62,073 bases of DNA, from positions 1 to 62,073 of the forward strand of contig JAQTIE010000010.1 in the NCBI GenBank assembly GCA_029433475.1, given 5' to 3'. This DNA comes from Neisseriaceae bacterium ESL0693. Its GTDB lineage: Bacteria > Pseudomonadota > Gammaproteobacteria > Burkholderiales > Neisseriaceae. Both the position numbers and the translations under genes were made by a program. Below the pieces are notes generated by a model that had not been told where the DNA came from, searched no databases, and was given only the letters and a program-made list of their open reading frames with translations. Below are positions 1 through 62,073 of the stretch, in pieces (position 1 is the first letter of the stretch; each line of letters starts with the position of its first letter).

Positions 1-78
1 CTGCAAACGTTGTCGCCGATGAAATTGCAGCGGGTGAGGCAGCTGTTGCAGCAGTATTTACAGGTTAGTCAGAGCTAG
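1..78 (+). CDS. C-terminal end of an unidentified protein (partial)
   Basis: Frame 1 is open from the first base to a TAG stop at 76-78 and encodes about 25 residues ending in a basic, glutamine-rich helix-like tail (RVRQLLQQYLQ). The rest of the gene lies outside the window. A strong terminator hairpin follows 33 bases after the stop on the same strand, which supports a real gene end. The fragment is too short to assign a family. Confidence 0.5.
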   Translation: MQTLSPMKLQRVRQLLQQYLQVSQS

Positions 79-110
79 CCCCTGCCCTGCTTCTTTAATC
101 CTAACCCCTA

Positions 111-158
111 CCCTGTCTGAGGCAAAAACTGATTTGCCTCAGACGGGGTATTTTGTTT
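111..158 (+). terminator. Rho-independent terminator of the partial first gene
   Basis: A 16-bp stem (left arm 111-126, right arm 133-148, one G-T pair) closes a 6-base loop and is followed by a T-rich run at 150-158. It ends the plus-strand gene. The stem could also help end the minus-strand cyd transcript, because the convergent cydX stop is at 175. Confidence 0.8.
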
Positions 159-174
159 TCAAAAGGCAGCCGGC

Positions 175-279
175 TCAAAGCTCTTCAGTATTGTTATCCA
201 GATACTCACCCCATATGGCGGTGACAATAGCCAGCAATACGGCAAAACCAATACCCAGACACCAGGCAAAGTACCACAT
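175..279 (-). CDS. cydX: Cytochrome bd oxidase small subunit CydX
   Basis: This 34-residue ORF begins MWYFAWCLG, the hallmark start of CydX (E. coli begins MWYFAWILG). It continues as one transmembrane helix of about 20 residues and ends in a polar acidic tail. It starts 36 bases after the cydB stop with an AGGAGC ribosome binding site 5 bases before ATG. CydX is known to stabilise the CydAB haems. It closes the cydABX operon on the minus strand. The identification rests on the N-terminal motif, size and position, which agree fully. Confidence 0.93.
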   Translation of the reverse strand: MWYFAWCLGIGFAVLLAIVTAIWGEYLDNNTEEL

Positions 280-315
280 AGATAGCTCCTTATCGTTTGC
301 GTTTTTGCTTATGGA

Positions 316-1464
316 TTAATAAATATTGTGATCATTGTCTTTAATGAATTTCGGTGTAATTTTGCCGCGTAAAACGTGATAGCACCAGCTGGTATAAGTA
401 ACGATCAGTGGAATGAAAATCACAGAAACAATCAGCATGACCAGCAAGGTTCGTTTACTGGAGCTGGCGTCCCAGATGATTAGGCTGGAGCGCGGATCAA
501 TCGATGAGGGCAACAAAAAGGGAAATAATGCGATGCCGGCGGTCAGCACAATACAGGCCATTCCTGCGGCAGAGCACCAGAAAGCGCAATGATTTTTATT
601 GGCTTTGGCCAATAGCCATGCGCCCAGAAGGCTGACATAAGCTAAAAATGGCACCAGTATCAATATGGGATAGAGATAATAGTTGCGCATCCATAAGCCG
701 GGCGCGGTGTACACTTCTTTCAATAGCGGATCAGACATGGCATTTGGCTGGTAACTGCCTTCAATCAGCCCATAGCCGAAAATGTCCTGGGTGATGAATA
801 CACCGGCAAAGGTAAAGGCGCTCAGGCATACGACTAGTGCCAGGGCGGCAGCTTTTCGTACCCGTTGCTGTATCTGCCCATCGGTGCGGACATTCAGATA
901 AATAGCGCCATGAAACACCATCATGCTGATGGACACCAAACCACAGATCAGGGCAAAGGGATTTAATAATTGCCAGAAACTGCCATAATAAAATGAGCGT
1001 AATTCATCATTAAACTGAAAAGGCAGTCCCAGAAACAGGTTGCCGAAGGCAACGCCGAAAATAACCGGCGGAATAAAGCTGCCGATAAAAATGCCCCAAT
1101 CCCAGCTTTGGCGCCAGCGCGGGTTATGAATTTTACTGCGGTAGTCAAAGCCCACTGGCCGGAAAAACAACGCCCATAAAACCGCCATCATCGCCCAGTA
1201 AAAACCGGAGAATGCAGTGGCATACACCATCGGCCAGGCGGCAAAAATGGACGCGCCGCCAGTGATAAACCATACCTGATTACCATCCCAGTGCGGGGCA
1301 ACTGTATTGATTAAGGTACGGCGTTCGGTATCGGTTTTGGCCACGAAAGGCAGTAATGTACCCATGCCCATGTCTTGGCCGTCCATGATGGCAAAACCAA
1401 TCAGCAAAATGCCCAGTAATGCCCACCAGATCAATCTTAAAACTGAATAATCAATCCATTGCAT
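316..1464 (-). CDS. cydB: Cytochrome bd ubiquinol oxidase subunit II
   Basis: This 382-residue polytopic membrane protein has the CydB N-terminus (IWWALLGILLIGFAIMDG) and the conserved VAPHWDGNQVW segment. It forms the heterodimer with CydA in the inner membrane and oxidises quinol while reducing oxygen to water with high affinity. The length matches the family (about 380). It starts 30 bases after cydA and is followed by cydX. The ATG at 1462-1464 is preceded by AGGAGC, the same ribosome binding sequence used by cydA and cydX. Confidence 0.97.
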   Translation of the reverse strand: MQWIDYSVLRLIWWALLGILLIGFAIMDGQDMGMGTLLPFVAKTDTERRTLINTVAPHWDGNQVWFITGGASIFAAWPMVYATAFSGFYWAMMAVLWALFFRPVGFDYRSKIHNPRWRQSWDWGIFIGSFIPPVIFGVAFGNLFLGLPFQFNDELRSFYYGSFWQLLNPFALICGLVSISMMVFHGAIYLNVRTDGQIQQRVRKAAALALVVCLSAFTFAGVFITQDIFGYGLIEGSYQPNAMSDPLLKEVYTAPGLWMRNYYLYPILILVPFLAYVSLLGAWLLAKANKNHCAFWCSAAGMACIVLTAGIALFPFLLPSSIDPRSSLIIWDASSSKRTLLVMLIVSVIFIPLIVTYTSWCYHVLRGKITPKFIKDNDHNIY

Positions 1465-1494
1465 GTTTATGCTCCTATTGTCTGTTGTGTTGCA

Positions 1495-3045
1495 TCAGGC
1501 TGCATCATGAGGTTCATTTGCATACCGGCCAGTACCGAGCATGCCCGGGCCTTGGCGGGAAAAGCGGATCATCAGATAAATTTCGATGATAAAAAAGAGG
1601 GTATAAAATGCGGCAAAGCCAAAAATCGAGCCCCAGAGTGACGCAGTGCTTAAAGAAGAGGCAGATAAACCGGTGGGCAATACGCCATAAACGGTCCAGG
1701 GCTGGCGGCCATATTCTGCCACCAGCCACCCGGCCTCACACGCCAGCCACGGCAACGGCAGGCTGAAAAGGGCGAATTTCAGCAACCAGCGTTTTTTTAT
1801 CAGGGCGTTGGTGATGGAGGCATAAAACGCCAGAATAAATAACAATAGCATGATAAAACCACACAACACCATCAGGCGGAAACTCCAAAACATCGGCCAG
1901 ACTTTGGGGATGGTATCGCGTGCGGCTCTTTCAATATCGGCAGTGGTGGCTTTACGCACATCAGGTACATAGGATTTCAGCAACAGGCCAAAACCCAGAT
2001 CATGCCCATATTGCTGTAATTGCGCCTGTGCCTGGCTATCGTTGCGGTTACGGCGCAAAGTTTCCAATGCAATCACGGCTTCTTTGCCGCGCTCAATACG
2101 GCCGATGTTTTCAGCAATAATCTGTTTGATGCCCGGAATCTGTGTATCGAGTGAACGGGTGCCGATAATACCCATTACCCAGGGAATCTGAATGGCAAAA
2201 TCATTTTTCATGTTTTTCTGATCGGGTATGGCCACCAGATTAAATGAAGCGGGCGCGGGTTCGGTTTCCCACATGGCTTCCAGTGTGGCCATTTTGGTTT
2301 GTTGTGAGCGTCCGACGGTATAGCCAGATTCATCACCCAAGACAATTACTGACAATACGGAAGCGATACCAAAAGCGGCAGCAATGCGAAAGCTTTTTCG
2401 GGCAAAATCGACGTCCTGCCGGCGTAACAGATACCAGGCTGAAATCGCCATCACAAAAATGGAACCGGTCACATAGGAGGCTGAAACGGTATGCACAAAT
2501 TTATTCTGCGCCACGGTATTCAATACCAGTTCACCGAAACTGGACATTTCCATGCGCATGGTGGCAAAGTTGAAATGTGCACCTACCGGATCCTGCATCC
2601 AGCCATTGGCGATCAGAATCCACAAGGCAGAGATATTGGCACCCAGTGCCATCAGTATGGTAGCGGTCAAATGCGCCGGACGGCTTAGCCGGTTCCAGCC
2701 AAAGAAAAACAAACCGGCAAAGGTGGATTCAAGAAAAAATGCCGCCAGTCCTTCAATCGCCAGCGGCGCGCCGAAAATATCGCCCACATAATGGGAATAA
2801 TAAGCCCAGTTGGTACCGAACTGAAATTCCATGGTGATGCCGGTGGTTACCCCAAGGGCAAAATTAATGCCAAACAACTTGCCCCAGAATTGGGTCATGT
2901 CTTTATAGATTTCCTTACCTGTCAGCACATACACGCTTTCCATGATGACTAAAATCCACGCCATGCCTATGGATAAAGGTACAAACAGAAAGTGATACAG
3001 TGCCACCAGTGCAAACTGTAATCGCGACAATTCCACTAAATCCAT
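1495..3045 (-). CDS. cydA: Cytochrome bd ubiquinol oxidase subunit I
   Basis: This 516-residue subunit carries haems b558, b595 and d. The family-defining histidine after LQFALVALYH, the second haem histidine in the FVHTVSASYVTG segment, the methionine ligand in FWSFRLMVLCG and the GRQPW quinol-site motif are all visible. The stretch between about residues 250 and 380 is a long Q-loop of E. coli type. The open frame extends 15 codons further upstream, but the ATG at 3045 is chosen because AGGAGC lies just before it and the protein then starts MDLVELSRLQ, as in relatives. It is the first gene of cydABX and is separated from cydC by a 365-base promoter region. Confidence 0.97.
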   Translation of the reverse strand: MDLVELSRLQFALVALYHFLFVPLSIGMAWILVIMESVYVLTGKEIYKDMTQFWGKLFGINFALGVTTGITMEFQFGTNWAYYSHYVGDIFGAPLAIEGLAAFFLESTFAGLFFFGWNRLSRPAHLTATILMALGANISALWILIANGWMQDPVGAHFNFATMRMEMSSFGELVLNTVAQNKFVHTVSASYVTGSIFVMAISAWYLLRRQDVDFARKSFRIAAAFGIASVLSVIVLGDESGYTVGRSQQTKMATLEAMWETEPAPASFNLVAIPDQKNMKNDFAIQIPWVMGIIGTRSLDTQIPGIKQIIAENIGRIERGKEAVIALETLRRNRNDSQAQAQLQQYGHDLGFGLLLKSYVPDVRKATTADIERAARDTIPKVWPMFWSFRLMVLCGFIMLLLFILAFYASITNALIKKRWLLKFALFSLPLPWLACEAGWLVAEYGRQPWTVYGVLPTGLSASSLSTASLWGSIFGFAAFYTLFFIIEIYLMIRFSRQGPGMLGTGRYANEPHDAA

Positions 3046-3410
3046 GATATCAGCTCCTAGTAAATAACCGCCTGTATGGATACAGATCACCGATAATAAT
3101 CATTGACGTGTTGATCAACCATTTCTTCACATAGATATGATCTTTTATCTCATTGATTATTCTCCACGGCTTTTTCATTATCTTTATGCCTAATAATTCA
3201 AATTCAGGTAAAATTAAATCTATTAATGAATAACATAGCATTACATACTATAGAAATAACCCTATATCCGGAAAAACTGAATATTTTGATCTATCAATCA
3301 ACCCAAGAAGCCGTTTCAAATATTATGTTTAATGAAACAGATCATTTATTCTGTTGGATAGGTATAATTATGCATTTGTTTTTTAAAATTATTTAAGACA
3401 AAACCATTGA
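3046..3410. promoter_or_regulatory. cydA upstream regulatory region
   Basis: This AT-rich gap between cydC and cydA has no credible gene. It should hold the cydABX promoter. Two imperfect TTGAT/ATCAA-like pairs lie at 3102-3117 and 3286-3301, but their half-sites are six bases apart. FNR boxes require four, so I do not call them FNR sites. Oxygen control by ArcA or FNR would be expected for this operon but is not demonstrated by the sequence. Confidence 0.4.
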
Positions 3411-5072
3411 TTACAGTATCAGTGTGCTGATGGGTAAATCATCGGGTAAAGGCTGATGGCTGACCAGTACCAATAGGCCATGTTGCTGCTGTCTGACCAG
3501 CATATGCGCCAGCTCATCTGCTGTCTGGTCATCCAGCCCGGCAAAGGGTTCATCCAGCAGCATCAGGGCATAAGGTTTTAACAGCAATCGCGCCAGGGCA
3601 ATCCGTCTGGCTTGTCCACCGGAAACCGCGCAGCCATATTCACCTAATGGCGTATGCAGTTGCTGCGGCTGTGCCCGTGCCCAATCGGCCAATGCCACCC
3701 AGTCAAGCACTTGCCATAATTGATCATCAGTGGCCTTGGCCAGCCCCAGACGTAAATTTTCAGCCAGCGTCAGATCAAAAATATCGGGCTCTTGTGCCAG
3801 ATAAGCCAGCTGGCCTTGCCATTGCCAGTGTGTCATCGGATAACCCAAACATTCAAAACTGCCCTGCTGTAGCGGTATTTCTCCTGCCAAAGCCGCCAGT
3901 AAGGTTGATTTGCCCACACCCGAAGCACCCTGAATCAATAACACTTCGCCACTTTTCAGGCTAAAACTGAGATCGGTTATGCCATTAACCGCACCGGCAT
4001 GGCATACGGACACATGCTTTGCCTGTAATTCGATGTGCGCCGGTAAAGGAGCAGCCATGGCATCGGTCATGGTGGCGGCGGATTCGGGCGCAATCAAAGC
4101 ATTCAGACGCTGGCAGGCAGCTGAGCATAAACCATATACCGTCACCTGCCGGCCGACACTCAGAATCAATTCACTCAGCCCCAGTAAGGCCAGAAACAAG
4201 GCCAGAAGCCAGGCGGCTGAAAGCTTTTGTGACTGCATCAAGCCGGCACCGCACCAGAGTAATAATCCCGCGGCAATGATCAGGCAGCTTTGCTGTGCCA
4301 GCACAATGCGGTCACAAAATCGTTGCTGCTGATGCTGATCGGTCAGATAGTTGTCATCAGTGTGATTGAACCGGTGCACAAACCGCGGCCATTGCTGCCA
4401 TTGCACCAGCGCAGTTAAAGCCGATAACGGCATCAGTAACGCCTGCCGGCGCTCTTCGGCCATACTGACTTGGTGCAATCCCCAGCGCCGGCCATACCAG
4501 ACACCCCAGCCGGGCAGCATAAAGGCCGCCACCAGACAAGGCATGGATATCATACTGGCGGCCGGTAATCCCATGCTTAGCCACAGCAACAGCATAAACA
4601 CCAGCACACTGCCCACCACCCAGCCAAACGGCAATAGCATATTCAATGGCCAGCCGTTAAGTAAGTCAATATCACTGGTCAGCCGGTGCATCTGCGATAC
4701 GGAGGCCGGCGCATCATGGTGTCTGTGTGCCAGACGGGCAAAGAGGCCACTACGCAAATCCGCCAATAACGACAACACCGCATCATGGGCAGTAAGGCGC
4801 TCACCATAGCGCCCCGCGGTGCGGCCAATGGCCAAAAAGCGAATCACACCGGCCGGTATCAGATAGTTAAAGGTATAGGCAGTACTCAGACTGACGATGC
4901 CGGCCACCGCGGCAGCGGTAATAAACCAGCCGGCCAGTGCCAGTAAAGCCACGCCGGCCAGTGCGGTCAGAAATCCCAGTAACCAGGCCAGTAACCAGAC
5001 TTTACGGCGACTGGACATCAGACGCGATAAACGCAGCTGATCTTGTTGCCAGAGTGTATCAGCAGGTTTCAT
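3411..5072 (-). CDS. cydC: Glutathione/cysteine ABC exporter subunit CydC
   Basis: This 553-residue half-transporter has six predicted membrane segments (about residues 28-320) followed by an ATPase domain. Walker A is GASGVGKST, the signature is VSGGQARRIALAR and Walker B is LMLLDEPFAGLD. CydDC exports reduced thiols to the periplasm, and haem insertion into cytochrome bd depends on it. It overlaps the end of cydD by 14 bases, which indicates translational coupling. It lies directly before cydA, so the assembly transporter and its client oxidase are neighbours. Confidence 0.93.
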   Translation of the reverse strand: MKPADTLWQQDQLRLSRLMSSRRKVWLLAWLLGFLTALAGVALLALAGWFITAAAVAGIVSLSTAYTFNYLIPAGVIRFLAIGRTAGRYGERLTAHDAVLSLLADLRSGLFARLAHRHHDAPASVSQMHRLTSDIDLLNGWPLNMLLPFGWVVGSVLVFMLLLWLSMGLPAASMISMPCLVAAFMLPGWGVWYGRRWGLHQVSMAEERRQALLMPLSALTALVQWQQWPRFVHRFNHTDDNYLTDQHQQQRFCDRIVLAQQSCLIIAAGLLLWCGAGLMQSQKLSAAWLLALFLALLGLSELILSVGRQVTVYGLCSAACQRLNALIAPESAATMTDAMAAPLPAHIELQAKHVSVCHAGAVNGITDLSFSLKSGEVLLIQGASGVGKSTLLAALAGEIPLQQGSFECLGYPMTHWQWQGQLAYLAQEPDIFDLTLAENLRLGLAKATDDQLWQVLDWVALADWARAQPQQLHTPLGEYGCAVSGGQARRIALARLLLKPYALMLLDEPFAGLDDQTADELAHMLVRQQQHGLLVLVSHQPLPDDLPISTLIL

Positions 5073-6774
5073 CGGGCTTATCCTCTATCGCAGTTAAGGT
5101 TATCGTCCGGTCTGTCCAATCAGCCAGATCATGATCATGGCACACCAAAATCACTGTTTTGCCACGGCTAAGCCTTTCAATCAGCCGCATTACGTCTTTT
5201 GCAGTCTTTGCATCAAGATGGGCAGTGGGCTCATCCAGTAGCCATAATGGTGCCGGCCGCAATAGCATTTGTGCCAATGCCAGCCGCTGCAACTGGCCGC
5301 CAGAGAGCCCGATACCGCGCTCGGCCAAAGACGTATGCCATGTGTGCGGTAATGCCGCCACCAATGGCCATAGCCCTACCTGCATCAATACTGCATAGAG
5401 CTCTTGATCTGTGGCCTGAGGTTGCGCCAGACGCAGGTTTTCAGCGATGGTTAAGGGTAAGAGCGGCGGCGTTTGCGCCAGATAAGCCATAAACTGGCGC
5501 ACAAAAGCACTATTCAGCTTTTGATAGGATAAATGATCCAGATAAAGTCTGCCCGTAAACGGCGCAAAACCAAGTAATGCCTGCAAGAGACTGGATTTAC
5601 CGCTACCGCTGCGGCCAGACAGCAAAATGCGCTCACCCGCCGCCACTTTGAAACTGACCGGTGCCAGACGCATTCGCCCGCCTAATGCCATCATGCCAAG
5701 CTGATCGGCCTCAATGGCCGGCGCGTGTTGCAGCCGGTAATCTAACGAGCCTTCCTTATGCGGTGTCGGCGTGGTTAAGAGCTGATTAATGGCATCGGCG
5801 GCAGCTTCGGCGCTGGCTTTGGCATGGTAATCCGCACCCAGCTGGCGCAAAGGTGCATAAAATTCAGGCGCCAGTAATAAAATCAGTAAAGCACCCTGAT
5901 AAGGCACCGGCACCATGCCCATGTTCCACGGCAGAACGCCGAGTAAGCCCAGCCCCAGATACACCGCCACCAAGGCAATGGCCAGCGCGGAAAACAACTC
6001 TAAAATGGCGGTGGATAGAAACGCCAGTTTTAATACCTGCATGGTACGACGGCGATATTGCTGTGTGGCCTGATCTACAGCCTCTTGTGCCTGATTCAGC
6101 GCTCCTAAGCGGCGCAGGGTGGCTAAGCCGCGCAATAAATCCAGAAAACGGCCACTTAAACGCGCTAAAGCGGCAAACTGCGCCCGGCTTTTGCGGGCGG
6201 CAGCCTCACCCACCAGAATCATAAATACAGGCACCAAGGGCGCGGTCAGTAAAAGCAGTATGGCCGCCAGAGGGCTGTAGCAGGCGGTGACCACCACTAT
6301 CAGTAATGGCATCATCACTGCTATTTTCTGCTGGATGACATAGTGCACAATATAGCCATCCAGTGCGTCCACCTGATCGAGAATCAGGCTGGACAGTGCA
6401 CCATCATGCCCCAGATGCCGGCGTGCTTCGCCAAGATCGGCCAGCGTCTGAATCAGCTTCAGCCGCAGATTAGCGCGAATGGCGATACTTGCCTGTGCCA
6501 ACTGCTGATTTTTGATATATTCCAGCCACGGTCTGGCTGCCCAGCACAAGAGCAAATAAGGCAAAATCTGTATGAGATGAGATAAAACCGGCTGACCATT
6601 GAGCCAACCGGCAAAAAGCCACGCCAATAAGCCATTTTGCAGCACCAGCAACACCCCTTGCCCGATCGCCAGCGCATACGCCAGCCGCAGGCGAGGCCGC
6701 TGTGGCTGTAACCATGTCTGTAAAACAAGTCTGGATTTCGGAGGGTTGGCTTGAGTGGGCACAATGCTGACCAT
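5059..6774 (-). CDS. cydD: Glutathione/cysteine ABC exporter subunit CydD
   Basis: This 571-residue half-transporter has an N-terminal exporter membrane domain and a C-terminal ATPase. Walker A is SGRSGSGKSS, the signature is LSGGQLQRLALAQ and Walker B is LWLLDEPTAHLD. It partners CydC. The start at 6774 has no clear Shine-Dalgarno sequence. A perfect inverted repeat begins three bases before the ATG, which could control translation or bind a repressor. Confidence 0.92.
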   Translation of the reverse strand: MVSIVPTQANPPKSRLVLQTWLQPQRPRLRLAYALAIGQGVLLVLQNGLLAWLFAGWLNGQPVLSHLIQILPYLLLCWAARPWLEYIKNQQLAQASIAIRANLRLKLIQTLADLGEARRHLGHDGALSSLILDQVDALDGYIVHYVIQQKIAVMMPLLIVVVTACYSPLAAILLLLTAPLVPVFMILVGEAAARKSRAQFAALARLSGRFLDLLRGLATLRRLGALNQAQEAVDQATQQYRRRTMQVLKLAFLSTAILELFSALAIALVAVYLGLGLLGVLPWNMGMVPVPYQGALLILLLAPEFYAPLRQLGADYHAKASAEAAADAINQLLTTPTPHKEGSLDYRLQHAPAIEADQLGMMALGGRMRLAPVSFKVAAGERILLSGRSGSGKSSLLQALLGFAPFTGRLYLDHLSYQKLNSAFVRQFMAYLAQTPPLLPLTIAENLRLAQPQATDQELYAVLMQVGLWPLVAALPHTWHTSLAERGIGLSGGQLQRLALAQMLLRPAPLWLLDEPTAHLDAKTAKDVMRLIERLSRGKTVILVCHDHDLADWTDRTITLTAIEDKPDETC

Positions 6775-6777
6775 GAT

Positions 6778-6798
6778 GGTAACTTTTCATAAGTTACC
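6778..6798 (-). promoter_or_regulatory. Inverted repeat at the cydD start
   Basis: Arms GGTAACTT (6778-6785) and AAGTTACC (6791-6798) are perfect complements around a 5-base loop. The repeat occupies the place where the cydD ribosome binding site should be. It may be a protein operator or an RNA hairpin that hides the initiation region. No regulator can be named from the sequence. Confidence 0.55.
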
Positions 6799-6883
6799 AG
6801 ATTATAGAACACGGCACCATAGCCAGACTCTTGTTTTAACAATCATTTCACCATGAAAAAAAGAGGCTTTATTGTGTCCGGAT

Positions 6884-7798
6884 TCAGACATCGGTTGTTA
6901 TGATCGATAAACAACCGGTCTTGGGCATTTGCCATTGTCCGGTCGCCCAGAGCAAAAGTTCTGAAACATGATCTACCGCTGGCGCTTCACCCAGCCCCAG
7001 ATAGCGCAATACCTGACGCAGTAATGCCTCACGCTGCGCTTCATTCAAAGCCGGCGCATGGGTCTGTTTTGACCATTTCTGCCCTAATGCATTGGTCAAT
7101 AAAGGCAAATGGGCATACATTGGTACGGTATAACCCAGTTGTTGTTGTAAATAAATCTGCCGCGGTGTAGACAGTAATAAATCCTGCCCGCGCACCACAT
7201 GATTTACTCCCTGTTCAGCATCATCAACCACCACCGCCAATTGGTATGCCCAGAAACCATCAGCGCGGCGCAGCACAAAATCACCCACCTGCCGCGCCAG
7301 ATTCTGCTGTTGGCCGCTCACCACCGCATCGGTAAAAGCAATCATCTGATCCGGCACACGAATGCGCCAGGCCGGTATTTTATCAGGTGTTTCTGCTGGC
7401 TTAGCCTGCGCACAATGACCACTGTAAATCGCACCATCTATGCCCTGCCCGCGTGCCTCTGTCAGCACGGTTTTACGACTGCAATAACACGGATAGACCT
7501 GATGATTCTGTTGCAGCCGCGACAATGCCGCCTGATATAAATCATGCCGCCGGCTTTGATACACCACCTCACCATCCCAATACAGACCGAAATGCTCCAG
7601 CGTTCGTAAAATGGCATCGGCAGCACCGGCCACTTCGCGCGGCGGATCCAAATCTTCCATCCGCACCAGCCAGCGCCCTTGATGATGGCGCGCATCCAGA
7701 AATGAAGCCACTGCCGTCAGCAGTGAGCCAATATGTAATTTTCCGGTCGGACTGGGGGCAAACCGCCCGACATAACCCTTTGTCTGTGTATTATTCAT
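6884..7798 (-). CDS. gluQ: Glutamyl-Q tRNA(Asp) synthetase
   Basis: This is a truncated glutamyl-tRNA synthetase paralogue of about 304 residues. It keeps the catalytic domain ([13 protein letters not shown] for the HIGH motif, GQKWSKQT for the KMSKS-like loop, and zinc-site cysteines in YPCYCSRK) but lacks the anticodon-binding domain. The family attaches glutamate to queuosine at position 34 of tRNA-Asp. The frame can be extended to a GTG at 7825. I prefer the ATG at 7798 because the protein then starts close to the conserved GRFAPSPTG. It is divergent from tsaB. Confidence 0.92.
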
Positions 7799-7851
7799 GA
7801 ATGCCTTTGCTGCCTTCTTCACCACCGTTTACCTGCCGCTAAAGCGCGCGT

Positions 7852-7883
7852 TTGATTCAAATACCGTCAATACACGGTATAAT
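7852..7883 (+). promoter_or_regulatory. Probable tsaB operon promoter with inverted repeat
   Basis: A perfect -10 hexamer TATAAT lies at 7878-7883, 36 bases before the tsaB ATG. Upstream TTCAAA (7856-7861) gives a 16-base spacing as a weak -35. The -10 is overlapped by a 7-bp inverted repeat, ATACCGT at 7861-7867 and ACGGTAT at 7874-7880, which could be an operator. Confidence 0.5.
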
Positions 7884-7918
7884 AAAAAACTTATTTTACC
7901 CTGAAGCCAGCTTACCTC

Positions 7919-8596
7919 ATGCAGCCTGATTCACGTTTATTGATTATTGATACCAGTACTTCATTTTTATCACTGGGCTTACACCAAGAGGGTGAAACCG
8001 TGTGTGTTTATGAAGCAGCCGGCACGCGGCAATCTGAACTCATTTTACCCGCCATTGATCAACTGCTGCATAAGGCCAGCCTGACACTGACTGATCTTGA
8101 TGCCATCGTTTATGCTCAGGGGCCCGGTGCATTTACCGGCTTACGCATTGGTCTGGGCGTTGCCCACGGTCTGGCCATGCCGTTTGCACTGCCCTTGATC
8201 GGCATTCCCTGTCTGGATGCCGTTGCCGCTTTAGCCCCTGACGAGCCTTGCGTACTGGCAGCCACCGATGCGCGCATGAATGAATTATTTTATGCCTGGT
8301 ACGACACCAGAATTCAGCAACGCCTCAGCGATGATCAGGTGGCACCGGCCAGCCAGATTCAGCTACCTGAGGGGCAGACTCATGGCGTGGGCGTGGGGAA
8401 TGCCTTTGCTTTAGACATCACCTTGCCGGTACAAGGTAAAAACATTATGCCCACTGCCCGGCAATATGCTGATCTGGCTCTGTCTGGCCGCTATGCCGCC
8501 AAGCCTGCCGCCGAAGCCGGTTTATTGTATGTCCGCAATAAAATTGCCCTGACTGCCAGCGAGCAGGCGGCACGGCGGCAACAGGCCGGCGCATGA
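7919..8596 (+). CDS. tsaB: tRNA threonylcarbamoyladenosine biosynthesis protein TsaB
   Basis: This 225-residue ASKHA-fold protein carries the family signature GPGAFTGLRIGLG and the N-terminal LLIIDTSTS. TsaB is the partner of TsaD in making t6A37 on ANN-decoding tRNAs. The stop overlaps the rimI start by four bases (ATGA type), so tsaB, rimI and the next gene form an operon. The tsaB-rimI pairing is common in proteobacteria. Confidence 0.95.
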   Translation: MQPDSRLLIIDTSTSFLSLGLHQEGETVCVYEAAGTRQSELILPAIDQLLHKASLTLTDLDAIVYAQGPGAFTGLRIGLGVAHGLAMPFALPLIGIPCLDAVAALAPDEPCVLAATDARMNELFYAWYDTRIQQRLSDDQVAPASQIQLPEGQTHGVGVGNAFALDITLPVQGKNIMPTARQYADLALSGRYAAKPAAEAGLLYVRNKIALTASEQAARRQQAGA

Positions 8597-9021
8597 ATAT
8601 CCGGCTGGCCACCCAGGCCGATATACCTGCCCTGAGCCAGTTGGAAACCCTATGTCAGCCGGCTCCGTGGTCAGCCAGTATGCTGACACAGGCACTGACT
8701 GCTCCCAGCCAGATCTGGGTTGGCCTTATCGAACATAAAATAGTGACTATGCTGGTGTGGCAAACCATCCTTGATGAAGCAGAAATCCATTTACTCAACA
8801 CCCACCCTGAATACCAGCGCATGGGTTACGCCAGTTTAATGTTGCGCCATGTGTTTACTGAAGCGGCCAGTCAGCGGCTGAGCCGATTATTGCTCGAAGT
8901 GCGCGCCGGTAATCTGGCGGCGCAGGCGTTGTACCTGCAACATGGTTTTCAGGTCTGTGGCCGCCGTAAGCACTATTATGCCGGTGTGGAAGATGCCCTG
9001 ATTCTGGAGAAAATATGTTAG
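8593..9021 (+). CDS. rimI: Ribosomal protein S18 N-terminal acetyltransferase
   Basis: This 142-residue GNAT protein has the acetyl-CoA loop in the form YQRMGYAS and the RimI-like LLEVRAGNLAAQALYLQHGF segment. It starts within the tsaB stop and overlaps the next gene by seven bases. The RimI assignment rests on size, the motif and linkage to tsaB. Confidence 0.9.
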   Translation: MNIRLATQADIPALSQLETLCQPAPWSASMLTQALTAPSQIWVGLIEHKIVTMLVWQTILDEAEIHLLNTHPEYQRMGYASLMLRHVFTEAASQRLSRLLLEVRAGNLAAQALYLQHGFQVCGRRKHYYAGVEDALILEKIC

Positions 9022-9809
9022 ACAGCCGCTATCTTTATTTACATGAAGCGCTGGATCTGGGGCCCATGTGGCTATTGCAACAGGCCAAAGTCGTGCCAGC
9101 GGCCACGCCAGCTCCTGCCGCTGCTCAAAAACCAGCCAGACAGACACTACAGCCGACCCCGCCTGAAACGCAGCCAGCGGCGGCCAGAGTAAAAACTGCT
9201 GTTTCTGCCCCTTCATCGCAACCGACAGTCAACGCACCCGCAATCCCTCCGGCTGTCGAAGCTGTTTTAGCCGCAGCTGCCCCCGTCCCCGCTTTTACTT
9301 TGGTCAGCCTGCCGGATTTATTGCAAAACTGTCAGCGCTGCCCTCTGCATCAGGAACGCAGCCACCCCCTCAGCGGCCATGGCAATCCCGAGCCACGCCT
9401 GATGATCATCAGCCTGAGCCCGTCACCGGAAGACGACAGCCAGCAACAGCTTTTTAGTGGCTCAAGCGGCTTATTACTGCGCAACATGCTGCTGGCGCTG
9501 AATCTGACTGATCAGGACGTTTTTTATACTAGCCAAGTCAAATGCACACCCAACCTGAGCCTGAAAATCAAAGATGAATACCAGACAGCCTGTCTGCCTT
9601 ATCTGCAACAACAAATTCGCCTGATGCAGCCGCAAGCCATTTTGTTATTAGGGCAGCAATTTCATAAACTCGATCAGACACAATTGGCCAGCCAGCTTAA
9701 TCACTGCCCCTACGTCATCATTCCGCATCCTGCCCGTTTACTCAGTCAAAGCCAGCTTAAAGCCAAAGCATGGCAGGCATTACAAACCCTAAAGCAATAT
9801 TTACCTTAA
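9015..9809 (+). CDS. Divergent family-4 uracil-DNA glycosylase-like protein
   Basis: Residues about 100-264 match the family-4 (Fe-S) uracil-DNA glycosylase fold. The four expected cluster cysteines are present at positions 106, 109, 177 and 193, and the C-terminal HPARLL replaces the usual HPSALL. The first active-site motif, normally GEAPG, reads SLSPS (133-137), although the following PEDD keeps the acidic run. Residues 25-95 are an Ala/Pro-rich low-complexity linker. Either the enzyme has altered chemistry or it is a non-catalytic Fe-S DNA-binding protein. It is the third gene of the tsaB-rimI operon. Confidence 0.75.
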   Translation: MLDSRYLYLHEALDLGPMWLLQQAKVVPAATPAPAAAQKPARQTLQPTPPETQPAAARVKTAVSAPSSQPTVNAPAIPPAVEAVLAAAAPVPAFTLVSLPDLLQNCQRCPLHQERSHPLSGHGNPEPRLMIISLSPSPEDDSQQQLFSGSSGLLLRNMLLALNLTDQDVFYTSQVKCTPNLSLKIKDEYQTACLPYLQQQIRLMQPQAILLLGQQFHKLDQTQLASQLNHCPYVIIPHPARLLSQSQLKAKAWQALQTLKQYLP

Positions 9810-10006
9810 TGATTTCATGCCCACGGATTCTCCTGATTGTGTTAAAGTATGAAAGCCAGTCGGGTTATTTCAATCATGGCAAAGCATCATCAGTCATCTG
9901 TAGGTTTATACTGATTGCAACCAGCACCATTAACCCCTGCTGACGCAACAACCCAATAACCAAACCCCTGTTTTTTCCGCTTTTTCAGACAATCTGACTA
10001 TCCGTT

Positions 10007-11980
10007 ATGCACATTTCACTTGGCCCTATCGTTATTATTCTGCTCGTGGCTGTTATGGCCGTGATTTTATGCCGACGTCTGTATATTCCGCTGATGCTGG
10101 GCTATTTAGTGGTGGGCTTCATCGCCGGCCCCGGTTTATTAAATCTGGTACGCCAAAGCAATGGCACCGAATTCATCGGCGAAATCGGCATCACCTTTCT
10201 GATGTTCAGCATCGGACTGGAATTCTCGCTCAGTAAGCTCAAAGCCATGCGTAAGCTCGTGTTCGGGCTGGGCAGCCTGCAAGTCATCATCACCCTGACT
10301 TCCATGTGGCTGTTGCTGGTTATCTTCCGCATCAATATGGTCTGGGCATTCACCCTGGCCGCCGCCATGACCATGTCGTCCACCGCCATCGTCAGCCGCA
10401 TCATGGCCGAAAAAAATGAACTTAACCAGCATCACGGCCACATGGTCATGGGCGTGTTACTCATGCAAGACATCGCCGTGGTGCCGCTGATGATTCTGTT
10501 TCCGTCCATGGCCAGCAGTAGCGAACACATCTGGCTTAGCATTAACCTGGCCTTAGTCAAAATGGTCTGCACCTTATTACTGCTTTTGGTGGTGGGCAGC
10601 AAAATCATGCCGCAATGGTTTCGCCTGATTGCCCGCATCAAATCAGGTGAACTCTTCATGATCAACGTATTACTGGTCACTTTAGGCGTTGCCTATCTGA
10701 CCCAGCTGGCCGGCCTTTCTTTAGCACTTGGCGCCTTTGTGGCCGGTATGCTGATTTCAGAAACTCAATACCGCTTTCAGGTTGAAGATGATATCCGCCC
10801 TTTCCGCGATATCCTGCTGGGCTTTTTCTTTATCACCATCGGCATGAAACTGGACATTCATGTATTACACTCCAGCTGGCGCACCATTTTGCTATTACTG
10901 GCCATGCTGGTGATACTCAAAGCCAGTGTTTTATTTTTCATCAGTCGTTTTTACATGAAAGAAAACCAGACCGACAGTATCAAAACCGCCTTTTATCTGG
11001 CACAAGGCGGAGAGTTCGGCTTTGTCATGCTGGCCATCTGCGGTGCCCTGAAACTGATTTCCGCCCCCTTGGAACAGGCCGCCATTGCCGCCATTTTACT
11101 CTCCATGGTACTGGCACCTTTATTAATCAATCTGGCCAACCTACTGACGCGCAAACTCATCAAACGCAGCTGGGAAGAACAGGCGGTTGATCTGCAAAGC
11201 ATTCTGGTAGAAACCATGAGTAAATCAGACCACATCCTCATCATCGGCTTTGGTCGCTGCGGGCAAAGCGTGGCGCGGATATTACAACAGGAACAAATCC
11301 CCTATTACGCCCTGGATTTAGATGCCGAACGCGTTGCCACCGCTAAAAGTGCCGGCGAACCAGTCACCTTTGGCGATGCCAAACGGCGCGAAGTATTACA
11401 AGCCGCCGGCCTCAAACGTGCCCAGATGGTATTAATCACCATTCATAACATGGACGAAAGTAAACACATTCTCAACAACATCATCATGCAAACCCCCACC
11501 ATGCCCGTGATCGTACGTGTTACCGAAGACCATTTTATTCAGGATTTTATCGACATGGGCGCCGATAATATTGTTTCAGATGAAAAAGAATCCAGTTTAT
11601 TGCTGGCCGGTCAGGCACTAATGGGCACTGGCAAACCCTTTGGACAAGTTTTTCAGATCATGCGCCGCGTGCGCCGCAACCATTATCAGGCGCTGGAAGG
11701 CTTATTTGCCGGCAGCGATGACAATCCGGCCGGACTGAACAGCCATTTTTACCGCTATGCCTTTACTTTGCCACCCGATGCCTACCTGATCGGCAAAGGC
11801 ATACAAGATCTGCCATTGGAAAAACTCAAAATCAAATTACTCGCCGTGCGCCGCAATGCCCATCAATTACGCGAGTTTGAAGACGGCTTCTGCTTTAAAC
11901 AGCAAGATACCCTGGTATTACTCGGCTTACGAGAAAAAATTATTTTATTTGAAAACTGGTCACTACAAGGCGGAGATTAA
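10007..11980 (+). CDS. Kef-type monovalent cation/proton antiporter (CPA2 family)
   Basis: This 657-residue inner-membrane protein has about 12 membrane helices in residues 1-380 (Na/H exchanger fold with AQGGEFGFVML), a TrkA-N nucleotide-binding domain from about residue 405 (GFGRCGQSVA) and a TrkA-C domain at the end. The arrangement is that of KefB/KefC glutathione-gated potassium efflux systems and YbaL-like antiporters. No KefF or KefG ancillary oxidoreductase gene is adjacent, so glutathione gating is not assured. It is probably a single-gene unit. Confidence 0.88.
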   Translation: MHISLGPIVIILLVAVMAVILCRRLYIPLMLGYLVVGFIAGPGLLNLVRQSNGTEFIGEIGITFLMFSIGLEFSLSKLKAMRKLVFGLGSLQVIITLTSMWLLLVIFRINMVWAFTLAAAMTMSSTAIVSRIMAEKNELNQHHGHMVMGVLLMQDIAVVPLMILFPSMASSSEHIWLSINLALVKMVCTLLLLLVVGSKIMPQWFRLIARIKSGELFMINVLLVTLGVAYLTQLAGLSLALGAFVAGMLISETQYRFQVEDDIRPFRDILLGFFFITIGMKLDIHVLHSSWRTILLLLAMLVILKASVLFFISRFYMKENQTDSIKTAFYLAQGGEFGFVMLAICGALKLISAPLEQAAIAAILLSMVLAPLLINLANLLTRKLIKRSWEEQAVDLQSILVETMSKSDHILIIGFGRCGQSVARILQQEQIPYYALDLDAERVATAKSAGEPVTFGDAKRREVLQAAGLKRAQMVLITIHNMDESKHILNNIIMQTPTMPVIVRVTEDHFIQDFIDMGADNIVSDEKESSLLLAGQALMGTGKPFGQVFQIMRRVRRNHYQALEGLFAGSDDNPAGLNSHFYRYAFTLPPDAYLIGKGIQDLPLEKLKIKLLAVRRNAHQLREFEDGFCFKQQDTLVLLGLREKIILFENWSLQGGD

Positions 11981-12043
11981 ATTTTTGTTGCCAGCCTCTT
12001 GTCACTGATCGGTAGATCTGGTTTAATAGCGTCTTTCCCAAAC

Positions 12044-12119
12044 GGGTGATTAGCTCAGTTGGTAGAGCGTCTGCCTTACAAGCAGAATGTCGGCGGTTCG
12101 ACTCCGTCATCACCCACCA
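12044..12119 (+). tRNA. tRNA-Val (TAC)
   Basis: A full cloverleaf with acceptor GGGTGAT/ATCACCC, anticodon loop CTTACAA (anticodon TAC) and T-loop TTCGACT. The 3' CCA is encoded. It is followed 33 bases later by tRNA-Asp, and both probably end at the terminator at 12234-12264. Confidence 0.96.
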
Positions 12120-12152
12120 GTTTTCTGTTTTATGCATTAGCGTGAAACACGC

Positions 12153-12229
12153 GCGGTGGTAGCTCAGTTGGTTAGAGTACCGGCCTGTCACGCCGGGGGT
12201 CGCGGGTTCGAGCCCCGTCCGCCGCGCCA
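12153..12229 (+). tRNA. tRNA-Asp (GTC)
   Basis: Acceptor GCGGTGG pairs with CCGCCGC (one T-G pair). The anticodon loop contains GTC, the discriminator is G and CCA is encoded. This tRNA is the substrate of the gluQ product encoded about 4 kb upstream. Confidence 0.96.
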
Positions 12230-12233
12230 AAAT

Positions 12234-12264
12234 AAAAAGCACAGTTTAAATACTGTGCTTTTTT
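12234..12264 (+). terminator. Terminator of the tRNA-Val/tRNA-Asp unit
   Basis: AGCACAGT (12238-12245) pairs with ACTGTGCT (12252-12259) and is followed by a run of T. Upstream A residues extend the stem. It begins five bases after the tRNA-Asp CCA. Confidence 0.88.
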
Positions 12265-12629
12265 GCATTCAGCTTAAATAAATAACAACACCTGTTATTC
12301 AGGCCAGTCCATATAACCCTTAGTCAGCATCAACCCTCTGCTAACCCATGCATAAACCCTCTTACTGTCTGCCAGCATCATATTGATACTTTTGCCTCAT
12401 TCACTTTAATACCATAAAACAGACTATTGCCATTTCTAAACACAACTCTGACTACCTGAATCCATCCATTGACATCAGCATAAAAAAGCGGCAATATCAG
12501 ATTACTGCATTGACATTCAATAGTATGAGCAGATTGTTATCATCAGACAGACAATTCGACTTCAGTTTTTCTGGACAGTATTTTTATGTCTGTTTCCCAT
12601 GCCATTAATACAGCTTTTATGGCTTTATG

Positions 12630-12702
12630 GTGGACAATGGCGAGGAGGCTTTACGCCTACTGGTTCTGGTTGCCAGTCTGCTAACCTTGCCATTTGTCTG
12701 CC
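12630..12702 (+). ncRNA. C4-antisense-RNA-like element, copy 1
   Basis: An outer stem (AATGGCGAGG at 12636-12645 with CCTTGCCATT at 12685-12694, extended by GTGGAC with GTCTGC) encloses hairpin 1 (AGGC/GCCT) and hairpin 2 (ACTGG/CCAGT). One outer-stem pair is A-T here where copies 2-5 have G-C, so both sides changed together. The layout matches the C4 / P4 CI family of phage antisense RNAs. Transcription is inferred. Confidence 0.55.
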
Positions 12703-12755
12703 TCCACCGTAATATTTTTATTGCCTGCTGCCCGGTCATTAATACAACTTTCCAT

Positions 12756-12830
12756 GGCAGACAATGGCAGGGAGGCCTTGTGCCTACTGGTTTCTTTGTG
12801 CCAGTCTTCTAATCCTGCCACCTGTCTGCC
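12756..12830 (+). ncRNA. C4-antisense-RNA-like element, copy 2
   Basis: Same fold as copy 1. The outermost stem here is GGCAGAC with GTCTGCC, fully Watson-Crick. Copies 4 and 6 use GTGGAC with ATCCAC or GTCCAC, which is again a paired change. The hairpin 2 loop is TTTCTTTGTG, different from the other copies, as expected if loops carry target specificity. The decayed leader follows this copy. Confidence 0.55.
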
Positions 12831-13017
12831 TGCCCTCACCCTTGTCTGAAAGCAATTAAGAGCAATTTAACCCAGACGAAAGATATTATTATGGCTGCAA
12901 TCCGCCAGTATGTTTACCCCCTATCCTGACGCATATCATTATGTGCTTATTCTCTGCCAGGTTTCAGACCTTTGTTTTTAATCATTGGCTGGTTTTCGCC
13001 ACTGCCAGAAATGCCGC

Positions 13018-13056
13018 ATAAAAACCTATGCCGCAAATCAGAAAATCACTATATAA
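13018..13056 (+). pseudogene. Decayed third paralogue of the small-protein genes
   Basis: The DNA aligns with the starts of the two intact small genes at 14134 and 15260. The context TGCCGCAT is kept, but the start codon has become ATA and the GGAGG ribosome binding site has become GAAA. Reading on gives KTYAANQKITI and then TAA, to be compared with MKTFAVNHELLA and MKTYPVDYNLLA. The rest of the gene is lost. Confidence 0.6.
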
Positions 13057-13402
13057 CCACAACACAATCTAACCTCATACAAGCAGCTTAGCTACCGATT
13101 GATCAGACAGAAGACCGATTGAATATATTAAAGCTGGAAAAAATAAGGATCAAAGAATTTATTAAGCATAAATTAAAAACAGGTCATTGCCATTTTTGAT
13201 AATGATCTGCTTTTTAACCTCACAACACCAATCTACCTGAATCCATACATTGACATCAGCATAAAAAAGCGGCAATATCAGATTACTGCATTGACATTCA
13301 ATAGTATGAGCAGATTGTTACCATCAGGTAGACAAGCTGCCTTCAGTTTTTCTGAGTGGTATTTTTATGTCTGTTTCCCATGCCATTAATACATCTTTCT
13401 AT

Positions 13403-13477
13403 GGTAGACAATGGCAGGGAGGTCTTGTGGCCTACTGGTTCGTTGTGCCAGTCTTTCAACCCTGCCATTTGTCTGCC
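13403..13477 (+). ncRNA. C4-antisense-RNA-like element, copy 3
   Basis: Outer stem AATGGCAGGG with CCCTGCCATT, hairpin 2 ACTGG/CCAGT with loop TTCGTTGTG (identical to copy 5). Hairpin 1 is altered (AGGT...GCCT), so it is partly weakened in this copy. It lies in the first tandem unit of module B. Confidence 0.55.
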
Positions 13478-13642
13478 CTCACCCTTGACATCAACACCAA
13501 AAACCTGCAATATCACGCCACCACGTTCAATAGCGTGGGCAGTTTTGAAAGACTGTAAGAACACGGCAGACAAGCCGCCTTTAATTCCCTTTTGGGTGGT
13601 ATTTTTATGTCTGTTTCCCATGCCATTAATACACTTTTCTAT

Positions 13643-13716
13643 GGTGGACAATGGCAGGGAGGCCTTGCGCCTGCTGGTTCGTGTTGCCAGTCTTTCAACC
13701 CTGCCATTTATCCACC
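13643..13716 (+). ncRNA. C4-antisense-RNA-like element, copy 4
   Basis: Outer stem AATGGCAGGG with CCCTGCCATT, and distal stem GTGGA with TCCAC (Watson-Crick, where copies 3 and 5 have TCTGC and use G-T pairs). Hairpin 1 AGGC/GCCT; hairpin 2 CTGG/CCAG with loop TTCGTGTTG. Second unit of module B. Confidence 0.55.
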
Positions 13717-13881
13717 CTCACCCTTGACATCAACACCAAAAACCTGCAATATCACGCCACCACGTTCAATAGCGTGGGCAGTTTTGAAAGACTGATATAC
13801 AACGGCAGACAAGCCGCCTTAATTCCTTTTTGGGGCGGCTATTTTATGTCTGTTCCCCATGTCATTAATACCTCTTTCTAT

Positions 13882-13955
13882 GGTGGACAATGGCAGGGAG
13901 GCCTTGCGCCTACTGGTTCGTTGTGCCAGTCTTTCAACCCTGCCATTTGTCTGCC
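13882..13955 (+). ncRNA. C4-antisense-RNA-like element, copy 5 (with complementary target downstream)
   Basis: Outer stem 13889-13898 with 13938-13947; hairpin 1 arms 13899-13902 and 13908-13911; hairpin 2 arms ACTGG 13912-13916 and CCAGT 13926-13930. The hairpin 2 loop TTCGTTGTG (13917-13925) is perfectly complementary over nine bases to CACAACGAA at 13996-14004, in the leader of the small gene at 14134. C4 RNAs act by exactly such loop-to-leader pairing. No expression data are available here. Confidence 0.6.
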
Positions 13956-13995
13956 CTCATCATTGTTTGAAAGCAATGTAAGGGTATTTTAAGAC

Positions 13996-14028
13996 CACAA
14001 CGAAAGATATCATGATGATTATATCTTT
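13996..14028 (+). promoter_or_regulatory. Leader target and adjacent hairpin before the first small gene
   Basis: CACAACGAA (13996-14004) is the complement of the copy 3 and copy 5 hairpin 2 loops. It runs into a perfect 8-bp inverted repeat, AAAGATAT (14003-14010) and ATATCTTT (14021-14028). The related leader of module C keeps ACGAAAGATAT without the 8-bp repeat. This is a plausible switch region 130 to 106 bases before the start codon. Confidence 0.5.
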
Positions 14029-14133
14029 ATGCCTCATCAAAGCGCATTCCCTGCGTTTACTCCTCACTCAAACGCTCGTCTCTGAATTCAATCATTGCCA
14101 GACATTTTGTCGCAAGAATTTCGGAGGTGTCGC

Positions 14134-14388
14134 ATGAAAACCTACCCTGTTGACTATAATCTATTAGCCTCTTCTGCTGACACATTGCTGGTTTTTGATT
14201 ATTTCAGCCAGCATGTGGAAATCATCGCTGAGGTGATAGAAGCATTAACCAAGCCGGAAGATGTGTTAGTTAAAAGACTGGCCGATATGCTGATACAAAT
14301 GGCTACCCAAGTACAAAATTGTGAAAGTGGTCGATTGGCGGCTAATTTGTGTACAGTGTTTGATGGTGGCGAAGAAATCAAACAATAA
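14134..14388 (+). CDS. Small helical protein of unknown family, paralogue 1
   Basis: This 84-residue protein starts MKTYPVDYNLLA. The ATG at 14134 is chosen over an upstream in-frame ATG (14095) because CGGAGGTG lies six bases before it and the same context precedes the paralogue. It is soluble, acidic and predicted mostly helical, with no signal peptide or membrane segment. Conserved features shared with the 15260 gene are RLADML, QNC near residue 67 and L-C-V-DA/DG near the end. I do not recognise the family. Position behind C4-like elements suggests antisense control, and in phages such targets are Icd/Ash-type host-inhibiting proteins, but no similarity to them is evident. Confidence 0.8.
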   Translation: MKTYPVDYNLLASSADTLLVFDYFSQHVEIIAEVIEALTKPEDVLVKRLADMLIQMATQVQNCESGRLAANLCTVFDGGEEIKQ

Positions 14389-15259
14389 AGATTAAACACC
14401 CATCTTTCCCGCTTGCGTTATTTAACCGTATCACAAGCGGATTCAAAACCACTGTTTAGTAACAATATACACCCATACATAATATATTATTTTTATCATA
14501 TCTTTTGGTTTTGCATAATTATGCTAAATCAAAACCGGGCAGTTTTATATTTACACCAGCAGTAAGCTTTATTAATTTCAATAATATTTCATTAGTAATT
14601 TCATAAAAATAAATGGTTCATACCACAACAGAAACAGTTTATTGTCATTTAAATAACAATCTATTGTTATTGCACTAATTTAAATTACTGTACTATATCA
14701 AAAACCACCCATCCATAAAAATTCAGCCATTGATACCAGCATCAAAAACGGCAACATCACGCCATCACGTTCAAAGCGTGAGCAGCTTTAGAAGGTTGCT
14801 GCACAAAGACAAGTAAGCCGCCTTATCTTTTGATCTGGGCGGTATTTTATGCTTATAATCCATGTCATTGATCTAATTTCCATGGTGGACAGTGGCAGAG
14901 AGGCCTTGCGCCTGCTGGTTCTTCGTTTGGCCAGTCTGTCAACTCTGCCATTTGTCCACTCTCACTCTTGACATCAGCATCAAAAAACGGCAATATTACG
15001 TCACACGTTCAATAGCGTGGGCAGTTTTGAAAGACTGTTAAAGTACGGCAGACAGGCCGCCTTAACTCCCTTTTGAGTGGTATTTTTATGTCTGTTTCCC
15101 ATGCCATTAATACACCTTTCTTAAGATCAGTACGAAAGATATTATTATGGCTCTAATCTGTCAGGCATTTTCACGCCTTAGCCTAGCGCATTTGATGCGT
15201 TTACTCTCCAATACATTAAATAATCATCATAGACTTGATGCCACCTTCGGAGGTGCCGC
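14389..15259 (+). repeat. Module C of the repeat island
   Basis: After an AT-rich spacer (14400-14700) the unit restarts with TTGATA at 14730, the GCCGCC/GGCGGT hairpin and one C4-like element (14885-14959). A second unit begins with TTGACA at 14968 and is cut short at about 15120, just where its own C4-like element should begin. A leader follows with TACGAAAGATATTATTATGG (about 15130-15149) and AGCGCAT then GCGTTTACTC, both also present in the module B leader. Confidence 0.65.
14885..14959 (+). ncRNA. C4-antisense-RNA-like element, copy 6
   Basis: This copy has the longest stem: GTGGACAGTGGCAGAG pairs with the 17 bases from CTCTGCC to GTCCAC, giving 16 pairs with a single bulged T. One pair is A-T where copies 1-5 have G-C, a change on both strands. 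Hairpin 1 is AGGC/GCCT. Hairpin 2 is CTGG/CCAG with loop TTCTTCGTTTG, whose TTCGT can pair with ACGAA in the module C leader. Confidence 0.58.
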
Positions 15260-15526
15260 ATGAAGACCTTTGCTGTCAATCATGAATTACTGGCGCCGGT
15301 TGCCGATGCTTTGCTTAAACTGGATCGCTTTAGCTGGTATGCAGACGTGCTGGCAGCAAGTATGAAATACTGTGCGCAACAGCAGAATTATTTTTTAATC
15401 GAACGGTTGGCCGATATGCTTGAAGAGCTGGCCGGCGAAGCGCAGAATTGTCAGGCGGCGTATTTGTCGGCTGATCTGTGTTGTGTGCTTGATGCCGATA
15501 CCGGCCTTAATCCATTAAATGGATAA
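15260..15526 (+). CDS. Small helical protein of unknown family, paralogue 2
   Basis: This 88-residue protein starts MKTFAVNHELLA and is clearly related to the product at 14134 over its whole length (shared MKT, RLADML, QNC, ADLCCVLDA). The ribosome binding site and start context TTCGGAGGTGCCGCATG is almost identical to that of the paralogue. It has no signal or membrane segment and is acidic. A strong terminator follows. The divergence between the two proteins, much greater than that of their leaders, suggests they may have different partners or targets. Function unknown. Confidence 0.82.
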   Translation: MKTFAVNHELLAPVADALLKLDRFSWYADVLAASMKYCAQQQNYFLIERLADMLEELAGEAQNCQAAYLSADLCCVLDADTGLNPLNG

Positions 15527-15539
15527 CTGCAAAAATACC

Positions 15540-15572
15540 ATCGCGGCCATTTCTGGCCGCGGTTTATTTATG
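15540..15572 (+). terminator. Terminator after small-protein paralogue 2
   Basis: CGCGGCCA (15542-15549) and TGGCCGCG (15554-15561) form a perfect GC-rich stem with a 4-base loop, followed by GTTTATTTAT. It starts 14 bases after the stop codon. Confidence 0.9.
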
Positions 15573-15755
15573 GCTGCATCATCTCTTAATAATGGATTAG
15601 TGGCAGATAAACATTATTGCGGATATGACTTTAAAGCATGTGCAATCATGGTATTTTAACCGGCTAAATAATTCAGCCATAAACCGTAAATCAGAAATCC
15701 GCTCATTTCAGGCGCGATCTGGCCGGTTATTGCTCAATCATCAGGTATCACAAGG

Positions 15756-16442
15756 TTACATTGGTGGCATTTTGTCATTCACCAGGGGCACAAACAGCGC
15801 TTGCTGAACACAGGTTTCACGAAAACCACTGGGTGTTTTATCAATCACCCATAAAAACTGGGCGTTGCCATCGTCCAGAGGTAAAACCATGCGGCCGCCG
15901 ATGGCCAGTTGTTGCAAGAGCGCAACCGGTACTTCTCTGGGGGCGGCAGTAACAATGATGCTGTTAAACGGTGCCTGCTGTTCCAGCCCCAGATAGCCAT
16001 CACCACAGATCAGACGGGCAAAGGTGGGCAGCCCGATGGCGCGCAGGTTTTTTTTGGCGCGTTCACATAAGGGGCGCAGGCGTTCGATGGAAAAAAGATC
16101 ATGCAGTCCGGCAGCCTGCAATACCGCAGTCTGGTAGCCGCAGCCGGTGCCGATTTCAAGGGTACGCCCGCACTGTGCCGCAGTCCGGTCGGCCATTAAC
16201 AGCTGTGTCATGACGGCTACGGTATAAGGCTGGGAGATGGTTTGCCCTAATCCCAGCGGCAAAGACATGTCATCATAGGCACGTGAGCGCAAAGCCTCTT
16301 CAATAAACAGATGGCGCGGTATACTGGTCATGGCAAGCAAAACTTCCTGACGGCTAATGCCCATCTGCTGCAATCGCTCTACCATGCGGTTGCGTCTTAA
16401 TTCATAGCCGCTCCAGTACCGGCTTGAATCCTGCCCTTTCAC
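15756..16442 (-). CDS. pcm: Protein-L-isoaspartate O-methyltransferase
   Basis: This 228-residue class I methyltransferase has motif I as [16 protein letters not shown] and the family segment [12 protein letters not shown]. It repairs isoaspartyl residues by methylation from S-adenosylmethionine. Its ATG overlaps the surE stop by four bases, so the surE-pcm order known from enterobacteria is preserved. The length is typical. Confidence 0.94.
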
Positions 16443-17191
16443 AATGTGATGTCCTGCCAGTATTCGCCCACGGCCATAAGTTGCTTGTGGTGGGTTAAGT
16501 CGGTAGACAACGGAGTGATGGTGACATAGCCAGCTGCGTTGTCACTAAAATCAGTGTCGTGGGTTTGTTTGTCTGGCTGGCCGATACCGCCAATCCAGTA
16601 TAATTCGGCGCCATAAGGGTGCACTGCCGGTAATACACATTGCTCATGAAAACGGCGCCCCAGCCGGCTGATGCGGCAACCTTGAAGATTGTCTGGTGTA
16701 ACAGCCGGAATATTGACATTCCATAATATGGGTTCGGGCGGCAGCTCATTAACCAGGCGTTGCAATAAGGTAGTAACGGCTTTTTCAGCGGTATCCCAGT
16801 ATTGCCCTGTACGATCATTCAATGAAAACGCTACGGCGGGTATGCCCATCAGATAGGCTTCGGTAGCTGCGGCTACGGTACCGGAATACAGGACGTCATC
16901 GCCCATGTTGGCACCATCATTGATGCCGGAGAGTACCAGATCGGGTTTAAAATCAGTCTGGGTATGTAAAGCGATATGAATACAATCGGTGGGGGTGCCG
17001 TTGACAAAATAAAAGCCGTTGTCCGCCTGATGAATATTCAGCGGCCGATCGAGGGTAAGTGAATTACTGGCACCACTGCGATTATTCTGGGGCGCTACTA
17101 CGCGCACCTGACCGAAATTTGCGGCGATTTTAGCCAGTAAAGCAATGCCTTTGGCCAGATAACCATCATCATTACAGATTAAAATATTCAT
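16439..17191 (-). CDS. surE: 5'/3'-nucleotidase (survival protein SurE)
   Basis: This 250-residue protein shows the SurE metal-site N-terminus ILICNDDGY, the NNRSGASNS loop, GTPTDC and the [19 protein letters not shown] signature. The family dephosphorylates nucleoside monophosphates. It is the first gene of the surE-pcm pair. Confidence 0.95.
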
Positions 17192-17521
17192 ATAAAATAA
17201 AAACCAATACTGTTTATTTGTCGTTAATACGATAAACTTTGTTTATAAATCATAACACAAGCGCCAAAACTTGCCTATGTTTGCAAAGCATGGCCATCTG
17301 ATTGATATGCATAAAGGGTATAGAATTATAATCAATACAGTGTGTTCTGGCTGGCTATGATGTGTTTATCCGTGAAGGTATATGCCTGAAATGTTTCATC
17401 GATATAAACCATTTTACTGTCTTTCAGGGTTTAATGATTTTTGCATGATGTTGGCAGGGAAATGATGGCTGTAGCCACCGGTAATGCTGGTGGATACAGC
17501 CATCATCGCCAAGCCACCTAT
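17192..17521. other. surE/potF intergenic region with a large hairpin
   Basis: No gene is visible. The notable element is an inverted repeat at 17462-17506: ATGATGGCTGTA pairs perfectly with TACAGCCATCAT, and inside it GCCACC pairs with GGTGG. It begins 15 bases upstream (plus strand) of the potF stop, on neither side followed by a clear T-run, so it may stabilise an mRNA 3' end or be a weak terminator. The rest should hold the surE promoter. Confidence 0.5.
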
Positions 17522-18670
17522 TTACTGCCCTGCTTTGACCTGCTGAAACAGGCGTACAGATAATTTCAGGGCATCTAATGATTTAGACATCACCAGAAAA
17601 CTTTTATCCATGATTTCGGGCGGTGGGAATACGCTCGGGTCGGTGCTATAGGTTTTGTCCATCAGGGCAGCGGCGGGCTTACTGGCGGGTGCGAAGGTGA
17701 CGTAATCGCCATTTTTGGCAGCCACTTTAGGATCGAGGGTGTAGTTAATGTATTTGAGTGCATTGGCTACATTCTGGGCATCAATCGGTATCATGAAGGA
17801 GTCTACCCAGATGCCTACGCCTTCCTTGGGCACCAATACTTTCAGCCGGATACCATTTTTTGCTTCTTCAGCCCGGCGTTTGGCAATATTTAAATCACCG
17901 CCATAACCGGTGGCCACACATAAATCACCGCGTGCCATGTCATCGATATAGCCGGATGAGCTGAAGCGCTTAATGTCGTTGCGTACGGTTTTAATCAGTG
18001 CAGTGGCGGCTTTAATGTCTTGCGGATCGCTGCTGTTGGGGTCTTTACCGAGGTAATGCAATGCCAAGGGATAAAGTTCAGTCGGGCTGTCAAACAGCGA
18101 AATACCGCAGGATTTGAGTTTATGGGTATATTCGGGATTAAACACCAAATCCCATAAATTATCCGGCAACTGGTTATTCAGCGCTTTATTGACCATGTCC
18201 ACATTGATACCGATGGTATTGATGCCCCAGAAATAAGGGACGGCATATTTATTGCCCGGGTCTACTTTACTGAGCATTTTCAGTAAGTCCGGATTAATAT
18301 TGTCATAATAGGAAAGCTGGCTTTTATCAATCGGCTGATAGGCGCCAGCTGTAATCTGGCGGCCGACATTGGCGATGGAAGGTGCCACCAGATCATAGCC
18401 TGACCGGCCTGTCAGAATTTTGGCTTCCAATGATTCATTACTGTCGTAATAATCATAACGGACTTTGATGTTGTTTTCTTTTTCAAATGTTTTAACGGTT
18501 TCGGGGTCAACATAATCAGACCAGTTGTAAATATTCAATTGACCCGTTGCGGGTGCAACCGTTTTTGATGCGGCGGCCGTATGGGTATTGTCGTCACTAT
18601 TGGTCTGACGCGCTCCGCAGCCGGCCATCAGCAGCATGATAGCGGCAGACAATAAAAGTGTTTTCTTCAT
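17522..18670 (-). CDS. Putrescine/polyamine-binding lipoprotein, PotF-like
   Basis: This 382-residue protein from the ATG at 18670 has a lipoprotein signal (MKKTLLLSAAIMLLMAGC, lipid on Cys18) and a PotF/PotD-type domain. LNIYNWSDYVDPETV, KSCGISLFDSPTE and KEGVGIWVDSFMIP are close to E. coli PotF. GGAG lies eight bases before this ATG, whereas the longer frame to 18745 has no signal. A membrane anchor is unusual, since E. coli PotF is soluble and periplasmic. No potGHI genes are adjacent, so the permease must be elsewhere. Confidence 0.88.
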   Translation of the reverse strand: MKKTLLLSAAIMLLMAGCGARQTNSDDNTHTAAASKTVAPATGQLNIYNWSDYVDPETVKTFEKENNIKVRYDYYDSNESLEAKILTGRSGYDLVAPSIANVGRQITAGAYQPIDKSQLSYYDNINPDLLKMLSKVDPGNKYAVPYFWGINTIGINVDMVNKALNNQLPDNLWDLVFNPEYTHKLKSCGISLFDSPTELYPLALHYLGKDPNSSDPQDIKAATALIKTVRNDIKRFSSSGYIDDMARGDLCVATGYGGDLNIAKRRAEEAKNGIRLKVLVPKEGVGIWVDSFMIPIDAQNVANALKYINYTLDPKVAAKNGDYVTFAPASKPAAALMDKTYSTDPSVFPPPEIMDKSFLVMSKSLDALKLSVRLFQQVKAGQ

Positions 18671-18846
18671 TAACACAGCTCCAAATATAATTTCCGATGA
18701 TCCGGAACAGAAGACGACACAGGTGTGTATCAGCACAGCCGCCATTTAAGGAATATATTAAACGTTGAAATGTCTGTCTGTGCAAGGGCAATGGTGATAA
18801 AAAATCGTGCCAAATACCCAATATCATTATTGTTCAGCCAGATAGT

Positions 18847-20403
18847 TTAAATATACAGACTCAATAGCCAGAAAAGTCCGCCAGACAACAGGATACAGAC
18901 GGGTAAAGTCAGCACCCAGGCCATGATCAGCTGATACAAGGTTCGTGCCTGCAAACCGCTGCGATTGGCGGCCATGGTTCCGGCAATGCCGGAAGACAAA
19001 ACATGGGTGGTGCTGACGGGTAGCCCGAGCCGGTCGGCGCTGAGAATCAGCGCAGTGGCGGCCAGCTGGGCTGAGGCTCCTTGTGCATAGGTCAGCTGGG
19101 TTTTACCGATCTTTTCGCCTAGCGTGACAACAACGCGTTTCCACCCCACCAGAGTACCGAGCCCCAGCGCCAGTGCCACCATCACTTTTACCCAGCCCGG
19201 GATAAATTGGGTGGTTTTTTCTATGCTTTCCTGATAATGAGCCAGCTGGGTTTGTTCGGTCTGGGTAAGTGGCCTGTGGTGCTGGAGCTGATTTTTTCTG
19301 ATCAGGGTGAGGGAGGTATTAATCAGATATAAATCAGTACGCATTTGTCCTGTCTGAGCAGCGGATAATTCATGCAGGCTGTGTTTTTGCGATAACTGCT
19401 GATTCACTTGTCCGATCAGCTGTGTCAGGGCATTCAGTTGCAAGGCTGAGCCTTGTTTATGATCAATTAAATCCAGCACGGTAGTTTGTATGACGTCAGG
19501 CGGCATTGCTGCTGGCGCAGCAACCGGCTGAATGATGTGTTGTACTGCCTGACCGTTTTGCTGTAACTGAGTCAGATGGTTTTCGGGTAAATGATGATTC
19601 AATGCATACGCCATGGGTACCACGCCGATCAGAATCAGCATGATCAGCCCCATGCCTTTCTGACCATCATTGGAACCATGGGCAAAACTGACTGTAGTAC
19701 AGGTCAGAATCAACAGTAACCGGATCGGCCACGGTGGCGGCTGCTGATTTTGTGGTGTCTGATACCAGCTTTTCTGGCGCAGCAAACGCTTGGCCAACAG
19801 CAATAAACCACCAGCGAGTATAAAACCCAGTATGGGTGAAAAGAGTAAGGATTCAAGCACATTAATCAATTGATGCCAATTGGTGCTCTGGCCGGCAGTA
19901 TGATGATTGAGCCATTGATAGGCAATGCCTACGCCCACAATCGAACCAATCAGGGCATGTGAACTGGAAGCTGGCAAACCCAGCCACCATGTACCAAGAT
20001 TCCAGACAATGGCCGACAACAATAAGGCAAAAATCATGGCAAAACTGGTGTGGTTGCCCATCTGTAAAATCAGATCAATGGGCAGTAAGGCAATAATGCC
20101 ATACGCAACGGCGCCACTGGAGAGCATAACGCCCAGAAAATTACAGATGCCCGACCACATCACGGCCACATTGGGGGTTAATGAATAGGTATAAATAACT
20201 GTGGCTACAGCATTGGCGCTGTCATGAAACCCATTGACAAATTCAAATCCCAAGGCAATGATCAAAGTGATGATCAGTAAGCCGTATAAACCTAAGGATA
20301 CAGCTGATATGGTTTGCAAGTCGGTATAAAGGCAATCACCAGCATAGAATAAACCGGATACAATAATCAGAATAAACAATAATTTAACTAATTTTTTCGA
20401 CAT
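18847..20403 (-). CDS. Inorganic phosphate transporter, PiT family
   Basis: This 518-residue inner-membrane protein carries two PHO4 repeats: GFEFVNGFHDSANAVATVIY near residue 52 and SADRLGLPVSTTHVLSSGIAG near residue 455. A long polar segment lies between them (about residues 270-400). These proton- or sodium-coupled carriers import metal-phosphate. The SHALIGSIVGVGIAYQW segment is typical. It is a single-gene unit between potF and the lldR-like gene. Confidence 0.92.
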   Translation of the reverse strand: MSKKLVKLLFILIIVSGLFYAGDCLYTDLQTISAVSLGLYGLLIITLIIALGFEFVNGFHDSANAVATVIYTYSLTPNVAVMWSGICNFLGVMLSSGAVAYGIIALLPIDLILQMGNHTSFAMIFALLLSAIVWNLGTWWLGLPASSSHALIGSIVGVGIAYQWLNHHTAGQSTNWHQLINVLESLLFSPILGFILAGGLLLLAKRLLRQKSWYQTPQNQQPPPWPIRLLLILTCTTVSFAHGSNDGQKGMGLIMLILIGVVPMAYALNHHLPENHLTQLQQNGQAVQHIIQPVAAPAAMPPDVIQTTVLDLIDHKQGSALQLNALTQLIGQVNQQLSQKHSLHELSAAQTGQMRTDLYLINTSLTLIRKNQLQHHRPLTQTEQTQLAHYQESIEKTTQFIPGWVKVMVALALGLGTLVGWKRVVVTLGEKIGKTQLTYAQGASAQLAATALILSADRLGLPVSTTHVLSSGIAGTMAANRSGLQARTLYQLIMAWVLTLPVCILLSGGLFWLLSLYI

Positions 20404-20550
20404 ATATTAAAAGAGACTGATCAGTTGATGACTTGTTTCAGGCCGCAAACTGGCGCTTTAAGTGGCGCCATTGTAAAAGATTTAGATGACAGCTTTGTGA
20501 CAATCTGCCAAATCATGCCAGATCCTTCAATTAACAGACAGGTCATGCAA

Positions 20551-21339
20551 TCAGCGTTTACTCCTGCGTTTTTGCTGTTGTGCTACCCGGGCAGTGGCCA
20601 CCTGCATGCGCTTTTGCCGCTCAGCCACGACTTTCAATGAAGAAGACACAAAATCAATATGTTCGTAGGCCAGTTCTGTAGCCAGTTTGGGCTGGCTGTG
20701 TTTAATTGCCTGATAGAGTGCCTGATGTTGTTCAATCAGTCTGGGTTTAATATCTTCAACACCAAACATATTGGCCAGATTATCTTCCGCATGGCTGTGG
20801 AGCATGTCCAAAAGATTACTGGATAAACGGGCAAACAGGATATTATGGGCGGCATCAGCAATACTTTGGTGAAAACCCACATCTGCGGCCGATTGTCTTT
20901 CGGTATGGGACGCTTCATCAGTCTGATGCTCCACTTGCATCATTTGCTTTAGCCAGTATTCCAGCCGCTCCAGATCAGCGTCTGTGCGCCGTTGTGCTGC
21001 CAGAGCAGCCAGATTACCCTCAAGGTAACGTCTGAATTCCAGCACATCATCACGCAGGTATTCATGCCGCGCCAGAAGGCTTTGCCAGGTATCAGCAAAA
21101 TCAGGCTGCAAATGGGCGCTGACATAATGCCCGTCCCCTACCCGGCTGACGATCAGCTGGCGCGCGGCCAGCATATGCAAGGCATCACGCAAGGGAGGTC
21201 TGGAAACGCCGAATTCTGCCGCCAGCTGGCGTTCTGAAGGCAGTCGTTCCGAGGCGGTATAGACGCCGGTCAGAATACGCTCTTCCAGAATATCGGCAAT
21301 CAGGTCAGATAATTTTTGTGCGGTAACACGTTTAGTCAT
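20551..21339 (-). CDS. GntR-family (FadR/LldR-like) lactate regulator
   Basis: From the ATG at 21339 the protein is 262 residues: an N-terminal winged helix (LPSERQLAAEFGVSRPPLRDAL) and a C-terminal all-helical FCD ligand domain. A longer frame to a TTG at 21420 has poorer support. It is divergent from the lactate permease gene, and an LldR-type palindrome lies between them. Control of lctP by lactate is therefore the likely role. PdhR or FadR-like duties cannot be excluded. Confidence 0.85.
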   Translation of the reverse strand: MTKRVTAQKLSDLIADILEERILTGVYTASERLPSERQLAAEFGVSRPPLRDALHMLAARQLIVSRVGDGHYVSAHLQPDFADTWQSLLARHEYLRDDVLEFRRYLEGNLAALAAQRRTDADLERLEYWLKQMMQVEHQTDEASHTERQSAADVGFHQSIADAAHNILFARLSSNLLDMLHSHAEDNLANMFGVEDIKPRLIEQHQALYQAIKHSQPKLATELAYEHIDFVSSSLKVVAERQKRMQVATARVAQQQKRRSKR

Positions 21340-21549
21340 GCGGTGTTCTTTTGGCTCGGTTACGGGCAATGGCTGATTGCTGACGGTTTTACTCTTCCGT
21401 CCATCATTACTGATCAACAATCAGGACACTGATTCTAACAGAGATCATCTTAAAATGGCGCGATAAAATCCGTTGGGTAAATACACACATTTACCTACTG
21501 CTGGCATTGACGGCGGCGGAATTATTTCTTAAAGTGTGCGCCTTGACTA

Positions 21550-21566
21550 AATTGGTATTACCAATT
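21550..21566. promoter_or_regulatory. LldR-type operator
   Basis: AATTGGTATTACCAATT is a perfect 17-base palindrome with a central T. It matches the known LldR operator form (TTGGT-N-ACCAA family of FadR-type regulators). It lies 121 bases before lctP and 211 bases before the regulator start, so it could control both divergent genes. Confidence 0.8.
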
Positions 21567-21686
21567 TACCTGTTTGAATGGTTTAAATCTGGAAAGTAGT
21601 CCAGTCACATCATTTCATTCTTTTATTTATTCACGCACACATTTTATTTCCAAAATAAGTGTTTCCAACGAAAGCTGGAGGAAAAA

Positions 21687-23330
21687 ATGGAAACTTGGGT
21701 ACAAAACTACTCGCCCTTGGGCGGTAGTATCTATTTAACGGTACTGGCGGCACTGGTACCCATCGTCTTTTTCTTTTTTGCATTAACGGTATTGCGATTA
21801 AAAGGCCATATTGCGGGGGCGATTACGCTGTTACTGTCTATCGTGGTGGCGGTGGCGGCTTATAAAATGCCGGTAGCCATGGCTGTATCTGCGGCATTAT
21901 GTGGTTTTGCCTATGGTCTGTGGCCGATTGCCTGGATCATTATTACGGCGGTGTTTCTGTATAAGCTGACGGTTAAAAGCGGTCAGTTTGATATTATCCG
22001 CGCGTCTATTCTGGCAGTGACTGAAGACCAGCGGTTACAATTACTGCTGGTGGGTTTCTGCTTTGGTTCGTTTCTGGAAGGCGCGGCCGGTTTTGGTGCG
22101 CCGGTGGCCATTACCGCTGCCTTATTGGTTGGCTTAGGATTTAATCCGCTCTATGCCGCTGGATTGTGTCTGATTGCCGATACTGCGCCTGTGGCTTTCG
22201 GTGCTTTGGGTATTCCGATTCTGGTCGGTGGTCAGGTTTCAGGCATTGATCCATTCCATATCGGTCAGCTGGCTGGTCGTCAATTGCCGCTGATGTCGGT
22301 AGTTATTCCGTTTTACATTGTGTTTATCATGGATGGTTTCCGTGGTATCCGCCAGACATGGCCGGCTTTACTGGTGGCAGGTATTTCCTTTGCCCTGACT
22401 CAGTTTGTAACCGCCAATTTCATCGGCCCTGAATTACCCGATGTTACTTCAGCGCTGGTCAGCCTGTTGTGTCTGACTATCTTCCTGAAAAAATGGCAGC
22501 CAAAAGAAATCTTTACCTTTAAAGGTATGAAAAAACCTGAAGCCAGCCGGCTCAAAAATGAATACAGTTTTGCTCAGGTGACCAAAGCCTGGTCACCCTT
22601 TCTGATTCTGACTTTCTTTGTGGCAGTATGGACAATTAAACCATTCCAAGCACGGCTTGATTCCATCAGTCTGATCAAAATCCACTGGCCTATGCTGGAT
22701 AATCTGGTGATTAAAACAGCGCCGATTGTGGCTAAGAATGAAGCGCTTGAAGCGGTATTTAAACTCAATATTCTGAGCGCAGTGGGTACTTCCATTCTGC
22801 TGGCAGCAGTAGTATCGGTGTGGGTGATGAAGATGAAACCGGCAGTAGCGGTAAATACATTCAAAGAAACATTGTATGAGCTGCGTTTTCCGGTTTTATC
22901 CATCGGTCTGGTACTGGCTTTTGCCTATGTGGTGAATTATTCCGGTTTATCCTCAACCATGGCGCTGGCGCTGGCCGATACCGGTAAAGCATTCCCGTTC
23001 TTCTCGCCCTTTCTGGGCTGGCTAGGCGTGTTCTTAACCGGTTCAGATACTTCAGCCAATGCCCTCTTTGGGGCACTGCAAGCCAATACCGCGTTACAGG
23101 TGGGCATGGATCCGGCGCTGGCTGTAGCGGTGAATTCGATTGGTGGTGTGACCGGTAAGATGATTTCACCTCAGTCAATTGCCATTGCCTGTGCTGCGGT
23201 GGGGCTGGCTGGTAAAGAATCTGATCTCTTTCGATTTACGGTACGCCATAGTCTGATTTTCTGTACCGTAGCCGGCGTGATGACGCTGATTCAGAGTTAT
23301 CTCTTGCCATGGACTTTGCTGCCTTTCTAA
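21687..23330 (+). CDS. lctP: L-lactate permease
   Basis: This 547-residue polytopic protein of the LctP family shows [36 protein letters not shown] and [16 protein letters not shown], all hallmark segments. It imports lactate with protons. AGCTGGAGG lies just before the ATG. Regulated presumably by the divergent GntR-type gene. Lactate dehydrogenases are not in this window, so the oxidation step is encoded elsewhere. Confidence 0.96.
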
Positions 23331-23352
23331 TGAAATAGGCAGAGGCCAAATA

Positions 23353-23388
23353 AATACCCATTGTGGTCACACAATGGGTATTTTCTTT
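23353..23388 (+). terminator. lctP terminator
   Basis: AATACCCATTGTG (23353-23365) and CACAATGGGTATT (23370-23382) pair perfectly around a GTCA loop, with TTCTTTG after. It may serve both lctP and the convergent moaA gene. Confidence 0.9.
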
Positions 23389-23413
23389 GAATCTTTGATG
23401 AACAAGCTATGAT

Positions 23414-24388
23414 TCAGCCACCGGTTTTGGCCATGATGCGGATAATCTTTTGTGGATTTTCATTAAATTCGTGGCGCTGCGGCTTTAAATTGATGGCCTG
23501 ATGAATGGCGTTTTCCAGCGCTTCATCACTGCATCCGGCTTGCAGCAAAGGGCGTAATGCCAAACTCTGATCCTGCCCCAGACACAAATACAGCGTACCA
23601 TCCACTGACATGCGTATGCGGTTGCAGGTTTCACAAAAATGCTGTGATCTGGGTGTGATCAGCCCCAGAGTAAAATCACCGCCGGGGCTTTCCCAGTATT
23701 TGGCCGGACCGCCACCATAGACTTTCTGACTCAGTTGTAAGTGGTATTTGGGCTGCAAGGTTTCGATCAGTGCCTGAAGATTAAAATAATCTGCCTGTTG
23801 TCCGCTCTCACCCAGCGGCATGGCTTCAATCAGACGCAGAATAAAACCATTGTCAATACAAAAGGCAATCATGTCGTCAATATCATCAATATTAATCCCG
23901 GGTAACGGTACCATATTGATTTTAATGCGCTCAAAACCGGCATCGCGTGCCGCCTGCAACCCATGAATGACTTTATCAAAACTGTCTTTACCCGAAATGG
24001 CACTGACGCACTCACGCCGCAACGAATCCAGACTGACATTAAGCCGGTTTAAGCCGGCATGGCGTAAATCACCCGCATAACGTGCCAGCTGAGTACCATT
24101 GGTGGTCAGGGATAAATCTTGTACGCCGGCAGTATGCGCCATGCGCTCAATCAGTTCAGGCAGATTTTTACGTAATAACGGCTCTCCGCCGGTCAGACGG
24201 AAACGAGAAACGCCTAAACGGGCAAACATGGCAGTCACACGGGTAATATCGTCAAATGAAAGCCAGTTAGCCGGTTTTTCAAACTCGGTAAATCCTTCAG
24301 GAATACAATAGGTACAGCGTAAATCACATCTGTCTGTCACAGAAATGCGCAGATAATCTATGCGGCGCCCGAATTGGTCAATTAGCAT
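23414..24388 (-). CDS. moaA: GTP 3',8-cyclase MoaA
   Basis: This 324-residue radical SAM enzyme has the first cluster in CDLRCTYC, the second in FCETCNRIRMSVDG plus a cysteine after LYL, and the essential C-terminal GG. It converts GTP to the 3',8-cyclo intermediate of molybdopterin. It is divergent from moaD across 262 bases. moaC, needed for the next step, is not in the window. Confidence 0.96.
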   Translation of the reverse strand: MLIDQFGRRIDYLRISVTDRCDLRCTYCIPEGFTEFEKPANWLSFDDITRVTAMFARLGVSRFRLTGGEPLLRKNLPELIERMAHTAGVQDLSLTTNGTQLARYAGDLRHAGLNRLNVSLDSLRRECVSAISGKDSFDKVIHGLQAARDAGFERIKINMVPLPGINIDDIDDMIAFCIDNGFILRLIEAMPLGESGQQADYFNLQALIETLQPKYHLQLSQKVYGGGPAKYWESPGGDFTLGLITPRSQHFCETCNRIRMSVDGTLYLCLGQDQSLALRPLLQAGCSDEALENAIHQAINLKPQRHEFNENPQKIIRIMAKTGG

Positions 24389-24650
24389 GTGTGTTGTATA
24401 AAATGATAGGTATCGGATAGATCGGATTAAAAATGATTTAAAACCTGATCAGGTGAGAAAAGGTTTAATGATGTAGTTTATATATCTATAATTAATCCAA
24501 AATGTTATTTTAAACTAAATTCAGACTATTTTATCTCATAAAAGCAGTCAGGTCGGTAATTTTAATTTATCTAACAATGATAATAGCTGCATTGCGTACT
24601 GAAACACGGCATAATAAAGCCTGTTTTAGTTACTGTGTGATTTATTAAAT

Positions 24651-24899
24651 ATGATTACAGTGATGTATCTTGCCCGGATTGCAGATGAAGTGGGTCAGGC
24701 TCAGGAACAATTGGACTCATCATTTGCCGATACCGAGGCCTTGTTGTCTTTTTTGCGTCAGCGTGGCGCGCCCTGGGATAATGCTCTGACTGAGGATAAA
24801 ATATACAAAATTGCGGTGAACAATGTTATTTTACACACACATGCAGCACTCAAAGACGGTGATACCGTGGCTTTTCTGCCTCCGGTGACAGGAGGATAA
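24651..24899 (+). CDS. moaD: Molybdopterin synthase small subunit MoaD
   Basis: An 82-residue ubiquitin-fold protein ending in GG (PPVTGG), the site that carries the thiocarboxylate sulfur. It is followed two bases later by moaE, its partner in molybdopterin synthase. Confidence 0.93.
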   Translation: MITVMYLARIADEVGQAQEQLDSSFADTEALLSFLRQRGAPWDNALTEDKIYKIAVNNVILHTHAALKDGDTVAFLPPVTGG

Positions 24900-24901
24900 G
24901 T

Positions 24902-25363
24902 ATGCATGTTGCTGTTTCAGTACAAGAAGATGATTTCAACCTGACGGATGAACTGGCGTCCTTCAGAAATATTGATCAGGACTGTGGCGCCGTGGTCAGT
25001 TTTATCGGTCAGGTTCGCGGCCGTGATGCAACGGATAAACACCTATCCAGCCTGTTTCTCACCCACCTGCCCGGCGCCACGGAAAAAGCCATTGAAGACA
25101 TTATCCATGCTGCCGCGGCTCAATGGTCTTTGTCTTACGTAAAAGTCATTCATCGTGTCGGCCATTTAGCTAGCGGCGATCAGATTGTTCTGGTACTGAC
25201 GGCCAGTGCCCATCGCGACGATGCCTATCAGGCCAACCGTTATATTATGGACTATCTGAAAATTGAAGCGCCATTCTGGAAGAAGGAGCGTTTCGATGAC
25301 GGTAGCGAATACTGGGTTGACATGAAAAACAGTGATCGCGAGCGCATCACGGTCTGGCAGTAA
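24902..25363 (+). CDS. moaE: Molybdopterin synthase catalytic subunit MoaE
   Basis: This 153-residue protein has the MoaE core CGAVVSFIGQVRGRD, VIHRVGHLASGDQIVLV and APFWKKE. The lysines of the last motif are catalytic. It lies between moaD and mobA in a tight operon with 2-base and 4-base gaps. Confidence 0.95.
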   Translation: MHVAVSVQEDDFNLTDELASFRNIDQDCGAVVSFIGQVRGRDATDKHLSSLFLTHLPGATEKAIEDIIHAAAAQWSLSYVKVIHRVGHLASGDQIVLVLTASAHRDDAYQANRYIMDYLKIEAPFWKKERFDDGSEYWVDMKNSDRERITVWQ

Positions 25364-25367
25364 ACGC

Positions 25368-25940
25368 ATGAATGATACGGCTCTGATTATCCTGGCAGGC
25401 GGTCTGGGTACCCGCGTTGGCGGAGCCAATAAGGCTTTATTGCCCTTTGCAGGCAAGCCATTAATCGAACATGTGCTGGCCAATCTGGCATCTTGTGCCT
25501 CATCGGTCATCATCAGCGCCAATCGCGACATCGACAGATTGCAGCAATATGGCTTTGCGGTGGTACCGGATTTAGCGCAATATCATGCCATGGGTCCTCT
25601 GGCCGGTATTGTCAGCGCCGCCCGGCAATTACCGGCCAAGATAAAATACATACAGGTTGTCCCTTGTGATTTACCTTTTCTGTCGTCAGATATCATCGAG
25701 ACATTGCATCAGCATCTGATAAAAAATATCGATCTGGATATTGTCTATGCTGCCGATGCTGTCTACCGGCATCCGATTATCTGCCAGATGCGCAGACATC
25801 ATCTCAGTGCCATTAACGCACAACTAGAAAGTGACGGCAAACACAGCGTCCGTGCCGTCATTGATCCTTTTCCTCATCTGGAGGTTCGTTTTAACCATAT
25901 AAAATCATTTACAAATTTTAATACAGACGCTATGTTTTGA
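25368..25940 (+). CDS. mobA: Molybdenum cofactor guanylyltransferase
   Basis: This 190-residue nucleotidyltransferase has LAGGLGTRVGG-type binding loop with lysine in NKALLPF, and CDLPFLSSD for metal binding. It adds GMP to Moco to make the bis-MGD form needed by formate dehydrogenase. The ATG at 25368 is chosen because the protein then starts just ahead of the LAGG motif. The alternative at 25332 would lie inside moaE. Confidence 0.92.
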   Translation: MNDTALIILAGGLGTRVGGANKALLPFAGKPLIEHVLANLASCASSVIISANRDIDRLQQYGFAVVPDLAQYHAMGPLAGIVSAARQLPAKIKYIQVVPCDLPFLSSDIIETLHQHLIKNIDLDIVYAADAVYRHPIICQMRRHHLSAINAQLESDGKHSVRAVIDPFPHLEVRFNHIKSFTNFNTDAMF

Positions 25941-25974
25941 TTCTAATTTATTCTAAAAACAGGATAACACACAC

Positions 25975-27168
25975 ATGATGGATTTTTATGAAGGGCAGGA
26001 TGCATTATTTCAGCAATTAAATAGTGTGGTTGATATTGAAAAAATGCCACTACAAGAGGCTGCGGGTCATATTTTGGCAGTACCCATTGAAGCCAAATAT
26101 GACTCACCGCCTTTTGATAACAGTGCCATGGATGGTTTTGCCATTTGCGGACTGGATTGTGACAGCTGGCATATTGTCGGTACTGTTGCGGCCGGAGATA
26201 CCACCACTTATGCTTTGCAGCCTGGTGAAGCCATGCGCATTTTTACCGGTGCCGGCATTCCGCAGCGTACCGATGCGGTCGTCATGCAGGAAAATGTCAG
26301 TGTCTGCGGACACACGCTGACTGTCACTACCGGAGAGCCGATTCAAGGTGATCATATCCGCCGCGGTGGTGAAGAGCTGAGTCAAGGCCAGGTGATTTTG
26401 TCACCGGGCATATTGATGACACCTGCTTCCATTGGTCTGGCCGCATCTCAGGGGGTGGAAGAGATACTGTGTTTCAAACCCCTGCGCGTTACCGTTTTTA
26501 CCACCGGAGACGAGTTGGTCAGTCAAAACCGTCTATTGCATCAGCATCAGATATTTGACAGTAATCGCCCCATGCTGATGGCCATGCTCAGACACTATAA
26601 ATTCTTTGAAATCATTGATGGCGGCACATTACCGGATAATCTGGAAGTGATTACCGCCAATATGATTGAAGCAGCTCAGAATAGTCATGCCATTGTGGTG
26701 TCTGGTGGTGCGTCAGTGGGTGATCGTGATCTGGTTCGGCCGGCACTGGAAAAACTCGGCTCAATCGCACAATGGCAGCTGGCGATTAAACCAGGCAAAC
26801 CTTTTGGCTGGGGCAGTATCGGCAGCTGTCAGGTAATGCTGTTGCCCGGCAATCCGGTGGCCAGCTTTGTCACCTTCACTTTATTGGGTTTACCGGCTTT
26901 ACAGATCATGGCCGGCCGGCATGTGTTTGAAGCATTACCCGAATGCAGCCAGGCACGGGCAGGCTTCAGTATAAACCCCAATCGGCAGAAACGACGTGAA
27001 TTCCTGCGTGGCTCACTATTTTTCACTCCCGAAGGACCTAAAGTCATTCCATTGAAAAAACAAGGCTCACATATGTTGTCCAGCTGTGTGGCGGCCAGCG
27101 TGCTGATCGACATTCCTCCGCAGACAGACATTCACGAAGGGCAATGGGTCAGCATTTATCCTTTATGA
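25975..27168 (+). CDS. moeA: Molybdopterin molybdenumtransferase MoeA
   Basis: This 397-residue protein has PPFDNSAMDGFAI, FTTGDELV, SGGASVGDRD and LLPGNPVASFVTF, the MoeA signatures. It inserts molybdate into adenylated molybdopterin. It is the last gene of moaD-moaE-mobA-moeA, with a terminator 20 bases after the stop. The MogA/MoaB partner is not in the window. Confidence 0.95.
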   Translation: MMDFYEGQDALFQQLNSVVDIEKMPLQEAAGHILAVPIEAKYDSPPFDNSAMDGFAICGLDCDSWHIVGTVAAGDTTTYALQPGEAMRIFTGAGIPQRTDAVVMQENVSVCGHTLTVTTGEPIQGDHIRRGGEELSQGQVILSPGILMTPASIGLAASQGVEEILCFKPLRVTVFTTGDELVSQNRLLHQHQIFDSNRPMLMAMLRHYKFFEIIDGGTLPDNLEVITANMIEAAQNSHAIVVSGGASVGDRDLVRPALEKLGSIAQWQLAIKPGKPFGWGSIGSCQVMLLPGNPVASFVTFTLLGLPALQIMAGRHVFEALPECSQARAGFSINPNRQKRREFLRGSLFFTPEGPKVIPLKKQGSHMLSSCVAASVLIDIPPQTDIHEGQWVSIYPL

Positions 27169-27187
27169 TTATTTCATTCTCCTTATC

Positions 27188-27220
27188 AGGACTACCCTTA
27201 GCGGTAGTCCTTAATTTTAT
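27188..27220 (+). terminator. Terminator of the moaD-moeA operon
   Basis: AGGACTACC (27188-27196) pairs perfectly with GGTAGTCCT (27203-27211) around a 6-base loop and is followed by TAATTTTAT. Confidence 0.9.
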
Positions 27221-27394
27221 CACTCATATCATGACGGACAGCGGCGATGGAGTCCATTCAGAATGGTTTCAACAGTTCGTTTTCCAATAATTCACTAAAA
27301 TTATTTACCATCAGCGTCAGTATTTAAATTTAAAACAAACTTATTGGCCAACATCTCTATTACGGTATTCTTTAGTGTGAGCGCCTGACTTTAA

Positions 27395-27580
27395 TACCAA
27401 CAGCGCCAGGGCTTTTGGCGTTCAGGCAGTTTTGACCATGGTCTGATCGTGGGCACTCTTAATCTGTTTATTTTACTGCCCCTTACCCTTTACTGCATCA
27501 CACCACAAAATACTCATCAGTATAGTGTTAACCCTGATGACGGCTATCTTAAAATCGCCGTACTACGCCAATATATTTAA
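27395..27580 (+). pseudogene. Start-less reading frame, possible membrane-protein remnant
   Basis: In the 440-base gap after moeA a frame is open for 61 codons without an ATG. It reads through GSFDHGLIV, a hydrophobic stretch (LNLFILLPLTL) and a polar tail ending KIAVLRQYI. A GTG at 27449 could start a 43-residue product, but no ribosome binding site is seen. It may be the 3' remnant of a lost gene or chance. I do not recognise it. Confidence 0.25.
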
Positions 27581-27608
27581 TTTTTATGCTATAACCGCAT
27601 GTTGATCC

Positions 27609-28439
27609 TCATTGTTTTGCTTTAGGTGAGTAATCTGCACCAAAATAGGTATGACTGATCTGACTTAATTGGCCATTGTCGATGAGGGTTTTAATCTGTT
27701 GATTAATGTCTTTAATTAGCTGCTCACCCTGTTTGCCTTTACTGATCAGTAAATAGCTATAAGGCGAGCCTATCTTGTCAGAATCCTCATCGTTTAATTT
27801 AATGATTTTTATATTTAAATGGTGTTGATCAATATATTTTAACAACATTGGCAAATCGATTAACTGAAAATCATATCTGCCGCTTTCCACATTGCGTAAT
27901 ATGGTGACCAGATCAGCATCGGTGTAATCAATCGCAACCGGATGATCCGGATAGCGCAAGTTGTAATTTTCCAATGCGGTTGCATAATTCTGTCCGGGCG
28001 TTGCCTCAGTGGATTTGCCTTTTAAATCGCTGAATTGTTTTATCTGATCATTATCCGCCGCCACCGCAATCACATATTGATTGCGGAAAATAGGATCACT
28101 ATAAAAATATTTTTGCTGGCGTTGCTGATTCATAGCAAAATTGTTGGCGCCTACCTGATAACGCTCCGCATCAAGTCCTGCCAAGACAGATTCAAACTCG
28201 GTTTTGGCAAAAACCAGTTGATACTGCGGCAGGTGTGCAAAAATTGCTTTGACTACATCGATATCATAGCCGACTAATTCACCTTCACGATTGACCGTGG
28301 TAAAGGGGCTGGGTGAGCCTGAAGTAGCCACCACAATGGTGGTGCGATGATCCTGACTTTGGGTTGTGTCTTTATCATTACATGCAGCAAGCATTAAGGC
28401 TGATAACACGAATAAAAAGCCCAATAGATAATTTCTCAT
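27609..28439 (-). CDS. Amino-acid (cystine-type) ABC transporter binding lipoprotein
   Basis: This 276-residue family-3 solute-binding protein has a lipobox (SALMLAAC, Cys20) and the typical VGYDIDVVKAIF and YQVGANNFAMN segments. It should capture cystine or another polar amino acid in the periplasm. It lies downstream of its ATPase and permease, with an acetyltransferase between. The resemblance is to the TcyJ/TcyK group, but ligand identity is inferred. Confidence 0.82.
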   Translation of the reverse strand: MRNYLLGFLFVLSALMLAACNDKDTTQSQDHRTTIVVATSGSPSPFTTVNREGELVGYDIDVVKAIFAHLPQYQLVFAKTEFESVLAGLDAERYQVGANNFAMNQQRQQKYFYSDPIFRNQYVIAVAADNDQIKQFSDLKGKSTEATPGQNYATALENYNLRYPDHPVAIDYTDADLVTILRNVESGRYDFQLIDLPMLLKYIDQHHLNIKIIKLNDEDSDKIGSPYSYLLISKGKQGEQLIKDINQQIKTLIDNGQLSQISHTYFGADYSPKAKQ

Positions 28440-28500
28440 ATGTTTTTCCTGATATGGCTGACAAGCATTTTGGCTATGCCGATCATCATTTAATGAAGTA

Positions 28501-28926
28501 TTAAATAAACCCCATGTTTTTCATTGCAGACGTCTCTTCATGAGCATAGCGCACCAGCCCGGTTTTCATTACACTGAAACCAAGGTTTTTATAAAATTCA
28601 AGTGTTTGAGGATGAGTATATAAAATAATATTACAGCCGCTGACTTGCTTAACCAATGATTCCACAATCAGGCGGCCATATTGTTGGCCATGTAAATGCT
28701 CTGCAAGCGCAATATTATAAATAGCCGCCTGACATACCCCATCAGATAAAGCGCGCCCAACCCCCACCACCTGCTGACCAGCCAGTAAAAACACCACGGC
28801 ATAGCTTCGTTTAAATACTTTGGCCTGGGTGGGTGCATCCAGATCACTTAACCCATAAAAGGCCAGTAAATCGCTGACTTCTTGCCAATTAATGTCCTGA
28901 CAATGCTGCTGTACCACAATCTCCAT
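28501..28926 (-). CDS. GNAT-family N-acetyltransferase
   Basis: This 141-residue protein has a GNAT core with the acetyl-CoA loop region LAEHLHGQQYGRLIVESLV and the C-terminal LEFYKNLGFSVMKTG strand-turn. It is embedded between the ATPase and binding protein of an amino-acid ABC importer. By analogy with sulfur-amino-acid clusters that include acetyltransferases, it may modify the imported compound. That role is inference. Confidence 0.78.
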   Translation of the reverse strand: MEIVVQQHCQDINWQEVSDLLAFYGLSDLDAPTQAKVFKRSYAVVFLLAGQQVVGVGRALSDGVCQAAIYNIALAEHLHGQQYGRLIVESLVKQVSGCNIILYTHPQTLEFYKNLGFSVMKTGLVRYAHEETSAMKNMGFI

Positions 28927-28942
28927 GTTTATTCCTTTATGT

Positions 28943-29701
28943 TTAAATCACATAATCCGGCTGGCGGCTGGCATAATATCTGGCTAAAAATGCCTTAGTT
29001 CTTGCATGCACAGGCTGGCCGAATACTTGTCTGGGCGTGCCGTCTTCAATGATTCTTCCCTGATCTAAAAACAGCACACGTGTAGCAATGTCGTGAACGA
29101 AACGCATTTCATGTGACACCAGCAGCATGGTATGCCCCATGCTGGCGGCCTGTTTAATGACATCTAACACCTCACCTACCAATTCAGGGTCAAGTGCCGA
29201 GGTAGGCTCATCCAGTAGTAACACTTTTGGTTCCATGGCCAGCGCGCGGGCAATGGCAACGCGTTGCTGCTGTCCGCCGGATAAATGCCTGGGATGATGA
29301 TGCATACGCTCTTTCAGCCCGACCTGAATTAATTTTTCACAGGCAATGGCCTCAGCTTCAGATTTAGGCAGTTTTTTCACCACCAGTAATCCTTCCATCA
29401 CATTCTGTAATGCAGTCTTGTGTTGGAAAAGATTGAAATGTTGAAAAACCATCGCGGTTTTTTGCCTGAATCTGAGTGTTTCTTTCATTCTGACGGTCTC
29501 AAAATCAAGCACAATGTCATCAATAACCATCTTGCCCTGTGCGGGTTTTTCCAATAAATTCATGCATCTGAGCAGTGTTGATTTACCTGCGCCAGATGAG
29601 CCGATAATGGCAACAATTTCATGTTTCCTGATGGAAAAATTAAGGTTATTTAAAATGCAGTTTTGGTTAAAGGATAAGGTAAGATCGCTGACTTCTATCA
29701 T
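28943..29701 (-). CDS. Amino-acid (cystine-type) ABC transporter ATPase
   Basis: This 252-residue ATPase of the polar amino-acid family has Walker A IGSSGAGKSTLLRCMN, signature LSGGQQQRVAIARAL and Walker B VLLLDEPTSALDP. It overlaps the permease stop by four bases, so the two are coupled. Confidence 0.9.
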   Translation of the reverse strand: MIEVSDLTLSFNQNCILNNLNFSIRKHEIVAIIGSSGAGKSTLLRCMNLLEKPAQGKMVIDDIVLDFETVRMKETLRFRQKTAMVFQHFNLFQHKTALQNVMEGLLVVKKLPKSEAEAIACEKLIQVGLKERMHHHPRHLSGGQQQRVAIARALAMEPKVLLLDEPTSALDPELVGEVLDVIKQAASMGHTMLLVSHEMRFVHDIATRVLFLDQGRIIEDGTPRQVFGQPVHARTKAFLARYYASRQPDYVI

Positions 29702-30438
29702 AAAAGCTTCCCCTGCCGATAATTGGGCGCTGAATAACTTTCCGGAATCATCATTTTATGTTCCAGCCACTTGACCAATAATTCAATGATCATGGTCAGA
29801 AACCAGTAAATCAGCGCAAGTGAAATATAAACTTCAAAATAGCGATAATTGTGGCCAGCCAGAATTTTGGCGGCCGCAGTCATTTCAATAACCGCACAGA
29901 CAAACGCCAGCGAAGTACCTTTTAGCAGACCAATCAATGCATTACCAAAATTAGGCAATGCAATCACCAAAGCCTCGGGAAGAATGATCCTGGTCAATAC
30001 CTGCCGGTAAGACATACCCAGTGAATAAGCCGCCTCTATTTGCCCTTTACTGACCGCTTGCAAAGCACTGCGTATGGTTTCAGAACTATAAGCAGCCTCA
30101 TTCAATGCAAACGCAATCAGCACAAACAGTAAAGAAGGTATGGCATTGATATTCAGATTGGTATCGTAAAAATAATTGATATACCGTAAAACCACCGGAA
30201 TACCGTAATAACTTAAATAAAGCTGCACCAATAACGGCGTACCGCGCACAAATGACACACCTACTTGGGTTATTTGAGTCAGCACAGGAATTTTTTTTAA
30301 TTTAACCACCGCAATAAATAAACCCAGAATCACACCGAATATCATCGAAAAAACCGTAATCAGCAATGTCATCGGCAAATACGTCAGCAAAGTCGGTATT
30401 TGAGTAAAAATCAACTTAAAATCAATAATATCCGGCAT
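29698..30438 (-). CDS. Amino-acid (cystine-type) ABC transporter permease
   Basis: This 246-residue permease with about five membrane helices has the HisM/GlnP-type motif (SFVRGTPLLVQLYLSYYG) and an EAA loop around QIEAAYSLGMSYRQVLTRIILPEA. The ATG at 30438 is preceded by AGGGGAT and gives a normal N-terminus. The longer frame to 30471 does not. First transport gene after the hydroquinone reductase gene. Confidence 0.9.
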   Translation of the reverse strand: MPDIIDFKLIFTQIPTLLTYLPMTLLITVFSMIFGVILGLFIAVVKLKKIPVLTQITQVGVSFVRGTPLLVQLYLSYYGIPVVLRYINYFYDTNLNINAIPSLLFVLIAFALNEAAYSSETIRSALQAVSKGQIEAAYSLGMSYRQVLTRIILPEALVIALPNFGNALIGLLKGTSLAFVCAVIEMTAAAKILAGHNYRYFEVYISLALIYWFLTMIIELLVKWLEHKMMIPESYSAPNYRQGKLL

Positions 30439-30471
30439 GATCAATCCCCTTATCCATCTTGTGCCTGTCAC

Positions 30472-31434
30472 TTAAGCAGCAAATTCTCTGTCTCGCTGGT
30501 GCGGCTTTTGCCAGATACTGATATCAGGGCCAAGAGGCAGAATATTAAAAGGATTAGTACTGTGGCTACCTAAGTGATAACCTTTTTTGATGGCATCAAA
30601 ATTTGTACTCTCTCCAAATGCAGGAATCTGATACAAATCTCTGGCATAAGCCCACAGATGCGGAAAATCAATTAACCGCTGACGATTGGTTTTAAAAACC
30701 GGATAATAGGCAATATCAAACCGAGCCAGCGTTACATACAGCCGGATATCGGCATCCGTGATGTGGTCGCCCAATAAATAACGCGATTGTGCCAATCTTT
30801 CTTCTAATTTATCCAGTCGATTAAAAACAAGGTGATAAGCCTCTTCATAAGCTTGTTGCGATTTGGCAAAACCGGCTTTATAAACACCATTATTCACCTC
30901 ATCGAATAAAATCTGGTTTAAATGATGAATATCAGCCCGTAAGTGTTCGGGATAAAGATCAGGGGCATCCGGTTTATGAAAGGGTTTAAAGGCAGTTTCC
31001 CAATAATAAGTAAGATTAAAATAATCGTTATTAACCACCTGCCCCGTTTTTAAATCCACCACTGCCGGTACCGTAGCGCGGCCTTGATAATCAGGGTCTG
31101 TTCTGGCATAAATTTCCGGCAGATAACGAATGCCAAGAACCGGATCAACGCCATTTTCATCCAGTGAAAATTCCCAGCCGTTTTCCGTTCTGACCGGACT
31201 GGCCTCGCCGATACTGATCACATCCTCCAGACCCAATAATTTAATGGCAATGATCTGACGATGCGCCCATGGGCAGACACCTGCCCACAATAACCGGTAA
31301 CGCCCTTTTTCAACTGGTAACTGATGCGGCTGTGAGCCAAATGGGGTGGTAAAACGATTTTGCTGGCGAATAAACTGACCTTCTTTACCTATTTCATTGA
31401 CCTCTTCAGAAGTAGCTATTTTTCCAATAGACAT
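30472..31434 (-). CDS. Glutathionyl-hydroquinone reductase (Xi-class GST)
   Basis: This 320-residue protein has the catalytic cysteine in WAGVCPWAHR, followed by a glutathione-binding TVPAVVD segment and a long C-terminal helical domain. It matches YqjG/Ecm4 enzymes that reduce glutathionyl-hydroquinones. The ATG at 31434 has AAGGA before it and gives the usual MSIGKI-like start. It lies 34 bases ahead of the cystine-type importer, so thiol supply and glutathione chemistry are linked. Confidence 0.92.
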   Translation of the reverse strand: MSIGKIATSEEVNEIGKEGQFIRQQNRFTTPFGSQPHQLPVEKGRYRLLWAGVCPWAHRQIIAIKLLGLEDVISIGEASPVRTENGWEFSLDENGVDPVLGIRYLPEIYARTDPDYQGRATVPAVVDLKTGQVVNNDYFNLTYYWETAFKPFHKPDAPDLYPEHLRADIHHLNQILFDEVNNGVYKAGFAKSQQAYEEAYHLVFNRLDKLEERLAQSRYLLGDHITDADIRLYVTLARFDIAYYPVFKTNRQRLIDFPHLWAYARDLYQIPAFGESTNFDAIKKGYHLGSHSTNPFNILPLGPDISIWQKPHQRDREFAA

Positions 31435-32109
31435 AGTTGATTCCTTGTGTATTTTGATTAAAATCTGCAAAGCGGTAGATATGTTTTTCAATCTACCATC
31501 AAATTTTTTGATCATTAAATACTGAATAACTATATTTATATAATTAAAAAATAATATCTTTTACGAATAAATCAGCATAATTTAAACCATGCGGTCTTGA
31601 TGGTGCGGCAAATATCCACTGTTATCTGGTTTAAATCACCCTGATTACACCTAAAATGACAAGGTTTTATATTAATTCAATTTTTTGTTTTATTTAAATT
31701 ATTTTTTAATTAAATTGATTGGCCATTATTCTATCGGACAGGAATATAAAAATATTCATCAACATTTCATGCCTATTTTCTTTGACAACCCATTTTGTTT
31801 TTGGTCAAATTCGAGAATCAAATATCCTGCAAAACAGCACCATCACTCCTGATTCTCTGGAGAATTTTTACACGATATTTAATCTTTAAGAGATTTTATT
31901 CCGGGCTGATACAGTGTTATTGACCACTTTTTTATGCTTATTGCACTGCCTGATTTTTCACATCTGCTCTCATATATCGCAAGCCATATCTTTGTTTAAA
32001 TAACAAATATCTATTATAAACAGCATAACTATGCCATCAATAATAATCTTAATGCTCTATGAATTTTTCAGCTTACGCAGCACGTGCCATGGCCGCCATT
32101 CGCGCGGCC
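31435..32109. other. AT-rich intergenic region
   Basis: No gene or strong motif is visible over about 670 bases apart from poly-A/T tracts. At its end, GGCCGC (32091-32096) and GCGGCC (32104-32109) form a small hairpin directly after the methyltransferase stop. It lacks a T-run, so it is a doubtful terminator. The promoter of the hydroquinone reductase gene should lie near 31440-31600. Confidence 0.4.
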
Positions 32110-32934
32110 TTATACAGCCACTGCCTGACTATCTGAAACACACCATTTGAATAACGCCCATTTCATGCCAAATTCTAGCGTTGCGAACAGAGTATGGTTC
32201 TGCTGATAAAACTGACGCAATAACTGCTCTTGTTCAGAAGATAAATCGCCATACTGCTGCTGCATACGCAACAGAAAATCTTCACTATTCTGGCAGTCGA
32301 ATAAACGCCCGGGAATGGACACAAAAGACAACTCCGGATCAAATCCCAGCTGATACAGGATATTCATCACATAAATATAGTCAGGAAATGCCGGCTTAGT
32401 TTTTTTCATTAAAGCACTGATGGCCGCAATATCAAAGCGGCCACCCACCAGATAGGAAAAATACACACTATGGCGGGCGTAGGCAGTAAATTTCTGCAAT
32501 AGTGCAGCCAGATCATGATCCAGACCAGCACGTGAACACACCACCGCATCACACACGGGCACATGTGAAGTCCATGATTCATTTTTGGTTAAATGAATCG
32601 GCATAATGTTGGTCAGACCCAGCTTGCATGCATTGTCCATCAGACAATCAAGCATCCCTTGACTGTAATCCAGGGCATACACCTTGTGCACCTTCGGCGC
32701 CATTTTCAAGGCCAGAGTTCCCGGGCCACAACCCACATCCAATACTGTGGTTATCTGATCAAAATCAATCTGTTTTAAAAAGGCATCGGTATAAGCACTG
32801 GGTAAAAGCGCATGGCGACTCATATTGGCCGCTCGCTGATCCCATGCTTCGGCCGGCATTTCCTGATACTGAATCTCTTGCATATAGGTGCGGTAACATT
32901 GCGCAAAATCTATTGGTAATTGTCTGTGATTCAT
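32110..32934 (-). CDS. Class I SAM-dependent methyltransferase in a metal-uptake operon
   Basis: This 274-residue protein has motif I as TTVLDVGCGPGTLALKM followed by VYALDYSQGMLD, typical of small-molecule methyltransferases. The ATG at 32934 is used because GGGAA lies before it. The longer frame enters the preceding gene. It follows the ABC ATPase after one base and is the last gene of the TonB receptor/ABC operon. Its substrate is unknown. In the model of a chelated metal it might process the ligand. Confidence 0.8.
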   Translation of the reverse strand: MNHRQLPIDFAQCYRTYMQEIQYQEMPAEAWDQRAANMSRHALLPSAYTDAFLKQIDFDQITTVLDVGCGPGTLALKMAPKVHKVYALDYSQGMLDCLMDNACKLGLTNIMPIHLTKNESWTSHVPVCDAVVCSRAGLDHDLAALLQKFTAYARHSVYFSYLVGGRFDIAAISALMKKTKPAFPDYIYVMNILYQLGFDPELSFVSIPGRLFDCQNSEDFLLRMQQQYGDLSSEQEQLLRQFYQQNHTLFATLEFGMKWALFKWCVSDSQAVAV

Positions 32935-32935
32935 G

Positions 32936-33682
32936 TCATATTCCCATGTATTTGTGTACCTGTATGGCATTCAGCTGATATAGTCTGGCCATGTTATCCG
33001 CGGTAATAAATCTCTGCGGTTCTTCAATCTGAGTAATGGTTTTTTGATCCAGCAACAATAACATATCAGCGACCTGGGCAATCTGATTGGGCTGATGACT
33101 GCTGAAAATAATGGTATAGCCGCGCTGTTTTAATTCATTGATGCTGTCGAGTACCCGTACCTGATTTTTAAAATCCAGACTGGATGTCGGCTCATCCATC
33201 AGTAATAATTTTGATTGCTGTGCCAGAGTACGGGCAATCAATACCAGCTGTTGTTCGCCACCACTCAATTGAGACAGCCAGCGTTGGCGCAGATGGCTGA
33301 TGTTCAGCAATTTAAGATAGGCATCACACGTTGCCTCATCTTCAGCAGATGGCTGACGAAATAAACCAATTTGTGCCGCCCGTCCCATCATGACAAAATC
33401 ACTGACCATAAACGGCGCGCTACATTGTTGTGCCTGAGGGACATAACCCACCAGCGCCACCCTTTCAGCCGGCGTAAAACCACCGCTATCCCGACCAGCC
33501 AGACGGATATTCCCTTCAATCGGCGGCAATAAATGCAGTATGGTTTTGAAAAACGTGGATTTCCCGGCACCATTACTGCCTAAAAGACCAATAATCTGCC
33601 CGGCGGGCAGCGATAAATTGATGTTTCGGGCAATTATTTTCTGATGATAGCCAATAGCCAGACTATCTGTTTGCAACAACAT
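32936..33682 (-). CDS. FecE-like ABC transporter ATPase
   Basis: This 248-residue ATPase of the metal-chelate/B12 family has Walker A LLGSNGAGKSTFFKTIL, signature LSGGEQQLVLIARTLA and Walker B LLLMDEPTSSLD. It pairs with the FecD-like permease upstream (three-base gap). The H. influenzae molybdate transporter MolBCA uses the same class of proteins. Confidence 0.88.
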   Translation of the reverse strand: MLLQTDSLAIGYHQKIIARNINLSLPAGQIIGLLGSNGAGKSTFFKTILHLLPPIEGNIRLAGRDSGGFTPAERVALVGYVPQAQQCSAPFMVSDFVMMGRAAQIGLFRQPSAEDEATCDAYLKLLNISHLRQRWLSQLSGGEQQLVLIARTLAQQSKLLLMDEPTSSLDFKNQVRVLDSINELKQRGYTIIFSSHQPNQIAQVADMLLLLDQKTITQIEEPQRFITADNMARLYQLNAIQVHKYMGI

Positions 33683-33685
33683 GAA

Positions 33686-34681
33686 TCAAACCTTCCTGTT
33701 TTTACCTACCAAAAGAAAAATAAAGAAAGGTGCGCCAATGAATGACGTCAAAATACTCAGAGGTAAATCAATCGCAGCCATAACGCGTGAGGCGGTATCG
33801 GCCAAAAGCAGAAATATGGGGCCCAGTATCATGGATAAAATCAGTACTGAAGTAAATCGGGCACCCACCAGCAAACGGGCAATATGCGGAATAATCAGAC
33901 CAACCCAGCCAATCATGCCGGAAATAGCCACCACAGAAGAAGTCATGAGTGTGGCAGACAAAATAAGCAACAGGCGTAATCTATTCGGATTTATGCCCAG
34001 CGTTCTGGATTCATCATCACTTAAATTCAAGAGATTAATACGCCATCGTAATAATACAACTGGAATCAAAGCCAGCAGAATACACGGCAAGGTATACAGT
34101 AATTCCGGATACTGAATCGTATTGAGGCCACCCATTAACCAGAAAACCATGGTCGAAAGCTGCGTATAAGGATCAGCCAGAATTTTCAATAATGAAATCA
34201 TTGAACCAAATAAAGCACTGATCACCACGCCGGTCAGAATCAATACCAAAGTATTATCCAGCCGGTGCAAATAGATCGATAAAAGATACACCAGCATCAC
34301 CGCCAATAATCCGCCACTGAATGCACTCACTTCAATCAGCCATATCGGCCAATTCATGTAAATAGCAAAAATGGCACCCAGACCAGAACCGGAGGACACC
34401 CCCAGAATATCCGGCGAGACCAGCGGATTACGAAACATCACCTGATAAACCGAACCAGCCGTCGCCAGAGCCGCACCCACCAATAAAGCAGCCAGCATTC
34501 TGGGTAAACGGATATCCCTGATAATCTGATATACCTGATCTGCATGCTGGTTGGGGTAATACAGACCATCCACCAGTAAAGACAGATTGACCGGATAACG
34601 CCCTACCACCAATGACATCAACATTGCAACCAGCAATACCACCAATAAACAGCCTGACAGCCACACTACCGATTTATTCAC
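33686..34681 (-). CDS. FecCD-like ABC transporter permease
   Basis: This 331-residue inner-membrane permease has about ten helices and the FecCD signatures RLPRMLAALLVGAALATAGS, NPLVSPDILGVSSGSGLGA and GMIGWVGLIIPHIAR. It overlaps the binding-protein stop by four bases. The substrate is a chelated metal or an oxyanion such as molybdate. See the operon finding. Confidence 0.9.
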   Translation of the reverse strand: MNKSVVWLSGCLLVVLLVAMLMSLVVGRYPVNLSLLVDGLYYPNQHADQVYQIIRDIRLPRMLAALLVGAALATAGSVYQVMFRNPLVSPDILGVSSGSGLGAIFAIYMNWPIWLIEVSAFSGGLLAVMLVYLLSIYLHRLDNTLVLILTGVVISALFGSMISLLKILADPYTQLSTMVFWLMGGLNTIQYPELLYTLPCILLALIPVVLLRWRINLLNLSDDESRTLGINPNRLRLLLILSATLMTSSVVAISGMIGWVGLIIPHIARLLVGARFTSVLILSMILGPIFLLLADTASRVMAAIDLPLSILTSFIGAPFFIFLLVGKNRKV

Positions 34682-35721
34682 GTTTCTATTCCCAGATAGC
34701 GCAATTGCTCAAAGGTGAGTGCTGTATGGTATAAAGACTGATAAAGCTGCTGAATTTCATCACTGTAATAATTACGTTCCAATTGCTGAAAAATCGGCGC
34801 CAGCGCATAAATACCCAGTAATCGGTTGATGCCGGGTGGGCCGTCCATCCAGCCAACCGGTAAAGACGGAATCAGATAAACGTTTTTGTGCTTAACCGCC
34901 CTGACATGCTGCCAAACAGCCTGCTGATAAACCGTCTGCATGAATTGTTTGTCCTGCGTCAGGATAATATCCGGCTGCCAGTGTAAAACCTGTTCCAGTG
35001 TCACCCTGCCCAATCCACCGGTACCTAATGCATCAGCGCAATTGACCGCGCCCAGTAAATTGATCACTTCAGTATGAATACTGTCTTTTAAACCGGTTTC
35101 CAGGCCATCTGCTCCACGGGCATAATAAACCCGAATGCCGTGTTTAATGTCTGCCGATACTGTGGCCGCAAAAGCAATGGCGCGCTGAGCCAGTGAAGTC
35201 AGGCTTTCAATATAGGTTGATCTGACCAGCCACCCCACTTGTTTCACCTGCTCGGCGGCCAGTGCCAGCCGGCCATCAATCAGCGCATAAGGCACATGTA
35301 ATTGAGCTGAAATTCTGGCTGCGGTGCTGACGTAGGTCGGGGTACGCTCACCCATATCCACCACCAGATCAACCTTTTTACGCAATAGCGCTTCAAACGA
35401 CACACTACTGCCGCGTCCGTTGATGCTGCCCAGAAAAGGCATATTTTTCGCTTCGGGCGGCAGAAATTTAAACGCTTCTTCCGATTTTTGCTTGCTCCAG
35501 CCTATCATCCATTGCGGCACCAGTGCATACAACAGTATTTCAGCTGCCGCACCGGCGGCATAGATATGTCTGAAACCACAACGATCGGGCGGTAATCCGA
35601 ATGTCTTAATTAAACCGGCATCACGCTCAGTCGGTGTCTGTCGTCCACAGCCGGCCAGCAATAATGACGCACCTAATAACTGACTCATAAAATGGCGTCT
35701 GTTTATGGTTGTCTTAGTCAT
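34678..35721 (-). CDS. Metal/oxyanion-binding lipoprotein of a FecBCD-type importer
   Basis: This 347-residue protein has a twin-arginine (NRRHFM) and lipobox (LLLAGC) leader, then a helical-backbone binding fold with LVVDMGERTPTYVSTAARI, YYARGADGLETG and WLDGPPGINR-type (here WMDGPPGINR) motifs. These belong to a subgroup of iron-complex-like binding proteins. The twin-arginine could indicate Tat export of a folded lipoprotein. It sits between the DUF2478 gene (eight-base overlap) and the permease. Molybdate or tungstate is my favoured ligand from context. Confidence 0.8.
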   Translation of the reverse strand: MTKTTINRRHFMSQLLGASLLLAGCGRQTPTERDAGLIKTFGLPPDRCGFRHIYAAGAAAEILLYALVPQWMIGWSKQKSEEAFKFLPPEAKNMPFLGSINGRGSSVSFEALLRKKVDLVVDMGERTPTYVSTAARISAQLHVPYALIDGRLALAAEQVKQVGWLVRSTYIESLTSLAQRAIAFAATVSADIKHGIRVYYARGADGLETGLKDSIHTEVINLLGAVNCADALGTGGLGRVTLEQVLHWQPDIILTQDKQFMQTVYQQAVWQHVRAVKHKNVYLIPSLPVGWMDGPPGINRLLGIYALAPIFQQLERNYYSDEIQQLYQSLYHTALTFEQLRYLGIET

Positions 35722-36235
35722 GGCTGATCATTCCATTTTTTATCCAAGTAATGATTGCATCAACATCCCTAGGTAATTCATGCCCTAATGAGCCGGCAAA
35801 CTGGCGCCATTGGGGTACATAACGTTGGTGTACCAACGAAATTACAATAATGCCGGCCAACACCGCAGCAGAAAATTCAGCTAATAATCCCCCGCCTTCC
35901 GACTCTGTAACTCCGAAACGATTAATCAATAATACATCAGGTTTCTGAATAATGGCATCCCGCAAAACCATACTGGATTCGGCCAATGCAGCTGCATTGA
36001 GCCGACAGGCGTTACTGTGTGTGCCCAGATTTTGCAAAATAGTGTATTCCCGTTCATCATTAATTGATTGTACAACTTCATCAATCGGCTGACCGGCAGC
36101 ATCGCATTTATTCATCAGACCAGCCACACTGATCCCTGCCTGACGCAATCCTTCTATGACCTGCCAGGCAATCTGCATGGCTTGTTTATCATGATCGTCA
36201 TCATAAACAATTGCCGCAAGATGTACCGTCTGCAT
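35714..36235 (-). CDS. DUF2478 protein linked to molybdenum transport
   Basis: This protein of 173 residues from the ATG at 36235 starts MQTVHLAAIVYDDD and contains GLMNKCDAAGQP, LNAAALAE and LLINRFGVTESEGGGLLAEF, typical of DUF2478. That family is recognised mostly beside molybdenum transport and molybdoenzyme genes. The fold appears P-loop-NTPase-like but lacks a clear Walker A. GGAG lies nine bases before the chosen ATG, and alternatives at 36250 and 36283 exist. It is between the TonB receptor and the binding protein. Confidence 0.75.
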   Translation of the reverse strand: MQTVHLAAIVYDDDHDKQAMQIAWQVIEGLRQAGISVAGLMNKCDAAGQPIDEVVQSINDEREYTILQNLGTHSNACRLNAAALAESSMVLRDAIIQKPDVLLINRFGVTESEGGGLLAEFSAAVLAGIIVISLVHQRYVPQWRQFAGSLGHELPRDVDAIITWIKNGMISHD

Positions 36236-36252
36236 TCCATCATACTCCATGT

Positions 36253-38259
36253 TTATAAGGCATACCGTAAATTGGCAAACCAAGTACGACCCGCCATGGG
36301 ATAACCATCGGATAATTCATAATTCTTATCAGTCAGATTCTGAACGCCGGCTTCAACCTGCCATTTTTTATTCGGCTGCCAAACCATTTTACTGTCCAGG
36401 CGCACAAAACCACTCAAGGTACGCCATTGATTGCCATAACTGACTTGCCGCCCTTTTTCTGCCTGTGCTGAGGCGAGTAAAGTCAGTCTTTCAACCGGCT
36501 GATATTGGGTATAGGCAAAAACTTTATGCTTGGGGGTATTCAGTAATGGCGTATGATGATCATTGAGGTTCTTACGCTGTAAATAAGTATAATTTATCCC
36601 CACTTTATACTGCGGGTTCAATTGCTTATCCAAACTTACTTCTATACCCGCATGCCGGGTTTTACCCATGTTCTGTTCCTGGGAACAATAGCCGATCACA
36701 CTACCGGCAGGACATTGATGCTGAGTATCTGCAACATAAACACTCTGAATTTCATTCCTTAGCCTGCTGTAAAACAGTGCAATCTGACTGTCTAAGCCAT
36801 CGACAAACTGACCTTTCCACCCCAATTCAACACTATTGGCTTTTTCTGCCCGTAAACCGGCATTCGGAATAGCCTTACCCATACGATAGGAATAACGATC
36901 TTTCAAGGTTGGAAAACGGGAACGGGCAGACACATTACCATACAATACCTGCGCCTGATTGAGTTGATAAGACAATTCAGCCAGCGCATTGGTGGATGAT
37001 GATGAGGCTTTGGCAAACTGAGCCGGCAGCGAACGGCTGTATTGCCTTTCATGGCTGACACCCCAGCGTAGCTGCCATTGAGGTGTTAAGCGGATTTTAT
37101 TTTCTGTAGCCAGCACCTGTGTGGCATCTTTATACACTTCATCACTTGAAAAATCGTGATGTTCATCACGCTTATACTGGTAACTCAGCTGCCACAGCTG
37201 ATTGGTAAAACGGGTATTAATCCAGTTGATGCTGCCACCCACGGTTTTATCATGGTAAATACTCGGCTCTTCTTTTAAGGCAGAATAGTAGGCGTTACGA
37301 TACATATCCAGTCTGTTTTTATAACTGTCATGGAATAGGCGTAACTGAATACGGTTATGATCACCCAGGTGAGTATTACCAAGAAAATAATAACTATCTT
37401 TATCCCATTGCGGCCAGCGCCAGTATTTGGCTCGGGTATTGGCCTCATCACCCACATAGGCCGGCTGGCCTTTTTCAGAACGAATCGCGCTATAGCCAAT
37501 GGCATATTCATCACCATTGTCCGGTATGAGGCCGATTTTAAAACCATATTTACGATCCAGATACTGGGCATTCTGGCGATAATGGCCTTCATCCGTGGGT
37601 CTGGCCTTTTCATCTTTGAAATGTTTCGGTAAGCGGAATTTATGCGAATCAATAAAACCGAAATTACCCTGAGCATAAAATAAACCGGTATTACTGCCCA
37701 GATTAAATGATTGTAATTTGTCTCCGGAACTATTAATCCCGCTGGCTGCGCCAAATTCAAAAGCTTTCACTGGTTTGCGGCTGACCAGATTGATGGCACC
37801 GCCCAAAGTATTGGCACCATACAACAATGAAGTGCCTGATTTGGACAGACGGATTTCAGATAAATCGGTGGTAAGAAAACGGGCGAAATCCACATAACCA
37901 TCATAAGGCACATACTGGGGAATGCCGTCCAGAAAAATCGGTACCTGACGAGAATCAAAGCCCCGTACCTGTAAACCAGTTTCATTGCGGCCACCGATAA
38001 AATCAATATTGACTCCGGGCATGGTATTGAGCGCCTCGGCAATATTGTGGGCGTCGCGCTTTTCCAAGGTATCCCGCTTCATGACTTGTTCGTCTGCCGG
38101 CGTATTATTGACGGTTGCGGCAGTCACCTCTATCTGCCCCAATTCAAATTCATGGGCATGTTTACTGGCCGATGATGCAAAGGCCATGCCAGGCACAATC
38201 GCCCAAATCCATAAAAGCCATTTCTCAGATCCGTTCATTTTTATTTTTACACGATACAT
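36253..38259 (-). CDS. TonB-dependent outer-membrane receptor, putative molybdenum/tungsten or metal-chelate uptake
   Basis: This protein of about 668 residues has a signal peptide, a TonB-box-like GQIEVTAATV, a plug domain (MPGVNIDFIGGRNETGLQVRG, LDGIPQYVPYDG, LLYGANTLGGAINLVSRKP) and a 22-strand-type barrel. The start is uncertain (38277, 38259 or 38238). I chose 38259 because it gives a basic N-region, but none has a good ribosome binding site. It is the first gene of a six-gene minus-strand operon. A ModE-like site about 120 bases upstream supports regulation by molybdate. Confidence 0.85.
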   Translation of the reverse strand: MYRVKIKMNGSEKWLLWIWAIVPGMAFASSASKHAHEFELGQIEVTAATVNNTPADEQVMKRDTLEKRDAHNIAEALNTMPGVNIDFIGGRNETGLQVRGFDSRQVPIFLDGIPQYVPYDGYVDFARFLTTDLSEIRLSKSGTSLLYGANTLGGAINLVSRKPVKAFEFGAASGINSSGDKLQSFNLGSNTGLFYAQGNFGFIDSHKFRLPKHFKDEKARPTDEGHYRQNAQYLDRKYGFKIGLIPDNGDEYAIGYSAIRSEKGQPAYVGDEANTRAKYWRWPQWDKDSYYFLGNTHLGDHNRIQLRLFHDSYKNRLDMYRNAYYSALKEEPSIYHDKTVGGSINWINTRFTNQLWQLSYQYKRDEHHDFSSDEVYKDATQVLATENKIRLTPQWQLRWGVSHERQYSRSLPAQFAKASSSSTNALAELSYQLNQAQVLYGNVSARSRFPTLKDRYSYRMGKAIPNAGLRAEKANSVELGWKGQFVDGLDSQIALFYSRLRNEIQSVYVADTQHQCPAGSVIGYCSQEQNMGKTRHAGIEVSLDKQLNPQYKVGINYTYLQRKNLNDHHTPLLNTPKHKVFAYTQYQPVERLTLLASAQAEKGRQVSYGNQWRTLSGFVRLDSKMVWQPNKKWQVEAGVQNLTDKNYELSDGYPMAGRTWFANLRYAL

Positions 38260-38378
38260 TAGAAAATATACGCGCATTTTAATAGAATTACTTTACTTTC
38301 ATAATAGTTTTTATTTATGGGTTAGTGCATTATTAAATAATTTAACATTAATTCATATCATGAATAAATGAATTAAAT

Positions 38379-38402
38379 AATATATATTAATCATAAACCG
38401 CG
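38379..38402. promoter_or_regulatory. Candidate ModE-like site upstream of the TonB receptor operon
   Basis: On the minus strand the site reads CGG, then TTTATG, then ATTAATATATA. The operator-like site before modA, read in the same sense, is CGG, AATATAG, ATTAATATATA. The 11-base core is identical, with a one-base difference in spacing. The region lies where the TonB receptor promoter should be. AT-richness makes chance similarity possible. Confidence 0.4.
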
Positions 38403-38473
38403 TACCAGACAGGCTGTATGCGCCTGAACGGTACCAGAATTTTTTAATCCGTCATGATAAATCAAATTTATTT

Positions 38474-38896
38474 TTAACGAAATATTTCATTTGTATCGGC
38501 CAGATTGACCCGGGTTGACAACGCATGTAGTGCAATCTGATGCAATCTGGCTGACCGTGGTAGTGACATCGGTTAATACAGTTACCTTATAGTGATTAGC
38601 TTCGTTAGCCAACGCCGTTAACATCACACCATTCTGTGTCATCATACCGGCAATAATGAGTTCATCCACCGCCAGCTGCTGCAAAATATCTTGTAAATCC
38701 GTCTTGAAAAAAGCATCAGCATAATGTTTTACCACAACAGGGGCATCCTGTATCACAGCAGCAATCCGAGGATGGAATTCTACCCCTTCAGTATTTTCAT
38801 TAAAAAATGAGCAAAACCTTGCGCAGGATCAGCAATTTGTTTAATGAAGACAACCGGCGTTTGCTTGCTCTGTGCTTTTTCAATGACCTGAAGCAT
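38474..38896 (-). pseudogene. Isochorismatase-family hydrolase, multiply disrupted
   Basis: Three reading frames together give an isochorismatase-like protein: QTPVVFIKQIADPAQGFAHF, then TEGVEFHPRIAAVIQDAPVV through VTVLTDVTTTVSQIA, then LHALSTRVNLADTNEIFR. The first break is at an A6 run (38802-38807). The second is a 10-bp tandem duplication (38531-38550). The usual catalytic cysteine of MTQNCV is glycine (about 38628). The N-terminal quarter is missing and replaced by phage-like sequence. The gene is dead. Confidence 0.85.
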
Positions 38897-39084
38897 CTAA
38901 TATTTGAAAGAGACTGTGCACATTGCGCTATTTTCGCGTCTGTCAGCCCTTTTTCACTTTTTGCAGCGGATTTATAGGCATTATCCAGCATGCGCATACT
39001 TTTTATCGTCTTTTGCTCAGCTGAATTCCTACCAGCAACAAAGCCCGCAGTATCAAGCCCCATCCTGACGGTTAAATCGTCCAT
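38897..39084 (-). pseudogene. Phage tail tape-measure N-terminal fragment
   Basis: The frame begins MDDLTVRMGLDTAGFVAG and continues with polar helical sequence, similar to the start of phage tail tape-measure proteins (DLTVR-G-DT pattern). It then runs out of frame into the isochorismatase remnant and stops at 38800. This marks a recombination junction left by a lost prophage. Confidence 0.55.
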
Positions 39085-39099
39085 ACCTCAAACCCCAAT

Positions 39100-39125
39100 A
39101 AAAAAGCCAGTCATAAAGACTGGCT
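39100..39125 (-). terminator. Terminator of the J-like gene unit
   Basis: On the minus strand AGCCAGTC pairs with GACTGGCT (39105-39112 and 39118-39125) and is followed by six T. It lies 49 bases after the stop at 39174. Confidence 0.85.
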
Positions 39126-39173
39126 ATCAATTCTAACTACTCAATATTATTAAACCAAAACGTTTAACAACTA

Positions 39174-39959
39174 TCACATAGGTATCGATAAATAATTTCC
39201 TTGATTTAGATTATTTTGACATAATGCATAATACTGAATAGCAAATGAATCACTACCATCATTAATTAAATAGGCATTTTCAATACCATCATTTTTACTT
39301 AAATTTGTAAAAAATTTGCTATATCCCTGAATACTATTTTTATTTGCAATCTCTCCGCAAATAAAAATAGTACCTGGTTTCCCTAGTACTATAAAAACAT
39401 TTTTAAGTGAAAAGTTATCAGAGCCAGAAATTTGCTGCAATTTATATTTTATAAACTCCTTCTTATCATTCGGCGTAACTCTATTGTTTACTAATCTATC
39501 GTTAATAACATCGTTTTCCTTATCAAGGATGTTATTAACCTCATTAAAATTAGAACATACGGTATTTACTATTGCATCAGCACTAGAGCCTTCTACAGGT
39601 ACAATCAATTTCGGATCCGGTCTATACATTAATGCTTTCTCAAGTGTATCACCGTCTCCAAGATATCTTATACTTTGTGAATCACAATCAATTTCATGTT
39701 TTGAATAACTTGTTCCACTGCTACCCACCCTTTCAATTATTGCTTCAAATAATCCACTAGAATTTTTCTTGTGCCATATAATCTTATATGTCGTATTTGG
39801 CTCATTATGAGGAATAATAAGGTTTTCTTTATCTCTTTGAACTTTTTCCGCTTCGTTTTTTTCTTCAGTGCTCGGAGTAGGAATATTATTATCTGCTTCA
39901 ATGATCTCCTGTTTTTTTAGCTTTTGAATTACTACAAGAGGAATAAAGGAAAAATACAA
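39174..39959 (-). CDS. C-terminal half of a frameshifted J-like membrane protein
   Basis: The frame has a nominal start at 39959, but the sequence from there to about 39917 duplicates the membrane helix of the upstream ORF in another frame. Real homology probably starts after the A7 run at 39912-39918, reading QEIIEADNNIPTP and onward. The product is polar and asparagine-rich with a predicted alpha/beta domain (residues about 60-260) and contains cysteines. I do not recognise the domain. It is likely joined to the upstream ORF by a one-base slip. Confidence 0.55.
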   Translation of the reverse strand: MYFSFIPLVVIQKLKKQEIIEADNNIPTPSTEEKNEAEKVQRDKENLIIPHNEPNTTYKIIWHKKNSSGLFEAIIERVGSSGTSYSKHEIDCDSQSIRYLGDGDTLEKALMYRPDPKLIVPVEGSSADAIVNTVCSNFNEVNNILDKENDVINDRLVNNRVTPNDKKEFIKYKLQQISGSDNFSLKNVFIVLGKPGTIFICGEIANKNSIQGYSKFFTNLSKNDGIENAYLINDGSDSFAIQYYALCQNNLNQGNYLSIPM

Positions 39960-40338
39960 TCATCACTAAAAAGATAATACCTGCTATGCCAAGAATTGAA
40001 TTCACAAAATTACTTTGTTTATCATTATGCTGTTTATCATCTATCTTGCTAGGTACTCCTTCTTCATCTAAAGGCATCTCCTTTTTACTATTTTCTGGTG
40101 TTTTCTCGTTTTTACTAGACGGGATTAATTCATCCAAAAGCTCCGGATATTCTTTAAACAATTTAGTGTTATATTTCTTACGCGCTTCCAGATCGAGTAG
40201 AATCTGCTGACATAGCTGCAAATCCGCCAGTTCAATACGCTGACTCTCTGCCGCAGAACACATGGCTTTTTTAATTTCCTCTACTGAGACGACGGGCGAA
40301 ACATCTAAAAGCTGGTATAAGTTTTTGAAGTCAGACAT
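39898..40338 (-). CDS. J-domain-like N-terminal region with membrane anchor (frameshifted gene)
   Basis: Residues 1-70 (MSDFKNLYQLLDVSP...) resemble a degenerate J-domain without the HPD triad and match the N-terminus of the protein at 51264. An acidic/lysine linker follows, then a membrane helix (SILGIAGIIFLVMIVFFLY). The frame ends SKAKKTGDH directly at an A7 run (39912-39918). Skipping one A would fuse it to the downstream 39174 ORF as SKAKKQEIIEAD. It may be one gene expressed by slippage, a phase-variable gene, or a fresh pseudogene. Confidence 0.65.
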   Translation of the reverse strand: MSDFKNLYQLLDVSPVVSVEEIKKAMCSAAESQRIELADLQLCQQILLDLEARKKYNTKLFKEYPELLDELIPSSKNEKTPENSKKEMPLDEEGVPSKIDDKQHNDKQSNFVNSILGIAGIIFLVMIVFFLYSSCSNSKAKKTGDH

Positions 40339-40375
40339 CATAACCCTTTCTGTATTTTCAGAAAGAATACTAAAA

Positions 40376-40637
40376 TTAACCCAAGGCGTCTAATACTGCC
40401 TCAATTTCAGCAACATTAACTGTCTCTGATTTGTCTGCTTCTTTGCCTTCTTCGCTTTCCAGTTTCAGCATAAAAGCCGATATATCGCCAACGGCTAAGC
40501 TTATGTTCTGTATTGGCCAGAGGAAACAGCCCGCCTTCAAAAGAATCATTTTGTCGATCAATGACAATCAAGCGAAACGACTCATCATTTACTCCTTTGC
40601 TATTTAATACCACATACCCTACAGAAAGTATCAGCAT
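40376..40637 (-). pseudogene. Frameshifted small gene, probably phage-derived
   Basis: Two overlapping frames form one coherent sequence. The first reads SFRLIVIDRQNDSFEGGLF then PLANTEHKLS. The second continues AVGDISAFMLKLESEEG to VAEIEAVLDALG and a stop. A single base lesion near 40500 separates them. It lies among phage and gene debris. I do not recognise the family. Confidence 0.5.
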
Positions 40638-40705
40638 ATATCTGAGTCAGCAAAACAAGCAACTCCGGCTCTTTGTCCTGAGCCGGCTGAATCACGGGCA
40701 CAAGA

Positions 40706-41620
40706 TTACGCCATCAGTAAAAATGGATTAACACCACCTCGTTGCCAGTTGTCTTTGCTCAGCAACACATCCAGCGCCAGAGTGGCCAGATCATCCGCCA
40801 CCGGATCAGCATTCTGTTGCTTTTCCAGCTGATAACGTTTGCGATAACCATGACACTGGGGGCAACATTCGGCCTCAGCCGCAGCCAGCACTTCGTTATC
40901 AGTGGTTTCAATCCGGTAGGCTCCCAGATCATGATCGTGATCACAGAAACTACAGCGCGCCCGCACACTGTGCCAGCGACTGTTACACAAATCACAATGC
41001 AGATAACGCAAACCAGCCAGTTCGCCCTGCCCGATAATCACCGCCCCCACGGCATCATGACCGCAGCAAGGACAAAAACCGATTTCTGCCGATGGTGTTA
41101 TCTGCTCTTCATGCAATTCATGCGCAGCACGGGTATAGACGATTTGCAGCAATGCATTGAGCCAGATGGTGTAATCCTGCTCCGCCAGAGTCAAGTCATG
41201 AATTCGCGCCCGTTGCAATAATGCTATTTGCTCACTGAGTGGCAAAGCCAGTAATTCCTGCCATACCCGCTGTGCGGTGGGCGTGAGTCTGGTGTGTATG
41301 GCCTGATGCAGGTGACTGAATAACTGCGGCCAGCTTGGGGCATACTGGTCAATCAGATCAGGCGACAAAGGCAATACATCGGCTTTAATGACTGGTTTTA
41401 AAACAGTCAGTTTTTGACAGAGGTCTTCTTGCGCCAGACACACTGCAGCCAGTAAATCCAGATAATGCGCCCAATTGGAATCAGCAACTGCAATGGTTCT
41501 GGCCAGATGATTCAGACGTCTGGCACGGGCTGTAAATAATTCATCTTCTGGTGCCCGCCAGAAAGGAATGTGAAAAAACGGTTGTTGCTGAATCTCGTCG
41601 GGGGTCATGGAGATATTCAT
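40706..41620 (-). CDS. fdhE: Formate dehydrogenase accessory protein FdhE
   Basis: This 304-residue cytoplasmic protein has four CxxC pairs in its C-terminal half (CPCC, CDLC, CSFC, CPQC), which bind iron in FdhE. It is needed for activity of respiratory formate dehydrogenases of the FdnG type. It follows fdhD after 17 bases and ends the fdnGHI-fdhD-fdhE set. Confidence 0.93.
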   Translation of the reverse strand: MNISMTPDEIQQQPFFHIPFWRAPEDELFTARARRLNHLARTIAVADSNWAHYLDLLAAVCLAQEDLCQKLTVLKPVIKADVLPLSPDLIDQYAPSWPQLFSHLHQAIHTRLTPTAQRVWQELLALPLSEQIALLQRARIHDLTLAEQDYTIWLNALLQIVYTRAAHELHEEQITPSAEIGFCPCCGHDAVGAVIIGQGELAGLRYLHCDLCNSRWHSVRARCSFCDHDHDLGAYRIETTDNEVLAAAEAECCPQCHGYRKRYQLEKQQNADPVADDLATLALDVLLSKDNWQRGGVNPFLLMA

Positions 41621-41637
41621 ACACTACTTTCTGATGT

Positions 41638-42441
41638 TTAGGATTGCAGTAATTCGGCATGGGTATAAATCACCTGACGGTCAGGACGGGCAAAACCAAT
41701 CAGCATAATACCTGCCTGTTGCGCCAGATCAATGGCGTAATCCGTGGGAGCAGAAACCGCCACCAGACAACCAATACCAGCCATTGCGGTTTTAACCACC
41801 ATCTCAAAACTGGCACGACTGGAAATCAGTATAAATCCTTGTTGCCAAGGGGTTGATTGCTGTAAACCCCAGCCCAGTAATTTATCCAAAGCATTATGCC
41901 GCCCAACATCTTCATAAACCTGCACAATGTTCCCTGCCTGATTGACCCATGCGGCACCATGTACTGAACCGGTGGCATGACGTAATGGCTGATGCTGTTC
42001 AAAATCATGTAATGCCCGCTCAATCGCCTGTGGGGTCAGTGTTGATTTAAGCCGTTGATGGGCGGGTAATTGCGGTTTCACGGCGGCCAGACTTTCCAGC
42101 CCGCACAAACCACAGCCAGTACGGCCACTTAACTGCCGGCGGCGGCCTTTTAACTGTAAAAAAGCCTCAGTGGCAATTTCCAGTTGCACAACGAAGCCAT
42201 TCGGATCGGTACTGACCTCAATATCATACACTTGAGACAGCGACTGAATAATGCCTTCACTCAAACTGAATCCCAGTGCCAGCTGGGGTAAATCCTGCGG
42301 TGTCGCCATCAGCACCACATGCGAAATGCCGTTATAAACCAGTGCTACCGCCACTTCTTTACTAATGCAATCCGTATCTATGTTGCGCTGATTGTGTGTG
42401 GTAATCATGACAGAATGTGTCTGGACAGGAGAAGATTCCAT
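41638..42441 (-). CDS. fdhD: Formate dehydrogenase sulfurtransferase FdhD
   Basis: This 267-residue protein has the catalytic CxxC in SGRTGCGLCG, plus ATGSVHGAAW and EDVGRHNALDKL motifs. FdhD passes sulfur from IscS to the bis-MGD cofactor of formate dehydrogenase. It lies 122 bases after fdnI. Confidence 0.95.
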   Translation of the reverse strand: MESSPVQTHSVMITTHNQRNIDTDCISKEVAVALVYNGISHVVLMATPQDLPQLALGFSLSEGIIQSLSQVYDIEVSTDPNGFVVQLEIATEAFLQLKGRRRQLSGRTGCGLCGLESLAAVKPQLPAHQRLKSTLTPQAIERALHDFEQHQPLRHATGSVHGAAWVNQAGNIVQVYEDVGRHNALDKLLGWGLQQSTPWQQGFILISSRASFEMVVKTAMAGIGCLVAVSAPTDYAIDLAQQAGIMLIGFARPDRQVIYTHAELLQS

Positions 42442-42563
42442 ATCGAATCACTGTATTTATTAAATAGATAGACTAAAATCAAACAGAATAAACCATGATG
42501 TCCGTTTCTGCCATTCATTCCGCAGAAACGGACATCATTTAATCATATCTGCTCAGTCACCCG

Positions 42564-43223
42564 CTATTCTGAGGAAGACTGATCTGATGACTCTTGCTTT
42601 TGCACTGATTGCTGTTTGGCCATCACTTCACGATACCAGCGCGGGTGATTTTTTCTGGCCCAGGCCTCAGGTACCACGCCTTCTACCATAGCGCGAATAG
42701 TGCCTTTAATCCATAAGGCAGCATAAATATGCACGATAATACCGATGATCAGCAAAATGGCCGAAGCAGCATGTACCAATAAGGCCAGCTGTACCACCCA
42801 GCGGGGGAAATAGTCGGAAAAATACTGCCGCCAGGCAATCAGGCCGGTGGCCAGCAATAATATCAGACACACCGTCATCAGCCAGAACATACATTTCTGA
42901 CCAGCATTATATTTACCAGTATCACCGGCATCGCCCACCACCAGCACTTTTTTAATCGACTTAAACCATACCCAGTCTTCCTTATCAAAAAAATTATGTT
43001 TCACATAACGGAAAAACTGAATAAAAAAGCCGATAAACATCACTACCCCGATAAAAGGGTGCAACATACGCGCCAGTTGCGGTGTACCCAGAATATGGGT
43101 CAGCCAGAAAAACGATGGAAAGAAAAAACCCAGTCCGGAGATGGCCAGTAATACAAAACAACCCGCTACAATCCAGTGATTCACTCGTTCCGATTTTTTA
43201 TAACGTTGGATAAAACGGCTCAT
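42564..43223 (-). CDS. fdnI: Formate dehydrogenase gamma subunit (cytochrome b556)
   Basis: This 219-residue membrane protein with four helices has the start RYKKSERVNHWIVAGCFVLL and HASAILLIIGIIVHIY, whose histidines bind haem. It transfers electrons from FdnH to quinone. It overlaps the fdnH stop by one base. Choice between fdnI and fdoI names is conventional. Confidence 0.93.
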   Translation of the reverse strand: MSRFIQRYKKSERVNHWIVAGCFVLLAISGLGFFFPSFFWLTHILGTPQLARMLHPFIGVVMFIGFFIQFFRYVKHNFFDKEDWVWFKSIKKVLVVGDAGDTGKYNAGQKCMFWLMTVCLILLLATGLIAWRQYFSDYFPRWVVQLALLVHAASAILLIIGIIVHIYAALWIKGTIRAMVEGVVPEAWARKNHPRWYREVMAKQQSVQKQESSDQSSSE

Positions 43224-44140
43224 CAGGCGTCCTCCTCTTCTTTGAGGATTTTGCCATCGCGGCCAATCACCTCATGTTCATCATCATCAGGCCGGCTCGG
43301 GCCAATGGTCACATAATGCAGCCAGGCGGTTGCGGCTGCCGCCAGAATACCCAGACCCGCCAATGGTTTTAATAACCCTTTCCACAGCTTAACCGTGGTA
43401 CTGATGGCCGGATGATCAGGTAAACCATGATACAGGCTGGGTTTATCCGCATGATGCAAAACATACATCACATGCGTACCGCCCACACTTTGCGGATCAT
43501 ATAAGCCAGCTTTATCAAACCCACGCTGATTCAGGTCTTTAATCCGCTCATGCGCATAGATTTTCATGTCTTCCTTACTGCCAAAATGCAGCGCGCCGGT
43601 CGGACAGGTTTTGACACAGGCCGGCTCCTGCCCTACCGCCACGCGGTCAGAACATAAGGTACATTTATAAGCGCGGTGATCTTTTTCAGAAATCCGCGGA
43701 ATATTAAACGGACAGCCACTGATACAATAGCCGCAGCCAATGCAGTTTTCTTCATGAAAATCCACAATACCGTTTTCATACTGAATAATCGCACCGGGTG
43801 AAGGGCACGCTTTCAGACAGCCTGGGTCGGCACAGTGCATACAGCCATCTTTACGGATCAGCCATTCCAGCTTGCCATATTCCTCGGTTTCAGCAAAACG
43901 CATCACCGTCCAGCTTTCTGAAGTCAGATCAATCGGATTATCATAAACACCATGATTGGTACCAATTTCATCGCGCAGATCATTCCATTCAGAACAGGCC
44001 GCCTGACAGGCTTTACAGCCAATACAGGTGGTCACATCAATCAATTTGGCCACTTCAGTCACGTGCTCACGTGCTTTGGGCATGGGCGTTAACTGGCTGG
44101 TGGCCGAACGGCGTTTAATATCTAAAGATTGCAAAGCCAT
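43223..44140 (-). CDS. fdnH: Formate dehydrogenase iron-sulfur beta subunit
   Basis: This 305-residue protein has four 4Fe-4S motifs ([46 protein letters not shown]...[10 protein letters not shown]) and a C-terminal membrane helix ([18 protein letters not shown]). It links the catalytic subunit to the cytochrome b. It lies 13 bases after fdnG. Confidence 0.95.
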
Positions 44141-44153
44141 GATTCATTCCCCC

Positions 44154-47100
44154 TCACGCTTTTTCAATATTACACAAAAAGGTTTTATATTCAGGCGTCT
44201 GAGTATTACAATCGCCCACAAACGGGGTTAATGTATTAATGAGGAACTGTTTACGTTCGCCCAGATTCACCCAGCCGCCATGCAGAGGAATACCAATCTG
44301 ATGCACTGTTTTGCCATCAATCTGCAATGGCCGTAACCGCTTGGTGACTACCGCCTTGGCTTCAACCGAACCACGCTTGGTCATCACCTTAACCATATCA
44401 CCTTTTGCAATGCCTTTTTCTCTGGCCAGCGTTTCACTGATTTCCACAAATTGCTCTGGTTGCGCAATCATCAATAAGCGCACTGATTTTGTCCAGAACT
44501 GAAAATGCTCGGTCAGCCGGTAGGTGGTGCCCACAAAAGGAAATTCATCCTTATTGCCCAGCCGGTCTTTCACACTGTCAAACAACCGTACCGCCGGTGT
44601 ATGCAATACTTTAGGATACAACAGGTTTTTACCCACCGGACTTTCTGTCGGTTCATAGAACGTCGGAAACGGTCCATCCACCAGTTTTTGCGTACTGAAC
44701 AGCCGGCCAACTCCTTCTTCATTCATGATAAACGGATTCATACCGGTATCTGGTGCCTGATCGGCTTTATAGTCAGCCACATCTGCACCCACCCACTGGC
44801 GTCCGTTCCAGTGAATCAATACCCGGTTCGGATCCCAGGCATGACCAGCCGGATCACAGGAAGCACGGTTATAGAGAATGCGCCGATTGGCCGGCCACGC
44901 CCACGCCCAGGCCGGCGTATTGCCCAGCCCGCTATTGGTGTTATCCCGCCGCGCCATCTGATTACCGTTTTTCGTCCATGCACCAGAGAAAATCCAGCAG
45001 GCACAAGCTGTACTGCCGTCATCTTTCAATTGGGCAAAACCATCCAGCTGCCCACCCATCGGCACCACTACCTGACCCTGATCATCTTTCAGATCGGTCA
45101 GTGCCCAGCCGTTATATTCCCGTGCCATTTCTTCCGGCGTAGGAGCATGCGGCACTTTATACGGCCAGCTTAAATTCACAATCGGCTCAGGTACTTTGCC
45201 GCCTTCTTTTTCATACAATGCCTTGATACGCAAATGCAGTTCAGCCAGAATATCCAGATCAGGCCGTGCTTCTCCCGGTGCATCAGCGCCCGCATAATGC
45301 CATTGCAACCAGCGGGAAGAATTGACAATAGAGCCATTTTCTTCAGCAAAACAGGGCGTGGGTAACCGAAAAACCGTGGTTTGAATCTTAGCGGGATCAA
45401 CATCATGAATTTCACCATGATTTTCCCAGAAGGTAGCCGTTTCGGTATTGAGCGGATCCATCACCACCAGCCAGTCCAGCTTGGAAAAAGCTTCCGTTAC
45501 CCGCTGTGAATCAGGGAACGAACCCACGGCATTAAACCCTTGCACCAGTAAACCATGAATCTGCCCCTGATACATCATTTCGGTCATTTGCAGTACATCA
45601 TGCATTTTTTCCCATTTGGGCAACCAGTCATAGCCCCAGTTGTTTTCTTTAGTAGCATGATCGCCAAAAAACCATTTCAGCAGACTGACCATGAATTTAG
45701 GCGTATTAGACCAGTAATTCAATTGACCAGGCCGCAAAGCTTTCGGTGTATTGGCCAGATAATCATTCAGTGTGGCCAGTTTTTCACTCGGCAAAGTCAG
45801 ATAACCGGGTAAATTGGTCGACAACAGCCCCAGGTCAGACAAACCTTGAATATTGGAATGACCACGCAAAGCATTCACCCCGCCGCCAGCCATACCGATA
45901 TTCCCCAGAATCAGCTGAATCATGGCCATGGTACGGATATTCTGTGAACCATAAGTGTGTTGCGTCCAGCCTAAAGCGTATAAAATGGTACCGGCCTTAT
46001 CCTTAGCCGCAGTGGCACCAATCGCCTCACAGATCAGCAAAAAGTCTTCCACTGACGTACCGGTGATTTGAGACATCATTTCCGGCGTATAGCGGGCATA
46101 ATGCTGCTTCATCATCTGCCAGACACAGCGTGGGTGCTGCAAGGTCGGATCCAGTCTGGCGTAACCGTCCTCGTCTAATTCATACGTCCAGCTGTCTTTA
46201 TTATAAACTGCCGCTCCTTTGGCATCTTTCGGCGCCGCTTCAGGTACCGGCCGGCCAGCGGCAGCCGTGTAATCCGCATGACCAGAAAACAGCCCTTCAT
46301 CAAAACCATAACCATCCGCCACAATAAAAGCAGCATTGGTATAATTTTTCACATAATCCCACTGCACTTTATCATGGCTGATCAGCCAGTTGATCACTGC
46401 GCCCAAAAAGGCAATATCGGTACCAGAACGAATCGGTACATAATGATCCGCCACCGATGCGGTACGATTGAAACGCGGGTCACACACAATCAGCTTGGTG
46501 CCTTTATTTTTCTTCGCCTCAATCACCCATTTAAAGCCAACCGGATGCGCCTCAGCCGCATTACCGCCCATCACCAGAATAAAGTCCGCATTCTGAATGT
46601 CTGTCCAGGTATTGGTCATGGCACCACGACCAAAGCTGGACGCCAGAGCAGAAACCGTAGGACCATGGCACACCCGCGCCTGTGAATCGGTGGCGATCAA
46701 ACCCAGCGAACGCATGAATTTCTGGGTCAGAATACCGGTTTCATTGGAGCTGGCCGAAGCACACAGCATACCCACACTTTCCAGCCGGTTAACTGTCACA
46801 CCCGCAGCATTTTTTTCAATAAAATGACGATCACGCTCATCTTTAATCAGACGTGCAATCCGGTTTAAGGCATCCTCCCAACTGATGTCCTGCCACTTAT
46901 CCGAACCAGCCTCGCGTACCTGCGGATACAATACCCGATTAGGACTATTGACAAAGTCAATCAGTGACGCCCCCTTAGGGCATAAACTGCCACGGCTCAC
47001 CGGATGATCCGGATCACCTTCTATATGAAAGATTTTTTTCTTGGCATTTTTCGCGCCATCGCCCAAACTGTACAACAAAGTCCCACAACCGACCGAGCAA

Positions 47101-47255
47101 TAAGTACAGTTATTCCGTGTTTCAACCGCACGCAATAATTTGTACTGGCGCACTTCAGCAAATGCCATGGTGGGCGCCATACCCATAACAGCTAGCCCCG
47201 TTGCACTGGCACCAGCGGCCGTCACTTTAAAAAACTGACGTCTGGTTAAATTCAT
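44154..47255 (-). CDS. fdnG: Formate dehydrogenase alpha subunit, cysteine form
   Basis: This 1033-residue molybdoenzyme has a Tat signal (TRRQFFKV), the 4Fe-4S site CTYCSVGCG with a cysteine at residue 92, bis-MGD domains and the catalytic segment ARVCHGPTV with Cys196. In E. coli FdnG the same position is selenocysteine encoded by UGA. Here it is a plain cysteine codon, so no selenium machinery is needed. It oxidises formate in the periplasm and feeds FdnH and FdnI. Nearby moa, mob, moe and mod genes supply its cofactor. Confidence 0.96.
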   Translation of the reverse strand: MNLTRRQFFKVTAAGASATGLAVMGMAPTMAFAEVRQYKLLRAVETRNNCTYCSVGCGTLLYSLGDGAKNAKKKIFHIEGDPDHPVSRGSLCPKGASLIDFVNSPNRVLYPQVREAGSDKWQDISWEDALNRIARLIKDERDRHFIEKNAAGVTVNRLESVGMLCASASSNETGILTQKFMRSLGLIATDSQARVCHGPTVSALASSFGRGAMTNTWTDIQNADFILVMGGNAAEAHPVGFKWVIEAKKNKGTKLIVCDPRFNRTASVADHYVPIRSGTDIAFLGAVINWLISHDKVQWDYVKNYTNAAFIVADGYGFDEGLFSGHADYTAAAGRPVPEAAPKDAKGAAVYNKDSWTYELDEDGYARLDPTLQHPRCVWQMMKQHYARYTPEMMSQITGTSVEDFLLICEAIGATAAKDKAGTILYALGWTQHTYGSQNIRTMAMIQLILGNIGMAGGGVNALRGHSNIQGLSDLGLLSTNLPGYLTLPSEKLATLNDYLANTPKALRPGQLNYWSNTPKFMVSLLKWFFGDHATKENNWGYDWLPKWEKMHDVLQMTEMMYQGQIHGLLVQGFNAVGSFPDSQRVTEAFSKLDWLVVMDPLNTETATFWENHGEIHDVDPAKIQTTVFRLPTPCFAEENGSIVNSSRWLQWHYAGADAPGEARPDLDILAELHLRIKALYEKEGGKVPEPIVNLSWPYKVPHAPTPEEMAREYNGWALTDLKDDQGQVVVPMGGQLDGFAQLKDDGSTACACWIFSGAWTKNGNQMARRDNTNSGLGNTPAWAWAWPANRRILYNRASCDPAGHAWDPNRVLIHWNGRQWVGADVADYKADQAPDTGMNPFIMNEEGVGRLFSTQKLVDGPFPTFYEPTESPVGKNLLYPKVLHTPAVRLFDSVKDRLGNKDEFPFVGTTYRLTEHFQFWTKSVRLLMIAQPEQFVEISETLAREKGIAKGDMVKVMTKRGSVEAKAVVTKRLRPLQIDGKTVHQIGIPLHGGWVNLGERKQFLINTLTPFVGDCNTQTPEYKTFLCNIEKA

Positions 47256-47712
47256 GGTTTGTTTCCTAAGTCTAAAATTTAAATCATTATTATTTTATTA
47301 ATTCACTGACACTACACACGCCACCTGACGAACGCCTTGAATGATATCAATTATCAAAATCATTTTATTTAAAGTAAATATAAAATCAAAACCGCGGTAT
47401 TATAATATAAAACAACACTTGAACCATTTTAATATTAGTTATTCAATTTATCCATAAATAATTGTTATATACCCAAAAAATACCGTAAACATAAACAAAA
47501 TCCAGAAATTATTTATTCATGAATAAATTATTGAATAGATCAGTCATCTATCTCTCCCTGTTTTAATTATATTTTGATCAATTCATCAATCCTGAAATCA
47601 AACCCATCAGGCGTTATATATTAATCTATATTCCGTAAGAAATTTCAGTTACAATTATCCACTCTGTTAAAGTTATTTATAGCAATTTTTTTAAACTAAA
47701 GAGCACATCATC
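47256..47712. promoter_or_regulatory. Divergent fdnG/modA promoter region
   Basis: This AT-rich 457-base gap holds the promoters of the formate dehydrogenase operon (left) and modABC-modE (right). Apart from the ModE-like site at 47612-47635 no clear operator is seen. TTGAT at 47573 and ATCAA at 47584 are six bases apart, which is wrong for FNR. Confidence 0.5.
47612..47635 (+). promoter_or_regulatory. ModE-like operator before modA
   Basis: CGTTATATA (47612-47620), six spacer bases and TATATTCCG (47627-47635) match the known ModE consensus of CGTTATATA-type half-sites six bases apart; the right half differs at two places. It lies 77 bases before the modA ATG. modE is the last gene of this same operon, so molybdate-dependent autorepression is likely. 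Confidence 0.72.
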
Positions 47713-48474
47713 ATGACCCGAGCATCGCGATTAAAAGCCTGTCTGTGTAGTCTGGGGATTTTATTGAGTAGTGGCCATACTCTGGCGGCAGACATCACCG
47801 TTTCAGCCGCCGCCAGCCTGACCAATGCATTTAAAGACATCGCCAGTGCCTATCAGCAGCAATATCCGCAAGATAAAATCAAACTCAATTTCGGTGCTTC
47901 CGGCTCCTTATTACAACAAATCCAGCAAGGCGCACCCGTAGACGTCTTCGCCTCAGCCGATCAGGCAACCATGAATCAGGCTCAGTCCAAAGGATTGATC
48001 AACCCAAGCCAGCGCACTGATTTTGTACGCAACACCCTGGTATTGATCACCCCCAAAAATAACCGTGCCGGCATTCATCAGTTGCATGACCTCACTCAGG
48101 CCAAAGTACAGCACATTGCCATTGGTCAGCCTTCTTCGGTGCCGGCCGGCAGATATGCACAGGCCGCTTTGCAACAGCAACAGCTTTGGCAGCCTTTAAC
48201 CACCAAACTGGTCAATGCCACCAACGTACGCCAGGCACTGGATTATGTGGCCAAAGATGAAGCCGAGGCCGGTTTTGTGTTTGGTACTGATGCTGCGCTG
48301 ATACCTGACCAGATTCACGTGGTGCTGACTGTACCCACTGACGTGATCAGCTATCCCATCGCACCCACAGCCAACAGCAAAGAACCGGCCACCGCCAGAC
48401 GGTTTATCCAGTTTATCCGCTCTGAGGCCGGACAACACATTCTGACCCGCTACGGTTTTCGCCCTGTGCAGTAA
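47713..48474 (+). CDS. modA: Molybdate ABC transporter binding protein
   Basis: This 253-residue periplasmic protein has a signal peptide of about 25 residues, then ITVSAAASLTNAFKDIASAY, FGASGSLLQQIQQGAPVDVF and DEAEAGFVFGTDA, all ModA features. It binds molybdate or tungstate. First gene of modABC-modE. Confidence 0.95.
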   Translation: MTRASRLKACLCSLGILLSSGHTLAADITVSAAASLTNAFKDIASAYQQQYPQDKIKLNFGASGSLLQQIQQGAPVDVFASADQATMNQAQSKGLINPSQRTDFVRNTLVLITPKNNRAGIHQLHDLTQAKVQHIAIGQPSSVPAGRYAQAALQQQQLWQPLTTKLVNATNVRQALDYVAKDEAEAGFVFGTDAALIPDQIHVVLTVPTDVISYPIAPTANSKEPATARRFIQFIRSEAGQHILTRYGFRPVQ

Positions 48475-48515
48475 TCCACCCATCATCTCATTGACCAAAT
48501 AAAGCAGAAAAACCC

Positions 48516-49187
48516 ATGGCGTCTGCACAAACCGCTCTGTATCTTTCCTTAAAGATTGCCATTTACGCCACCATCATTAATCTGATACTGGGCATTGCTA
48601 TCGGTTATGTATTGGCACGCAAACGCCTGTGGGGTAAAAATCTCATTGATACCTTGCTGACCTTGCCCATGGTCATGCCGCCCACTGTTTTAGGTTATTA
48701 TTTACTGGTACTCATCGGACGCCATGGCTGGATCGGGCATTGGCTCAATCAATGGGGCATCAACCTGATTTTTACCTGGCAAGGCGCTGTTATTGCCGCA
48801 GTGGTGGTTTCATTTCCCCTGATTTTCAAACCCGCCCGCGCTGCCTTTGAATCCATCGACCGGCAACTGGAATATGCTGCCCAAATACTGGGACTATCGC
48901 CATGGCGTATTTTTTTACGCGTCACCCTGCCTCTGGCCTGGCGTGGTATTCTAGCCGGCGTATTACTGGCTTTTGCCCGCAGCTTAGGCGAATTTGGTGC
49001 CACCCTGATGGTGGCCGGCAGCATCCCCGGACAAACACAAACGCTCTCCATTGCCGTTTACGAAGCAGTACAGGCCGGTGACGATCAGCTGGCCAATACG
49101 CTGGTACTGATTATTTCAGTGGTTTGTATTATTATTTTATTGCTGATCAGTAAACTTCTGGGCAGTAAAGTACCTCATCAATACTGA
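48516..49187 (+). CDS. modB: Molybdate ABC transporter permease
   Basis: This 223-residue inner-membrane protein has about five helices and the EAA loop EYAAQILGLSPWRIFLRVTLP. LPMVMPPTVLGYYLL is typical of ModB. It lies between modA and modC. Confidence 0.95.
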   Translation: MASAQTALYLSLKIAIYATIINLILGIAIGYVLARKRLWGKNLIDTLLTLPMVMPPTVLGYYLLVLIGRHGWIGHWLNQWGINLIFTWQGAVIAAVVVSFPLIFKPARAAFESIDRQLEYAAQILGLSPWRIFLRVTLPLAWRGILAGVLLAFARSLGEFGATLMVAGSIPGQTQTLSIAVYEAVQAGDDQLANTLVLIISVVCIIILLLISKLLGSKVPHQY

Positions 49188-49208
49188 TGTTTTCCCCAAT
49201 GGCTCAGA

Positions 49209-49913
49209 ATGTGGCTTATGTTTGATTTTCACTTTGACAAAACACTGCCTCAACCCAATCAGGCTAAGTTTAAACTCCAGATTCAACTGCAAAGCCAGGC
49301 CGATACCGTAGTGATCATGGGTGCCTCAGGCAGCGGTAAAAGCCTGATGCTCAAAGCCATCGCGGGTTTCTTAACACCGGATAACGGCCACATCATCATC
49401 AACCAGCAACACGTATTCAGCCAACAGCAAAAAATCAATCTGACGCCACAACAACGTCATCTGGCCTATGTATTTCAGGATTATGCCCTGTTTCCCCATC
49501 TGACCGTGCGCCAGAATATTGCCTTTGGCATCAGTAAAAGCTGGTGGAATCCTTCCAACCACCGGCGTCATCCCCAGGTAGAATACTGGCTCGACACCCT
49601 GAAGCTGACACATATTGCCAATCAGTATCCACTGCATTTATCTGGTGGCCAAAGACAACGTACCGCCTTAGCACGCGCCCTCATCACTCAGCCGCAGGCC
49701 ATATTACTCGATGAGCCTTTTTCAGCTCTGGATATCCCTTTACGTCAACAAATGCGACAAGAACTGGCTTACTGGCAGCAGACCTTGCAGCTACCCATGT
49801 TACTCATTACTCACGATCAGGCCGATGCCGATGCCTTTGACGCCGAAATATGGCTTATGAACAACGGGAAACTTCAAGCGGCCATGCTGTCTCACCACCC
49901 AACCGGATCATAA
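49209..49913 (+). CDS. modC: Molybdate ABC transporter ATPase, short form
   Basis: This 234-residue ATPase has Walker A GASGSGKS, signature LSGGQRQRTALARAL and Walker B ILLDEPFSALD. Usual ModC proteins are about 350 residues with a C-terminal TOBE/mop domain that senses molybdate. Here the protein ends right after the ATPase core, so that domain is absent. The ATG at 49218 is an alternative start. Confidence 0.9.
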   Translation: MWLMFDFHFDKTLPQPNQAKFKLQIQLQSQADTVVIMGASGSGKSLMLKAIAGFLTPDNGHIIINQQHVFSQQQKINLTPQQRHLAYVFQDYALFPHLTVRQNIAFGISKSWWNPSNHRRHPQVEYWLDTLKLTHIANQYPLHLSGGQRQRTALARALITQPQAILLDEPFSALDIPLRQQMRQELAYWQQTLQLPMLLITHDQADADAFDAEIWLMNNGKLQAAMLSHHPTGS

Positions 49914-49917
49914 ACCC

Positions 49918-50706
49918 ATGTCTGATTTCTATTTTGACAGTGAACTGATGGCCACCCTCAACGGTCAGCGCATTGGCAGCAGCAAACGCATTGAATTACT
50001 CGAAAACATTTACCGCTTTGGTTCCATCAGTCAGGCAGCCAAAGCCATTCCCATGAGTTACAAAGCGGCCTGGGATGCAGTCAACGAACTCAATCAACTG
50101 GCTACTGAACCTTTGGTGATTCGCCACACCGGCGGTCAGGGCGGCGGCCAAAGCATACTCACTGCTTTTGGCCGGCATTTCGTGGCCGACTATCGCCGTA
50201 TGCAGATTCAGCACCAGCAAATTATGCAACAATTACAGCACACCGCAGCATCATTCACATTATCCCCGTCTGATCAGCTCCTGCCCCATGACAACCAGCT
50301 GACTGCCACCATCAGCCATATGGTACGCGGTTCCATCAATCATGAAATTCAGCTGTCTTTGCCGCAAAATCAATTACTGATCGCCCAAATACCCGCCAGC
50401 CATAGCCAGTATCTGGGTCTGGCTGAAGGACAATCCGTCTGTGCCTTTATTCAGGCCAGCGCCATCATACTGGCTCGTCCTACCGCCCAATTTGCTATCT
50501 CAGCACGCAATCAGCTCCAGGCCACCATCGGCCACATTCATATGAATAAAGTTAACAGCATTATTGAATGCCATCTGGCCGGTGGTCTCACCCTAAACGC
50601 ACTGATTACCCGCACCAGCGCCGAAAATATGGCACTGAAACCCGCAGATAGCATTATATTGCTGATTAAAGCCCCCAGTGTTTTACTCACCACAGTGCCA
50701 GCATAA
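49918..50706 (+). CDS. modE: Molybdate-responsive regulator ModE
   Basis: This 262-residue protein has an N-terminal winged helix (RIELLENIYRFGSISQAAKAIPMSYKAAWDAV) and two C-terminal mop domains (about 128-188 and 196-260), the E. coli arrangement. With molybdate it represses modABC and can activate molybdoenzyme genes. It is last in modABC-modE, four bases after modC; in E. coli it is divergent and upstream. Confidence 0.94.
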   Translation: MSDFYFDSELMATLNGQRIGSSKRIELLENIYRFGSISQAAKAIPMSYKAAWDAVNELNQLATEPLVIRHTGGQGGGQSILTAFGRHFVADYRRMQIQHQQIMQQLQHTAASFTLSPSDQLLPHDNQLTATISHMVRGSINHEIQLSLPQNQLLIAQIPASHSQYLGLAEGQSVCAFIQASAIILARPTAQFAISARNQLQATIGHIHMNKVNSIIECHLAGGLTLNALITRTSAENMALKPADSIILLIKAPSVLLTTVPA

Positions 50707-51263
50707 TCATCTGTCTGCATACTTCTGCCCTTTCGATCCGGTAGCCCTTAGCATCAGACCCAACCTGATGTTATCCGGATCAGCAATAAAGCACCCTCTC
50801 CATCCATCATTGACGGCGTCATTTAATTTATTTATGGCCTGCATCAAAATTATGGATTCCTCATAGGTGCATTACCAGAAGAAATCTAGCCGGAAAACGC
50901 CATAGCAACATAATACTGCCGGCCATTAAATCAGTCTCTAGTCACCCATATCATTAGCTACCCATCTAAGAAAATAGACCATTTCCTTTAATTTATCAAA
51001 ATAATAACAACCAAAAATACCATACAATTATCAGCCGGTTTCATGCTTGATCCCAAACAACACCCATGGCCATCCCTCTCAGAAATAACCCCTAAAAAGC
51101 GGATTCAAGTTACTACAACGCCATTAAAATATTTTATTATGCATAATGAAACAGTTATGATATAACAAAAGGATATAATTATGGAATATTTTTAGATAAC
51201 TATCTATATACTAATAAATAAGCGCCATTCGTTAGGAATCGGGTCATCAATAGAGACGAAATC
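50707..51263. other. Intergenic region before the J-like gene
   Basis: No gene is visible. A TATAAT at 51174-51179 about 85 bases before the next start codon may be the -10 of its promoter. The remainder is unremarkable AT-rich DNA. Confidence 0.4.
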
Positions 51264-52019
51264 ATGAGTAAATTTAAAAATTTATATCACTTATTGGCTA
51301 TTTCGCCGCAGGCCACAGAACAATGTATCCAGACAGCCATGCGCAATGCAGCAGAAAAACAAACCATTTCTCTGCCAGACTTAAAGCTGTGTCGAAAATA
51401 TCTGCTTGATTCCCAATGGCGAAGCCGCTACGACGAAAAATTGCGTCAGGAATGCCCGGATTTCTTTTTATCGCCAGCATTCTCTGTGGTCAAACCTGCC
51501 CTGATATCATCAAATGATGGCATTATCTATCGGTCTGATCTGCCCGCCCATCCTTTGGATCCCCGTTATGACTTACCCAAATCTGAAAAAAATCCGGCCA
51601 TACGCAAATTATTGATTTTTAGTACCTTACTGATCGTTATCAGTATTTTCTTTGGTTTTTCTGCCAACCTGCTCTCAAGTAAAGACCGGCTGTCTGATCT
51701 GAAAAATTATCTTCTGACAGGCTATAGTAAATATGGTTATGGTAGTTCCAATTATGGTAATTCTGGCTATAAAGTATTTAATCAGAACGCCACACTTGAA
51801 AAATATCAACGCATTACTTCAGGCATGAGTAAAAGACAAGTCATCAAAATCATGGGCAGTTCAGGACAGAATGTTCCGGTGTGTACCCTTAAATATCGTA
51901 CCCGTTCAGCTAAAGCCTGGTACACGCCAGATCGCAAAGGCTATATCTTTGTTGATTTTATCAGTAACCGTGTTGTCAGTAAGACCAAACACAATCTTGA
52001 TGACAATGAAGAGGTTTAA
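51264..52019 (+). CDS. J-domain-like membrane protein with BamE/SmpA-like C-terminus
   Basis: This 251-residue protein has an N-terminal region (1-70, FKNLYHLLAISPQATEQCIQ) related to the ORF at 39898 and to J-domains but without HPD. A membrane helix follows at about 113-135 (LLIFSTLLIVISIFFGFSA), then a Tyr/Gly/Ser-rich stretch. The C-terminal domain (ITSGMSKRQVIKIMGSSGQ, ending DFISNRVVSKTK) resembles the BamE/SmpA fold. Topology would place that domain in the periplasm. Function unknown. Confidence 0.75.
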   Translation: MSKFKNLYHLLAISPQATEQCIQTAMRNAAEKQTISLPDLKLCRKYLLDSQWRSRYDEKLRQECPDFFLSPAFSVVKPALISSNDGIIYRSDLPAHPLDPRYDLPKSEKNPAIRKLLIFSTLLIVISIFFGFSANLLSSKDRLSDLKNYLLTGYSKYGYGSSNYGNSGYKVFNQNATLEKYQRITSGMSKRQVIKIMGSSGQNVPVCTLKYRTRSAKAWYTPDRKGYIFVDFISNRVVSKTKHNLDDNEEV

Positions 52020-52473
52020 TGTATCAAAATTTTTAACTGAAACCACTGATCCACTTTTTCGAGCATCAAGCCCTAGTGATAATCATATATTATCAATAAG
52101 TCATGGCTTGATGTTCTTTAATCACGCCGTTATTGCCGTTTTGCGCTGATCGGCGCTCAGCCGTCATAGAAAATCTTAACCAGCAAGAATTATTATCCGT
52201 ATTTAATGGGCGTAGATAAAGCACTTATAACAATATCCGTACCCATCTCGTCAAACCTCATGTTAGCCACAAATCCGGCGGCTTTGCCCGAATCAAGCCA
52301 AAATCATCATCCATAACCAACCACTGAAACCTGATTAATACTTACCAAAATCAGCCTATCGCTGCAAACAACCTAAATCAGCAATAGATATATGCTGGTG
52401 AATTCAATGGTCTTGCAATCGATTGCTATCGCCAAAGCATCATGTATTATCCATAAATAGATACAATAACTGA
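52020..52473. other. Intergenic region with nested inverted repeats
   Basis: CATCAAGCC (52064-52072) pairs perfectly with GGCTTGATG (52105-52113), and inside it TGATAAT (52077-52083) pairs with ATTATCA (52089-52095). It lies 45 bases after the J-like gene and may be its transcript end or a protein site. The rest shows no gene. Confidence 0.45.
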
Positions 52474-53187
52474 TCACCGGCCAGAAGAATGATTGCGTTT
52501 ATCATCATCTGAATCATTCTGTCTGGAAAAGAAAAAATCCATCAGCCAGGGATAATCCAAAAAGCTCAGCGCCCAAGCCAGCACAGCCAGAGAGCTACTC
52601 AACAATATCAGGCGCCAGAGCGACCAGTGAGCATATATACCCAAACCTAAAGCCACTATCCCAATAACGCCACTGCCCAGCATTCGTCCTATAGATTCTC
52701 GCAAGACCTGGATACTCATAAACAGGACGATAAAAATACATAAAAATTGAATAAAAGGTTCGGATGCTGAGTTATTTCTTATACTTCTATGTCTGCGCCA
52801 CATTCGCCCCGAGGATGCACCCGAGCGACCTCCCCGTACTGACGGCAGGGCGGATGCCAATGGCCACTCATCACTGCTAATCCGTTGCCCGATCTGCTTA
52901 ATCCTTCCTTCAATCACCGTACCCAAAACATTTGGTTGCAACAGTAACCGCCATGCATTAGGTCTGCTATTACCTGTATATCTGCTGACTGTCTTTTTTG
53001 CCCATTCATCATCAGCCAATCGCAGCCACACATGATAATCGGTCTTTGCCAATCCGAATTGCCGCGCACCTGATATGGAAACATTAAACGTTGAAATATC
53101 AGCCAGATTGCCAGCATAAGCGTCCAAAGACAGCATGCACAGAAAACAATATAACCAACCCTTGCTGATCTGTAGCACTTTCATCAT
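52474..53187 (-). CDS. Membrane protein sharing only the C-terminal half with the TPM protein
   Basis: This 237-residue protein has a signal peptide (to about residue 25) and a C-terminal membrane region (GRMLGSGVIGIVALGLGIYAHWSLW, AWALSFLDYPWLMDFFF) that closely matches the end of the TPM protein at 54770. Its N-terminal half has no TPM domain and reads LADDEWAKKTVSRYTGNSRP, which I do not recognise. It looks like a paralogue with a replaced or degraded extracytoplasmic domain. Confidence 0.7.
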   Translation of the reverse strand: MMKVLQISKGWLYCFLCMLSLDAYAGNLADISTFNVSISGARQFGLAKTDYHVWLRLADDEWAKKTVSRYTGNSRPNAWRLLLQPNVLGTVIEGRIKQIGQRISSDEWPLASALPSVRGGRSGASSGRMWRRHRSIRNNSASEPFIQFLCIFIVLFMSIQVLRESIGRMLGSGVIGIVALGLGIYAHWSLWRLILLSSSLAVLAWALSFLDYPWLMDFFFSRQNDSDDDKRNHSSGR

Positions 53188-53862
53188 GGTTTCTTAACAC
53201 CTATACCGTAATCCACATATTTGCCTAACATCTTCATACTCCCTCTATTCCTATTTCACTCTTTTTATGGTCTGCCATAGACAATATTGGCCAGTCACAG
53301 CAACAATGAATATTCCTGCTTTGAAACTTGCACTTCAATGACAACAAACAATAATGTCATATTAATTATGATGAAGCAATAGATATTTATTATTAATATA
53401 AATCTGTCTGATTCAGACCAACCCTGTCGACATTACATTAAAAAGATCTGATGAATACGGGTAATCCATTAACGCATCATTGCTAAAAATGTGTTTTTCC
53501 CATTTCCATATCTCAGAAGCTAAAGGGCAAAAATACAGATCATTGATGAACCAGAACTGGCGTGATTCTCATCATTGCCTATTTATGCCATTACATTAAA
53601 AACAAAAATAGAAATCCCAGCAACACTGGAAACCGATTTCTCAAAATAACGCATTTAAACCTGATCTAATCATTTTTATATATTTAATCATTATTGAAAT
53701 ATTAGAAAAAAATGACAATATTGATGACGTTTAGAAATTGTTGTTTTGGTCATTTTAAAGTAACGTGCCTATGCATCAATGCACCCAGAAGTATTGAAAC
53801 AATCAAACCAGCAAGAACAGATTTATCGCAAAATATACACTAGTCATTGAACATAAAATCGG
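53188..53862. other. AT-rich gap without recognisable genes
   Basis: About 670 bases of AT-rich DNA with stops in all frames. I see no repeat or RNA structure. With the flanking small ORFs it forms an island of unusual composition. Confidence 0.4.
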
Positions 53863-54165
53863 CTAGCCAAAAACACTACATCCATTAAACCATTTGTACC
53901 ATACGTATTTTTCTGGTTTATTCCATTCCCTATTTAAATAATGGATAAAAACATCACCATCAAACATCATATCGAAAAACCTTTCAGATGATCCGGGAAA
54001 GAACAACCTATTTTTATTTACAGTTTTTTTGTATTCTAAAATCACGTAGAGACTAAATGGTGTATATGTCAGAATAAATAAATCGAATACATGATATGCC
54101 TCTTTTACATCTACTTGTATCGATAATAAAAATCGCAATAAATGAGCAATAACCATCACGGACAC
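53863..54165 (-). CDS. Hypothetical AT-rich small protein
   Basis: A 100-residue frame with a hydrophobic N-terminal part (IAHLLRFLLSI, LFILTYTPFSLYVIL) and an aromatic polar end (REWNKPEKYVWYKWF). Base composition is lower in G+C than the surroundings, which hints at transfer. No family recognised, and no clear ribosome binding site. Confidence 0.4.
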   Translation of the reverse strand: MSVMVIAHLLRFLLSIQVDVKEAYHVFDLFILTYTPFSLYVILEYKKTVNKNRLFFPGSSERFFDMMFDGDVFIHYLNREWNKPEKYVWYKWFNGCSVFG

Positions 54166-54199
54166 TCATTCTTTTAAAACATAAAAATCTGCTTTTTCT

Positions 54200-54445
54200 C
54201 TATCTTCTAGCCATTAGATAGCGTAATAAACCTATCCGATAAAGCCAATAAAGGAATATGTGTGATCGCAGCAAATAATCTAATAGAATCAAACTTGCAA
54301 TTAAAACCATCCCAAAATCAGCCAGATCGAAAATAATACAGTAAAAATAATATTTATCAATAAAATAGTTATTTATGACACAATAAACCAATTTGGTAGT
54401 TTCAATTTCAAATACCAGTTTAAATGCAATAAAAATAAACCACAT
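54200..54445 (-). CDS. Hypothetical small membrane protein
   Basis: An 81-residue frame rich in Ile, Leu, Phe and Tyr with two likely membrane segments (about 1-15 and 35-58) and an arginine-rich end (RYLMARR). It lies 34 bases before the 53863 frame on the same strand, so the two may be one unit. Family unknown. Confidence 0.4.
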   Translation of the reverse strand: MWFIFIAFKLVFEIETTKLVYCVINNYFIDKYYFYCIIFDLADFGMVLIASLILLDYLLRSHIFLYWLYRIGLLRYLMARR

Positions 54446-54536
54446 TAAAAACCAATTGATTTTATACTTAATAAATTTTTGATATCATCGTATTGGAATA
54501 CTATATAAATACATAGATATTAAAGGGAAATCATAA

Positions 54537-54647
54537 ATGCAGTATATTTCAGCAAGATATAAAGAAAAACCAGATGAATTGATTACTCAAATGAATAAAC
54601 AACCCACTTTCCAGAATACCAATTTAAAACTGACAACATCAACCTAA
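54537..54647 (+). CDS. Very short ORF, possibly a truncated gene
   Basis: A 36-residue frame (MQYISARYKEKPDELITQM...) follows AAAGGGAAATCATAA, a fair ribosome binding site. The peptide is polar and unlike a finished domain, so it may be the 5' remnant of a lost gene in the AT-rich island. Confidence 0.3.
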   Translation: MQYISARYKEKPDELITQMNKQPTFQNTNLKLTTST

Positions 54648-54769
54648 TAGACACACAATTATCATTAAAAATCATTGGTTTTCATTGTTATGGGTGTTTT
54701 TCATACATCTATGATTATCGCTACGCTCATTCAAACCGTACACAGGCTGATTGATTTTCAAACATAAGC

Positions 54770-55660
54770 TCACCATCGATCAGAAGCGCCACCGCCGCCA
54801 TAACCGCCACCTCCACCGGAAAATCCACCACCACCGGAACCGCCGCCTTTTCCTCCGCCCGATGAATTACCCAATAAAGCAAAAATATTCATTACACCGA
54901 AAAAACTTAAAAAACTCAGACCCCAGGCCACGACCCCAGTGGCAATACCCAGTAATGCACTCTGTAATAATGTCCAATGCAGGTACCAGCCCAGACATAC
55001 AACCGCAAAGCCTATAATGCCGCTGCCCAAAATCCGGCCAAAAAATACTCTGAATAAATGCGTCAGCACAAACACGGCCAATAATGCCAAACCCAGATTG
55101 GCCAATGGATTGGTCTGAGCTGTAGCGGAAGGAGGTGCCGAAGCAGCCACAGGCAATTTTTCGCCCTTGATCAGCTGTTCGATCTGTTTTACTGCCGTCT
55201 CAATCCCGGCATCAGCGTGACCCTGCTGCAATTGCGGCACCAAAGCATTATCCTGTATCTGTCTGGCGTAGACATCAGGAATAGCTCCCTCCAGACCTCG
55301 CCCCACCGCCAGAAAACTCTGGTGTGCATTGCGCACTAAAAGCAACAATACACCATCATCAATACCTTTACGTCCCAGCTGCCAGCGATCCATCACTCGG
55401 GTTGCATAATCAAACGGTGTTTCCGGCGCAATATCGGGTACCGTCAGCACCACAATCTGGCTGCCGTTCTGACGACTGAAATCCAGTAATTGCTGATTCA
55501 AGCTATCCCGCCGGGCTGGCTGCATCATCTGGGCAGTATCCATCACCGGCGCAGTCAGCACAGGAATGGCCGCTAAATCAGTCTTAGCTGCATAAACAAC
55601 AAAAGACAGTAAACACATCAGACAACACAACCAGCCTTTAATGATCGGCATACATTTCAT
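54770..55660 (-). CDS. TPM-domain protein (YgcG-like)
   Basis: From the ATG at 55660 (AGGAG before it) this protein of about 296 residues has a signal peptide, a TPM domain at about 35-160 (VLTAPVMDTAQMMQPARRDSLNQQL, IDDGVLLLLV, VGRGLEGAIPD), two to three membrane segments and a Gly/Ser-rich tail ending GGGGASDRW. Such proteins are usually encoded with LemA, as here. The domain has been linked to phosphatase or photosystem-repair roles in other organisms; the bacterial role is uncertain. Confidence 0.88.
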   Translation of the reverse strand: MKCMPIIKGWLCCLMCLLSFVVYAAKTDLAAIPVLTAPVMDTAQMMQPARRDSLNQQLLDFSRQNGSQIVVLTVPDIAPETPFDYATRVMDRWQLGRKGIDDGVLLLLVRNAHQSFLAVGRGLEGAIPDVYARQIQDNALVPQLQQGHADAGIETAVKQIEQLIKGEKLPVAASAPPSATAQTNPLANLGLALLAVFVLTHLFRVFFGRILGSGIIGFAVVCLGWYLHWTLLQSALLGIATGVVAWGLSFLSFFGVMNIFALLGNSSGGGKGGGSGGGGFSGGGGGYGGGGASDRW

Positions 55661-55661
55661 T

Positions 55662-55991
55662 TTAATGGCTCCTGGGTACAAACAAAATGACCATCACGCC
55701 AGTAAGGCACAACAATACCCCCACAGCATCTGTCCATTGTAACTGAACTCCTTCCACCCAGCGCAGCCACCCTAAAGCCACCATGATATAGACACCACCA
55801 TAAGCAGCATAGGTACGCGCCGCAGCATCCGGATGTAATGTCAGCAACCAGACAAACAACATCAGGCTGACCACGGCCGGCAACAAAATCCATACCGGCG
55901 CCTGATGTCGCAACCACAACCAGGGCAGATAACAGCCAACGATTTCACACACGGCAGTGAATACAAATAATAATAGCGTTTTGATCAGCAT
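55662..55991 (-). CDS. ynfA: YnfA family (UPF0060) membrane protein
   Basis: This 109-residue protein with four helices has [36 protein letters not shown] and the C-terminal [10 protein letters not shown], all characteristic of YnfA. The family is related to small multidrug-resistance exporters. It sits between lemA and the TPM gene, its stop just before the TPM start. Confidence 0.94.
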
Positions 55992-56025
55992 AGCGTGACA
56001 TTAGTACCCTGATAACCGGTTCAAA

Positions 56026-56619
56026 TCAAAACTGCACATTGGGTACCTGCTTAACCTGCTCTTCGTTTTCCGGTGCAAAATTAGGACGGATTTTCATACC
56101 CACCACCTTGGCGGTAAGATTGCTCGGAAAAGAACGTACCGTAGTATTATAGGTTTGAATCGCCTGAATATAACGATTTCGCGCTAAAGCAATACGATTC
56201 TCCGTTCCCTCAAGCTGCGCCTGTAAATCGCGGAAATTCTGATCCGCCTTCAAATCCGGATAACGTTCCGATACCGCCAGCAACCTACCCAATGCCTGAC
56301 TCAATTGTCCTTGCGCCTGAGAAAATTGCTTGATCTTATTACTGTCGGTAGCATCATCAGCAGTCATATTGATGCTGCCTACTTTAGCGCGGGCATTGGT
56401 CACATCGGTGAAAACCTCTTGCTCATGTTTGGCATAGCCCTTTACCGTATTGACCAGATTGGGAATCAGATCAGCACGTCTCTGATATTGATTCAATACC
56501 TCTGACCAGGCGGCATCGGCTGTTTCATCTTCAGATTGCAATGTATTATAACCACAGCCATTTAAGCTTATTACCATGAATATCGTTGCTACTGTCAAAA
56601 AAATACGCTGATACATCAT
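56026..56619 (-). CDS. lemA: LemA family lipoprotein
   Basis: This 197-residue protein has a lipobox (MVISLNGC, Cys22) and the LemA helical domain (YQRRADLIPNLVNTVKGYAKHEQEVF, LLAVSERYPDLKADQNFRDLQAQLEGTENRIALARNRYI). First gene of lemA-ynfA-TPM. Role unknown; the LemA/TPM pair is widespread. Confidence 0.93.
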   Translation of the reverse strand: MMYQRIFLTVATIFMVISLNGCGYNTLQSEDETADAAWSEVLNQYQRRADLIPNLVNTVKGYAKHEQEVFTDVTNARAKVGSINMTADDATDSNKIKQFSQAQGQLSQALGRLLAVSERYPDLKADQNFRDLQAQLEGTENRIALARNRYIQAIQTYNTTVRSFPSNLTAKVVGMKIRPNFAPENEEQVKQVPNVQF

Positions 56620-56750
56620 AGACTCCTTGCAAAATATTCGTTACACCAGTGTAACATGTTTGTAGTTCGTCTATAATGAAATTGACTATAAACAATAATT
56701 GCTGCAATTTAAAATACAGTATTTTTCCTCAAACAACAAAGGATGGTCTT

Positions 56751-56969
56751 ATGTTTCCAGAATATCGCGATTTAATTACTAAACTCAAAGCAACAGACAA
56801 TCATTTTGCACGCTTGTTTGAAGAACATAATTGTTTGGACGACAAAATTACCGGTTTGACCAATAACCCTGTCACCAGTGGCGGGGAGGAACTGGAAAAA
56901 CTGAAGCGTGAAAAATTACGCCTGAAAGATGAAATCTATGCTGTATTGAGAGCAGCAGATAAGAAATAA
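56751..56969 (+). CDS. YdcH family (DUF465) small protein
   Basis: This 72-residue coiled-coil protein starts MFPEYRDLITKLKATD and contains FEEHNCLDDKI and EELEKLKREKLRLKDEIYAVLR, the DUF465 pattern. AAAGGA lies nine bases before the chosen ATG; a longer frame from 56676 has no such site. Confidence 0.9.
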   Translation: MFPEYRDLITKLKATDNHFARLFEEHNCLDDKITGLTNNPVTSGGEELEKLKREKLRLKDEIYAVLRAADKK

Positions 56970-56981
56970 GTCTGTATTTAA

Positions 56982-57020
56982 AATGACTCCTGAACTTGAT
57001 GATCAGGAGTCATTATATAA
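56982..57020 (+). terminator. Terminator after the YdcH-like gene
   Basis: AATGACTCCTGA (56982-56993) pairs perfectly with TCAGGAGTCATT (57003-57014) around a 9-base loop. The following ATATAAT is only moderately T-rich. It may also end the convergent thioesterase transcript. Confidence 0.75.
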
Positions 57021-57082
57021 TCCGCTAACACATCCCCATCAGATAATAGAATGTCTACGTCTGAATTCATCAATCATAATCT

Positions 57083-57514
57083 TTAAAACTGACATTCCAG
57101 TTCATGCAGACGTTGCTTTAAAGCCGCATTAAATGAAACCGCTTTTTTAGTGTGCTGATCAAAAGCCACAAAGGTTACCGTGGCTTCAACCACCACCTGC
57201 CCTGTTGCCTTTTGCCGGATCACTTGTGTTACTTCAGCTTTACGCGGATAAATCCGGCTAAACCAGCTACTGATTGTCAGATCATCATTAAAGCCAGCAC
57301 TGCGCCGGTAATGAATATTAATATTGATCACAGCCATCCCGTAGCCATGATCGAAAAATAATGGCGTCAGGCCGGTTTCCTCAAAATATTGCCAGCGTGC
57401 TTCTTCTAAAAATTCCAGATAGCGGGCATTATTCACATGCTGAAACACATCTAAATGATAACCACGCACACGTATATTGGTTTGATGCACCTGAGACATA
57501 TCAAACATGGCCAT
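57083..57514 (-). CDS. Acyl-CoA thioesterase, hotdog fold
   Basis: This protein of about 143 residues has the 4HBT pattern VRGYHLDVFQHVNNARYLEFLEEAR, with the catalytic aspartate in LDVFQHVNN, followed by INIHYRRSAGFNDDL. It resembles YbgC/FadM-type thioesterases. The start is uncertain (57514 or a nearby ATG), since longer frames overlap pyrC. It lies directly after pyrC. Confidence 0.88.
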   Translation of the reverse strand: MAMFDMSQVHQTNIRVRGYHLDVFQHVNNARYLEFLEEARWQYFEETGLTPLFFDHGYGMAVININIHYRRSAGFNDDLTISSWFSRIYPRKAEVTQVIRQKATGQVVVEATVTFVAFDQHTKKAVSFNAALKQRLHELECQF

Positions 57515-57518
57515 CACA

Positions 57519-58559
57519 TTAATCCACCATACGCCAGCTAACGGTTTCACCTGCACGCAAAGGAATTAAATGAGCATGATCACCGTAAACAAAATGTTCT
57601 GCAACCATTTGCGGCTCTTTACGCAAAGTAATGGTTTGCTGATTCAGCGGCAAACCATAAAACCGCGCCCCGTTCTCTGAAGCAAATGCCTGCAATTTAT
57701 CCAATGCACCGGCTTTATCAAAAACCTCTGCATATAATTCAATCGCAATGGGCGCACTGAATATACCCGCACAACCACAAGCACATTCTTTGGCCGTTTG
57801 CGCGTGCGGTGCGCTATCGGTACCCAGAAAAAATTTATGTGATTGTGGTCCGCAGATTGCCTCCACCAATGCCTGACGGTGCTGTTCGCGTTTTAAAACC
57901 GGCAGACAGAAATGATGCGGCCTAACTCCACCCACCAGTAAATCATTACGATTCAGTAATAAATGCTGTGGCGTCACCGTGGCGGCCACACATTCAGACG
58001 CCTCAGCCACCAGTTGTGCTGCCTGTGCGGTGGTAATATGTTCAAATACTACTTTTAATTCCGGCAACTCTATCAGCAACGGTTGTAAAATCCGTTCAAT
58101 AAACACAGCTTCCCGATCAAAAATATCAATCGTTTTATCGGTGACTTCGCCATGCACCAGCAATGGCATACCTACCTCAGCCATGGCCTCCAGTACCGGC
58201 ATAAGACCAAATAAATCAGTGACACCAGCATCAGAATGGGTAGTGGCGCCAGCCGGATATAATTTAAAAGCAATCATTCCCGCGGCATGAGCAGCATAAA
58301 CCTGTTGCGGTGTGGTCTGATCGGTCAGGTACAAAGTCATCAAGGGCTCAAAAGTGCTGTTTGCAGGCAAAGCCGCCAGAATCCTCTGCCGGTAGGCCAA
58401 TGCATCTGCCACCTGTGTGACTGGTGGTTTCAGATTCGGCATAATCAATGCCCGCTGCATTTGCCGGGCACTGAAGGGCACCACCGCAGCCAGCGCATCT
58501 CCATCGCGTACATGCAGATGAAAATCATCCGGCCGAATAATTGTCAGACTCTGAGTCAT
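57519..58559 (-). CDS. pyrC: Dihydroorotase
   Basis: This 346-residue class II dihydroorotase has the metal-binding [11 protein letters not shown], carbamylated-lysine segment [28 protein letters not shown] and GTDSAPH. It makes dihydroorotate from carbamoyl aspartate in pyrimidine synthesis. Length matches E. coli PyrC. Confidence 0.96.
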
Positions 58560-58778
58560 GCTAAAACCTTGTCACCTGAACCAATCAATCTTTACCCTAC
58601 GTTTCAGATCAACCAGTATAGAATTTTATGAATTGTTACTCCACGATACATTATGACATATCCTGGCCACGCTGTTTATTACTGAACAATTATTTAATCT
58701 GTCGGGATACCTAACACCCCATTGCATAGATCACCAATAGTATCCATTCAGCGTCAGCATTCATTTACAACATCATTA

Positions 58779-59216
58779 TTAATAAATTAATTTATTACGC
58801 ATTACCTTAAACCACAATCCCTCATGCATGACAAAAATACCATCATAATCAATAGAATCAGAAGTGCGTAACGGCAAACTAAAATTTTGCTGAAGAATAG
58901 AATAATCAGACCCATCATGATGATGGTTTTTCATTGCGGCGTTTTTACGCCGGCCAGCTTTGGTATCGCCGGCAAAATCATCCAGTCCAAGACCTGCCAA
59001 TTGCGCTAATTTCTGCTCTAGCGCAGACAATTGTGCTGCCAGTACCTTAAATTCACGTCGCTGCTGCCGGTAACGCTCCAGCAACTGTTTAACAAAAACC
59101 ACGGTATCAAATACACTTACTGGCTTTAAGCATTTCACACAAGGTACCGGCTTCATTCCCGGCATATAAGCATATTCAGATAAAGTCCCGCACTGATTAC
59201 AACGATAAATTCCCAT
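58779..59216 (-). CDS. Zinc-ribbon protein of unknown function
   Basis: This 145-residue protein has a zinc ribbon formed by CNQC near residue 6 and CVKC near residue 26. A coiled-coil follows at about 40-80 (LLERYRQQRREFKVLAAQLSALEQKLAQL), then a basic histidine-rich patch and a small C-terminal region. No family recognised with confidence. A nucleic-acid or protein adaptor is a reasonable guess. Confidence 0.65.
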   Translation of the reverse strand: MGIYRCNQCGTLSEYAYMPGMKPVPCVKCLKPVSVFDTVVFVKQLLERYRQQRREFKVLAAQLSALEQKLAQLAGLGLDDFAGDTKAGRRKNAAMKNHHHDGSDYSILQQNFSLPLRTSDSIDYDGIFVMHEGLWFKVMRNKLIY

Positions 59217-59296
59217 GTTTTACTGATTCCAACTTTTAGTTTAATAATAAAAACAAGATGTCGGCCATATGAAATACGGTCTATCTGCTGATTTTA

Positions 59297-59536
59297 TCAG
59301 CGGTGTTTTAACACCATATCAAATACCCCATCTGACCGCGTGACCGATGACAACAATTCATGACCAGTCTGACGGCAAAATGCAGCAAAATCTTCCGGTG
59401 CAGATGCATCAGTCGCTTCCACATGCAGTAACTGCCCGCTTTGCAACTGTGCCAAAGCTTTTTTTGCGCGCAAAATGGGCAGCGGACATTTTAAACCGAT
59501 TACATTTAGTTCATCATCATAATTTACCTTGTCCAT
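59297..59536 (-). CDS. tusA: Sulfur carrier protein TusA
   Basis: This 79-residue protein has the CPLP active-site motif in LNVIGLKCPLPILRAKKALAQL and the TusA C-terminal pattern. It relays sulfur for tRNA thiolation and can supply sulfur for Moco enzymes. The ATG at 59536 is used because CAGGAA precedes it. Confidence 0.9.
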   Translation of the reverse strand: MDKVNYDDELNVIGLKCPLPILRAKKALAQLQSGQLLHVEATDASAPEDFAAFCRQTGHELLSSVTRSDGVFDMVLKHR

Positions 59537-59582
59537 CTTCAATTCCTGCCTATTCATTTAGATCGTATTATACAACCATTGT

Positions 59583-60461
59583 TCACGTTGTCCGCTTCAT
59601 CAGGCGGCTACCGCCTATCTGTACCACCAATGATAACATCAGCACACCCACCCCCGCCCATTGCCAATAATTAAAATGTTCATGCAAAAATAAGAAAGCC
59701 ATCATGATAGCCACCACCGGAACAAATAAAGTCAGCGGTGCAATTCTGGTAGCAGCATAACGCGACAATAAAATCCCCCACAGACCATAACCAACAAAGG
59801 TGGCACCATAAGACAAATAAGCCACTGCCAGCCAACCATATCCGTCCAGAGCTGCTATTTGCCGGCCGACTTGCCTAAAGCCATCATGCCAGCATGCCGC
59901 CAGCGTAAACAAAATCAGACTGATGACATTGCCCCATACCACTAAAGGCAAAGGTGCAGTCGGGCCAATGTATTTAACCAACGCATTGCCGGCTGCCCAG
60001 GATAATGCAGCACCCAGCACCAAAAACACACCCAACACAGACAATTGAGTATCCTGCTGGCCGATACCGATCAATATCAATCCTATCATGGCAATCATGA
60101 TCGCCAGCCATTGGCACAGCTTAATCGGTTCATGCCACAATAAAGCAGCAATGAAAATGGTAAAAAAAGCCTGGGATTGTAATAACAAAGCAGCCAGACC
60201 CGTTGATAATCCCACAGAAATAGCACCAAACAACAAACTGAACTGGCCAAAACTGAGTAAGGTACCGTACAAAAGAAGCCAATGCCAACGTATCGCTGGT
60301 TTAGGAATAAAAAAGATAGCCGGAAAAAGAATCAGACAGAAGCGCAGTATGCCCAGTACCAAAGGCGAAACCTCAGCCAGAGCAAACTGAATGAACATGA
60401 AATTTATACCCCATACCACAATCACAATTGTAGCGAATATACAATCTTGCATCCTCATCAA
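59583..60461 (-). CDS. EamA/DMT family transporter
   Basis: This 292-residue inner-membrane protein has ten predicted helices in two EamA repeats (IVVWGINFMFIQFALAEVSP at the start and LSWAAGNALVKYIG in the second). It is likely an amino-acid or metabolite exporter. Related to YdcZ/RhaT-like carriers; substrate not predictable. Confidence 0.85.
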   Translation of the reverse strand: MMRMQDCIFATIVIVVWGINFMFIQFALAEVSPLVLGILRFCLILFPAIFFIPKPAIRWHWLLLYGTLLSFGQFSLLFGAISVGLSTGLAALLLQSQAFFTIFIAALLWHEPIKLCQWLAIMIAMIGLILIGIGQQDTQLSVLGVFLVLGAALSWAAGNALVKYIGPTAPLPLVVWGNVISLILFTLAACWHDGFRQVGRQIAALDGYGWLAVAYLSYGATFVGYGLWGILLSRYAATRIAPLTLFVPVVAIMMAFLFLHEHFNYWQWAGVGVLMLSLVVQIGGSRLMKRTT

Positions 60462-60479
60462 TGGCTATCCTTAAAATTA

Positions 60480-60508
60480 AACTGCCTGAAAAATATTTCC
60501 AGGCAGTT
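60480..60508 (-). terminator. Hairpin between the EamA gene and the AT-rich orphan
   Basis: AACTGCCTG (60480-60488) pairs with CAGGCAGTT (60500-60508). Read on the minus strand it is followed by TAATTTTAAGG, a weak T-tract. It may end a minus-strand transcript from 60779-61267. Confidence 0.5.
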
Positions 60509-60778
60509 TACCAAATTACTCATTAATTAACACTAATATTACAGTATTTTTATGTTTATGTTGGTATTTACGAAGTATGAGTAAATGCTGTAGATGAAAC
60601 GGAATAGTTTATACAAATAAATATTAGTACAGCTTTAATCAGTCTTTTATTAATTCTTTGTAATTTTCTGATATTTTTTTAGCCTTTGATTTTGACTCTG
60701 ATCAAATTAACAGAAATATTTCAAAAAGAATTAATATTAATAAGAAAAAATAATACCCAATCCATGATGAAGTCATAA

Positions 60779-61267
60779 CTATAAGTATGGGACATGATAA
60801 TAAAAAACAGTAAAACAAATAATTAACGATATAGTCCATGCTTTGGGATGATTTATCCAACTTTTAGCTTTCTTACTGGAAACAACAAGATTACAATCGT
60901 TTACCTTATAAAATGGGAAAACATATTTCACCGCATCATTAATCACGAATAAATCATCTTGAGAATAATTATTATCTACCATATATTTTATAAATTGGTA
61001 ATTTAAGTTATTACATCTAGGTATTTGATTAACTCTCGCACTCTTATAGAATTCTGGTAAGTCTTTTAATTTATCATCTTCAAGAAGATTCTTTATCATT
61101 AAACCATTTTTATACTTTTCTTTTAAATTATTATTTTTTGAACATAACTTGTGATAAATTACTTGAGCTACTTTACCTGTTAAAGTCAACGCTACAGTAA
61201 ACATTGGGATTAATGGAATCAATTTTGAAAAAATATCCAAAATTTTCAATGGTATATCTATACTCAT
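60779..61267 (-). CDS. Hypothetical AT-rich membrane-anchored protein
   Basis: This 162-residue protein has a membrane helix near residues 15-35 (LIPLIPMFTVALTLTGKVA), a basic soluble middle and a second helix at the C-terminus (TISLIICFTVFYYHV). Codon use is much more AT-rich than the chromosome around it, which suggests acquisition by transfer next to the tRNA cluster. No family recognised. Confidence 0.55.
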   Translation of the reverse strand: MSIDIPLKILDIFSKLIPLIPMFTVALTLTGKVAQVIYHKLCSKNNNLKEKYKNGLMIKNLLEDDKLKDLPEFYKSARVNQIPRCNNLNYQFIKYMVDNNYSQDDLFVINDAVKYVFPFYKVNDCNLVVSSKKAKSWINHPKAWTISLIICFTVFYYHVPYL

Positions 61268-61631
61268 ATAATTTTAATTTCCTTTATTATTTATATAAAT
61301 CAATTTAAATAATATTTAAAAAATTATTATTTTTACCAGCTAATAACTTACTCCAAAAAATTTTAAAATGCCAAACATAGTGCGCGAATAAATATACTTA
61401 TATGCTGCTTTCTTGAAATCAGTCAACCAACTATCTAAATACTAAAATCCAATAGTAGAAAAATACTAATACAAAAATATTGGTACTTTTTGATTAATAT
61501 TTTTCCTTAACTGTATTAATGAAATACGTTTATTAAAGTAAATTGTACTATAAAATAATTAGTTAAATAAATAGGAAATATGAAAGCTTTATATTAACTG
61601 GCTTATATTGATGTTAGTTGATTACAACAGA
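61268..61631. other. Very AT-rich gap
   Basis: About 360 bases with poly-A/T tracts and no frame of note. It extends the low-G+C segment that begins at about 60.5 kb and ends at the tRNA cluster. Confidence 0.4.
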
Positions 61632-61660
61632 CAAAAAAATAACCGCTATCTGCGGTAATT
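61632..61660 (-). terminator. Terminator of the Gly-Cys-Cys'-Leu tRNA unit
   Basis: On the minus strand ACCGC and GCGGT (61652-61656 and 61642-61646) form a stem followed by TATTTTTTT. It begins 14 bases after the tRNA-Leu CCA. Confidence 0.85.
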
Positions 61661-61670
61661 TTATGAGATG

Positions 61671-61761
61671 TGGTGCCCGGAGCCGGAATCGAACCGGCAC
61701 GCTCGTTTTAAGAAGCGACGGATTTTAAGTCCGTTGTGTCTACCTATTTCACCACCCGGGC
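61671..61761 (-). tRNA. tRNA-Leu (TAA)
   Basis: A 91-base class II tRNA with acceptor GCCCGGG pairing TCCGGGC, anticodon loop CTTAAAA (TAA), a long variable arm and encoded CCA. Confidence 0.95.
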
Positions 61762-61799
61762 ACGCTAAAAACAGCGTAAAACGAGTTATTGATATTACT

Positions 61800-61874
61800 T
61801 GGAGGCGGGGGCGCGGATTTAAACCGGCCTACACAGCTTTGCACACTGTGGCATAGTCACTCTGCCACCCCGCC
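61800..61874 (-). tRNA. Divergent second tRNA-Cys-like gene (GCA), possibly a pseudo-tRNA
   Basis: The acceptor stem GGCGGGG/CCCCGCC, the T discriminator and CCA match the neighbouring tRNA-Cys. The anticodon loop still shows GCA. The anticodon stem is changed and includes a T-G pair, the T-stem has two mismatches, and the T-loop reads TTTAAAT, losing the invariant C56. It looks like a decaying duplicate. Confidence 0.7.
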
Positions 61875-61889
61875 ATAATGCTAAAATTC

Positions 61890-61963
61890 TGGAGGCGGGA
61901 GTCGGAATCGAACCGGCGTCCACGGATTTGCAGTCCGCTGCATGACCACTCTGCCATCCCGCC
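61890..61963 (-). tRNA. tRNA-Cys (GCA)
   Basis: Acceptor GGCGGGA/TCCCGCC, anticodon loop CTGCAAA (GCA), T-loop TTCGATT, T discriminator and encoded CCA. This appears to be the functional tRNA-Cys of the cluster. Confidence 0.95.
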
Positions 61964-61998
61964 ACTAAATCAATCGTTCAGAAACAACAATCAATATA

Positions 61999-62073
61999 TG
62001 GAGCGGGAAACGAGTCTCGAACTCGCGACCTCAACCTTGGCAAGGTTGCGCTCTACCAACTGAGCTATTCCCG
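61999..62073 (-). tRNA. tRNA-Gly (GCC), cut by one base at the window edge
   Basis: Anticodon loop TTGCCAA (GCC), T-loop TTCGAGA and encoded CCA. Only the first G of the acceptor is missing. The Gly-Cys-Leu order matches the glyW-cysT-leuZ operon of E. coli. Confidence 0.94.

Follow-up and report, generated by a model that had tools for sequence, protein, structure and literature searches.

The array of small RNA elements in the window, by which we mean the whole stretch of 62,073 nucleotides analyzed here, is very probably a cluster of chromosomal C4 cassettes of the phage P1 immunity type, which are many, nearly independent of one another, and self-repressing. The genome belongs to the genus Snodgrassella, and the organism is a bee-gut bacterium. 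Processing by RNase P to about 77 nt is expected of a C4 RNA. The CI RNA of phage P4 is an immunity-region antisense RNA which acts on its own leader.

The C4 label for the array elements is right. The Rfam C4 model (RF01695), whose gathering score is 45, matches all six copies with 48.2-52.9 bits, which bears out the family membership proposed in the initial annotation. The same annotation had described an outer stem enclosing two hairpins as an RNA structure under selection. The changes it pointed to, A-T against G-C in the stems of copies 1 and 6 and the exchange of CA/TG for TG/CA in the distal stem, are present in the sequence, and the covariation is real. In an alignment of 39 of the 41 Rfam matches of the genome (all but copy C23:168005 and C23:287453, a near-duplicate), the 25 pairs of the C4 stems are 97.4% paired, and in 12 of them both partners have changed. 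Shuffles, which do not keep relatedness, gave 3.0 (sd 1.3) such pairs, and 0 of 500 reached 12. Three copies do lie in tandem repeats, at spacings of 240 and 239 bp. The supposed likeness to the C4 of phage P1 holds in the score for sequence and structure, in the covariation, and in the P1-like order a1, b1, C4, a2, b2, leader ORF, gene; P4 CI was set aside as a name for the elements because the P1 layout fits in detail. Further observations are the target sites, small genes at 14134 and 15260, a seventh unit that has lost its C4, and many more such arrays elsewhere in the genome.

The features of the array are listed below; the promoter-like boxes of units 1 and 3-6, the unit 4 hairpin, and the a1, b1, and b2-like sites of unit 7 were read in the sequence.

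12469..12497, + strand: unit 1 promoter-like TTGACA, 17 nt, CAATAT; same layout in the 23-unit leader alignment, missed by the promoter scan
12623..12708, + strand: C4 copy 1, within the array, without own gene (RF01695, 52.9 bits)
12750..12836, + strand: C4 copy 2, without own promoter, a1, or gene (RF01695, 50.7 bits)
13250..13278, + strand: unit 3 promoter-like TTGACA, 17 nt, CAATAT
13397..13483, + strand: C4 copy 3, within the array (RF01695, 51.8 bits)
13485..13513, + strand: unit 4 promoter-like TTGACA, 17 nt, CAATAT
13540..13555, + strand: unit 4 a1 target CAGTTTTGAAAGACTG, complementary to a' of copy 4
13567..13613, + strand: unit 4 long terminator-like hairpin (CAGACAAGCCGCC ... GGTGGTATTTTTATGTCTG) between b1 and C4
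13637..13722, + strand: C4 copy 4, within the array (RF01695, 50.4 bits)
13724..13752, + strand: unit 5 promoter-like TTGACA, 17 nt, CAATAT
13779..13794, + strand: unit 5 a1 target, 11 contiguous Watson-Crick pairs with a'
13812..13840, + strand: unit 5 terminator-like hairpin, 11 pairs, before C4
13876..13961, + strand: C4 copy 5, directly 5' of leader ORF and gene (RF01695, 48.4 bits)
13962..13977, + strand: unit 5 a2 target (ATTG TTTGAAAG CAAT, hairpin by eye), 7 Watson-Crick pairs with a' of copy 5
13996..14004, + strand: unit 5 b2 target CACAACGAA, shortly 5' of the leader ORF start, 9 Watson-Crick pairs with b' of copy 5
14012..14137, + strand: unit 5 leader ORF of 41 aa, placed like icd in P1; its end shares 4 nt (ATGA) with the following gene
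14134..14388, + strand: first MKT-family gene, 84 aa, without family match; two-helix predicted model
14730..14757, + strand: unit 6 promoter-like TTGATA, 16 nt, CAACAT
14783..14798, + strand: unit 6 a1-like site, poor match to its own C4 (score 11.5)
14878..14966, + strand: C4 copy 6 (RF01695, 48.2 bits)
14968..14997, + strand: unit 7 promoter-like TTGACA ... AATATT
15022..15048, + strand: unit 7 a1 and b1; the C4 of this unit is missing
15129..15136, + strand: unit 7 b2-like AGTACGAA
15147..15263, + strand: unit 7 leader ORF, 38 aa, its end overlapping the next start codon
15260..15526, + strand: second MKT-family gene, 88 aa, 38% identity to the first

Pairing with the targets is full in copy 5, partial in copies 1, 3, and 4, and weak in copies 2 and 6. 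The upstream part of copy 3 has 92% identity to that of unit 1 and an a1 of the copy-1 type (repeat D7). Copy 5 reached 105 bits with our model R1, which was itself built from these copies.

The promoter-like box layout of unit 1 recurred in the leader alignment, which comprised 23 of the 41 units and started at the TTGAC/TTGAT match. A promoter scan of the region gave 10 sites against 9.6 in shuffles and detected just one box of the array itself. Terminator-like sites numbered 8, both strands together, against 2.7 (sd 1.7) in shuffles, and the outer stem of the hairpin before C4 had changed on both sides in 6 of 7 pairs among the 23 units, an uncontrolled count. Downstream of C4, RNAalifold found no common structure, and the a2 hairpin is a reading by eye.

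How would such a cassette work? By analogy with P1, a complete cassette would give one transcript carrying, after the promoter, a1 and b1, the terminator-like hairpin, C4, a2 and b2, the short leader ORF, and the small gene, which would be translated through coupling to the leader ORF. C4 would be excised from this transcript, by RNase P as in P1, and its a' and b' would pair with a2 and b2, covering the start of the leader ORF so that the gene coupled to it stays off. When a' and b' pair with a1 and b1 instead, transcription is probably subject to feedback at the hairpin that precedes C4. Because the a and b letters vary among units and the targets vary in step with them, most cassettes would answer to themselves. 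Copies without a gene, in which the match is mostly lost, are probably remnants of recombination or trans-acting RNAs of weak effect.

The complementarity was evaluated unit by unit, 40 of the 41 units being kept after C23:168005 had been dropped beforehand. In the units with an intact adjacent gene, a' and b' are complementary to a1 and b1 upstream and to a2 and b2 downstream, and in these 24 units the own-unit match was better than within-family permutations at all four site pairs (0 of 20,000 each). Swap tests, whose comparisons are not independent, gave +97/-0 for a1 and +100/-0 for b1 in the 22 units with a recognized a1, and +111/-3 for a2 and +119/-2 for b2 in the 24 intact-gene units. 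For the 13 gene-less copies, 12 of which lie in arrays (C21:28256 stands alone), the permutations gave no signal at the b sites and at most a weak one at the a sites (974 and 870 of 20,000). The downstream match was poor in C2:238641 and C22:152857, and in the MYS units the a2/b2 match was weak or absent. In the cross-match table (22 of 28 units kept), the gene-less C23:300285 fits the targets of C10:522. Units were sorted by eye as having or lacking a gene, after the pairing table had been seen; the outcome was the same whether C2:12750, which has no gene, and C5:128987 and two C24 units, whose gene is broken, were counted as gene-proximal or were moved or omitted. With the first grouping, the a1/b1 tests covered 33 of the 40 units, the 7 without a recognized a1 being left out. 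Diversifying selection on a' and b' received no support from the third codon positions of MKT pairs, above which b' lay in 17 of 45 pairs (10 of 15 for MHK). Since a' and b' are no more divergent than these positions, the separate specificities are not demonstrated as selected.

Most of the C4 copies adjoin a small gene to which their letters are complementary. A C4 lies upstream of 18 of the 19 MKT genes, the 19th being the window unit without C4, and of all nine MHK genes. A leader ORF at b2 overlapping the next gene, as in P1 immI, was found in 24 of the 25 MKT and MHK units examined; the overlap measures 4 nt in all 16 MKT units and 8 nt in eight of nine MHK units, while the gene of the remaining MHK unit lies 490 nt away without an overlapping leader. 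Both families are under purifying selection: the 17 of 19 MKT and the nine MHK genes tested were all open, and median dN/dS was 0.17 for MKT and 0.11 for MHK, from pairs with dS of 0.05-1 only (76 of 136 and 35 of 36, respectively).

Neither these two families nor MYS had a convincing family match, toxin families included, and none of the three was identified as an Ant-type antirepressor. The MKT model has two helices at modest confidence (mean pLDDT 73, pTM 0.47). Comparison by hhalign of MKT, MHK (including congener relatives), MYS, and a C4-linked congener protein of 118-119 aa cut to its first 110 residues (8, 7, 2, and 4 sequences) detected no relation among them, nor to the small ORF behind tandem C4s of genome G321. 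MKT was absent from the genome_contigs collection, which may leave out the source genome or very near ones. We would guess that the small proteins are effectors harmful or costly if unrepressed, antirepressor-like or toxin-like. Another C4, located in a T4SS-like region, is followed by a protein of 252 aa which looks BRO-N/Ant-like by eye. Several units adjoin CdiA-like toxin modules; PT-VENN, Fil_haemagg_2, or TPS occurred in 6 of the 10 scanned proteins neighboring C4 units.

The genome has 41 Rfam C4 matches, 35 of them above the cut-off, and our own model added 5 further copies, giving about 46 in one chromosome. In congeners, C4 loci of two score classes are present in 12 of 13 and 9 of 13. 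The cis-target layout was also detected outside Snodgrassella in 49 distinct C4s, kept from 70 loci scored.

Are the cassettes simply what is left of prophages or satellites, C4 regions of lost elements without present function? C4 is known chiefly from phages, cognate pairing is largely lost in the gene-less copies, several units are chimeric or without C4, three have a broken gene, and two tRNA genes adjoin the array. However, the open MKT and MHK genes with their low dN/dS, the pairing retained where an intact gene follows, and the C4 loci of most congeners make general decay improbable. In a comparison with the orthologous site in congeners, 13 pcm loci, the window's own among them, had no tRNA within flanks of up to 1.5 kb, so this result carries no weight for or against an empty site. 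The initial annotation placed the array outside any recognizable phage, and this agrees with our scan of 20 of the 88 listed window ORFs of at least 100 aa: 19 belonged to cellular families, one had no family, and no structural, integrase, or replication gene of phages was among them. Blastn of the array against phage records gave no match. MKT was absent from IMG/VR viral contigs and phage records and MHK from phage records, which speaks against decay as well; a phage origin of the protein families was rejected on these grounds. The C4 of phage P1 acts in trans on incoming phages, according to the part of the Acinetobacter study cited here (PMC5320573), and the copies, chiefly the gene-less ones, could form a library of superinfection immunity against phages or satellites sharing their a/b code. 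The gene-less copies have kept the C4 fold, and some fit the targets of another locus, as C23:300285 does. Yet two exact Snodgrassella-type C4 core patterns had 0 matches in viral contigs, the array has no counterpart in the phage records searched, and conservation of pairing tracks the adjacent gene rather than the gene-less copies, so that this reading too is unlikely, if somewhat less so than decay.

A better candidate, which we hold as a possibility short of even odds, is that the units are similar to type I toxin-antitoxin modules in which C4 serves as a labile antitoxin RNA and either the small protein or the leader peptide harms the cell. It is one form of the cassette explanation and not its opposite. 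A short ORF with a coupled gene under an antisense block, the CdiA-like neighbors, and the annotation of icd in the P1 record as an inhibitor of cell division all suit it; the lack of a toxin family match, the two-helix MKT prediction, and the need for the same role in two unrelated gene families argue against it.

The self-repressing cassettes can be compared with three known systems. The P1 record has a1, b1, hairpin, C4, a2, b2, and leader ORF of the immI operon (c4, icd, ant) in the same order, a hairpin of the same type (CCGCA..TGCGGTATTTTTG), and the 4-nt ATGA overlap to the next gene found in MKT units. In contrast to P1 with its ant, the Snodgrassella units have small proteins without family match, one chromosome contains about 46 copies with many a/b specificities, and the array has no phage gene among the ORFs scanned. 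In Acinetobacter baumannii, the Group 1 sRNAs likewise belong to the C4 family and have multiplied in a bacterial chromosome; they comprise 21 sequences with a variable a' loop and are expressed and apparently processed (PMC5320573). Multiplied chromosomal C4 was thus already known; what differs here is that gene-adjacent C4s are linked to a small gene and have their cognate targets in cis, while the targets are left open in the cited part of that study. The same RNA family (Rfam C4, RF01695) was listed in Proteobacteria and phages by Weinberg et al. 2010, with c4-a1b1 as a motif, in the portion cited (PMC2864571) without a genome-wide cognate set or controlled gene families.

It is tempting, though still speculative, to see here a P1 immunity switch turned into a chromosomal regulatory code: scattered between housekeeping genes, CdiA-like toxin islands, and two CRISPR arrays, about 46 C4 units, mostly with their own letters, would form self-repressing circuits that are nearly separate and govern several unrelated families of orphan proteins, and they may serve host competition or defense. 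Chromosomal C4 RNAs are tied here to concrete genes, a link that the cited part of PMC5320573 leaves open for the copies of Acinetobacter baumannii. One genome thereby offers a natural panel of matched antisense RNA/target pairs, which lets the rules of C4 pairing specificity during copy multiplication be tested directly.

The array noticed in the initial annotation consists of six C4-like elements at the positions claimed, all six matching the Rfam C4 model above its gathering score. The alignments to this model show two hairpins within an outer stem. The base-pair changes that had been named are present in an alignment of the copies, and the tandem-repeat spacing is 239-240 bp. No phage gene was seen among the 20 scanned of the 88 window ORFs: 19 gave cellular families and one gave none. 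The surroundings are as follows:

Upstream of the array: Na+/H+-exchanger-family gene, tRNA-Val, tRNA-Asp
Positions 12469..15130: array of six C4 elements
Positions 14968-15263: cassette that has lost its C4
Downstream of the array: PCMT (pcm) gene, SurE gene

The cassette at 14968-15263 retains the promoter-like boxes, a1, b1, b2, the leader ORF and the gene. Since it has no C4 of its own, repression should be absent here unless another C4 acts on it.

The whole genome (genus Snodgrassella, 2.23 Mb, 25 contigs) has 41 Rfam C4 matches, 35 of them above the cut-off. Across 39 of the 41, pairing at the 25 base pairs of the C4 fold reaches 97.4%. Both-side changes affect 12 of these pairs, where shuffles average 3.0 (sd 1.3) and none of 500 was as high. 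Sliding the partner columns by 1 to 3 lowers pairing to 27-49%.

The 23 leaders aligned from their TTGAC/TTGAT match read TTGACA in 21 cases, TTGACG in one and TTGATA in one. A -10-like box comes next, then three hairpins: a first one, that of the upstream target a1, and a long one resembling a terminator. Pairs that vary on both sides, counted here without a shuffle control, make up 5/6 of the first hairpin, 1/5 of the a1 hairpin and 6/7 of the terminator's outer stem, while its inner stem is absent from the predicted consensus of this alignment. Terminator-like sites number eight in the array region against 2.7 (sd 1.7) in shuffles. On the 3′ side of C4 lie the downstream target a2 and then b2, close before a short leader ORF, and RNAalifold found no structure downstream of C4. 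In all 16 MKT units the leader ORF shares 4 nt (ATGA) with the gene behind it; among the nine MHK units, eight have an overlap of 8 nt.

The annotated record of phage P1 has the same order (a1, b1, C4, a2, b2, icd, ant1), and its icd/ant1 overlap is 4 nt, as in the MKT units. Its sequence also has a hairpin of the same kind before C4.

Three families of small proteins are encoded behind the units. MKT has 19 genes (C4 upstream of 18), MHK has nine (C4 upstream of all), and MYS has two intact genes and two that read as broken. None has a Pfam match, the best values beyond Pfam are weak (E 0.014-0.28), and no relation among the families is visible. All dN/dS values are below 1, with a median of 0.17 for MKT (76 pairs, 17 genes) and 0.11 for MHK (35 pairs, nine genes). 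A model of the window MKT protein, made from two sequences, predicts two helices forming a hairpin (mean pLDDT 73, pTM 0.47). MKT was found in one of 61 genomes, its own. Distant MHK relatives occur in eight congeners (other Snodgrassella genomes), two of them (L097, L098) behind a C4-like sequence seen by eye; our own C4 model R1, built from 39 of the 41 Rfam matches, gave weak matches of 24 and 26 bits 5′ of such relatives in congeners G011 and G008. One MHK gene (L067, G000:C22:172470) starts with ATA, the other eight with ATG.

Units are flanked by housekeeping genes and also occur next to CdiA-like modules; 6 of 10 scanned neighbor proteins carry PT-VENN, Fil_haemagg_2 or TPS domains. At four loci (L063, L080, L081, L082) CdiA-like toxin modules adjoin MKT cassettes. 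Three of the four loci are short contigs (3-4 kb), which looks as though repeats had interrupted the assembly. Two MKT units lie shortly 5′ of CRISPR arrays whose 28-nt repeats recur every 60 nt:

Locus L074, 8010-8655: CRISPR array, repeat GTTCACTGCCGCATAGGCAGCTTAGAAA
Locus L079, 8418-8882: CRISPR array, same repeat

We take this repeat to be of type I-F. Each array begins a few hundred bases behind its MKT cassette, and the two MKT proteins are nearly identical; duplication may explain the paired layout.

If each C4 serves its own cassette, then we can ask: How specific are its antisense segments a′ and b′ for their own flanks? With 40 units for the upstream sites and 35 for the downstream ones, own-flank pairing exceeded 10,000 permutations at each of the four site pairs, and permutation within protein families gave 0/20,000 for each. 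For the 24 units that have an intact gene beside them, exchanging the antisense letters of two same-family units lowered pairing in 97/102 swaps for a1, 100/108 for b1, 111/120 for a2 and 119/124 for b2, with 0, 0, 3 and 2 against, the rest ties, and 0/20,000 permutations in each case. For 13 gene-less copies, z was 1.7 for a1 (974 of 20,000) and 1.8 for a2 (870 of 20,000), with no signal for b1 (-0.1; 10,576 of 20,000) or b2 (-0.2; 11,515 of 20,000). The own a2 plus b2 score was strictly the best of the set in 15 of 22 units, and four of the other seven form two locus pairs with a common code.

The sequences themselves show the architecture, the C4 fold, the matching antisense and target letters, and the selection acting on the proteins. 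For the mechanism we used P1 and the Acinetobacter baumannii RNA data (PMC5320573). By analogy with these, C4 would be cut out of the transcript, would block the leader ORF and hence the coupled gene, and may feed back on the leader. Against this mechanism we count the promoter-like sites of the array region, which show no excess over shuffles (10 vs 9.6), the poor downstream matches (a2/b2) of the MYS units and two MKT units, and a divergence of a′ and b′ that does not exceed that of third codon positions in MKT pairs. Our literature search, which missed most subscription papers and the original P1 papers, found no publication dealing with C4 RNAs of Snodgrassella, and C4 terms gave no relevant passage in PMC11472050 or PMC12802169.

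How widespread is C4? R1 marked 45 places in the genome (40 of the 41 Rfam matches plus five new) and missed the copy in a T4SS-like operon. In this genome a divergent C4 (L062, 8006-8092) lies within a conjugation-like operon, T4SS-looking by eye, with a 252-aa protein of BRO-N/Ant-like look behind it. The 13 congeners have 0 to 3 C4 each, one search having scored at most 59 candidates per genome. One class (80-91 bits) is kept in 12 of the 13, and in nine of these 12 it precedes a protein of 118-119 aa unlike MKT, MHK and MYS, whose three named relatives come from S. alvi (two) and S. gandavensis, within the genus. A second class (68-71 bits) occurs in 9 of 13 genomes, its surroundings being viewed in three. 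A second conserved C4 locus of congeners (L164, L165, L166, about 1501-1586) lies near a gene that looks hpt-like by eye, with a short ORF alone behind C4.

In the class, at least 24 of 369 genomes drawn, the window's own included, have a C4 match (at most 11 candidates scored per genome); a deeper search of eight genomes from the richer end yielded no more than 10 each, and 14 control genomes gave none. Genome G321, from another family, has a tandem C4 array (L156, L146) with 354-355 bp between two neighboring pairs. Behind it come small ORFs and one that looks DUF927-like by eye, as in a P4-like satellite. Outside Snodgrassella, 49 distinct C4s have the cis layout too (z 7.9-15.4; 0/10,000). 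Cis targets therefore seem to be general among C4 RNAs, and what is new here is the number of the units, their setting and their genes.
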